NCBI GenBank assembly: GCA_945869735.1
Contig: CAMBPQ010000028.1
Span: 1-36,035, forward strand
DNA from: Planctomicrobium piriforme
Lineage (GTDB): Bacteria; Planctomycetota; Planctomycetia; Pirellulales; UBA1268
DNA: 36,035 nt
Direction: 5' to 3'
Position 1 is the first letter of the stretch. Each line of letters begins with the position of its first letter. Made by a program: the position numbers and the translations under genes. Shown here in pieces: positions 1-36,035 of the stretch. The notes under the pieces were generated by a model, which was not told where the DNA came from, ran no database searches, and saw only the letters and a list, made by a program, of their open reading frames with translations.

Positions 1-1
1 G

Positions 2-82
2 GGTTCGCTCCCAGTGACCGCCCTGGGATCGTGGAAGGCGCCGCTCCGCATCGCGCCGATCATCCTGCGGGTGCCGGGATGA
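2..82 (+). CDS. Possible 3' end of an upstream gene
   Basis: An open frame enters from the left edge and stops with TGA after 26 codons. Its translation is hydrophobic and free of low-complexity arginine runs, and it ends in RIAPIILRVPG. A second frame (1-102, ending TAA) is also open but looks less protein-like. Nothing identifies a family. Positions 83-160, before the stop codon of the outer-membrane protein gene, show no feature I can support. Only sequence to the left of the window can decide whether this is a real gene end. Confidence 0.2.
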   Translation, partial: GSLPVTALGSWKAPLRIAPIILRVPG

Positions 83-160
83 GCCGGGGCAGGGAGCAGT
101 AAGAGCATCTGGCTGCGGGCCACGATCGTAAGCCTGGTGGAGACCAACACCGCCGACTGC

Positions 161-1267
161 CTACCAGCGGGCCTCGAGGCCGAGATTGGCACCGTGCATG
201 AACATCCCGCCGCCCGACGCGAGTCGGGTCCCCGAGCCGTCGGCGACGTCAAAGTCAAACTGGTTGGGAGCGAGTGCGAGGCCGTCGATCCAGATCAGGT
301 TGTAGCCCACGCGGATTCCCCAGACGTCGGTCAGCCGGTAGACGAGCGACGTGTTGATGTCGCCGATGAAGCTCACCTGCCCGCCGGTCGACGAGAGTGC
401 CGGCCGCTGCTCGAAACCGGTGAAGTCGATGAGGGGCGACTGGATCTGCTCCTGGGCGTTGCCGAGGAGGCCGGCTTTCGCCCAGCCCTCGAAGGCCCAG
501 CGTTCCCAGGTCCAGCGGGTGCGGTTGCCGATCTGCGCGCCGAAGCCGTTGTTGCGGGTGCTGACATTGTAAGGAACGGAGATCCGTGTGTTGTCCACGA
601 CGCAGCAATCCACGACGATCGACGCCTGCTCCTCCACGCCCACGTAGCGGAAGCCCAGCAGCCAGTCGACGGTCAGCCAACTTCCCGAGTGGTCTCGCCA
701 CTCCGTCCAGGTGCTGAAGACATTGGCTTCAGCGCTGTTGACCAGCGAGTTGTATTTCACGGTCGCCGTCTCGCCGTCGATGGTCATCAAGCCGCCGAGC
801 GGGTCGGGCATCTGCAGGAAGTCAGGCGGCGTGGCGGCGGCGAACTGGGTCGCGGATTGACCGAAGACGCCCCAGTAGCCGATTTCCCAGCCGCCCTGAC
901 TTGGATCCCGCTGGCCGTAGAAGGCCCGCACGCCCGCGCTGACCGGAAACTGCAGGTCGCGGGTCGAGATCAAAGGCTGCGGTGCGTTGTCTACAGAAAT
1001 GACGAGCGGCCGATTCGTCGCCTGATTGTCGCGGCCCCAGAACAGAGCGTCAGTGAGGGCGTAACTCGTCCACAGCGGCGCGGGAAACGCACCACGGAAG
1101 GCGATATTGGTCACGTCGGCCGAGTTCACGACCGGATCGAACGCCGGGATGACCAGTTCGTCGCCGTGCCCCGCCTGCACCACCGCGATGCTCGCCAGAG
1201 CGACCGCCACGCGGCACGCCCCTCGACGAAACCGGATCATGAGCCAGAAAACGCCTGCCGTAACCAT
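161..1267 (-). CDS. BBP7-like outer-membrane beta-barrel protein
   Basis: Predicted 368-residue outer-membrane protein of the planctomycete BBP7 type; the molecular function is unknown. An N-terminal hydrophobic signal segment (VAVALASIAVVQAG) follows a basic stretch (RFRRGACR). The body alternates polar and aromatic residues as beta-strands do (for example GWEIGYWGVFG and VDWLLGFRYVG), and the protein ends in the aromatic residue W, as expected of a BAM-inserted barrel. I chose the ATG at 1267 because GAGGAG lies 8-9 bases upstream on the minus strand. A GTG at 1300 and an ATG at 1240 are alternatives, and the latter would give the more classical signal peptide. It follows the nuclease gene on the same strand after 184 bases containing a strong hairpin, so it may be transcribed separately. 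The fold class is likely; the exact family is less certain. Confidence 0.8.
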   Translation of the reverse strand: MVTAGVFWLMIRFRRGACRVAVALASIAVVQAGHGDELVIPAFDPVVNSADVTNIAFRGAFPAPLWTSYALTDALFWGRDNQATNRPLVISVDNAPQPLISTRDLQFPVSAGVRAFYGQRDPSQGGWEIGYWGVFGQSATQFAAATPPDFLQMPDPLGGLMTIDGETATVKYNSLVNSAEANVFSTWTEWRDHSGSWLTVDWLLGFRYVGVEEQASIVVDCCVVDNTRISVPYNVSTRNNGFGAQIGNRTRWTWERWAFEGWAKAGLLGNAQEQIQSPLIDFTGFEQRPALSSTGGQVSFIGDINTSLVYRLTDVWGIRVGYNLIWIDGLALAPNQFDFDVADGSGTRLASGGGMFMHGANLGLEARW

Positions 1268-1357
1268 GGGAATGACTCCTCGCGAACCGCCCCCCGACAC
1301 CCGATCCCGCAGTCACCGAATCCACCCGAAGTGGGGGTGCTACGTGAAGTGTTTTTC

Positions 1358-1409
1358 GGCACAAGAACCCCCTCGCGTGAAGGGGTATTGCAGGGGGTCT
1401 TGTTGTGCC
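1358..1409. other. Long imperfect hairpin between two genes
   Basis: The left arm GGCACAAGAACCCCCT (1358-1373) pairs with AGGGGGTCTTGTTGTGCC (1392-1409), with a small bulge and an 18-base loop. It lies between the end of the nuclease gene and the start of the outer-membrane protein gene, both read on the minus strand. No U-rich tail follows on that strand, so it may be a processing site, a factor-dependent terminator or a 5' leader element rather than a classical terminator. Confidence 0.55.
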
Positions 1410-1451
1410 GTTCAGGCGGAATAGAAAGGCTCAGCGGACCTTGCCGCCGCG

Positions 1452-2336
1452 TCACTCCGGAGCTGCGGCCTCGATCCGGAGCATCGGTTTCAGTGCACGG
1501 AACTTCGCCGGCCCGATTCCCGGCACCTCGAGGAGGTCCACGAGCCTGCGATACGGACGGCCCTCGATAATCCCGCTCGCCGTCGCCTCACCGATGCCCG
1601 GGAGCCGCATCAGGTTGTCCCGCGAGGCGGTGTTGGGGTCGATGACAAACCCCGCCGGCGGAGCGGCGCCGTCGAATGCTTTTTTAAGCTCGCGTTCCTC
1701 GTCGCGTTCGAGCCGGCGTTCCACCGGGAGTTTTTCCCAGTCGGTGTGGGCCCAGATCCCCGCGGACCGCGTGGCCGCCTGCAGTTGGAGGTCGGCGAGT
1801 CGTTCTCGATAGTCGTCGCCCGACTCGCCGGCGCGGGTGCCGCGGGCCACGCCAAAGGCTCGTGCCAGCCCCTTCGAGACGAGGTGTTCCGCAAGATCCC
1901 GTCCCTGTGAGTCAAAGACGAACGCATAGATTCGTTTGAAGCGGCCGTCGCCACGGCCGTCCGCGAAGCTCGTGTGGATCGTGAAGGGCCGGGCCAGAAA
2001 CCCGCGTGATTCGGCCGTGGCCTGGGTGGCGAGCTGCTTGGCAAACTCGATCGACGCAGCCGCATCCGGCCGGACCTCGGCGATTCCGAAATACCGCCGC
2101 TGGCTCCGCAGCCGGCGGGCGTCTGTCTCGCCGGTCACGTGGGTCTCGAGGCAGTCGACGCCGTACAGGCGGACGGTGTGTTCCTCTCCCGTGGGCGTGC
2201 GAATGCGAAAGCTGTCGCCGTCCGCCCAGTCGGCAGGCACCAGCGTGCAGCCCTCGAGCACCGCCAGCTCGTCGGCGTGCAATACGACGGGCGACGAGAC
2301 GCTCGCAAGCACGACGAGCAGGCAAGCCAAACGCAT
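1452..2336 (-). CDS. Secreted thermonuclease (SNase-like) with C-terminal helix-hairpin-helix
   Basis: Predicted exported nuclease of 294 residues. A signal peptide occupies about residues 1-22 (MRLACLLVVLASVSSPVVLHA). The SNase-like OB fold follows: VRLYGVDCLET at 55-65 matches the staphylococcal nuclease active-site strand, with R56, D61 and E64 at the positions of R35, D40 and E43. A later RFKRIYAFVF strand plausibly carries the second catalytic arginine. The C-terminus (about 231-285) holds a double helix-hairpin-helix like that of ComEA (LMRLPGIGEATA and LLEVPGIGPAKF), known to bind the DNA backbone non-specifically. I infer degradation or processing of DNA outside the cytoplasm. The ATG at 2336 is preferred over a TTG three bases upstream because AGAGAGG lies before it. 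The gene diverges from mnmG across 71 bases. Confidence 0.88.
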   Translation of the reverse strand: MRLACLLVVLASVSSPVVLHADELAVLEGCTLVPADWADGDSFRIRTPTGEEHTVRLYGVDCLETHVTGETDARRLRSQRRYFGIAEVRPDAAASIEFAKQLATQATAESRGFLARPFTIHTSFADGRGDGRFKRIYAFVFDSQGRDLAEHLVSKGLARAFGVARGTRAGESGDDYRERLADLQLQAATRSAGIWAHTDWEKLPVERRLERDEERELKKAFDGAAPPAGFVIDPNTASRDNLMRLPGIGEATASGIIEGRPYRRLVDLLEVPGIGPAKFRALKPMLRIEAAAPE

Positions 2337-2390
2337 CAAAAGCCTCTCTGAGCGAGTGTCTGAAGCACCGCCATGATAGCCTCGAATGCC

Positions 2391-2400
2391 TTGCTACACT
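2391..2400 (+). promoter_or_regulatory. Candidate extended -10 of mnmG
   Basis: TGCTACACT (2392-2400) resembles an extended -10 (TGn plus a TATAAT-like hexamer, four of six bases). The -35 region is weak. Only seven bases separate it from the mnmG ATG, so transcription would begin at or next to the start codon. Confidence 0.3.
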
Positions 2401-2407
2401 CGAACGT

Positions 2408-4249
2408 ATGGGCTCTGTATACGACTACGACGTGCTCGTGATCGGGGCCGGGCACGCCGGCGTGGAGGCCGCCTGCGCCGCCGCCAGGCTTGGCGCCCGC
2501 ACGGCGCTGCTCACAAGCAACTGCGACACCGTCGGGCAGATGAGCTGCAACCCGGCGATCGGTGGCGTCGGCAAGGCCCAGCTCGTTCGCGAGGTCGACG
2601 CATTCGGGGGCGTGATGGCCCGCGCGATCGACGCGACCGGCATCCAGTTTCGGGTTCTCAACCGCTCGAAGGGACCGGCGATGCACGGCCCCCGTGCGCA
2701 GGCCGACAAACGGCTCTACCAGATGGAGGTGAAGCGAATCGTCGAGGAGACGCCAAACCTCGACCTCCGGCAGGAGACGGTCGAAGACATCGTCGTCGAG
2801 CCGACGAACGCCACGGGGGCGGGCGCAGCGGCACATCGTGTGACGGGCGTGCTGGTCCGCGGCGACGCCGAGTATCGCGCTGCCGTGGTCGTGCTCACCA
2901 CGGGCACGTTTCTCCAAGCGGTGATGCACACGGGCGAAGCACGAGCCTCGGGGGGCAGGGCAGGGGAGGGCACGACCTCGGGCATCTCCCACGCACTTGC
3001 CAGGCTGGGCCTGCGGGTTGACCGGTTCAAGACGGGCACTCCCTGCCGGCTCTCGGCGAAGTCGATCGATTTTTCGAGGCTCGAGGTGCAGCTGGGGGAT
3101 GCGGAGCCGCAGCCCTTCTCCTTTCTCACCGACCGCATCGAGCAGGAGCAGATGGTCTGCTGGATCACGCGGACGAGCCCCGAGATCCATGACCTGATCC
3201 GTGCCAACCTCCATCGCGCGCCGATGTACACCGGCCAGATCGGGTCGCGTGGGCCGCGGTATTGCCCGAGCATCGAAGACAAGGTCGTACGGTTCGCCGC
3301 CAAGGAGAGCCATCAGCTGTTCCTCGAGCCCGAGGGGCGGCGGACCCACGAGATCTACGTCAACGGAATCTCCACGAGCCTGCCTCGCGACGTGCAAGAT
3401 GCCATGATTCGGATGGTACCGGGGCTCGAGCACGCCCGGATCATGCGGTATGGCTATGCCGTTGAATACGACTATTGCCCGCCCGACCAGCTCTTCGCGA
3501 CGCTTGGGAGCAAGCAGGTGCGAGGGCTCTTCTGCGCCGGCCAGATCAACGGCACGACAGGCTACGAGGAGGCGGCCGCGCAGGGGCTCGTGGCGGGGGC
3601 CAACGCGGCGCTTGCCGCCGGCGGCCGCGAACCGCTCATCCTCGAACGGGAAGACGCCTATATCGGTGTCCTCGTCGACGATCTCGTGACCCGTGGCGTC
3701 GACGAGCCTTATCGAATGTTTACGAGCCGCGCTGAGCACCGGCTGGCGCTGCGGCACGACAACGCCGACCGCCGACTCACACCGCTGGCGGAACGGCACG
3801 GCCTCGTAGAGCTGCACCGTGTGGAACGGCTCGCAGCGAAGACAGCCGCAATGGAGACGACGCTCGCGACCCTCGCGGCACGGCGCGTGAATGGCACCAC
3901 GCTCGCCGACCTACTCAAGCGGCCTGAGTTCACCTGGAGCCACTGCGTTGCCGCCGTTCCGGAACTGGCCGCGGTGTCGCGGGACGTGGCCGTGCAGATC
4001 GAAAACGACATCCATTACGCAGGCTACGTGGCCCTCGATCGGGAGCGGATCGAACGGCAGAAGCGGCTCGCGCAGCGGACGATCCCCGAGGGATTCGACT
4101 ACGGTGGCGTGCGGCATCTCCGCGCCGAGGCGCGCGATCAACTCGCCCGTATCCGGCCGCGGACGCTGGGCCACGCGGGCCGCGTCAGCGGGATCACTCC
4201 GGCCGATCTCGCCCTCGTGCTCATCCATTTGGAAGGTCGCGGCGCGTGA
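2408..4249 (+). CDS. mnmG: tRNA uridine-5-carboxymethylaminomethyl modification enzyme MnmG (GidA)
   Basis: FAD-dependent subunit of the MnmE-MnmG complex, which installs the (carboxymethyl)aminomethyl group at U34 of certain tRNAs in the cytoplasm. The 613-residue length is normal for the family. The Rossmann FAD site is VIGAGHAGVEAACAA near the N-terminus, followed by the hallmark CNPAIGGVGKAQLVREVD and later GPRYCPSIEDK and the conserved CAGQINGTTGYEEAAAQG segment. The ATG at 2408 (MGSVYDYDVLVIGAG) places the FAD motif at the usual distance. No Shine-Dalgarno is visible, and a -10-like element sits just upstream. The stop overlaps the GTG start of the next gene (GTGA), which suggests translational coupling. 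mnmE is not in the window. Confidence 0.97.
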   Translation: MGSVYDYDVLVIGAGHAGVEAACAAARLGARTALLTSNCDTVGQMSCNPAIGGVGKAQLVREVDAFGGVMARAIDATGIQFRVLNRSKGPAMHGPRAQADKRLYQMEVKRIVEETPNLDLRQETVEDIVVEPTNATGAGAAAHRVTGVLVRGDAEYRAAVVVLTTGTFLQAVMHTGEARASGGRAGEGTTSGISHALARLGLRVDRFKTGTPCRLSAKSIDFSRLEVQLGDAEPQPFSFLTDRIEQEQMVCWITRTSPEIHDLIRANLHRAPMYTGQIGSRGPRYCPSIEDKVVRFAAKESHQLFLEPEGRRTHEIYVNGISTSLPRDVQDAMIRMVPGLEHARIMRYGYAVEYDYCPPDQLFATLGSKQVRGLFCAGQINGTTGYEEAAAQGLVAGANAALAAGGREPLILEREDAYIGVLVDDLVTRGVDEPYRMFTSRAEHRLALRHDNADRRLTPLAERHGLVELHRVERLAAKTAAMETTLATLAARRVNGTTLADLLKRPEFTWSHCVAAVPELAAVSRDVAVQIENDIHYAGYVALDRERIERQKRLAQRTIPEGFDYGGVRHLRAEARDQLARIRPRTLGHAGRVSGITPADLALVLIHLEGRGA

Positions 4250-5583
4250 GGATCGTCCATGTCACCGCCGGCGCCGGCGGCCGCATCTGCGGCTCGTGCC
4301 TCCACGACAACACACTCGTGCGGGCGCTCGTCGCCCGTGGCAGCGACGCGATCCTCGTGCCAGCCTACGTGCCGACGACGACCGACGAGGAAAATATCGC
4401 TGAGCAGAGGATCGTGATGGGCGGTGTGAACGTTTGGCTGCAGGAGCACGTGCCACTGTTTCGCCACACGCCCGCCTGGATCGACTGGCTCCTCGACTCA
4501 CGACGGCTGCTCGAATGGCTGTCGAGCCGCAACGGGGCCACGCGGCCGGCGGACCTGGGGCCGCTCACGATCTCTACGCTGAGGGGCATGCAGGGCAACC
4601 AACGCAAGGAGGTGGCGAAACTCACGCGGTGGCTCGCGTGCGACGTCCGTCCCGACGTCGTGCACCTCTCCAACGCGTTGCTGCTGGGGCTCGCGCGGCC
4701 GATCCGCGAGGCGACCGGTGCCCGCATCGTCTGCAGCCTGTCGGGCGAGGACATCTTCATTGACCAGATTCCAGCTCCCCACCACGCGACCATCGTGAAG
4801 CTCCTTCGTGAAGGCGCCGCCGACGTCGACCACTTCGTGGCGCTCAACCAATTCTTCGCCACCTTCATGGGTGAGCGGCTGGCGGTACGGCCGGAAGCGG
4901 TGTCTGTGATTCCGCATGGCGTCGATCTGGCGGAGTTTCCACCGGAACCGCCCGATCTCGTGGCCCGGCGACGGGGCCGAGGAAACCGGCTCGTCGTTGG
5001 GTTTCTGGCCCGCGCCTGTCCGGAGAAGGGGCTCGACCAACTCATCCGCGCGTTACCGCTGCTCGCAGCCCGGCACCAGGTCGAAATCCTCGCGGCCGGC
5101 GCGACGGTCGATGCGGAACGGGACTACATCGCACAGTGTCACGCGGTGGCTCGCGACCTCGGCGTGGCCGACCGCTTCCGGTGGCTGGGGCAGATTGACC
5201 GCAGCGGCAAGCTCGACCTGCTGGCATCGGTCGACGTGTTTTTGATGCCGACGACGCATGCGGAGGCCAAGGGCCTGCCGGTGATTGAGGCCATGGCCGC
5301 GGGAGTGCCCATCGGCGCCTCGAATCACGGCGCCTTTCCGGAACTGCTCGACGACGAGCGAGCTGGGTTGCTCCACACTCCGGGCGATCCTGCCGACCTC
5401 GCGTCAAAAATCGCCGCGATCCTTGACGATGAGTCGCTCGCATCGCGGTTGGGCCGCCACGGCCATGCCCTCGCGAGGGAGCGTCACACCGCCCATCAGA
5501 TGGCGGCGGCGCACGAGGCGCTCTACGAGCGGGTTTTTTTGAGAGGAAACCGGGAGCGCGAGCGAAGGGAAACCGGATCATGA
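4246..5583 (+). CDS. Glycosyltransferase family 4 protein
   Basis: Predicted 445-residue GT-B fold glycosyltransferase that transfers a sugar from an activated donor; donor and acceptor cannot be read from sequence. The N-terminal half begins with MRIVHVTAGAGGRICGSC, the glycine-rich acceptor-side loop. The C-terminal half has the GT4 pattern: VVGFLARACPEKGLDQLI, then FLMPTTHAEAKGLPVIEA with the E-x7-E type donor site, and GAFPELL. It starts at GTG 4246, overlapping the mnmG stop by four bases. The last dozen residues (RGNRERERRETGS) are encoded by a degenerate copy of the dispersed repeat (5545-5576), so the original C-terminus probably ended earlier. It may act in lipid or surface glycan synthesis, but that is inference. 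Confidence 0.9.
   Translation: MRIVHVTAGAGGRICGSCLHDNTLVRALVARGSDAILVPAYVPTTTDEENIAEQRIVMGGVNVWLQEHVPLFRHTPAWIDWLLDSRRLLEWLSSRNGATRPADLGPLTISTLRGMQGNQRKEVAKLTRWLACDVRPDVVHLSNALLLGLARPIREATGARIVCSLSGEDIFIDQIPAPHHATIVKLLREGAADVDHFVALNQFFATFMGERLAVRPEAVSVIPHGVDLAEFPPEPPDLVARRRGRGNRLVVGFLARACPEKGLDQLIRALPLLAARHQVEILAAGATVDAERDYIAQCHAVARDLGVADRFRWLGQIDRSGKLDLLASVDVFLMPTTHAEAKGLPVIEAMAAGVPIGASNHGAFPELLDDERAGLLHTPGDPADLASKIAAILDDESLASRLGRHGHALARERHTAHQMAAAHEALYERVFLRGNRERERRETGS
5545..5576 (-). repeat. Dispersed repeat copy 1, inside the glycosyltransferase 3' end
   Basis: Contains GGAGCGCGAGCGAAGGG, matching the core of the dispersed family. It faces copy 2 across about 45 bases, so the pair forms an inverted repeat. 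It has invaded, or been absorbed into, the end of the reading frame. Confidence 0.6.
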
Positions 5584-5620
5584 CCGTGGCAGTGGTGTGA
5601 AGCGGGGAGAGGTGGTGGAC

Positions 5621-5662
5621 GTATTCCCCGCGCTCGCGCTTGGGGCTTCCTGACAGGAAGCG
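5621..5662 (+). repeat. Dispersed repeat copy 2
   Basis: Carries CCCCGCGCTCGCGCTTGGGG followed by CTTCCTGACAGGAAGC, the full consensus. It is the left border of the composite element. Confidence 0.85.
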
Positions 5663-5850
5663 CAACCGTACGGATGGCAGAAACGATTCTCGATCGTGAG
5701 GAGCCGATCGGAGGCACGCGCAGACGCCGGGGAATGTTTGCGACTCACGAGCGACGCCCTGTCGGCCACGCGGGCATCCTGTAGCAAAATCCCCCTGCGG
5801 CGAGCATGTCTCAGCCGGCGAACCACTTTGGCACCGTCTCGATGCCAGCC

Positions 5851-5890
5851 GTATTCCTCGCGCTCGCGCTCGGGGCTTCCTGATTTGGAA
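5851..5890 (+). repeat. Dispersed repeat copy 3
   Basis: Carries GTATTCCTCGCGCTCGCGCT then GGGGCTTCCTGA, with a few changes from the consensus. It is the right border of the composite element and ends 15 bases from the TerC stop codon. Confidence 0.8.
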
Positions 5891-5905
5891 GTGCGGCCGT
5901 ACGGC

Positions 5906-6928
5906 TTACGCCGTTGGGCTTCCTGGGGGGGCGTCCTTGTCGTCCGCGATCTCGGCGCCGTGCCGTCGCTCAGGAAAGGCAAGGGAGGCGGCCACACTCG
6001 CGCCGATGAGCACCACGATGATCACGAGTGACACTGCGGGATGAATGAGATGGCCCTTCGCGTGGGCATCCCAGCCGCCCTGAGCGGCCAGCCACTCGTT
6101 GTGTCGGGCCGCCTCAGCGATCATCTTGCAGCCCACAAACACGAGCACCGCGGAGAGGCCGTAATTGAGAAACCGAAACAGATCCATGACGCCGGCCAGT
6201 AGGAAATAGAGCGCCCGTAGGCCGAGGATCGCGAACACGTTCGACGTGAAGGCGATGAACCGCATGTAGTGGGTGCCGGGCGTGACCACGCCGAGGATCG
6301 CCGGCACGCTGTCCACGGCGAAGAGCACGTCGGTGCTCTCCACCACGAGGAGTACGAGAAACAGCGGCGTGGCCAGCAGTTTCCCGTTCTCGCGGACGAA
6401 GAACCGGTCGCCGGCCGACTCCTTGGCGACCGGGACGAACCTCCGAAAGAAGCGGATCAGGGCATTTTCACCGGGCTCATGGTCACCGCCGCCGAGGGCC
6501 AGTTTGATGCCTGTGTAGATCAGGAAGCAGCCGAACACCCAGAGAATCCACTTGTAGCGTTCGACGAGTTCCGCCCCGAGGAGCACGAACGTGAGCCGCA
6601 TGATCACGGCGCCGAGGATGCCCCAGAAGAGCACGCGATATTGATACTTGAGCGGGACGCCGAAGTAGGCGAATACCACCGCGAACACGAAGACGTTGTC
6701 CATCGACAACGACCATTCGACGAGGTAGCCCGTGAGAAACTCGAGCGCTGGCTTGGCCCCGAGCCACCACCAGACCAGACCGTTGAAGGCCAGGGCCAGC
6801 GCCGACCAGAAGCAGGTCCAGAAGGCGCTCTCGCGGAGTGACGGCTCGTGCGACTTTTTGTGGAAGACGGTCAGGTCGAGCGTGAGCATCACGGTCACGA
6901 AGACCGCAAAGGCGATCCAGTGGGACAT
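5906..6928 (-). CDS. TerC family integral membrane protein
   Basis: Polytopic inner-membrane protein of the TerC/Alx family, whose members are linked to tellurite resistance or metal-ion (often manganese) handling and exoenzyme metallation; the substrate here is not known. About seven to nine membrane segments are visible, and the family's acidic membrane motifs are present: LTLDLTVFHKKSHEPSLRES, LVEWSLSMDNVFVFAVVF and VVESTDVLFAVDSVPAI. I chose the ATG at 6928 (MSHWIAFAVF), 340 residues, because it puts the first membrane helix at the N-terminus as usual. A TTG at 6982 would add 18 residues. The C-terminal tail is polar. It converges with the glycosyltransferase gene across the composite repeat. 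No Mn riboswitch is recognisable upstream. Confidence 0.93.
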   Translation of the reverse strand: MSHWIAFAVFVTVMLTLDLTVFHKKSHEPSLRESAFWTCFWSALALAFNGLVWWWLGAKPALEFLTGYLVEWSLSMDNVFVFAVVFAYFGVPLKYQYRVLFWGILGAVIMRLTFVLLGAELVERYKWILWVFGCFLIYTGIKLALGGGDHEPGENALIRFFRRFVPVAKESAGDRFFVRENGKLLATPLFLVLLVVESTDVLFAVDSVPAILGVVTPGTHYMRFIAFTSNVFAILGLRALYFLLAGVMDLFRFLNYGLSAVLVFVGCKMIAEAARHNEWLAAQGGWDAHAKGHLIHPAVSLVIIVVLIGASVAASLAFPERRHGAEIADDKDAPPGSPTA

Positions 6929-7417
6929 CTGGATGTCGCCGCCGAAGGGAGCGGAGCCGGCCACGTCTGCGAACAGGTGCAAGGTCGCTCGTCCAAGAAG
7001 GGGAAGGAAAGGAAGGGGATGGGGAGGGCGTCAGCCCCGAGAATCGTAGCAACTCGTGCCCCGCACGCAGGGAGACGGCGGGGCATCTTTCGGTAAAAAC
7101 TCCAATTTTCTCCAGTCAAACGCCCAGCGGCGGATTGAAAAATGGGGGGCTTGAGACCGGCGTGGCGCCCTTGTGGTCAGCCTGACCGGCACAACCGCGC
7201 CGAAAACCGTCATTTTTGGGCAGCCCGGCGTCCGGCACGCGGTGTGCAACCTACTGTCGACATGCCGCGGGTGGTGGACCAGCGGTCGGCCCGGTAGGGT
7301 CGCGGACCTTAGGCAGACGTCGCTCGGGTGTGGCGACAGATTGCCCCAGCACATCGCGGGGCCAAGCCGTCTTTCCGCGACCCACCGGCTCCGGTCGGGG
7401 CTCCACTCCGGTCGGCG
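6929..7417. other. 489-base gap upstream of TerC
   Basis: No plausible gene on either strand. It contains a near-perfect purine run at 6995-7028 (one T), which is pyrimidine-rich on the TerC-coding strand, and a short inverted repeat, GCCCCGC/GCGGGGC, at about 7058-7085. The part at 7140-7417 is GC-rich with several CCGGTCGG-like words but no recognisable element. It must hold the TerC promoter, which I cannot pinpoint. Confidence 0.5.
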
Positions 7418-7843
7418 CTACAGCGTCGCCTTCACGAAACTCGTTGTCATCGCGGCGAACACGGCCGCCACGCGCTCCCACTCCCGGTCCTCCGCCTGGC
7501 AGAGGATGAGGTAGACGGCCCCGGGCGTCTGCAAAGTCCGAATATGCGCCGTGTTGGTGAGGTCGAGGCAGTAAAAGTTCAGGTTGAACCCGGGTAACTC
7601 GCTTCCCTCAATCATGTCGGCGGCCGGTTCAGTATCGAGTTCCGGATACTCCTTCTGCAGCTGATTCACAATCGCCGCCGCGAGTTCGCGGGGATCACCG
7701 CCGCCTGCGTGGCCGCTCACCGACCAGAAGCCCCCCTCCGGGGAATAGACCGTGACGGTGGCGTAGTGGCCATCCGCATCGGCAGTATCGACCGACCAGT
7801 TGTCGGGATAGTCGAAGGCGAGCCCGAAGCGATCGAAGTGCAT
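7418..7843 (-). CDS. Small conserved-looking hypothetical protein
   Basis: 141 residues without signal peptide or membrane segment. It opens with FDRFGLAFDYPDNWSVD and has alternating strand-like segments (HYATVTVYSPEGGFWSVSG, NLNFYCLDL, AVYLILCQAEDREW) and a closing helix (VAAVFAAMTTSFV). This order resembles proteins with a PsbP/Mog1/DcrB-like alpha-beta fold, which often start with an FxYPxxW segment, but that is a pattern impression and not a family assignment. Codon usage is like that of its neighbours. It starts at ATG 7843, diverges from flhA across 165 bases, and is separated from TerC by 489 bases, so it is probably a single-gene unit. Function unknown. Confidence 0.8.
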   Translation of the reverse strand: MHFDRFGLAFDYPDNWSVDTADADGHYATVTVYSPEGGFWSVSGHAGGGDPRELAAAIVNQLQKEYPELDTEPAADMIEGSELPGFNLNFYCLDLTNTAHIRTLQTPGAVYLILCQAEDREWERVAAVFAAMTTSFVKATL

Positions 7844-8008
7844 GGGACATTCCGTGGTCGGTGGATGAGGCAGACCGGAATTGTAGCCGTTTCAGCTGCC
7901 GTGGAGCGGTCTGGACCGTCTCCGCCCCGCCCGCTACCGTCCCGCCTCCGGACGGGCCAGAAACCCCGCCGGCCCAACCCTTTGCATTCGTTCACGGTAC
8001 TCGCTCGC

Positions 8009-10111
8009 ATGGCACAGCCGCTTGGAACGGCCGCGGCCCTCCGCCGCCCCGTTTCCGCACACATCATGGACTACGCGATCCCCGCGGCCATTCTCCTGGC
8101 CGTGCTGGTGGTGCTCGCGCCCGTGCCGGCGGCCGTGGTCGACGTGCTCTTGGCGGTGAATCTCACCATCTCGGTGGTCGCCCTGCTCGGCGCCCTGGCG
8201 GCGCGGACGCCGCTCGATATGAGCATCTTTCCCACGTTCCTGCTCGGGATCACGCTCGTCCGACTCGTTCTCAACATCGCGACCACGCGGCTGATTCTCT
8301 CGCGGGCGGCGATCGACGGGTCCGCCGCTGCCGGCGAGGTCGTGGAATCCTTCGGCGAGTTTATGGCCGCCAACAACCTCGTGGTCGGTGGCGTGATCTT
8401 TGCGATCATCGCGATCGTGCAGTTCGTGGTGATCACGGCCGGCTCGACGCGGACGAGCGAGGTGGCGGCCAGGTTCGCGCTCGACGGCCTGCCAGGCCGG
8501 CAGATGGCGATCGACACGGAAGTCAACGCGGGCACGCTCACCCGCGAGCAGGCTCGCCGGATGCGGCTTGATCTTCAGCGGCAGGCTGACTTCTTCGCGA
8601 GCATGGACGGCGCCGGCCGCTTCGTCCGGGGCGAGGCGGTCGCGAGCGTAATCATCACGGCCATCAACATCGTCGGTGGTCTCGCCATCGGTGTCATCGA
8701 GCACGGCATGGCCGTCGACAAGGCGCTCGGCGTCTATGCCCGGCTCACGATCGGCGACGGCCTGTCGAGCGCGGTGCCGGCGCTCTTTATCTCGGTCGCC
8801 ACGGGGCTGCTCGTGTCGCGGTCCAGCCAAGCGGTCGACCTCTCGCGGGAGTTTGGCCGCCAGTTCACCGCCAAGCCCCACGTGCTCGCGATCACCGGGG
8901 TGTTCCTTGCGATTCTGTCGCTCTCCGGCCTACCCTTCCTGCCGCTGGCGGGCATGGCGGCCGTCACGCTCACCGCCGCCGTCATGCTCGCACGGCGGCC
9001 GGCCGTGGCCGACGACCCGATCGACGGCGGCGCGGAAGACGCGGGACAGACGTCCTCCGGCAGGACGGCCCCCCGCACAGCATCACCCGCCGACGAACTG
9101 CTCGCCGATGACCGCGTGGCGGTGGAACTCGGCCGCGGCCTGATCGGTCTGGTGGCGAAAGACGGGCCGCTCCTCGAGCGTGTCTCGATACTCCGCGGCG
9201 AGATCGCCGCAGATCTCGGCCTCGTCCTGCCGCAGGTGGCCTTCCGCGACGACCTCGCGCTGCCTGGCCGTGGCTACAGGATCACGATCGCCGGCGATGT
9301 CGTCATCGAGAGTGAGATTCCCGCGGGCCGGATGCTGGTGATCCTGCCGCCGGGCGAATCGTCGCCGGTTGAAGGTGATGCCGCCATCGATCCGCTCACG
9401 GGCCGCACTGCCACATGGGTGAGCCATGCCCAGGCCGAGACCTGCCGCCGCCGCGGGGCGGCGGTGCTCGATGATGCGGGCTGCGTCGTCCGCGCTGTCG
9501 AGACTGCTGTCCGTCGCCGCGCTGATCGGCTGCTGACCCGCGACGCCGCCAACCGCCTCGTCGAGTCGCTGCGGGCCGCGCAGCCGGCCGTGGTAGAGCA
9601 GATCGTGCCCAGCGTGCTCTCCGTGGCCCGCATCCAGCGGACGCTGCAGTGCCTGCTCCGCGAGGGGGTGCCGATCCGGCCGCTCGCCGAACTTCTTGAA
9701 ATCATGTCCGACCACGCCGCCGAAGCAGCCGAACCGTGGCAGCTCGCCGAGATCGTGCGTCGCCGGCTGGCAGGCACGATCTGCCGGCGGGCACGCGATC
9801 CACAGGGCAGGCTCACCGCGGTCCGGCTCGCCGGCGGGGTGGTCGATGAGATGGCGCGTCCGCTCCGGGGCGCGGCAGGTCGCGTGTCGGCGAAGCTCAT
9901 TGCCGAGGCGCGTCGGGCCGTCCGCACCGCTGTCGAACGCGGCGGCCAGCCGGTGGTGCTGGTGCCTGCGGCGGTTCGCCGCGCGGTCCGCGAGGCACTC
10001 AGCAAGCAGTTGCCGAATCTTGTTGTCCTCGCAGAGGAGGAGACGTTCGAAGAGGACCGGCTTGAGGTGTTTGCGACCGTGGGGGCAACGGAGACGGTCC
10101 GCGCGGCATGA
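8009..10111 (+). CDS. flhA: Flagellar export gate protein FlhA
   Basis: Inner-membrane component of the flagellar type III export gate; its cytoplasmic domain docks chaperone-substrate complexes. The 700 residues match the usual family length of about 690. The N-terminal 330 residues hold about eight membrane helices. The cytoplasmic loop has the FHIPEP signature region (TSEVAARFALDGLPGRQMAI, then NAGTLTREQARRMR), and the C-terminal half is the soluble FlhA-C domain, separated by a polar linker near residues 330-365. I chose the ATG at 8009 (MAQPLGTAAALRR). The frame stays open further upstream, but that stretch is proline- and arginine-rich and not FlhA-like. A second ATG at 8066 (MDYAIPAAILL) is possible. 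It precedes fliA by 264 bases; flhB, flhF and fleN are not adjacent. Confidence 0.96.
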   Translation: MAQPLGTAAALRRPVSAHIMDYAIPAAILLAVLVVLAPVPAAVVDVLLAVNLTISVVALLGALAARTPLDMSIFPTFLLGITLVRLVLNIATTRLILSRAAIDGSAAAGEVVESFGEFMAANNLVVGGVIFAIIAIVQFVVITAGSTRTSEVAARFALDGLPGRQMAIDTEVNAGTLTREQARRMRLDLQRQADFFASMDGAGRFVRGEAVASVIITAINIVGGLAIGVIEHGMAVDKALGVYARLTIGDGLSSAVPALFISVATGLLVSRSSQAVDLSREFGRQFTAKPHVLAITGVFLAILSLSGLPFLPLAGMAAVTLTAAVMLARRPAVADDPIDGGAEDAGQTSSGRTAPRTASPADELLADDRVAVELGRGLIGLVAKDGPLLERVSILRGEIAADLGLVLPQVAFRDDLALPGRGYRITIAGDVVIESEIPAGRMLVILPPGESSPVEGDAAIDPLTGRTATWVSHAQAETCRRRGAAVLDDAGCVVRAVETAVRRRADRLLTRDAANRLVESLRAAQPAVVEQIVPSVLSVARIQRTLQCLLREGVPIRPLAELLEIMSDHAAEAAEPWQLAEIVRRRLAGTICRRARDPQGRLTAVRLAGGVVDEMARPLRGAAGRVSAKLIAEARRAVRTAVERGGQPVVLVPAAVRRAVREALSKQLPNLVVLAEEETFEEDRLEVFATVGATETVRAA

Positions 10112-10277
10112 GTTGCTTCGCTGGTTTACAAAAGACACACACATACGACTGGATCACGCAGGCACACTGGAGAAACTGCGGTGGGTGCAGGGGCACCTGG
10201 GAATTGAATCAAGAGACCGTCATGCGGCTGCCGAAGAATAAAAGTTTTTCGGTCCAGTCAGGCTCGGCGGTGAGGAA

Positions 10278-10302
10278 GGCTGGCACCTCATGGGTGCTGG
10301 CC
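10278..10302 (+). other. Hairpin 1 in the fliA leader
   Basis: GGCTGGCACC pairs with GGTGCTGGCC around the loop TCATG: ten pairs, two of them G-U. No U-tract follows, so it is not a simple terminator. It is immediately followed by hairpin 2. Confidence 0.6.
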
Positions 10303-10307
10303 AACGG

Positions 10308-10343
10308 TGCGAAGGTTTCCGGCGGAGCCGGGACGCCTTCGCA
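10308..10343 (+). other. Hairpin 2 (two-tier) in the fliA leader
   Basis: An outer eight-pair stem, TGCGAAGG (10308-10315) with CCTTCGCA (10336-10343), encloses an inner five-pair stem, CCGGC (10319-10323) with GCCGG (10327-10331). It ends about 20 bases before the fliA ribosome binding site, which places it well for control of fliA translation or mRNA stability. Confidence 0.6.
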
Positions 10344-10375
10344 GATGCGATCGAGAACCTGTCAAGGAGGATGAC

Positions 10376-11167
10376 GTGGCACATTACGCCCCCCAACTGT
10401 CGGCGGAGGAAGTCCAGGGTCTCTGGAAGCGGTTCAAGCAGGACCAGTCCGACGAGGACCTCCGCAACCAACTGATCGAGCTCTACTTGCCGATCGTGAA
10501 GTACAACGGCGAGCGGATCTGGTCACGCCTTCCCGACGGCGTCGAGCTCGACGACCTCGTCTCGGCCGGCACGTTTGGGCTGATGGACGCCATCGACGCC
10601 TTCGATATGTCGCGGGGCGTGAAGTTCGAGACGTACTGCGTGCCGCGAATCCGTGGTGCCATGCTCGACGAGCTTCGCACGATGGACTGGGTGCCGCGGC
10701 TCGTCCGCAGCAAGGCCAGCAAGCTCAACGAGGCGCTTAAGCAACTCGAGGCCAAGTTCGGCCGTGCCCCGGCCGATGCCGAGGTCGCCGAGCACATGGG
10801 CCTGTCCCGGGAGGAGTTTGAAAAGCTCCTCATCGAGGCCAACGCCGTGAGCCTGGTGAGCCTCAACAAGAAATGGTGCGAGACCGACAGCTCGAAGGAA
10901 GTCCACGAGATCGACATCATCGAGGACAAGAAGGGGGAAGACCCCACGCGCCGGATCCAGAAGGCGGACCTCATGCGGCTCGTCACCAAAGGCCTCAACC
11001 GCAACGAGCGGCTGATCATCATCCTTTACTACTACGAGGAACTGACCATGAAGGAGATCGGGGCCACCCTCGACCTCTCGGAGAGTCGCGTCAGCCAGAT
11101 GCACAGCGCGATCGTCGAGCGGCTTCAGGGGCAGTTGGGCCGGCGGAAGCCTGAGTTCGCGATGTGA
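10376..11167 (+). CDS. fliA: RNA polymerase sigma factor FliA (sigma-28/WhiG type)
   Basis: Alternative sigma factor for late flagellar and chemotaxis promoters, 263 residues (family about 240-260). Region 2 contains LIELYLPIVKYNGERIWSR, DLVSAGTFGLMDAID and GVKFETYCVPRIRGAMLDEL; region 3 contains APADAEVAEHMGLSREEF; region 4 contains LNRNERLIIILYYYEELTMK, then LDLSESRVSQMHSAIV. The start is GTG 10376 because AAGGAGG (10364-10370) ends five bases before it. An ATG at 10371 is in another frame and would make a frame without protein character. A leader with two hairpins lies upstream. flgM, its expected antagonist, lies 330 bases downstream behind its own sigma-28-like promoter. Confidence 0.95.
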   Translation: MAHYAPQLSAEEVQGLWKRFKQDQSDEDLRNQLIELYLPIVKYNGERIWSRLPDGVELDDLVSAGTFGLMDAIDAFDMSRGVKFETYCVPRIRGAMLDELRTMDWVPRLVRSKASKLNEALKQLEAKFGRAPADAEVAEHMGLSREEFEKLLIEANAVSLVSLNKKWCETDSSKEVHEIDIIEDKKGEDPTRRIQKADLMRLVTKGLNRNERLIIILYYYEELTMKEIGATLDLSESRVSQMHSAIVERLQGQLGRRKPEFAM

Positions 11168-11497
11168 GGTGTCGGGGCTGGCTGGGCGGTCTGCGAAGGC
11201 CGGTCGCCCGCCCGAATCGGTAAGATGGGAAAAACTGGTAGGAAAAAAATCGAGTGAATTTTTCTGTCGAGTCTGTCGATAAAGAAAAGTTGGTCGCGGC
11301 GACCGGCGCGTGAAGATGACCGGCCGCTGTCCGACGACTGGAGTCGCCGGAACGCGGAAGCGCGGCAACAATGGTATGGAAAGGAAGCAGGTCCGGAATC
11401 GCGATCGTCTCAATGAACCCTCCGGCGGTGAGTCGCGTAGAAGCGGCCGTGCGGGGGACGAAGGGGATCGGAACAGGGGCCTGTCAGGAGTGCAATC
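11168..11497. other. 330-base fliA-flgM gap with promoter
   Basis: It holds an AT-rich stretch (about 11220-11290), unusual for this GC-rich window, with the sigma-28-like promoter inside. The rest of the gap, to the flgM ribosome binding site, has no gene I can support, which implies a leader of about 200 bases. Confidence 0.6.
11255..11282 (+). promoter_or_regulatory. Candidate sigma-28 (FliA) promoter of flgM
   Basis: TGAATTTT (11255-11262) matches six of eight bases of the enterobacterial sigma-28 -35 element TAAAGTTT. GTCGATAA (11275-11282) matches seven of eight of the -10 element GCCGATAA. The spacer is 12 bases where 11 is usual. It lies directly downstream of fliA and upstream of flgM. 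Confidence 0.5.
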
Positions 11498-11782
11498 ATG
11501 AATATCCTTGGTGTTTTTTCGACGCAGGGTTCGCAGGGTCTCGGTGCCGTGAAGGGTATCGAGGCCGCACAGGCGTCTCAGGCCACTGCTCCGCAGCAGG
11601 GCGTGGGTGAGGTGCACGACGCCGTGACGCTCTCGGTCGATGGCGTGAAGGCTGCTGATGCCGCCGCCGACATCCGCTTCGACCGCGTCAACGCGATCCG
11701 CGCGGCGATCGCTGACGGCTCGTACGACACGGCCGACAAGCTCGACATCGCCCTCGACCGCCTCCTCGAGCGGCTCAGCTGA
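11498..11782 (+). CDS. flgM: Anti-sigma-28 factor FlgM
   Basis: Predicted 94-residue inhibitor that binds FliA until the hook-basal body is complete and is then exported. The C-terminal half carries the FlgM pattern: RFDRVNAIRAAIADGSYDTA, then LDIALDRLLERL, equivalent to the R-x-E-K-V-x-x-I-R-x-x-I-x-x-G-x-Y core. The N-terminal half is glutamine- and alanine-rich and probably disordered, as is typical of the exported part. Start ATG 11498 has CAGGAG seven bases upstream. The gene follows fliA, with a sigma-28-like promoter upstream and two strong hairpins downstream, so it looks like a self-limiting regulatory unit. Identity rests on the C-terminal pattern and the context. Confidence 0.82.
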   Translation: MNILGVFSTQGSQGLGAVKGIEAAQASQATAPQQGVGEVHDAVTLSVDGVKAADAAADIRFDRVNAIRAAIADGSYDTADKLDIALDRLLERLS

Positions 11783-11787
11783 AAAGC

Positions 11788-11814
11788 CACGGCGGGAAGC
11801 CCTTTCCCGCCGTG
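11788..11814 (+). terminator. Hairpin terminator 1 after flgM
   Basis: CACGGCGGGAA pairs perfectly with TTCCCGCCGTG (11 pairs) around a five-base loop, five bases after the flgM stop. There is no U-tract beyond it. Its position and strength suggest transcript-end formation. Confidence 0.65.
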
Positions 11815-11825
11815 ACAGCATGATG

Positions 11826-11855
11826 AGCGGCCGGACCGGCAACGGTCCGGCCGCT
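11826..11855 (+). terminator. Hairpin terminator 2 after flgM
   Basis: AGCGGCCGGACC pairs perfectly with GGTCCGGCCGCT (12 pairs) around a six-base loop. It lies 11 bases after the first hairpin, giving tandem terminator-like structures between flgM and the Fur-family gene. Confidence 0.6.
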
Positions 11856-11910
11856 GGCATTTCATGAGGCCGTTGACCTTCGCTCGCGGCATGCTGGCCG
11901 CGTGCGCGTC

Positions 11911-11944
11911 CCTTCAGGAAGCCCGAAGCGAGCGCGGGGAATAC
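11911..11944 (-). repeat. Dispersed repeat copy 4
   Basis: CTTCAGGAAGCCCGAAGCGA followed by GCGCGGGGAATAC: a slightly shortened copy (one core dinucleotide missing) in minus orientation, between flgM and the Fur-family gene. Confidence 0.7.
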
Positions 11945-11972
11945 TCCCTCCACCCCTGTCCGGGCAGTCGGG

Positions 11973-11978
11973 TACAAT
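11973..11978 (+). promoter_or_regulatory. Candidate -10 of the Fur-family gene
   Basis: TACAAT matches five of six bases of the housekeeping -10 element, 25 bases upstream of the ATG at 12004. GGGAG (11991-11995) is the likely ribosome binding site. No convincing -35 is seen. Confidence 0.35.
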
Positions 11979-12003
11979 CATTGAGATGACGGGAGTATGA
12001 CCG

Positions 12004-12510
12004 ATGGCCGTGGGTTCTGATTTTTCGCTTGGCAGTGTCGACGTGGCGCTCACGCCCGCCGCGCGATTCGCCGAGTTTTTGCGTACCCGCGGCAAGCGGA
12101 TCACGCGACAGCGTCGCGTGATCGTCGACCACGTGGCCAGTCACCACGAGCACTTCGACGCCGAGCAACTCCTGGCCGGTCTGCGGAAGACGCCGGAGGG
12201 ATCGCGGGCCAGCCGCCCGACGGTCTACCGCACGCTCGCCGAAATGGTCGACGCGGGGCTTCTCAAGAAGATGGTGCTCGACGGCCGCGCCGTCTACGAA
12301 CACGACTACGGCTACCCCCAGCACGACCACCTCTACTGCACGGGCTGCCGCACGCTGATCGAGTTTTCGAGCGACGAGGTCGCCAGGATCTGCGACGCGG
12401 TCGCCGGTCAGCATCAGTTCCGCGCCCAGTCGCACCGCCTGATCGTGACCGGTTTGTGCACTCACTGCCGCTCGAGTAAGAGCCGCAGCCGGCATCAGGA
12501 CCGGGTGTGA
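12004..12510 (+). CDS. Fur family metal- or peroxide-responsive transcriptional regulator
   Basis: 168-residue DNA-binding repressor of the Fur superfamily. The winged helix covers about residues 20-90: GKRITRQRRVIVDHVASHHE, HFDAEQLLAGLR, and the recognition helix SRPTVYRTLAEMVDAGLL. The dimerisation domain carries HDHLYCTGC (H107, H109, C112, C115) and GLCTHC (C152, C155), the two CxxC pairs of the structural zinc site. Whether it senses iron, zinc, manganese or peroxide cannot be told from sequence, and no metal transport gene lies next to it. The basic tail (RSSKSRSRHQDRV) is longer than usual. It stands alone between flgM and the convergent purB. Start ATG 12004 has GGGAG upstream. Confidence 0.92.
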   Translation: MAVGSDFSLGSVDVALTPAARFAEFLRTRGKRITRQRRVIVDHVASHHEHFDAEQLLAGLRKTPEGSRASRPTVYRTLAEMVDAGLLKKMVLDGRAVYEHDYGYPQHDHLYCTGCRTLIEFSSDEVARICDAVAGQHQFRAQSHRLIVTGLCTHCRSSKSRSRHQDRV

Positions 12511-12535
12511 TCATCGGGGAACGGGCTGCCTGTCC

Positions 12536-12577
12536 CTCCCGTCAGGAAGCCCCAAGCGCGAGCGCGGGGTATACGGG
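12536..12577 (-). repeat. Dispersed repeat copy 5
   Basis: CTCCCGTCAGGAAGCCCCAA then GCGCGAGCGCGGGGTATAC: full consensus in minus orientation, and one border of composite copy II. Confidence 0.88.
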
Positions 12578-12760
12578 TGGCACCGAGACGGTGCCGGAAT
12601 GGTTCGCCGGGGCTGACATGCTCGGCGCCGGGGATTTTGCTACGGGATGCGTGGCTGGCCGACGGGCCATCGCTCGTGAGGCGCAAACATTCCCGGCTTC
12701 TGCGCGTGCCACCCCCGGCTCCTCACGATCGGGAGTCGGGTGGGTCAACCGTGGGCGTTG

Positions 12761-12803
12761 CCTCCCGTCAGGAAGCCCCAAGCGCGAGCGCGGGGTATCC
12801 GGG
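12761..12803 (-). repeat. Dispersed repeat copy 6
   Basis: Nearly identical to copy 5 over 35 bases (CCTCCCGTCAGGAAGCCCCA, GCGCGAGCGCGGGGTATCC) and in the same orientation. The second border of composite copy II, about 30 bases from the purB stop. Confidence 0.88.
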
Positions 12804-12832
12804 TCGCACCGAGACAATGCCGGGCGCCGCTT

Positions 12833-14275
12833 TCAGACACGCAGCGACGATTCCTCCGCGCGGGCGGGGCAGGTCGCGAGGGCCAGCTCAACCGCCTCCG
12901 AGATGAACTCCTCGACCTGCTGCGACGCTCGGCCCGCCAGCTCGTCGGGCTTCATCGCCGCGATGATGTCGACGCCCTCGAAGAGCGGGTCGGCCGCGAG
13001 CCGCTCTGGCAGATCGTTGGGATGGCCCTCGCGGATTCGCGCCGTCGCCGCGTGGCTGTGGGTGCGGAGCGCCTCGTGAAGCGTCTGCCGGTCGCCACCG
13101 GCCGTGGTCGCCGCCATCAGAATTTTCTCGCTGGCAAGGAAGGGGAGATGGGCCTCGAGGTTCTTGCGGATGCTCCCGGGGAGCACCACGAGTCCGCCGG
13201 CGATGTTGGCATAAATCACGAGCTGCGCGTCGGTGGCGAGGAATGCCTGCGGGAGGACGAGCCGACGCGGTGCCGAGTCGTCAAGCGTCCGCTCCATCCA
13301 CTGCACGGCCGCCGTCTGGCCCGCGGTCGCGGCCAATCCCATCACGAATCGCCCCAGGCCGCACATCCGCTCGGCCCGCATGGGATTGCGCTTGTAGGGC
13401 ATCGCCGACGAGCCCACCTGCTCGGTCTCGAACGGTTCCTCGAGTTCGCCCCACGCGGCGGCAAGCCGCAGGTCGTTGCCCGCCTTATGCGTCGATTCCG
13501 CCACGCCCGCCAGCGCCGCGCAAACCTGCGAGTCGACCTTGCGGGTGTAGGTCTGCCCCGTCACCTCGTACGACGAGTGAAAGCCGAGTTTCTGCGCCAC
13601 CAGTTCGTCGAGCCGACGGACCTTCGCGTGGTCGCCGCCGAAGAGCTCGAGGAAGCTCGCCTGGGTGCCGGTGGTGCCCTTCACGCCACGGGCCCGCAGG
13701 AGTTTGCGGCGGTGGGTGATCTCCTCGAGGTCGAGGACGAGATCGTGGATCCAGAGGCAGAGCCGCTTGCCGATCGTCGTCGGCTGGGCGGGCTGGAGGT
13801 GCGTGCGGCCGAGGCAGACGATGTCTTTCGTCTCCAGGGCCTTGGCCGCCAGCCGCTCGATCACCGCGGCGAGCCGCGCGGCGACCAGGTCGAGCGACTC
13901 CCGCATCAGGATCAGGTCGACGTTGTCGGTGACGTAGGCGCTCGTGGCGCCGAGGTGGATGATCGGCCGGGCCGACGGACAGGCGTCGGCGAAGGTATGC
14001 AGGTGGGCGAAGACGTCGTGCCGCATCCGCCGCTCGTAGTTGGCCGCCTTTGCGAAGTCGATCGGCTCGAGATGCGCCCGCATCTCAGCGAGCTGGCCCT
14101 GTGAGATCGGCAGGCCGAGCTCGGCCTCCGCCTCCGCGAGCGCGAGCCAGGACTGTCGCCAGAGCTTGTAGCGGTGGTTGTCGCTCCAAAGCCGCGTCAT
14201 CTGCGACGACGCGTAGCGGGAGGCGAGCGGGTTGTCCCAGACATCGCGGGGATCAGTACGGATATCGGCGTTCAT
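12833..14275 (-). CDS. purB: Adenylosuccinate lyase
   Basis: Cytoplasmic enzyme that releases fumarate from SAICAR and from adenylosuccinate in purine synthesis. 480 residues of the fumarase/aspartase superfamily. Visible motifs: [35 protein letters not shown] (catalytic histidine of the second conserved region) and the signature [18 protein letters not shown] with the mobile-loop catalytic serine. The family has two length classes; this one resembles the longer class of eukaryotic type. The ATG at 14275 overlaps the holA stop by four bases (ATGA), so the two genes are translationally coupled with holA first. Confidence 0.96.
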
Positions 14276-15399
14276 GGACGGGCTCCTGGTGTGCGCAGTG
14301 GCGGTCGCAGCGGGTCGCGGCCAGCAGACTCCTCACCGCGGGTCATCTTGCAGAAGAGCCGCTCCAACGCCAGCCTCGCGCGCAGTCCCCGGGAAGCCTC
14401 CCCCTTGAGCGCGAGGTCGAGGTCGAGCAGCCAGATCGGCAGCCTGCGGGCCCGTCGCGGCCCCAGCTGGCCGAGCGACTCTTTCGCCTGCGCAAGCGCC
14501 TTGGGCCACGCCGCCACGCCCGCCTCTCGGAGCGCCTGCTCCACGCCCGCGGGCCGCCCTGCGGTTGCCGGCAGGGCCAGCAGTCGTGCCGCCGTCGAGA
14601 GCCGGCGAAGCACAGACGCGATCTGGGCCGCGATACCGACCGGGTTCTCGCCTGAGTCGATCAGGTCGGCGAGTTCGGCGATCGCCCGCCGGGTGTCGCC
14701 GCCGGCTGCGGCGTCGATCATGCCCCAAGCGGTTCGCTCCTGCGGCGAGCCCGCGAAATCATCGATCGCCTCTGGAGGAATCGCGGCCAACTTCGCCTTG
14801 GGATCGGTCGCCGCCGCGAGCCGCGCGAGGGCCTGATCGATCTGTCCGATGCCGCCACCGAGGCGTTCGAGTAGCCGCTGGGCCGTGGCCGCTGCGAGCG
14901 TGATGCCGTGCCTCGACTTGGCCCATTTCCGAATCCAGCCCGCGAGGTCGGCACGCTGCGGGATCGACGTGTCGATCGCGAGGCCCTGCTTCGCCACCGC
15001 CTTCGCCAGACGCGTGTTCGAGGGGAAGGTCTTTACCTCCAGGATCACCAGGCCGCGGCGGCCCCGGTTGGCCCCCGCGACCACCTCGAGCCGGTCGCGG
15101 GCCGCGGTGACAAAGGAATCGGCCTGCCGCACCACCGCCGCGCGGGTGGCCGTCGCGAACATCGGGATCGTGGCAGCTTCGTCGAAGACATCGCGAGGAT
15201 CGAGTGGCTCGTCGCCGGCAAACTCCCGCCACGCCCATGCGCGGTCGGCCTCGTCGGGACAGAGCCGCTCGCGGATCAGCTCGAGGAGCTGGAGCACGAG
15301 AAAGGGCTCGTCGCCATGCAGCACGAGGAGCGACGGTTCACCGAGAGCCCAGGCGTCGGGCTGTGAGAGGATGTCGAGCGCGGTGACGACGTGAGCCAT
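14272..15399 (-). CDS. holA: DNA polymerase III delta subunit (HolA)
   Basis: Clamp-loader subunit that opens the sliding clamp during replication. 375 residues. The N-terminal AAA+-like domain starts with [19 protein letters not shown], the family's xGxDxFL opening. The middle region has [16 protein letters not shown] and [18 protein letters not shown], and the C-terminal collar domain contains [20 protein letters not shown] and [13 protein letters not shown]. Like other delta subunits it lacks Walker A. Start ATG 15399. It is followed, with overlap, by purB. A terminator at 15463-15493 separates it from the gene upstream on the same strand. Confidence 0.87.
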
Positions 15400-15462
15400 G
15401 GGGAACGGAGCCGGTCACGGGGGAAAGCCGAGTCCGCAGGCTACCGTTTCAGGGAGGCAACG

Positions 15463-15493
15463 AAAAATCCGCACGGTGCCCACGCGGATTTTT
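15463..15493. terminator. Bidirectional intrinsic terminator
   Basis: AAAAATCCGC (15463-15472) and GCGGATTTTT (15484-15493) form a perfect ten-pair stem with an 11-base loop. A and T runs at both ends give a U-tract in either direction. It ends the secreted-protein gene (15522-17210, minus) ahead of holA and is the clearest intrinsic terminator in the window. Confidence 0.85.
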
Positions 15494-15521
15494 GGCGTCG
15501 GTTCCCTCGAGTCCGCCCGTC

Positions 15522-17210
15522 TCAGGGTAGCGGCCGCAGGCCACCGAGTTTACCACCGAACCGAGGCGAGGCGATCAAAACCGGGTCGGGTGACGTGGCC
15601 GATCCCATGTTGCCCGCCACGTCGACCGCCTCAACGCGAACGTAGACTTTTGCCGGCACGTTGCGGTCGGGGGTCCAACGGTGCTCGCCCTGGTTGTCGA
15701 CGCCATCGGCGATCGTCGCCCACGGGCCTTCCGCGTTGGGCGAGTAGAGGAGTCGCACGGCTCCCGGGGCGATCAGCGGCTCGCGAACGACATACCGAAT
15801 GACCAGCGCTGCCAACGGCGCCGACTCGTCGCGGCTGATTTCCACGAGTTCGACCTGCGGCGGTTCCTCGTCGATGCCGACCCAGGCATCGGGGGCGGCG
15901 CCCGACCGCGGCCCGCCAGACTCGTCGCCCGCTTCGGCGACGAGTTCGAGCCGCACGCCATAAAGCCCGGCCGCGGTCAACGTGACGTCGATCGGGCTGT
16001 TGCCGTCGTTGTCGACGGCCGTCCGCTGCCATGTCACGCCGCCGTCCTGCGTGGTCCAGAGTTCGGCGCGGAGTGGGCCCGCGGCGGCGCGGACGGCGGG
16101 AATCTCGTAATCCCAGGCGAACCGCCGCGACTTCGTCAGTTGGAGCGGACGGCCGCGATATTCAAGGCTGCCGCCCGCACTCGACTGCGTGATCCCCGGA
16201 TCACCGAGCGACTGGCGCTGCGTGGCCTGACTGGATTCGGCCCGGGGCAGGAGTGGCGTGGCCGACGTGTTGGCCGGCCGAACGAGGACGCTCCGATTGG
16301 TGCCGTCGATCGATCCGGATGGCAGTTGCGGTTGTCCGTCCGACCACGTTCCCGCGGCTTCGGCCGACCAGTCGCCGCCGGCGGTGTGTGGTGGGAGCGG
16401 GCCGCGGGCCGCGGGCTGGCTGACCGTCGTGAAACCGTCGGCGATCGCGGCTCCATCGGCCACGGACTGCTCGGGCAGCGGCGGCACGCCGATCTCCTTG
16501 GCGAGCGTTACCTGGTCGACCTGCGGATCGGTCGGCTCGAGCGTCAACTGCTTGACGGTCTGGTTACCCGACGAATCGGAGATGGCGATCTTCACCGTCA
16601 TCGTCTCGACCTTCTCGCCAGCCCACCAGATCTCCTCACCCACGAGATGGGCCGGCGACTCGCGGGCGAGAATGGCTTGAGCGGCCACTACCTTCCATGT
16701 CTTGTCGCCCGGACCGCGATACTCCACCTTCAGCGACTCGAGCCTTAGCGAATCGTCAGCTGCGGCATAGCGGCAGACGATTTCGCCGTCGCTGCCCTTC
16801 CACACGCGGCCCGCGAGCCGCGGGCCAGCGGCGTCGACCAGCACGCGGATATCCGGGCCTTCGCCACCGCGGGAGCGGCCCTTCTTGTCGAGTGCCCGAA
16901 GTCGGAACCAATATTCGCCATCGGTCTCGGCACGGTAGGTGAACGACGTGGCCGTCGGTGCGGCCTCGCCCGCCGATTGCCAACTGGAGCCGAGATCCGT
17001 CGACACGTTGAGCACCACCTTCTGTGGGGCGGCATCGGCGTCGGGGTCTTCAGATTTTGGGATCCGGAAGGGGATCGCGAAGGTGCGGTGCTTCGTTCGC
17101 ACGAGTTCTGGGAGGCCGGGAGTCGCCAACGGCTGCGCTGCGAGCGAGCAGGCACACGCGCACACGACGGCGAGGGCGGCCAACAGCTGCCGCCAGACCG
17201 CCGGCCGCAT
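15522..17210 (-). CDS. Secreted hypothetical protein with beta-sandwich-like repeats
   Basis: 562 residues beginning with a good signal peptide (RQLLAALAVVCACACSLAAQ, probable cleavage after AAQ). The mature part has repeated segments that look like Ig/Fn3-type strands: SFTYRAETDGEYWFRLRALD, a second block ending SDSSGNQTVKQLTLEP, a proline/serine/glutamine-rich linker around residues 270-350, then WTTQDGGVTWQRTAVDNDG and VYVRVEAVDVAGNMGSAT. It may be periplasmic or cell-surface; no catalytic motif is evident. I chose the ATG at 17210, because an ATG at 17246 adds 12 uncharged residues before the signal peptide. It diverges from the gene pair at 17520 and is closed by the terminator at 15463-15493. 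Function unknown. Confidence 0.85.
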   Translation of the reverse strand: MRPAVWRQLLAALAVVCACACSLAAQPLATPGLPELVRTKHRTFAIPFRIPKSEDPDADAAPQKVVLNVSTDLGSSWQSAGEAAPTATSFTYRAETDGEYWFRLRALDKKGRSRGGEGPDIRVLVDAAGPRLAGRVWKGSDGEIVCRYAAADDSLRLESLKVEYRGPGDKTWKVVAAQAILARESPAHLVGEEIWWAGEKVETMTVKIAISDSSGNQTVKQLTLEPTDPQVDQVTLAKEIGVPPLPEQSVADGAAIADGFTTVSQPAARGPLPPHTAGGDWSAEAAGTWSDGQPQLPSGSIDGTNRSVLVRPANTSATPLLPRAESSQATQRQSLGDPGITQSSAGGSLEYRGRPLQLTKSRRFAWDYEIPAVRAAAGPLRAELWTTQDGGVTWQRTAVDNDGNSPIDVTLTAAGLYGVRLELVAEAGDESGGPRSGAAPDAWVGIDEEPPQVELVEISRDESAPLAALVIRYVVREPLIAPGAVRLLYSPNAEGPWATIADGVDNQGEHRWTPDRNVPAKVYVRVEAVDVAGNMGSATSPDPVLIASPRFGGKLGGLRPLP

Positions 17211-17519
17211 CGTGAGGATCGGACCGGAGTGTGCCGAAGACGCCATACCGTCTGTGATCGGCGGCTCGAACACCCAGAGCCGCTGTTTTTCAGCAGGATC
17301 GGCAGAGTCACCCCGACGTACCGGCACGGGATCCACGGGGATTTTCCCGGGTCGTGAGACTGTGCGGATTACGGAATATGCGGCGATTTTCTTCTGGACC
17401 CAATCGGCGGCAGGCTGCCATAATCGGTCTGCTATTAGCCCACGGACGGGTTTAGACGGCTCGGCCGTCCCGACCGGACTGCGTCTGGGGACCCGTTCCC
17501 GGCGGGGTGCCAGCGACTC
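17211..17519. other. 309-base divergent gap
   Basis: Divergent promoter region between the secreted hypothetical gene (minus) and the SHOCT-like/clpX pair (plus). It contains the candidate extended -10 at 17416-17424. No gene is supported, although the minus-strand frame of the secreted protein stays open through it. Confidence 0.6.
17395..17424 (+). promoter_or_regulatory. Candidate promoter of the SHOCT-like/clpX pair
   Basis: TGCCATAAT (17416-17424) is an extended -10 with one mismatch to TGnTATAAT. TGGACC (17395-17400), 18 bases before the hexamer, is a weak -35. It would give a leader of about 90 bases before GTG 17520. Confidence 0.4.
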
Positions 17520-17810
17520 GTGCCAGCGTTCCTGACCACTGTGATTCTGCTTGCCCTGCTGGTCGGGGGGGGGATCGTTGCGATCGTCATGATCCGTGCG
17601 AGCTGGCTTCGGGACGTTGACGATCAGGTGGAATGGGAAAGAACGCTCGGCCGCTACAAAAATCTCCGCGACCAAGGTGTGCTCAGCGAAGTGGAATACC
17701 GAAACATAAGAACACTCGTCGAACCGCGAACGCGGATCGGCACGCCCGCACGCGATGGTCGGCAGCAGCCGCCCGTCGAGGGTGCCGGGCCGAAGCACGG
17801 GAGGAACTGA
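17520..17810 (+). CDS. Small membrane protein with SHOCT-like C-terminal helix pair
   Basis: 96 residues. One N-terminal membrane segment ([18 protein letters not shown]) is followed by a charged cytoplasmic part, [20 protein letters not shown], then EYRNIRTLV. This matches the pattern of SHOCT-type short domains (L-x-x-L-x-D-x-G-x-[IL]-[ST]-x-x-E-[YF]), thought to be oligomerisation or interaction modules. Start GTG 17520; no better start is seen. It ends four bases before the clpX ATG, so the two genes are almost certainly cotranscribed. A role with ClpX, for example at the membrane, is only suggested by this arrangement. Confidence 0.75.
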
Positions 17811-17814
17811 ACTA

Positions 17815-19104
17815 ATGCCATCCGGGAAAGACGTTGGCGGGCTTGGTCGGCGCGGCGCCGGCGGAACGACTAAGAAGAATGCGTTCTGTTCGTTCTGTCG
17901 CAAGAGTTACCGCGACGTCGGGCCGCTGGTCGAGGGCCCGGGCGATGTCTACATCTGCAGCGAGTGCATCGAGCTCTGCCAGTCGATCCTTGATCAGGAG
18001 AAGAAGCGACGCGGCACGAGTAAGCAACTCTTCACTGCGATTCCCTCCCCGCGCGAGATCGTCTCCCACCTGGATCAATATGTGATCGGGCAGCACCACG
18101 CGAAGCGGGTGCTCGCCGTCGCCGTGCACAGCCACTACAAGCGGCTCAACCTCAGTCGTGAAGCGGGCGAGGTCGAGGTCGACAAGTCCAACATTCTCCT
18201 CCTCGGCCCCACCGGTTGCGGCAAGACGCTCCTCGCCCGGACGCTCGCCAAGATCCTCGACGTGCCCTTCGCCATCGGCGACGCGACCACGCTCACCGAG
18301 GCCGGCTACGTGGGCGAGGACGTCGAGAACCTCCTGCTCAAGCTCCTCAACGCGGCCGACTTCGACATCGAAGCGGCGCAGCGCGGCGTGCTCTACATCG
18401 ACGAGATCGACAAGATCGGCAAGACGAGCCAAAACGTTTCGATCACACGCGACGTCTCGGGCGAGGGGGTGCAGCAGGCGTTGCTCAAGATGCTCGAGGG
18501 CACCGTCGCCAATGTGCCACCGCAGGGAGGCCGTAAGCATCCCGAGCAGCAGTACATCCAGATCGACACGTCGAACATTCTCTTCATCTGCGGCGGCACG
18601 TTCGTCGGGATCGAGAAGATCATCGGCAAGCGGCTGGGCAAGAAGACGATCGGCTTCGGCCAGCCGACGGGGTACCGCGGCGACGCCGACCTGGCGGAAC
18701 TACTGCCGCAGGTCGACTCCGACGACATCCTGGAGTTTGGCCTGATTCCCGAACTCGTTGGCCGACTCCCGGTGATCTCGTCGCTCCAGCCGCTCGACGA
18801 ACAGGCGCTCGTCAAAGTGCTCAACGATCCCAAGAATGCGCTCGTCAAGCAGTATCAGCGGATGTTCGGCCTCGAGAACTGTAATCTTGAGTTTACCGAT
18901 GAGGCGCTGGTGGCGATCGCCCGTAAGGCGATGCGGAAGGAGACCGGGGCCCGCGGCCTGCGTTCGATCATGGAGGACGTGATGCTCGACATCATGTTTG
19001 ACCTGCCCGAGCAACAGGGCAGCACCTATGTGATCAATGAGCGGAATGTCGCGGGCACGGAGCCAGTCGTGCTCGCCCGCGAGCCCCGCACGAAGAGCGC
19101 GTGA
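17815..19104 (+). CDS. clpX: ATP-dependent Clp protease ATP-binding subunit ClpX
   Basis: AAA+ unfoldase that feeds substrates to ClpP or remodels proteins alone. 429 residues, normal length. The N-terminal zinc-binding domain has C25, C28, C48 and C51 (CSFC, CSEC). The AAA+ core has Walker A GPTGCGKT (131-138), the pore loop GYVG (164-167) and Walker B VLYIDEID (192-199), followed by [20 protein letters not shown] and the C-terminal small domain ([20 protein letters not shown]). Start ATG 17815 has GAGGAA about 9 bases upstream. clpP and tig, its common neighbours, are not here; the upstream partner is a small membrane protein. The 3' flank begins with an inverted repeat that could end the transcript. 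Confidence 0.97.
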
Positions 19105-19124
19105 TCCGCGCCAGCCGGCCCGTG

Positions 19125-19152
19125 TGGCACGGGCTTGGGGTTGCCCGTGCCA
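19125..19152 (+). terminator. Hairpin downstream of clpX
   Basis: TGGCACGGGC pairs perfectly with GCCCGTGCCA (ten pairs, eight-base loop), 20 bases after the clpX stop. No U-tract is present. It is also part of the inverted-repeat element below. Confidence 0.5.
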
Positions 19153-19268
19153 TGTCGCCCGACGTTCGCTGCGGGCATCCGTGCCCTCCGCTCTCTGCAT
19201 GCTGGCTGCGCTTCGCCATCCTATCCTTCGCTGGCCAGCAAGCCCGGCGATATGGCACGGGCAACCCC
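19137..19268. repeat. 17-bp inverted repeat pair after clpX
   Basis: 19252-19268 reads ATGGCACGGGCAACCCC, and 19137-19153 is its exact reverse complement. The 98 bases between contain further short palindromic words (GCTGGCCAGC). The right arm can pair with the right side of the adjacent hairpin, so two alternative folds exist. Confidence 0.65.
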
Positions 19269-19326
19269 GCGCTTGCAGGGCGCCGAGACCGCATGAGCTT
19301 TTGGTGTGGAGCGGGGCGGTGTGCTA

Positions 19327-19370
19327 CCCGTATACCCCGCGCTCGCGCTTGGGGCTTCCTGGCGGGAGGC
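19327..19370 (+). repeat. Dispersed repeat copy 7
   Basis: CCCGTATACCCCGCGCTCGC, then GCTTGGGGCTTCCTGGCGGG: consensus copy in plus orientation, abutting the 72-bp repeat. Confidence 0.88.
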
Positions 19371-19440
19371 AAGGGGGTCGGCGAACGCTCGAGGAGCCTT
19401 GGGCGTATTCTCGCCCCGGCGACGAGACTTTTGCCGCCCC
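19369..19440. repeat. 72-bp repeat, copy 1
   Basis: Identical to 22559-22630 at 71 of 72 bases (19409 is T, the other copy has C). It begins GCAAGGGGGTCGGCGAACGC and ends GACTTTTGCCGCCCC, and contains the small hairpin GGGCG/CGCCC. Both copies sit in convergent gaps. Confidence 0.92.
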
Positions 19441-19487
19441 CTTTGCCGGCGTTCCACCGTTGTCGAATGCGCTCGACCGACGTCGCG

Positions 19488-20411
19488 CTACGCCCCGCGG
19501 CGTTCGGTGGCCTGGAGCGTAAACCTCGGCAGGCGGATCGTCATCGCCGTGCCTTTGCCCGGGGCACTCTCGACGCGGATCCGGCCGCGGTGGGCCTCGA
19601 CGATCTCGCGGCAGGAAGCCAGGCCCATGCCGCTGCCCCCCTTGCCGGTCTCGTCTGGCCCCGACTTGGTGGTGAAGTGCGGTTCGAAGATCTTCCGCAT
19701 CACCTCGGGAGGCATGCCGCTGCCGGTGTCGCGGACCATCAGGTCGACGAAGCCCGTGGCCTCGTCGTGGGAGAGACGCAGGATCAGCCGTCCACCGGTC
19801 GGCATTGCCTGACGGGCGTTGACCAGGAGGTTCAGGAGCACCTGCTGTAACTGGCTCGGATTGGCGGAAACCCGGGGCACCGCGGCGAACTCCCGCTCCA
19901 CCTGGACGCGATACTTCATCATTTCGCGTTCCAAGAGCACGAGCACGTCCTCGATGAGCGTCAGCAGGTCGGTCGGCTCGAACCGGCTCGATCGGTTCCG
20001 CGACATCGACAACACACTCGCGGTGATCTTGGCGGCCCGGGTGCCGGCCGAGAGGATCCGCTCCAGGGCCTTGTCGCGGGTGGGCTGATCGCGGTGGCGG
20101 ATGCCCATCCTCGCGTAGTTGAGGATCGTGGTGAGGGCATTGTTGAACTCGTGGGTCGTGGTACCCAGCAACTCGCCGATGCTGGCCTGCTTTCGCGCCT
20201 CGAGCAGTTGCCGGCGGAGGTCTGCCAGTTCGGCCGCGTGCCGGGCCTGGGCTGCCAGCAGCTCGCTCGTCGGAATGGTCGCTGCGGCGGTCGGGACCTT
20301 CACCCGCTGCGGTGCCGGGGATGCGTCAGGGCGCACGACGATTAAATCGCGACAGGAAGGCTCGCCTTCCCCGCGATCGCACCGCCCCGCAGGATCCGCC
20401 GCCCCGTCCAT
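19488..20411 (-). CDS. Cytoplasmic sensor-less histidine kinase
   Basis: Predicted 307-residue soluble histidine kinase. No membrane segment or known sensor domain is visible. Residues 1-50 look disordered, and 50-80 form a probable coiled coil ([20 protein letters not shown]). The HisKA box is [19 protein letters not shown] with H87 as phospho-acceptor; the N box is [14 protein letters not shown]1 is [13 protein letters not shown], then [10 protein letters not shown]2 is [17 protein letters not shown]. The HEFNN box and C-terminal details resemble NtrB-like and other HPK4-type kinases. Start ATG 20411 was chosen; the open frame upstream is arginine-rich and unlike protein. No response regulator is adjacent. 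It diverges from a pseudopilin gene. Confidence 0.88.
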
Positions 20412-20576
20412 GATTACCGTGCCCAGTTCGGAGGTGTCGCCCCATTCCGCAAAGTTCGCCTGACGGGCACTCTTTGGACGACCGGGGTTGTTTGCCCTGG
20501 TCGCCACCCCCAAATGCCTGCTTTGGCGGGACTTGCGCCCCAGCGGGAGGTATCGTCGCCGGCGCGACACCGGCTG

Positions 20577-20582
20577 TACAAT
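20577..20582 (+). promoter_or_regulatory. Candidate -10 of the pseudopilin gene
   Basis: TACAAT, preceded directly by TG, lies 108 bases upstream of ATG 20691 in the divergent gap. No good -35 is seen. AGGA (20683-20686) precedes the start codon. Confidence 0.3.
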
Positions 20583-20690
20583 CGACGGAGCACGCCGATT
20601 CGGCTCCTCGACCGTTCAAGATTCCGCAGACCGGTCTTCGTTGCCGCTGCGAACGTTCTCATCCGGCAAACCGGCGCGATTCAGGAATCC

Positions 20691-21449
20691 ATGACACCTC
20701 TCCGACCTGTCCACTCTCTTGGCAGCCGTTGCCCACACCGCCCGGGCATCACGCTCGTAGAGCTTCTGGTGGTGATCTCGATCATCGGCCTGCTGGTTGG
20801 GCTGTTGCTGCCGGCTGTGCAGTCAACGCGGGAGGCTGCCCGGCGGATCACCTGCAAATCAAATCTAAAGCAGGTCGGAATCGCCATGATCTCCTACATG
20901 GATCGCAAGACGAAGGGCCGGTTCCCGGTGGCCGCGTCGTTGCCGAGTTCGGAGATTCTCAACCGTTGGCCCGCGGAGCCGATCCGGCCGAGCATCGCGT
21001 CGGCCCTGGGGGCGTTTATCGAAAACAGCCGTGAGGCGTTTCGGTGCCCGTCAGACAGCGTGTATTTCGCCCGTAATCCCGCGTCGGAGGTCGGGAGGAA
21101 AATCGTGGAGCGGCTCGCGGAGATTCCCGAGGACAAGCGTCCCGCCGAGTACAAGGACGTGCCGTACGAGGGCACGAGCTACGAGTACCCGATCCGGCGA
21201 CTGCTGAACACCGACCAGACCAAGGGCAAGACTCGCGAGGAGGCCCTGACCTCCAGCCGCCTCGGGAGCAACCTCGCTTCGTCCAAGCTCTGGGTGCTGT
21301 ATGAATTTGGTCCGTTTCACATGACGGGTTTCGCGGGTCTGTTCTCGGCCGATGAGTCCGGCACGAACCAGACCGACGACCCAAACTGGTCGCCGCCCGA
21401 GGGCTCGCGCAACTTCCTCTACTTCGACGGCCACGTCGACAATCTTTGA
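20691..21449 (+). CDS. DUF1559 (H-X9-DG) pseudopilin-like protein
   Basis: 252-residue secreted protein with a type IV prepilin signal: HRPG then [20 protein letters not shown]. Cleavage would fall after G19, and E lies at mature position 5 as required. The C-terminus [11 protein letters not shown] is the DG-type motif that gives the H-X9-DG family its name. This family is greatly expanded in planctomycetes, where its role is unclear (pseudopilus or surface fibres have been proposed). It is shorter than the usual 300-350 residues. Start ATG 20691 with AGGA upstream; the open frame upstream is not protein-like. It heads a three-gene plus-strand run and diverges from a histidine kinase. Confidence 0.93.
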
Positions 21450-21483
21450 TTATGATCACCTCCCAGTCCCCGAGGCTTCATCC

Positions 21484-22224
21484 ATGAGCACGGCAACGAT
21501 CCGTTCGTCCCAGCCCGGACGATCCTCCGCCGACACCGATGGCCCCGCATGGGGCCTCTGGCTGGGTCTCGCCGCGGCCTTCGTGCTGCTGGTGATGTGG
21601 CTCGCCTGGTTTCTTGGTTGGCTGAGTTTCGGTACCGATCCTCGCGTGGCCGAGATCCGGCAACTACAGGCGGAGGCCCAGAAGCAGTTCACCGAGAACG
21701 GCGGCCCCAAGACCGTCGCCGAGGCGACCGCGGCCATGACATCCATGAACACGATCCGCGCGAAGTTGGAGGCGCTGCCTCCTCATCTGCGGTCGCAGGC
21801 GGAGCGGCAGGGGGGCGGCATGTTCCGCTCCGCGATGGGGGCGCGGATCGACACCTACTTTGCCCTCCCGCCCGAGAAGCGGCAGGCCGAGGTCGATCGC
21901 CAGATCGATCAGGAAGAGATGATGCGGAAGGCCTTCGAGGCCGGCCGGGCCGTTGCCGGTGTACTTGGCGGCGGGCAGGGCGGCGGGCAGGGCGGCGGGC
22001 AGGGCGGCCAAGGCGGAGCCGCCGGTACGGCCGGGTCGGGGACCTCTGCCGCACCCCCGGGCCCTCACAGGATGAGCGGCGGCAGCGAGGAGGACCGCAA
22101 CAAGTGGCGGAAGTCGATGATCGATCGCACCACGCCTGAGCAGCGGGCCCGGTACGTGGAGTATCGCCGCGTGATGGACGAACGCCGCGAGCAGCGGGGC
22201 CTGCCGAGTGGCTGGGGGAGGTGA
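21484..22224 (+). CDS. Hypothetical single-pass membrane protein with Gly/Gln repeat
   Basis: 246 residues. Membrane segment near residues 22-45 (WGLWLGLAAAFVLLVMWLAW), then a helical, charged domain (EIRQLQAEAQKQF, MFRSAMGARIDTYFALPPEK). A low-complexity stretch follows, in which a 12-base unit is repeated three times (21967-22002, GGGQ per unit), and then a basic C-terminal helix (TTPEQRARYVEYRRVMDERR). No family is recognised. The GGGQ tract is probably a flexible linker and could vary in length. Start ATG 21484, 34 bases after the pseudopilin stop; it overlaps the next gene by four bases. It may be anchored with its C-terminal domain in the cytoplasm or periplasm. Confidence 0.8.
   Translation: MSTATIRSSQPGRSSADTDGPAWGLWLGLAAAFVLLVMWLAWFLGWLSFGTDPRVAEIRQLQAEAQKQFTENGGPKTVAEATAAMTSMNTIRAKLEALPPHLRSQAERQGGGMFRSAMGARIDTYFALPPEKRQAEVDRQIDQEEMMRKAFEAGRAVAGVLGGGQGGGQGGGQGGQGGAAGTAGSGTSAAPPGPHRMSGGSEEDRNKWRKSMIDRTTPEQRARYVEYRRVMDERREQRGLPSGWGR
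21967..22002 (+). repeat. Three tandem 12-bp units inside a gene
   Basis: GGCGGCGGGCAG three times, in frame, encoding a Gly/Gln linker. Perfect copies, so slippage could add or remove four residues at a time. Confidence 0.9.
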
Positions 22225-22508
22225 CGCCTCCCGTGTCCGACACGCTCGGCCTACTCGCTGAGGCGAGTCAACTCGCCCGCGACCTTGGCTACCGCCTTCG
22301 CGAAGAGCCGCTTGGCGATCTACCGGGTGGGCTCTGCTCGATCGGTGGTGTCTCGCATCTGATTCTCAACATGGAGCATTCGACGTCGGATCGGCTCGAC
22401 CGTTTGCTTGCCGCGCTCGCGGCCGACCCGCGAACGGCGGCCGAGCCCAAGAGCCGCCTGCTCGAAATCAGGCTTGCGCGGCTTGCCGGTGGCGACGCCC
22501 CCGGCTAG
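22221..22508 (+). CDS. Small hypothetical protein
   Basis: 95 residues starting at GTG 22221, overlapping the previous stop (GTGA), which suggests translational coupling. The sequence has a helical start (LGLLAEASQLARDLGYRLRE), a conserved-looking centre (GDLPGGLCSIGGVSHLILNM) and a closing helix pair (DRLDRLLAALAADPRTAA). There is no membrane segment, and no metal-site pattern beyond one cysteine. I do not recognise the family. The overlap with its neighbour and the normal codon usage support a real gene. Confidence 0.7.
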   Translation: MTPPVSDTLGLLAEASQLARDLGYRLREEPLGDLPGGLCSIGGVSHLILNMEHSTSDRLDRLLAALAADPRTAAEPKSRLLEIRLARLAGGDAPG

Positions 22509-22558
22509 AAGGCATCTGCCTTTGGTGGAGCGGTGAGACGGCAGCTTGGAGGAGGTAG

Positions 22559-22630
22559 GCAAGGGGGTCGGCGAACGCTCGAGGAGCCTTGGGCGTATCC
22601 TCGCCCCGGCGACGAGACTTTTGCCGCCCC
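22559..22630. repeat. 72-bp repeat, copy 2
   Basis: Second copy of the element at 19369-19440, same orientation, one mismatch. It ends 39 bases from the nadD stop codon, in the convergent gap 22509-22669. Confidence 0.92.
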
Positions 22631-22669
22631 CGAGCCGGCAAGACACGGAAGTCGAATGCGCTCTCACGC

Positions 22670-23293
22670 TCACACGCCGCGGTAGAGACTGTGGGTCGCG
22701 ATGTAGGCCTCGACGGCCCGCGGTGTGCGGTAGCGAATGCTGCGACCCGCCGCGGTGGCCGCCCGCAAGTCGCTGGCCCGGATACCGATCGCGGGCATTC
22801 GCACCCGCGCGGCGATGATCTTCTCGAGACGCTCGCGGCCGAGCAGGCTGGCAAGCCCCGCATCGCGGGCCAACGTGGCAAGATCGTCGAGTGATTCCCG
22901 CTCCACGGCCAACACTTCGCACCGCTCGGCGATCGTCTGCGGCTTGCGCCACGTAGGGAGCTGGGCCAATGCATCGGGGCCGAGCACGAGCACGAGTTCA
23001 TCGTGCGGGTGCTGTCTGGCCAGTGCGTCGAGCGTGTCGACGGTGTAGCTCACGCCCCCGCGATCGATCTCGACGGTCGACACGGCAAACGCCCCGTGGC
23101 CGCCGACGGCGAGGTTCAGCATCGCCACGCGATGGGAGGCGTCGGCCAGCTCGTGCCCCTGCTTGTGCGGTGGGATCGCCGCGGGCACGAGAATCACCCG
23201 CTCGAGCCTGCCCTGCTCGCGGCAGCATTCCGCGGCGATCAGATGGCCGATGTGGACGGGATTGAAACTGCCGCCGAAAATGCCGATTCGCAT
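22670..23293 (-). CDS. nadD: Nicotinate-nucleotide adenylyltransferase
   Basis: Makes deamido-NAD from nicotinate mononucleotide and ATP in NAD synthesis. 207 residues, typical length. The nucleotidyltransferase start GIFGGSFNPVHIGHLIAAE carries the (H/T)xGH motif; PAAIPPHKQGHELADASHRV is the substrate loop; the C-terminal GIRASDLRAATAAGRSIRYR corresponds to the family's ISxTxIR region, followed by the usual V-x-x-Y-I-x-x-H-x-L-Y end. The ATG at 23293 places the first motif right at the N-terminus. It diverges from priA across 96 bases. rsfS and obg, its frequent partners, are not adjacent. Confidence 0.95.
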   Translation of the reverse strand: MRIGIFGGSFNPVHIGHLIAAECCREQGRLERVILVPAAIPPHKQGHELADASHRVAMLNLAVGGHGAFAVSTVEIDRGGVSYTVDTLDALARQHPHDELVLVLGPDALAQLPTWRKPQTIAERCEVLAVERESLDDLATLARDAGLASLLGRERLEKIIAARVRMPAIGIRASDLRAATAAGRSIRYRTPRAVEAYIATHSLYRGV

Positions 23294-23377
23294 CACCGCC
23301 TCCGCTTCCGACCGCACCAGGAACCAAGGATTCGGGAACCTTTTGGTCTTTTTCGTCCCGCCAGACACGCCGAAGTC

Positions 23378-23383
23378 TAAATT
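23378..23383 (+). promoter_or_regulatory. Candidate -10 of priA
   Basis: TAAATT matches four of six bases of TATAAT and stands out in GC-rich DNA. Only six bases separate it from the priA ATG, so a transcript from it would be leaderless. Confidence 0.25.
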
Positions 23384-23389
23384 GCGGTC

Positions 23390-25663
23390 ATGCCTCAGCA
23401 GCATACGACGCAACGCGAACTCTTCGAGAGCCGGCCGCAGTGGGCCGAGGACGACGCCCGTCGCGGCACGATCGCCACCGTGGTGCTGTCAGAGGGCGTC
23501 GACAAACCGCTCGACTACCTCGTGCCGGAGCCCCTCGTGGCGACCGTCGAGCCGGGCCGCCGCGTGCGGGTGCCACTCGGCCGGGCCAACCGCGAGCGGC
23601 TCGCCTATTGCGTGGCCGTCCGGCACGGGGAGCTGCCGCAGTCGCCACTCAAGAGCGTGGCGGGAGTCGAGGACGACAAGCCGTTGTTGTCGCCGCGGAT
23701 GATCGAACTCACCAAGTGGATGGCCGACCGCTGGATGGCCCGCTGGGGCGAGGTGCTGGAGGCTGTGCTGCCGGCTGGCGTGCGGCTCCGAATGCGGACG
23801 CGGATGTCGCCCCTGCTCGTTGCCAGCGGCGTGGCACCTGCCCGAAGTCCCACTCCCTCGCAGGTGAAGGTGCTCGCGGCCGCGGCGGAGCCGAAGACGG
23901 CCGAGCAGTTGGCCAAGGAGACCGGTGCGAGCCGGGCTGTGGTCAGCCGGCTTGCGAAGCTCGGGCTGCTGCGCGAGGCGGGAGCGGTAGAGCGACGATC
24001 ACGCACCGCGACGCCGCCGGAGCGACCCGCGATTGCGCATGATCGTCCTGCGGAGCTGTCGCCACCACAGGCAGCGGCGCTCGCGGCGATCAAAGACTCG
24101 ATGCAGGCGTCGCGTCACGAGACGATCGTGCTCTTCGGCGTCACCGGCAGCGGCAAGACTGAGGTCTATCTGCAGGCGGTGGAGGAGACGGTGTCGTACG
24201 GTCGGCAGGCGATCGTGCTCGTTCCCGAGATCAGCCTCACGCCACAGACCTGCGACCGCTTCCGGGCCCGATTCGGCACGGTCGCGGTGCTCCACAGTCA
24301 TCTCACCCCCGCCGAGCGGCACGCGCAGTGGCGGGAGATCGCCTCCGGCCGCGTGAACGTGGTGGTCGGTGCGCGGTCGGCGATCTTCGCGCCGACGCCG
24401 CGGCTCGGCCTCGTGGTGGTCGACGAGGAGCACGAGTCGTCGTTCAAGCAGGCGACCGCGCCGCGGTACCACGCCCGCGACGTCGCGGAGTGGATCGCGC
24501 GAGCCGAGGGCGTGCCGCTGGTGCTTGGCTCGGCCACGCCTTCGCTCGAAACCTTCGCGCGGTGCCTGTCGGGTGATTGGAGAATGTGCCGGCTCGCCAA
24601 CCGGGTTGGTGGCTCGCAGTTGCCCGCGGTGATCACCGTCGACCTCCGCGAACGGGGCAGCCGGTCCCGCGGCGCGGTCAGCCCGCGGCTGGCGGCGGGC
24701 ATCCGTTGGGCGCTCGATGGCGGCGGGCAGGTGATGCTCCTGCTCAACCGCCGCGGCTTCGCGACGCACGTGCAATGCCTGGGCTGCGGTCACACCGCGC
24801 GGTGCGACCAGTGCGACCTCGCGCTCACGCTCCACCAGCCGGGCCACCGCGGCATCTGCCACGGCTGCGGCCTGGTCACGCGGCTGCCCGCCGACTGCCC
24901 CGACTGCCACATGCCCGGTCTTGTCCACTCAGGCACGGGCACGCAACGGCTCGAGGAGCAGATCCGCCGCTCCTTTCCCGATGCGGCCGTCGCCCGGATG
25001 GACACCGACACGATGCGGTCGCGGGGCAGCCATGAGCGGACGCTCGACGCCTTCCGTAATCGCGAGATCGACATCCTCGTGGGCACGCAGATGATTGCGA
25101 AGGGGCTCGACTTTCCGGCGGTGATGCTCGTGGGCGTGGTCAATGCCGACGCGGCCCTGCACCTCGCCGACTTCCGCGCCTCCGAGCGAACGTGCCAGCT
25201 GGTCACGCAGGTCGCCGGTCGCAGCGGCCGCGGGCCGCTCGGCGGCCGCGTCGTGGTGCAGACGAGCACCCCAGACCATCCGGCGATCCGGGCGGCGGCC
25301 GTCCACGACTACGAGGCGTTCGTCCGCAGCGAACTGCCCGTTCGGGAGGCGTTGCTCTACCCGCCCTACGGGCACATCGTGCGGATCGTCGTCCGGAGTG
25401 TCGACGAGCGGGCGGCGTCTGACTGGGCGGGGAACGTCGCCGACCGGCTTCGGCAGGAGGCCACGACCATGCCGGTGGTCCGCGTGCTCGGTCCGGCCCC
25501 GGCCCCGATTGCCCGGCTCCGCGACCGTTTTCGGTGGCACGTGCAGGTTCATGGCCCCGAAGGCGTTGCGCTGCGTGATCTTGTGGCCCGCGCTACCGCG
25601 TCCCTCAAGACCCCCGACGACGTCGCCTGGATCATCGACGTCGACCCCGTCGAGATGTTGTAG
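23390..25663 (+). CDS. priA: Primosomal protein N' (replication restart helicase PriA)
   Basis: 3'-5' superfamily 2 helicase that recognises abandoned replication forks and reloads the replisome. 757 residues. The N-terminal 3'-DNA-binding domain has GVDKPLDYLVPEPL and VEPGRRVRVPLGRANR; a winged-helix region follows around 155-200. Walker A is GVTGSGKT (250-257); the DEEH box is at 345-348; GSATPSLET follows at 380-388. The zinc insertion has all eight cysteines (463, 466, 472, 475, 490, 493, 503, 506). ATG 23390 has no Shine-Dalgarno. It is followed after 16 bases by a histidine kinase gene, so the three genes to rnhA probably form one transcript. Confidence 0.97.
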   Translation: MPQQHTTQRELFESRPQWAEDDARRGTIATVVLSEGVDKPLDYLVPEPLVATVEPGRRVRVPLGRANRERLAYCVAVRHGELPQSPLKSVAGVEDDKPLLSPRMIELTKWMADRWMARWGEVLEAVLPAGVRLRMRTRMSPLLVASGVAPARSPTPSQVKVLAAAAEPKTAEQLAKETGASRAVVSRLAKLGLLREAGAVERRSRTATPPERPAIAHDRPAELSPPQAAALAAIKDSMQASRHETIVLFGVTGSGKTEVYLQAVEETVSYGRQAIVLVPEISLTPQTCDRFRARFGTVAVLHSHLTPAERHAQWREIASGRVNVVVGARSAIFAPTPRLGLVVVDEEHESSFKQATAPRYHARDVAEWIARAEGVPLVLGSATPSLETFARCLSGDWRMCRLANRVGGSQLPAVITVDLRERGSRSRGAVSPRLAAGIRWALDGGGQVMLLLNRRGFATHVQCLGCGHTARCDQCDLALTLHQPGHRGICHGCGLVTRLPADCPDCHMPGLVHSGTGTQRLEEQIRRSFPDAAVARMDTDTMRSRGSHERTLDAFRNREIDILVGTQMIAKGLDFPAVMLVGVVNADAALHLADFRASERTCQLVTQVAGRSGRGPLGGRVVVQTSTPDHPAIRAAAVHDYEAFVRSELPVREALLYPPYGHIVRIVVRSVDERAASDWAGNVADRLRQEATTMPVVRVLGPAPAPIARLRDRFRWHVQVHGPEGVALRDLVARATASLKTPDDVAWIIDVDPVEML

Positions 25664-25679
25664 GCTTGCAGGCAACGTC

Positions 25680-27386
25680 ATGGCCTATCGATCGATCACC
25701 GACATCCTCGGCGAGACGAGCCTCGAACGGAAGGTCCGCTTCCTGTTCGGGATGTGCCTGTTCGTACTCATTGCGGGCAGTTTCTGGTGGTACGGGAGCC
25801 GCACCGAGCAACTCGTCTACGCCACCACGCGGAGCACGGGCCGCCATCTCGTCGACGCGATCATGCTGCAATACCACTGGAAGACGCTGGAAAAGGAGCA
25901 GCAGTACACGAGCCTGATCGAGACGCTCGGCCGCACGCTCCAGAGCCAGCCCTACAGTTGGCGGCTGCTCGATCCCGACGCGACGCCCGAGGAGCGGGCG
26001 GCATACAAGCGGCTCGATGCCGCGGTGCTCGACTACTTCCGCGATCGGCCCGCGCCGGCAGCGTCGCCGGGGGAGCCAACGGCCGAATACCGCGAGTTTC
26101 GTACGGAGGACGCCGCGGAATACCACTACTACCAGCCGGTGCGGGCGCGGAAGAGTTGCCTTGTCTGCCACGAATACCGCGGTTCGGCCGCCGGCGCTGC
26201 GGCCGAAGGAGACAAGCCCCGGCTGGCCGAGGGCGACCTGATGGCCGTCGTGAAAGTGGTGATGCCCGATGCGGCGACGCGGAAGTCGATCAACTGGAAT
26301 CGGGCGATCCTTCTTGCCACGGCGATCATCACGGTCTTTCTCGCCATGCTCGTGGCCTACGCCATCGTGCGGTACGTGATCGTGAAGCCGCTGGAGCATC
26401 TGACCAAGGTGAGCGACGAGGTCCGGCGTGGGAACCTGGATGCCCGCGCCGATATCCACACGGCCGATGAGTTCGAGGAGCTCGGCCTCTCCTTCAACCG
26501 CATGCTCCGTGGGCTCATCGACACGCAGGAGGAGCTCCGCAAGACCAACGGCACGCTCGACGAGAAGGTCGACGAACTGGCGCAGGCCAACCTCAACCTC
26601 TATGAGATGAACCGCCTGAAGGGTGACTTCCTGGCCACCATGAGCCACGAACTACGGACGCCCCTCAACAGCATCATCGGGTTTTCCGACGTGCTGGGTT
26701 CGATCGAGTCGCTCGATCTGAAGCAAAAGCGGTATGTTGAGAATATCCGTACCTCAGGACGGATGCTCCTGGAGATGATCAACGACATCCTCGATCTGGC
26801 GAAGATTGAGGCCGGCAAGATGGAGGTGCGGCCGACCACGTTCAAGCTCGAATCGGTCGTGAGTGCCCAGTGTGACATGGTCCGGCCACTGGCCGAGCGG
26901 AAGCGGATCGATCTCCCGCACGATATCGGTCCGGGGCTCGACGCGGTCGAGCAGGATCAGGCGAAGGTGCAGCAGATCCTCGCCAACCTGCTCTCCAACG
27001 CTGTCAAGTTCACGCCCGAGGGGGGCCGCGTCGACGTGGTCGCCAGGGTTGACGCCGCCGGGGACGAGCCGGCCCACGAGTTTCTGCTGGAGGTGATCGA
27101 CACTGGCGTCGGCATCGCCGAAGAGGAGCGGCAAACGATCTTTGAAAAGTTCCGCCAGGGGCACGTCTTCCAGGGAGACGACGCGATGACCCGCGAGTTT
27201 TCCGGGACGGGTCTGGGACTATCGATCGTGCGGGAGCTCTGCCGGCTGCTCGGGGGCGACGTTTCGGTCGAGAGCCAACTGGGCCGGGGTAGCCGGTTCA
27301 CGGTGCGGCTGCCGTTGCGGCTGGAGGTCGTGGACAACGACGCCGACATGACGGCGGCGGAACCGCTGGCACATCAAGGAGGATGA
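25680..27386 (+). CDS. Membrane histidine kinase with CxxCH haem-binding sensor domain
   Basis: 568 residues. TM1 is near 20-38 and TM2 near 208-234. Between them lies a periplasmic domain of about 165 residues with C160-L-V-C163-H164, a c-type haem attachment motif; the layout resembles the Tll0287-like/DUF3365 sensors. A HAMP region (about 228-283) and a helical linker follow, then HisKA with H323 (FLATMSHELRTPLNSIIGFS), N box QQILANLLSNAVKF (431-444), G1 VIDTGVGIA and G2 FSGTGLGLSIV. Redox, oxygen or NO sensing through covalent haem is a reasonable inference. It sits between priA (16 bases) and rnhA (7 bases), with no response regulator nearby. Start ATG 25680; the ribosome binding site is weak. 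Confidence 0.92.
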   Translation: MAYRSITDILGETSLERKVRFLFGMCLFVLIAGSFWWYGSRTEQLVYATTRSTGRHLVDAIMLQYHWKTLEKEQQYTSLIETLGRTLQSQPYSWRLLDPDATPEERAAYKRLDAAVLDYFRDRPAPAASPGEPTAEYREFRTEDAAEYHYYQPVRARKSCLVCHEYRGSAAGAAAEGDKPRLAEGDLMAVVKVVMPDAATRKSINWNRAILLATAIITVFLAMLVAYAIVRYVIVKPLEHLTKVSDEVRRGNLDARADIHTADEFEELGLSFNRMLRGLIDTQEELRKTNGTLDEKVDELAQANLNLYEMNRLKGDFLATMSHELRTPLNSIIGFSDVLGSIESLDLKQKRYVENIRTSGRMLLEMINDILDLAKIEAGKMEVRPTTFKLESVVSAQCDMVRPLAERKRIDLPHDIGPGLDAVEQDQAKVQQILANLLSNAVKFTPEGGRVDVVARVDAAGDEPAHEFLLEVIDTGVGIAEEERQTIFEKFRQGHVFQGDDAMTREFSGTGLGLSIVRELCRLLGGDVSVESQLGRGSRFTVRLPLRLEVVDNDADMTAAEPLAHQGG

Positions 27387-27393
27387 CGCAGAG

Positions 27394-27873
27394 ATGACGA
27401 AGGCGCGTGACGAGGCGGAGGTGGTGCTGTTTACCGACGGAGCCTGCAGCGGTAATCCTGGACCGGGGGGATGGGCCTACATCCTGCGGCATCCGGGCAG
27501 CGGCCGCGAGACGAAAGACTCGGGGTGCGAGCCCGTCTCGACCAACAACCGCATGGAGCTGACGGCGGTGGTGCAGGGGCTGCAACAGCTCAAGCGGCCG
27601 ACCGTGGTGGAGCTCGTCACTGACAGCGTGTATGTCGGGACGGGGCTCTCCGAGTGGCTACCCCGCTGGAAGCAGCAGGGGTGGAAGCGGAAGGAGAAGG
27701 GCAAACTCGTGCCGGTGAAGAACGAGGACCTCTGGCGGGAACTCGACCGCCTCGCGGCCAATCACACCATCCGCTTCTCCCACGTGGCTGGCCACTCGGG
27801 CCATGCGGAAAACGAGGAGTGCGACCGCCTCGCCGTCGAGGCATACAAGGAGTTTCAGCGCAACGGCCAGTAG
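27394..27873 (+). CDS. rnhA: Ribonuclease HI
   Basis: Endonuclease that removes the RNA strand of RNA-DNA hybrids. 159 residues. Catalytic acidic residues are all visible: D15 in VLFTDGACSGNPGPGGWAYI, E55 in NNRMELTAVVQGL, D77 in VTDSVYV and D144 in NEECDRLA, with H134 in GHSGH. The basic handle WLPRWKQQGWKRKEKGK is present. AAGGAGG (27376-27382) overlaps the end of the kinase gene and lies 11 bases before ATG 27394, which supports coupling. Being with priA in one run fits a shared replication role. The gene is followed by dispersed repeats. Confidence 0.97.
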   Translation: MTKARDEAEVVLFTDGACSGNPGPGGWAYILRHPGSGRETKDSGCEPVSTNNRMELTAVVQGLQQLKRPTVVELVTDSVYVGTGLSEWLPRWKQQGWKRKEKGKLVPVKNEDLWRELDRLAANHTIRFSHVAGHSGHAENEECDRLAVEAYKEFQRNGQ

Positions 27874-27900
27874 CGGGCTTCCTGCCGGGATACGGTGCCT

Positions 27901-27940
27901 CCAAGAAGCCCGGAGCGCGAGCGATGGGCATACGGGTGGC
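27901..27940 (-). repeat. Dispersed repeat copy 8
   Basis: CCAAGAAGCCCGGAGCGCGA, GCGATGGGCATACGGG. With copy 9 it forms an inverted pair spanning 27901-28021 that could fold as one long hairpin. Confidence 0.82.
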
Positions 27941-27978
27941 GGGTGTGACGGCGGCGCGGAGCGGGTTGGGGTGGTGGG

Positions 27979-28021
27979 CGTATACCCCGCGCTCGCGCTT
28001 GGGGCTTCCTGTCGGGAGGCG
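27979..28021 (+). repeat. Dispersed repeat copy 9
   Basis: CGTATACCCCGCGCTCGCGC, TTGGGGCTTCCTGTCGGGAG. The preceding 20 bases (GGAGCGGGTTGGGGTGGTGG) recur before copy 13, so the conserved unit is about 120 bases long. Confidence 0.88.
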
Positions 28022-28065
28022 GTGCATTTTATCGCATGGAGACGGACGTGGGGCCGCGTCGGGTG

Positions 28066-28107
28066 CCTTCAAGAACCCCGGAGCGCGAGCGACGGGAAAG
28101 CGGGTGG
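28066..28107 (-). repeat. Dispersed repeat copy 10
   Basis: CCTTCAAGAACCCCGGAGCG, CGAGCGACGGGAAAGCGGG: third copy in the rnhA-recG gap, minus orientation, 21 bases before the recG start codon. Confidence 0.8.
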
Positions 28108-28127
28108 CGACGCGGTAGACTTCGCTG

Positions 28128-30242
28128 ATGGATGCAGCCTCTTTGCCACCGGGCCGTGAAGCGAGCCTTTCGACCCGCCTTGAGCGGCTGCCGGGCGTGG
28201 GGACGACGCGAGCCGAGAAACTCGCGCATCTCGGGCTTGTCACGGTCCGCGACGCGCTCATGCACTTCCCGCGAGACTACCGCGACTTCTCGGGCGCCCA
28301 TGCCGTCGCTGATCTCCGTGAGGGGGAGCACGCGTCGATCGTCGGCGACGTGACCGACGTCGGCTCGCGGACGCTTCTGTCCGGGCGGACGATGCTCACG
28401 GTGGTCATCGCCTCGGCCGGCGGCCGGGCACGGGCGACCTGGTTCAACATGCCGTTCATGGCAAAGCGGTTCGCGGCGGGAATGAAGGTTGTGCTCGCCG
28501 GCCAGCCAAAACTCAAGGGCTCGACCTGGGAGTTTGCCCACCCCGATGTTCGCTGGCTCTCCGGTGGCGAGCAGGCCCACGCATCCGATTGGCTCGCCGT
28601 GTATCCGCTTGCCGAAGGCGTGCAGCAGTCGCACGTGCGGCTCGCCGTGCAGGCGGCGCTCGACCATGCCGCGGGCATCTGTCCGGAAGCATTGCCCGAC
28701 GAGATGCTCGCCGACAAGTCGCTCCTACCAATCGAGCAGGCGTTTCGTGAAATCCACTGCCCATCGAGCCGGGAGATGATCGACGAGGCCCGACGGAGAT
28801 TCGTCTACCAGGAGCTGTTCATGCTCCAGCTGGCGCTGCGGATGCACCGCGGCCAGCAGCAGCGGGCCAAGTCAGCGGCGCCACTCAGCGTCGACGCGCG
28901 GCTCGATGCCCGGATCCGGGCACGGTTTCCCTTCGAGTTCACGCCGGCCCAGAAGCGGGTCTGTGCGGAGATCGCCGCCGACATGGCACAAACAGAGCCG
29001 ATGAACCGCCTCCTGCAGGGGGACGTCGGCAGCGGGAAGACCGCGATCGCCGTCTACGCGATGCTGGCCGCCGTAGGCACGCGAGTGCGGCCCGACGCCT
29101 CCGATCGGTATCAGGCCGCGATCATGGCTCCCACGGAGCTGCTTGCCCGGCAGCACGCGTCGACGCTCGAGCGACTGCTCGCCGGAACCGGCGTGGAAGT
29201 GCAGCTGCTTGTCGGCGGCCAGCCTGCGAAGCAGCGGGAGAAGATTCTCGCGCGGATCGGGGCGGGGGAGGCGGGCATCGTGATCGGTACGCAGGCGCTC
29301 GTCTGCGGCACCGCAATGTTCAAGAACCTCGCGCTGGTGGTGATCGATGAGCAGCATCGGTTTGGTGTTCTTCAGCGGGCGGTGCTCCAGCAGGGGCAGG
29401 CCGACCCGCACACGCTCGTGATGACGGCCACGCCGATCCCGCGGACCATCGCCCATGCGGTCTACGGCGATCTCGACGTCTCGGTGCTCGACGAGCAGCC
29501 GCCAGGCCGGCAGCCGGTGGCTACCTATCGCGTGGGGCCCGACGACCTCGACCGCTGGTGGGACTTCTTCCGGAAAAAACTCGTCGCGGGACGGCGCGGC
29601 TACGTTGTCGTACCGGCCGTCGAGGAGTCGAAGCGGGATCTCACCAGCATCGCCTCGGCCTATGAATCGCTCACCAACGGGCCGCTCGAGGCGTTTCGGC
29701 TCGGGCTCATCCACGGCCGGCTCAAACCCAAGGCGAAGGCGGCCGTGATGGAGGATTTTCGGGCGGGCAGGCTCGACGTGCTCGTGGCCACGAGCGTGAT
29801 CGAGGTGGGGATCGATGTGCCCGAGGCGACGATCATGACCATTCTCGATGCCGAGTCGTTCGGCCTCGCCCAACTCCACCAGTTACGCGGCCGCGTGGCC
29901 CGCGGTCGCGTGCAGGGCATCTGCGGTGCCGTGACGTCTTCGCAGAGCGATCCGCACCCGCGGGTCGACGCGTTCGTGGCGACGACCGACGGGTTTCAAC
30001 TGGCCGAAAAAGATCTTCTTCTCCGCGGCCCGGGTGACCTCGTGGGCACGCGGCAGAGTGGCATGCCGCCGTTGTATCTCGCCGATCTGCTTCGCGATGG
30101 ATCGGTTGTTGCCGAGGCGCGTCGCGATGCCCTCGATCTCTTTCAGCGGGATCCCGATCTGGCCGATCCGCGGCTCGACCGGCTCCAGAAACTGATCCTC
30201 GACCGCTGGGGCGACACGCTCGGTCTCGGCAAGATCGGGTGA
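28128..30242 (+). CDS. recG: ATP-dependent DNA helicase RecG
   Basis: Superfamily 2 branch-migration helicase acting on stalled forks, R-loops and Holliday junctions. 704 residues. The N-terminal wedge/OB region begins with LERLPGVGTTRAEKLAHLGL and ALMHFPRDYRDFS. The helicase core has FTPAQKRVCAEIAADM (Q-motif-like), Walker A GDVGSGKT (298-305), DEQH at 407-410 (VVIDEQHRFGVLQR), VMTATPIPRT, and the RecG motif QLHQLRGRVARG, followed by the C-terminal TRG-like segment. ATG 28128 gives a normal N-terminus. A dispersed repeat ends 21 bases upstream, so the promoter or leader must overlap repeat DNA. Confidence 0.97.
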   Translation: MDAASLPPGREASLSTRLERLPGVGTTRAEKLAHLGLVTVRDALMHFPRDYRDFSGAHAVADLREGEHASIVGDVTDVGSRTLLSGRTMLTVVIASAGGRARATWFNMPFMAKRFAAGMKVVLAGQPKLKGSTWEFAHPDVRWLSGGEQAHASDWLAVYPLAEGVQQSHVRLAVQAALDHAAGICPEALPDEMLADKSLLPIEQAFREIHCPSSREMIDEARRRFVYQELFMLQLALRMHRGQQQRAKSAAPLSVDARLDARIRARFPFEFTPAQKRVCAEIAADMAQTEPMNRLLQGDVGSGKTAIAVYAMLAAVGTRVRPDASDRYQAAIMAPTELLARQHASTLERLLAGTGVEVQLLVGGQPAKQREKILARIGAGEAGIVIGTQALVCGTAMFKNLALVVIDEQHRFGVLQRAVLQQGQADPHTLVMTATPIPRTIAHAVYGDLDVSVLDEQPPGRQPVATYRVGPDDLDRWWDFFRKKLVAGRRGYVVVPAVEESKRDLTSIASAYESLTNGPLEAFRLGLIHGRLKPKAKAAVMEDFRAGRLDVLVATSVIEVGIDVPEATIMTILDAESFGLAQLHQLRGRVARGRVQGICGAVTSSQSDPHPRVDAFVATTDGFQLAEKDLLLRGPGDLVGTRQSGMPPLYLADLLRDGSVVAEARRDALDLFQRDPDLADPRLDRLQKLILDRWGDTLGLGKIG

Positions 30243-30267
30243 CGTGAAGCCCGGTGGAGTGGAGGGC

Positions 30268-30308
30268 GTATTCCCCGCGCTCGCGCTTGGGGCTTCCTGA
30301 CGGGAGGC
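30268..30308 (+). repeat. Dispersed repeat copy 11
   Basis: GTATTCCCCGCGCTCGCGCT, TGGGGCTTCCTGACGGGAGG: consensus copy, 26 bases after the recG stop. Confidence 0.88.
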
Positions 30309-30330
30309 GGTGCGGGCGGTGGCTTCGGGT

Positions 30331-30373
30331 GCTTCAAGAAGCCCGGAGCGCGAGCGACGGGTATACGGGCGGC
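30331..30373 (-). repeat. Dispersed repeat copy 12
   Basis: GCTTCAAGAAGCCCGGAGCG, CGAGCGACGGGTATACGGG. Middle of three alternating copies in the recG-mqnE gap; it can pair with the copy on either side. Confidence 0.88.
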
Positions 30374-30410
30374 AACCGTAGACGTGACACGGAGCGGGTT
30401 GGGGTGGTGG

Positions 30411-30453
30411 GCATACTCCCCGCGGTCGCGTTTGGGGCTTCCTGTCGGAAGGC
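30411..30453 (+). repeat. Dispersed repeat copy 13
   Basis: GCATACTCCCCGCGGTCGCG, TTTGGGGCTTCCTGTCGGAA. It ends two bases before the mqnE stop codon. Positions 30334-30453 align with 27901-28020 over about 120 bases. Confidence 0.82.
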
Positions 30454-30455
30454 CG

Positions 30456-31589
<1,134 letters not shown>

Positions 31590-31711
31590 GGCAACCTGTC
31601 CGGTATGAGGTGGGGGGCTGGCTTCTTGTTTTGAACGGCCACCACCAGAACCGTACGGGGCCGAGTTTCGCAACAGAATATCCAAAAGTGCGGGGTTTGC
31701 GGGCGTCGCGG

Positions 31712-32662
31712 CTACCACCAGAGGTCGGCCGCGATCGCGGCGAGCAGGATGAGGCCAATGACAGCGTTGGCCGAGAAGAAGGCCTGATTCACCCGCGAGA
31801 GATCGTCGGGCCGCACGAGTGAGTGCTCCCAGACGAGCAGGGCGGCGATCGCGGCGTAGGCAATCCAGTAGATCCAGCCCAGTTCGGGTACCACGAGCGG
31901 CAGGGCGGAGAGCAGGAGCATTGTGACCAGGTGAAACCACTTCGCGAGCCGCAGGGCCCGCGGCACACCCAGCCGGGCGGGGATGCTCTGGAGGCCGTGA
32001 GCCGCGTCGAAGGCGGCGTCTTGGCAGGCGTAGATGATGTCGAAGCCCGCCACCCACGCCATGACCGCGACGCCGAGGATCGCTGCCGGGAGGATGTCGA
32101 CGGGGTCGCGGAGCAGCGTCTGACCGCGGAGGGCGATCCAGGCGGCCACCGGGGCGAAGCCGAGCGCCGCCCCGAGCCAGACATGGGCGAGCATCGTGAA
32201 CCGCTTGGCGTAGCTGTAGCCGAGCAGCCATGCGAGCACCGGCACCGAGAGCACGAGCGGTAGCCAGTTGGGAAGGAAGATGAGCGTGGAGGCAATGAAG
32301 GCTGCCGAGGATACGACCACGAGCAGGAGCACCTCGCCCACGCCCACGTCACCCCGCGGCAGGTGACGCGACGCAGTCCGCGGGTTGGCGGCGTCGATCG
32401 TGCGGTCAACCATGCGATTGAAGGCCATTGCGGCGGTGCGGGCCGTGACCATGCAGAGGACGATGCCAGCGACCCCGCGAGCGAGTCTCGCCGGTGACGT
32501 CGGCGAAAGACCCTCTTCGCCCACCCAGTCGCCCCCCCAGCGGATCGCGATCAAGGCGGCAATGATCGCGAAGGGCAGGGCGAAGATCGTGTGGCTGAAC
32601 CGTACGAGTTCGAGGAAGGTGCGAAGCCGCGGCCCACGGGGTTCGGACACAGCGGTGGCCAT
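31712..32662 (-). CDS. UbiA family prenyltransferase (probable MqnP)
   Basis: Inner-membrane prenyltransferase with about nine helices, 316 residues. It attaches a polyprenyl chain to the aromatic ring acid; in the futalosine route the UbiA-like enzyme is called MqnP. The first Asp-rich motif is NRMVDRTIDAANPRTASRHL and the second is DIIYACQDAAFDAAHGL, both binding Mg-prenyl diphosphate. The N-terminus (LRTFLELVRFSHTIFALPFA) is typical of 4-hydroxybenzoate-type members. ATG 32662 overlaps the ubiX stop by one base (TGATG). The menaquinone assignment rests on the neighbours mqnE, ubiX and ubiE. Confidence 0.93.
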   Translation of the reverse strand: MATAVSEPRGPRLRTFLELVRFSHTIFALPFAIIAALIAIRWGGDWVGEEGLSPTSPARLARGVAGIVLCMVTARTAAMAFNRMVDRTIDAANPRTASRHLPRGDVGVGEVLLLVVVSSAAFIASTLIFLPNWLPLVLSVPVLAWLLGYSYAKRFTMLAHVWLGAALGFAPVAAWIALRGQTLLRDPVDILPAAILGVAVMAWVAGFDIIYACQDAAFDAAHGLQSIPARLGVPRALRLAKWFHLVTMLLLSALPLVVPELGWIYWIAYAAIAALLVWEHSLVRPDDLSRVNQAFFSANAVIGLILLAAIAADLWW

Positions 32663-33273
32663 CAGGTGGCCTCGCCCCAGCGGCGGATGAGCGTGTTGGG
32701 CACTCCCAGCTGGTCGCAGATTCGTGCCACCACGAAGTCAACGAGATCGGCAATCGTGGCCGCGCTGTGGTAGAAGCCCGGTGCCGCCGGCAGCACGACT
32801 GCGCCCGCCTCGTGGATTGCCTGCATGTTCTTGAGCTGCGGCAGCGAGAGTGGCGTCTCGCGGGGCACCACCACGAGCTTGCGACGCTCCTTCAGATGGA
32901 CCTCCGCGGCCCGGTGGATCAGGTTTTCGCCCATCGAGTGGGCGATCGCTGAGAGCGTGCTGCCGCTGCACGGGCAGATGACCATCGCCGAGGTCAGGAA
33001 CGACCCGCTGGCGATCGGGGCCATCAGGTTCTTATGGTGGTGGTAGTGAAGGGTTCCGGTCTTCGGGGCCGAGTGACCTAGAAGTGTCGCGAGATCGAAG
33101 CGGTCGAGGTCCATGTGCCGGCCGAGCTCCTCGCCGATCACGGCCTGGCCCGACGGGCTGATCGCAAGGTGGACCTCGCGGCCCGACTCCAAGAGCACCT
33201 CCAGCAGACGTACGGCGTAGGGTGCCCCGGAGGCGCCCGTGATGCCCACGACGAGTGGAGGAACGGCAGCCAT
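32662..33273 (-). CDS. ubiX: Flavin prenyltransferase UbiX
   Basis: Makes prenylated FMN, the cofactor of UbiD-type decarboxylases. 203 residues. Motifs: VVGITGASGAPYAVRLLEVL (FMN site), ICPCSGSTLSAIAHSMGENL, HRAAEVHLKERRKLVVVPRE and TPLSLPQLKNMQAIHEAGAV, the full UbiX pattern. ATG 33273 lies four bases after the ubiE stop, and its own stop overlaps the ubiA-like start, so the three are tightly coupled. In menaquinone synthesis it would serve a UbiD-like decarboxylase (MqnL type), which is not in the window. Confidence 0.95.
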   Translation of the reverse strand: MAAVPPLVVGITGASGAPYAVRLLEVLLESGREVHLAISPSGQAVIGEELGRHMDLDRFDLATLLGHSAPKTGTLHYHHHKNLMAPIASGSFLTSAMVICPCSGSTLSAIAHSMGENLIHRAAEVHLKERRKLVVVPRETPLSLPQLKNMQAIHEAGAVVLPAAPGFYHSAATIADLVDFVVARICDQLGVPNTLIRRWGEAT

Positions 33274-33277
33274 CGCG

Positions 33278-34060
33278 TTAGGCCCCCCGCGTGGCGACGG
33301 AGAGCGTCGCGATGCCAAACGACAGCGGCACCTGCTCGACACGGTCGAAGCCCGCGGCCTTCACGAGGGCCGCAAGGGCGGCTCCCGACGGAAACTCCTC
33401 GACGCTCTTGTTGAGATAGGTGTAGGCGTCGGACTTGTTTCGCGCGACCGCGTTGCCGAGCAAGGGCAGCACGTTGCGGAAGTACCACAGGTAGAACGTT
33501 CGCACGACCACATTCTTCGGCAGTGAAAACTCGAGGATCGCGAGTTTGCCACCCGGCTTGCAGACGCGAGCCATCTCGGCGAGCCCCTGCCGTGTGTCGG
33601 CGATGTTCCGCAGGCCGAAGGCGACGGTCACGACGTCGAACGCTGCGGTCGGGAAAGGGAGAGCCATCGCGTCGGCTTCCACCCATTCCACAGGCACGCC
33701 TGTCTTCGCTGATTTCTCGACGCCGCGGTCGAGCATCGGCCGGCAAAAGTCACTCCCCACCACGCGGACCCTCGGCCCGCCTTTTCGCGCGTAGGCGAGC
33801 GCGAGGTCGCCCGTGCCGGTGCAGACGTCGAGCACGGCGCCCGAGGGGGGAGGCGGCGCCCGGTTCACGGTCACGTGCCGCCACCAGACGTCTATGCCTC
33901 CCGAGAGCATCCGATTGACGAGGTCGTAGCGCGGCGCGATCTCGGCGAACATGCCCTGCACCCGCGCGCCGCTCTTGTCGACACCGCCGGCCGGGGCTTT
34001 GTCCGGGGAGGCGGCTTCACCTAACGTGGTAGTGGCGTCGGGAGTCGCTTCGGGCGTCAC
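33278..34060 (-). CDS. ubiE: Demethylmenaquinone methyltransferase (UbiE/MenG)
   Basis: SAM-dependent C-methyltransferase for the last step of menaquinone synthesis. 260 residues. Motifs: MFAEIAPRYDLVNRMLSGGI, LDVCTGTGDLALAYA (SAM motif I), VEADAMALPFPTAAFDVVTV, FGLRNIADTRQGLAEMARVC and KPGGKLAILEFSLPK. I chose GTG 34060 (V-T-P-E-A), which gives a 40-residue, probably disordered lead-in. Any longer version would run into the divergent comB gene, whose start lies 36 bases away. First gene of the menaquinone run. Confidence 0.93.
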   Translation of the reverse strand: MTPEATPDATTTLGEAASPDKAPAGGVDKSGARVQGMFAEIAPRYDLVNRMLSGGIDVWWRHVTVNRAPPPPSGAVLDVCTGTGDLALAYARKGGPRVRVVGSDFCRPMLDRGVEKSAKTGVPVEWVEADAMALPFPTAAFDVVTVAFGLRNIADTRQGLAEMARVCKPGGKLAILEFSLPKNVVVRTFYLWYFRNVLPLLGNAVARNKSDAYTYLNKSVEEFPSGAALAALVKAAGFDRVEQVPLSFGIATLSVATRGA

Positions 34061-34092
34061 GAACGATTTTCTCTTGAGACACGATAGGACAC

Positions 34093-34110
34093 GAAATGGT
34101 GCACTGGCAC
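34093..34110 (+). repeat. Short repeat at the comB start
   Basis: GAAATGGTGCACTGGCAC contains the comB start codon. It matches 34841-34857 except for one inserted A. Confidence 0.5.
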
Positions 34111-34842
34111 TGTCATAACCTCTTCCATCGTATGCCGGCCGGGGCGACCGCGGGAGGGATCGCGGTGGTGATCGACGTTCTTCGGGCATCGACGACAATT
34201 GCGACGGCTCTGGCCCACGGGGCCGTGGCGGTGCGGCCGGTGGCTGGCATCGAGGAGGCACGGGGGCTCGCGGCGGCTCTGGGCGTGGGCACGCTGCTTG
34301 GCGGAGAGCGGGGGGGCATTCGCATCCCCGGTTTTGATCTCGGTAACTCGCCGCTGGAATACACCCACGACCGCGTGGCGGGAAAGACGATCGTGATCAC
34401 GACCACCAACGGCACCGCAGCGCTCCATGCCTGCCGCGACGCGAGGCAGATTCTCGTGGGAGCGATCGTCAACCGCGCCGCGGTGGCTCGCGTGGTGCGG
34501 CGACTCGCCGGTGACTCGATGTCGGTGCATCTGGTGTGCGCGGGCACCGACGGCCTCTTGTCGGCCGAGGACGTGCTCGCCGCCGGGGCGATTCTCGACG
34601 CAGCCTCCGCGGCCGGGGCGAAGGATATCCTCGACGAGGCGGCCCGCGAGGCGGTCGCGTTGTTCCGCCGCGTGGCCGCGGGCGGCGACGTGCTGGCGGG
34701 CCTCGTCACCGAGTTTCATCGTTCACCGGGGGGCGCGAACCTCGTCGACCTCGGCATGGAGGTTGATCTTGCAGTTGCCGCCGCAATCGACACGCTCTCG
34801 GTTGTGCCGCAACTCGATCACACCTCCGGCAGCCTCATTTGA
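34096..34842 (+). CDS. ComB-like 2-phosphosulfolactate phosphatase family protein
   Basis: 248 residues of the ComB family. The founding member removes phosphate from 2-phosphosulfolactate in methanogen coenzyme M synthesis; bacterial homologues are widespread and their substrate is often unknown. Motifs: AVVIDVLRASTTIATAL, GGERGGIRIPGFDLGNSP, KTIVITTTNGTAALHAC and LVCAGTDGLLSAEDVLAAGA. No comA or comC lies nearby, so the name gives the family and not a proven reaction. ATG 34096 is at the expected distance from the first motif; ATG 34132 is an alternative. The start codon lies within a short repeat that recurs directly after the stop codon. Divergent from ubiE. Confidence 0.85.
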   Translation: MVHWHCHNLFHRMPAGATAGGIAVVIDVLRASTTIATALAHGAVAVRPVAGIEEARGLAAALGVGTLLGGERGGIRIPGFDLGNSPLEYTHDRVAGKTIVITTTNGTAALHACRDARQILVGAIVNRAAVARVVRRLAGDSMSVHLVCAGTDGLLSAEDVLAAGAILDAASAAGAKDILDEAAREAVALFRRVAAGGDVLAGLVTEFHRSPGGANLVDLGMEVDLAVAAAIDTLSVVPQLDHTSGSLI

Positions 34843-34858
34843 AATGGTGCCTGGCACC
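34841..34858 (+). repeat. REP-like palindrome after comB
   Basis: GGTGCC-T-GGCACC (34846-34858) is a perfect palindrome. This core resembles REP sequences linked to RAYT transposases in many bacteria. No RAYT gene is in the window. It starts one base before the end of comB. Confidence 0.5.
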
Positions 34859-34935
34859 GAATCTGGGTAAGGTACGGCTTGTCTCCCTATTCCCCCAGAG
34901 TTGATGCCGGGCCGTTTTCCCCCTACCAAAGTTTT

Positions 34936-36035
34936 ATGGACAACAAGCAGAACGAGCAGTCGCGGATGGACCGGATCGTGTCGCTGGCGAAGCGGCGCGG
35001 CTTCATCTTTCAGTCGAGTGAGATCTACGGCGGCCTGAACGGCTTCTGGGACTACGGCCCCCTCGGTGTCGCCCTCAAGCGGAATCTCAAGGACTGCTGG
35101 TGGCGTGACATGGTCGCCGGCCACGACGAACTCGCGACGATCCAGGGCGCTCCCTCGCCCTACGAGATGGCGGGCCTCGACTGCACGATCATCATGCACC
35201 CGCAGGTCTGGAAGGTCTCGGGCCACTTCGACCTCTTTCACGACTGGATGATCGACTGCCGCGAGTCGAAGCGGCGCTACCGCTACGACCATCTGAACGG
35301 CCGCTGGGCGTCCCACCGCGGCAAGCAGGTTTTCGTGACCACCGACCAGTCGGGGGACGAGGCGCCTCCGAGCATCGCCGCCAAGGCCCAGAAGTTTTTT
35401 GGCCTGCGGGCCAAGCAGATCGATGAGATCGAGTGGACGGGCGACCTCGGGTCGCTCGCCGCGGCCGTGGCCGCCGGTGTGCTCGCGCTCGCCGACGCGC
35501 TCGGCCCCGACGCCGCCGCCCCGGGAACGCTCACCGAGCCCCGCGAGTTCAACCTGATGTTCGAGACGCGGATCGGGGCGCTGGCGGGCAACGACGACGA
35601 CCGCGCCTTCCTTCGGCCCGAGACGGCCCAGGGGATCTTCGTCAACTTTAAGAACGTGGTCGACACCTCGCGGGTCCGGGTGCCGTTCGGGATCGGCCAG
35701 ATCGGCAAGAGTTTTCGCAACGAGATCACGCCCCGAAACTTCACCTTCCGGTCTCGCGAGTTCGAGCAGATGGAGATCGAGTTCTTCTGCAAGCCGGCGG
35801 AGTCGGCGGAGTGGTACCGCTACTGGCGCGACCGACGATGGAAGTGGTATCTCGACCTCGGGCTCACGGAAGGCAAGCTTCAGCTCCGCGAGCACGACAA
35901 GGACGAACTCTCGCACTACTCCGTGGGCACCGCCGACATCGAATACGCGTTTCCCTTCCTGGCCGCCGGCGAGTTTGGCGAGCTGGAGGGGATCGCCCAC
36001 CGCGGTGACTTCGACCTCCGCAGCCACATGGAGGG
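34936..36035 (+). CDS. glyS: Glycyl-tRNA synthetase, single-chain class II (5' part)
   Basis: First 366 codons of a homodimeric-type glycyl-tRNA synthetase; it runs off the window edge without a stop. It charges tRNA-Gly. The N-terminus DRIVSLAKRRGFIFQSSEIY followed by GGLNGFWDYGPLGVALKRNL is the single-chain (alpha-2) GlyRS opening, with class II motif 1 nearby. FLRPETAQGIFVNFKNVVD and IGQIGKSFRNEITPRNFTFR form motif 2. REFEQMEIEFFCKPAESAEW and LREHDKDELSHYSVGTADIE follow, as in this family. An insertion rich in Ala and Asp (about 165-200) separates the halves of the catalytic domain. Start ATG 34936 lies 93 bases after comB. No T-box leader is seen. Confidence 0.95.
   Translation, partial: MDNKQNEQSRMDRIVSLAKRRGFIFQSSEIYGGLNGFWDYGPLGVALKRNLKDCWWRDMVAGHDELATIQGAPSPYEMAGLDCTIIMHPQVWKVSGHFDLFHDWMIDCRESKRRYRYDHLNGRWASHRGKQVFVTTDQSGDEAPPSIAAKAQKFFGLRAKQIDEIEWTGDLGSLAAAVAAGVLALADALGPDAAAPGTLTEPREFNLMFETRIGALAGNDDDRAFLRPETAQGIFVNFKNVVDTSRVRVPFGIGQIGKSFRNEITPRNFTFRSREFEQMEIEFFCKPAESAEWYRYWRDRRWKWYLDLGLTEGKLQLREHDKDELSHYSVGTADIEYAFPFLAAGEFGELEGIAHRGDFDLRSHME

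Follow-up and report, generated by a model that had tools for sequence, protein, structure and literature searches.

ERIC is a 127-bp repeat that forms a single long stem-loop and was reported in Yersinia to affect neighbouring genes as RNA hairpins (PMC2267715). The bcr1–bcr18 repeats of the Bacillus cereus group include several MITE-like families and others with a conserved RNA structure, and about half of the bcr copies were found in transcripts (PMC3446304). REPINs are inverted doublets of REP sequences tied to RAYT genes (PMC3116915). Tagged REPs also occur between convergent and unidirectional genes, and Planctomycetes hold REP families (PMC3733652).

We analyzed a 36,035-nt stretch of DNA (the window), contig C28 of a draft planctomycete MAG (G000; 3.17 Mb, ~95% complete), against related records comprising freshwater and other planctomycete MAGs. 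The window contains two copies of a ~150-nt structured repeat that was apparently not described before: no description of it was found in the open literature searched or in Rfam, which is no proof of novelty. Like ERIC, the element is intergenic and non-coding, occurs in tens to hundreds of copies, and forms a long imperfect hairpin; it differs in its host, which belongs to an unrelated phylum, and in its conserved asymmetric internal loop and variable tip, the comparison being one of descriptions. The bcr repeats also belong to another phylum, and their likeness to the planctomycete element is likewise one of description, not of sequence. As in ERIC- and bcr-type families, many intergenic non-coding copies of ~100–170 nt with one common secondary structure were found.

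With REPs and REPINs the element shares a preference for the 3' ends of genes and REP-like palindromes, which flank most copies in its own genome; however, these flanking repeats are direct, RAYT is absent from G000, and the core is not derived from REP. The outer palindromes resemble GTAG- and CGTC-tagged REPs in being short, abundant, and extragenic, and some read CGTC-AGGAAGCCCC... on one strand, but their stem matches the published description of CGTC-tagged REPs only loosely; this likeness concerns the flanks, not the core.

The element is probably a new ERIC/bcr-like structured intergenic repeat, non-autonomous and active as RNA, with selection acting on its folded strand. It represents a covariation-supported structured repeat at ~90–140 intergenic sites of a freshwater planctomycete, with no recognised mobiliser. 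Since related species share some of the sites and differ at others, it offers a good test case of whether bacterial structured intergenic repeats should be regarded as parasites, as RNA genes, or as parasites that have been retained as RNA genes.

The twin stretches and their family

As the first-pass annotation had stated, the stretch 5621–5890 aligned throughout with the reverse complement of 12536–12803 (BLASTN, 83% identity over 259 nt, E = 6e-63). The likeness extended beyond the flanking repeats: in local alignment, the inner ~172 nt reached a score of 104, whereas the maximum of 500 shuffles was 28 and the best other places in the window typically scored 27–32. Both copies indeed lay in tail-to-tail gaps—copy 1 (5621–5890) between glycosyltransferase (+) and TerC (−) genes, copy 2 (12536–12803) between Fur (+) and adenylosuccinate lyase (−) genes—and were bordered by same-direction repeats (Table 1). 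In alignment A1, built from 33 cores of several genera, copies differed in length by numbers that were not multiples of three, in agreement with the non-coding character ascribed to the stretches.

Table 1. Features of the two copies in the window (positions are those of the window).
Feature	Position	Strand	Basis and remarks
Structured unit, copy 1	5691–5842	+	Conserved ~150 nt; covariance-model core 5699–5824; model R1, 120.9 bits
Structured unit, copy 2	12582–12731	−	Covariance-model core 12601–12723; model R1, 96.7 bits; aligns with copy 1
REP-like double hairpin upstream of copy 1	5620–5661	+	BLASTN, motif matches, predicted fold
REP-like hairpin downstream of copy 1	5850–5891	+	Same direction; BLASTN, motif matches
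REP-like hairpin upstream of copy 2	12762–12801	−	BLASTN, motif matches
REP-like hairpin downstream of copy 2	12534–12575	−	Same direction; BLASTN, motif matches, predicted fold
Internal loop, 5' strand, CGCGCAG (GCA of the GCA/GA loop)	5717–5724	+	Alignment A1, pair counts
Internal loop, 3' strand, CGAGCATG	5801–5808	+	Alignment A1, pair counts

The same annotation had described the element as present twice, which is true of the window and not of the genome: the twin stretches are two members of a large dispersed family of roughly 90–140 copies in one genome. These counts rest on motif and model searches. The family motif GGCACGCGCAG-N65..95-CGAGCATG, searched for by exact match, was found in at least 89 copies in G000 (42 forward and 47 reverse), and the reversed motif, used as a control, in none; BLASTN of the same genome returned at least 41 long matches. 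A covariance model detected six copies in 136 kb of G000 chosen without regard to the element, a small sample whose extrapolation suggests ~140 copies per genome.

Exact-motif copies numbered 43 in genome G028 and 1–25 each in other genomes of genera g1, g8, g10, and g12; other genera contained none. Model R1 detected the element in 23 of 60 genomes of the family, belonging to five genera, with g9 and g10 represented by a single copy in one genome each. Among 392 genomes across the phylum, our own genome was the only match in a search of low sensitivity (nine candidates scored per genome). The element is limited to a few genera within a single family of freshwater planctomycetes. Within one genus, copy numbers spanned 0 to at least 89: BLASTN and motif searches detected none in six genomes of the same genus (G003, G007, G010, G012, G013, and G014), and neither did the covariance model in the two of them searched with it (G012 and G013). 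Since several genomes of the genus lack the element, it is dispensable. Phage and plasmid collections contained no similar DNA, and all 15 motif matches in viral contigs were at chance level (24 bits or less); carriage by phages or plasmids was therefore rejected.

Unit boundaries and flanking palindromes

The replicating unit was the inner ~150 nt (structured units in Table 1): among 44 own-genome copies, conservation was mostly 90–99% over ~142 columns and about 40–90% outside them. The outer ~40 nt represented a separate and commoner REP-like palindrome, which BLASTN matched at many sites of the window and which had ~20 CCCCGCGCTCGCGCTTGGGGCTTCCTGACGGGAGG motif matches in 136 kb of G000, in a scan that also took in a few variant motifs. 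In genus g8, the unit stood alone, starting with CTCC(A/C)GATGCTGAGGA and ending with CGAACCAAT.CGG followed by unique DNA, with no REP-like repeats and no obvious terminal inverted repeat at its clean ends; thus, the outer CCCCGCGCTCGCGCTTGGGGCTTCCTGACGGGAGG repeat belongs to a separate REP-like family. In the own genome, several copies lacked the 5' REP-like repeat and a few the 3' one, and in other genomes different palindromes neighboured the core. The first-pass suggestion of a mobile element, non-autonomous and with the repeats for ends, therefore survives in part. Dispersal is borne out by at least 89 copies, species-specific subfamilies, and a recent subgroup of 97–98% identity; a role of the flanking repeats as the ends is not supported, given the bare core in g8 and the own-genome copies that lack one of them.

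Some genomes of the genus had copies (L087, L100, L101, and L102) that adjoined CACAGGTTTTCAACCTGTG palindromes, not the REP-like repeat. An alternative 3' continuation, GGGCTGG.TTCAGCACGCAGCA in place of CGAACCAATGCGG, was seen in six g8 loci (L189, L190, L195, L196, L205, and L212). The window also contained REP-like double hairpins with no core (11903–11954, 19322–19372, 27902–28108, and 30259–30453); the inverted REP-like neighbours at 27902–28021 and 30259–30453 resembled BIME-type clusters.

Hairpin structure and strand preference

The cores formed a single long hairpin, which comprised a basal stem P1, an asymmetric GCA/GA internal loop beside a C.A mismatch, stems P2–P3, and a variable tip; in A1, double changes occurred at 13 of its 25 predicted pairs. 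The loop was invariant in A1, where the core finder itself required CGCGCAG and CGAGCA; this requirement cost 1 of 28 foreign BLASTN loci, a contig-end fragment, and thus introduced a small but real bias. With two added pairs, 92.7% of cells paired, and pairing fell to 33–45% when partners were slid by 1–3 columns. Cells with double changes numbered 72 versus 20.1 ± 3.3 in shuffles, a control that does not keep relatedness. The minimum free energy was not better than that of shuffles for copy 1 (z = 0.31) and was moderately so for copy 2 (z = −2.25); the structure is therefore claimed from comparison, not from energy.

New wobble cells in G000 were G.U in 25 cases versus A.C in 5 (p = 0.0003 by cells, which share ancestry), and in genus g8 the numbers were 9 and 2. 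Since copies occur in either orientation, any mutation bias should cancel out, and the G.U excess points to selection on the folded + strand. Comparison of the copies thus indicates that the element strand is probably selected as a single-stranded nucleic acid, RNA or ssDNA, and most simply as RNA. For the second proposal of the first-pass annotation, a non-coding RNA gene, the covariation and the excess of G.U over A.C favour the RNA-type structure. Several tip classes on one scaffold coexisted in each of the genomes G028, G018, and G079, with a common CACCAT...CC..GAGC-like motif.

Regarding known RNA families, no Rfam match at the gathering score was found in the window, and a permissive Rfam scan of 16 relatives returned only tRNAs and three chance-level matches, so known families, including ribozymes, had no Rfam support. 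A hammerhead-like CUGANGA...GAA at the base, noticed by eye, was dropped, as other subfamilies do not have it. Integron attC arrays were rejected because the placement of copies is dispersed and their orientation random.

Position, candidate mobilisers, and retention between genomes

Gene neighbours were called with a purpose-written codon-usage scorer. For 34 copies of the own genome, genes were called on both sides; 21 of these copies were in convergent gaps, 3 in divergent ones, and 5 in each of the two co-directional arrangements. The convergent share exceeded that of all sampled gaps of 100 bp or longer (21/34 versus 13/44, Fisher p = 0.006). No same- or opposite-strand bias relative to the neighbouring genes was found.

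On the reading that we prefer, each copy would be a ~150-nt non-autonomous dispersed element whose + strand folds as RNA into the long hairpin. It would spread through intergenic DNA, mainly at the 3' ends of genes, within one family of freshwater planctomycetes, often adjoining lineage-specific REP-like palindromes, and would be mobilised by an enzyme acting in trans. The selected part would be the folded RNA, derived from read-through of neighbouring genes or from the element's own promoter; its most likely role may be that of an ERIC/bcr-type RNA element, a protein-binding hairpin or one that changes how 3'-UTR transcripts are processed or how stable they are.

An ordinary DNA-level miniature transposon (MITE or HUH/REPIN-like), whose ssDNA or cruciform hairpin is recognised by a transposase in trans with no role for RNA, is possible but doubtful. 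The large number of copies, their dispersal in either orientation, the subfamilies specific to a genome, the avoidance of promoter gaps, and the association with REP-like palindromes are all compatible with it, and folded single-stranded DNA also tolerates G.T wobbles. It is less easily reconciled with the clear strand preference for G.U over A.C, with some fixed copies being more conserved than their flanks, with REP-like ends that are direct and absent in another genus, and with the lack of RAYT and TnpB in G000. RAYT (PF01797, Y1 transposase) had no match in this genome (~95% complete), while the controls matched; a REPIN/RAYT system was rejected on this ground and because the REP-like repeats of each window copy are not inverted. 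TnpB (PF07282) and TROVE (PF05731) were found in none of 12 genomes, some carrying the element and some not, and were rejected as partners of an RNA-guided or Ro60-type RNA. The genes located between close inverted pairs of the element looked ordinary cellular by eye, so pairs flanking a transposon gene were rejected as well.

The RVT_1 domain was found in G000 and G076 and was absent from the element-bearing draft genomes G028, G060, G018, and G063. In G000, one full reverse transcriptase gene, apparently of the group II intron type, lies on contig C36 (locus L265, 1834–3057). Group II-like reverse transcriptase is doubtful as the mobiliser, as no element lies within the 5 kb surrounding this gene and several element-rich genomes have no reverse transcriptase. 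A bacterial SINE-like system, in which a short structured RNA selected on one strand would be copied to ~100 loci per genome by an unrecognised RNA- or ssDNA-dependent enzyme and some copies kept as locus-specific small RNAs, seems unlikely.

Comparison of sites between genomes revealed both copies that are well conserved at their position and copies that turn over. For window site 1, 29 related loci were searched and none had the element, so this insertion is not common to the known relatives; none of these loci provided a clean empty site for copy 1, the relatives being too distant for the junction. No clean empty site displaying a target-site duplication, the check proposed in the first-pass annotation, turned up; the one presence/absence site, between G060 and G074 (~94% identical), holds unrelated DNA in the genome without the element. 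These two genomes also share sites: at one, the unit was 100% identical with flanks of 93–95%; at the other, the core was 89% identical, and paired changes kept the stem (AGCCGG/CCGGCG to AGTCGG/CCGACG and GAATTCTGC/GCAGAATCC to GAACTTTGC/GCAAAGTCC). At a site shared by G060 (contig C68) and G079 (C213), the unit was 100% identical with flanks of 90%, and its tip was found only there among the matches listed. At a site shared by G028 and G067, by contrast, the core was less similar (77%) than the flanks (83–90%), which apparently reflects replacement by another subfamily. Conservation in place may stem from gene conversion.

These sites bear on another reading, in which the copies are functional small RNA genes of one multi-copy family, each maintained with a common scaffold and its own tip and not as a selfish repeat. 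Locus-specific tips fully conserved between species whose flanks differ by 5–10%, the coexistence of tip classes on one scaffold, and compensatory changes between orthologues speak for it; however, many copies look species-specific in their site, as does window site 1, no promoter signal was found near copy 1, and the wide range of copy numbers within one genus also tells against it. We judge it decidedly unlikely. Scarcely credible is a reading of the element as the fixed part of a larger intergenic mosaic that recombines, its copies being spread and homogenised through gene conversion and segmental duplication, without any dedicated mobility or RNA role. This would account for intergenic regions mosaic with REP-like blocks, for the subfamily replacement, and for the exchange of whole intergenic content at another site, but not for cross-genus covariation with an invariant internal loop, discrete unit ends in g8, or strand-specific wobble bias.

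A recent G000 subfamily of ~280 bp with 97–98% identity was represented by six loci, L103–L108 (contigs C79, C55, C3, C119, C113, and C42). They had a precise common 3' end, AAGTTCCCCGAAGGACC, followed by unique DNA, and at least one of them, L104, started later at the 5' end. In the copy of this subfamily near 5435–5547 of L107, the middle of the hairpin was deleted between two GCCGG-type stem strands.
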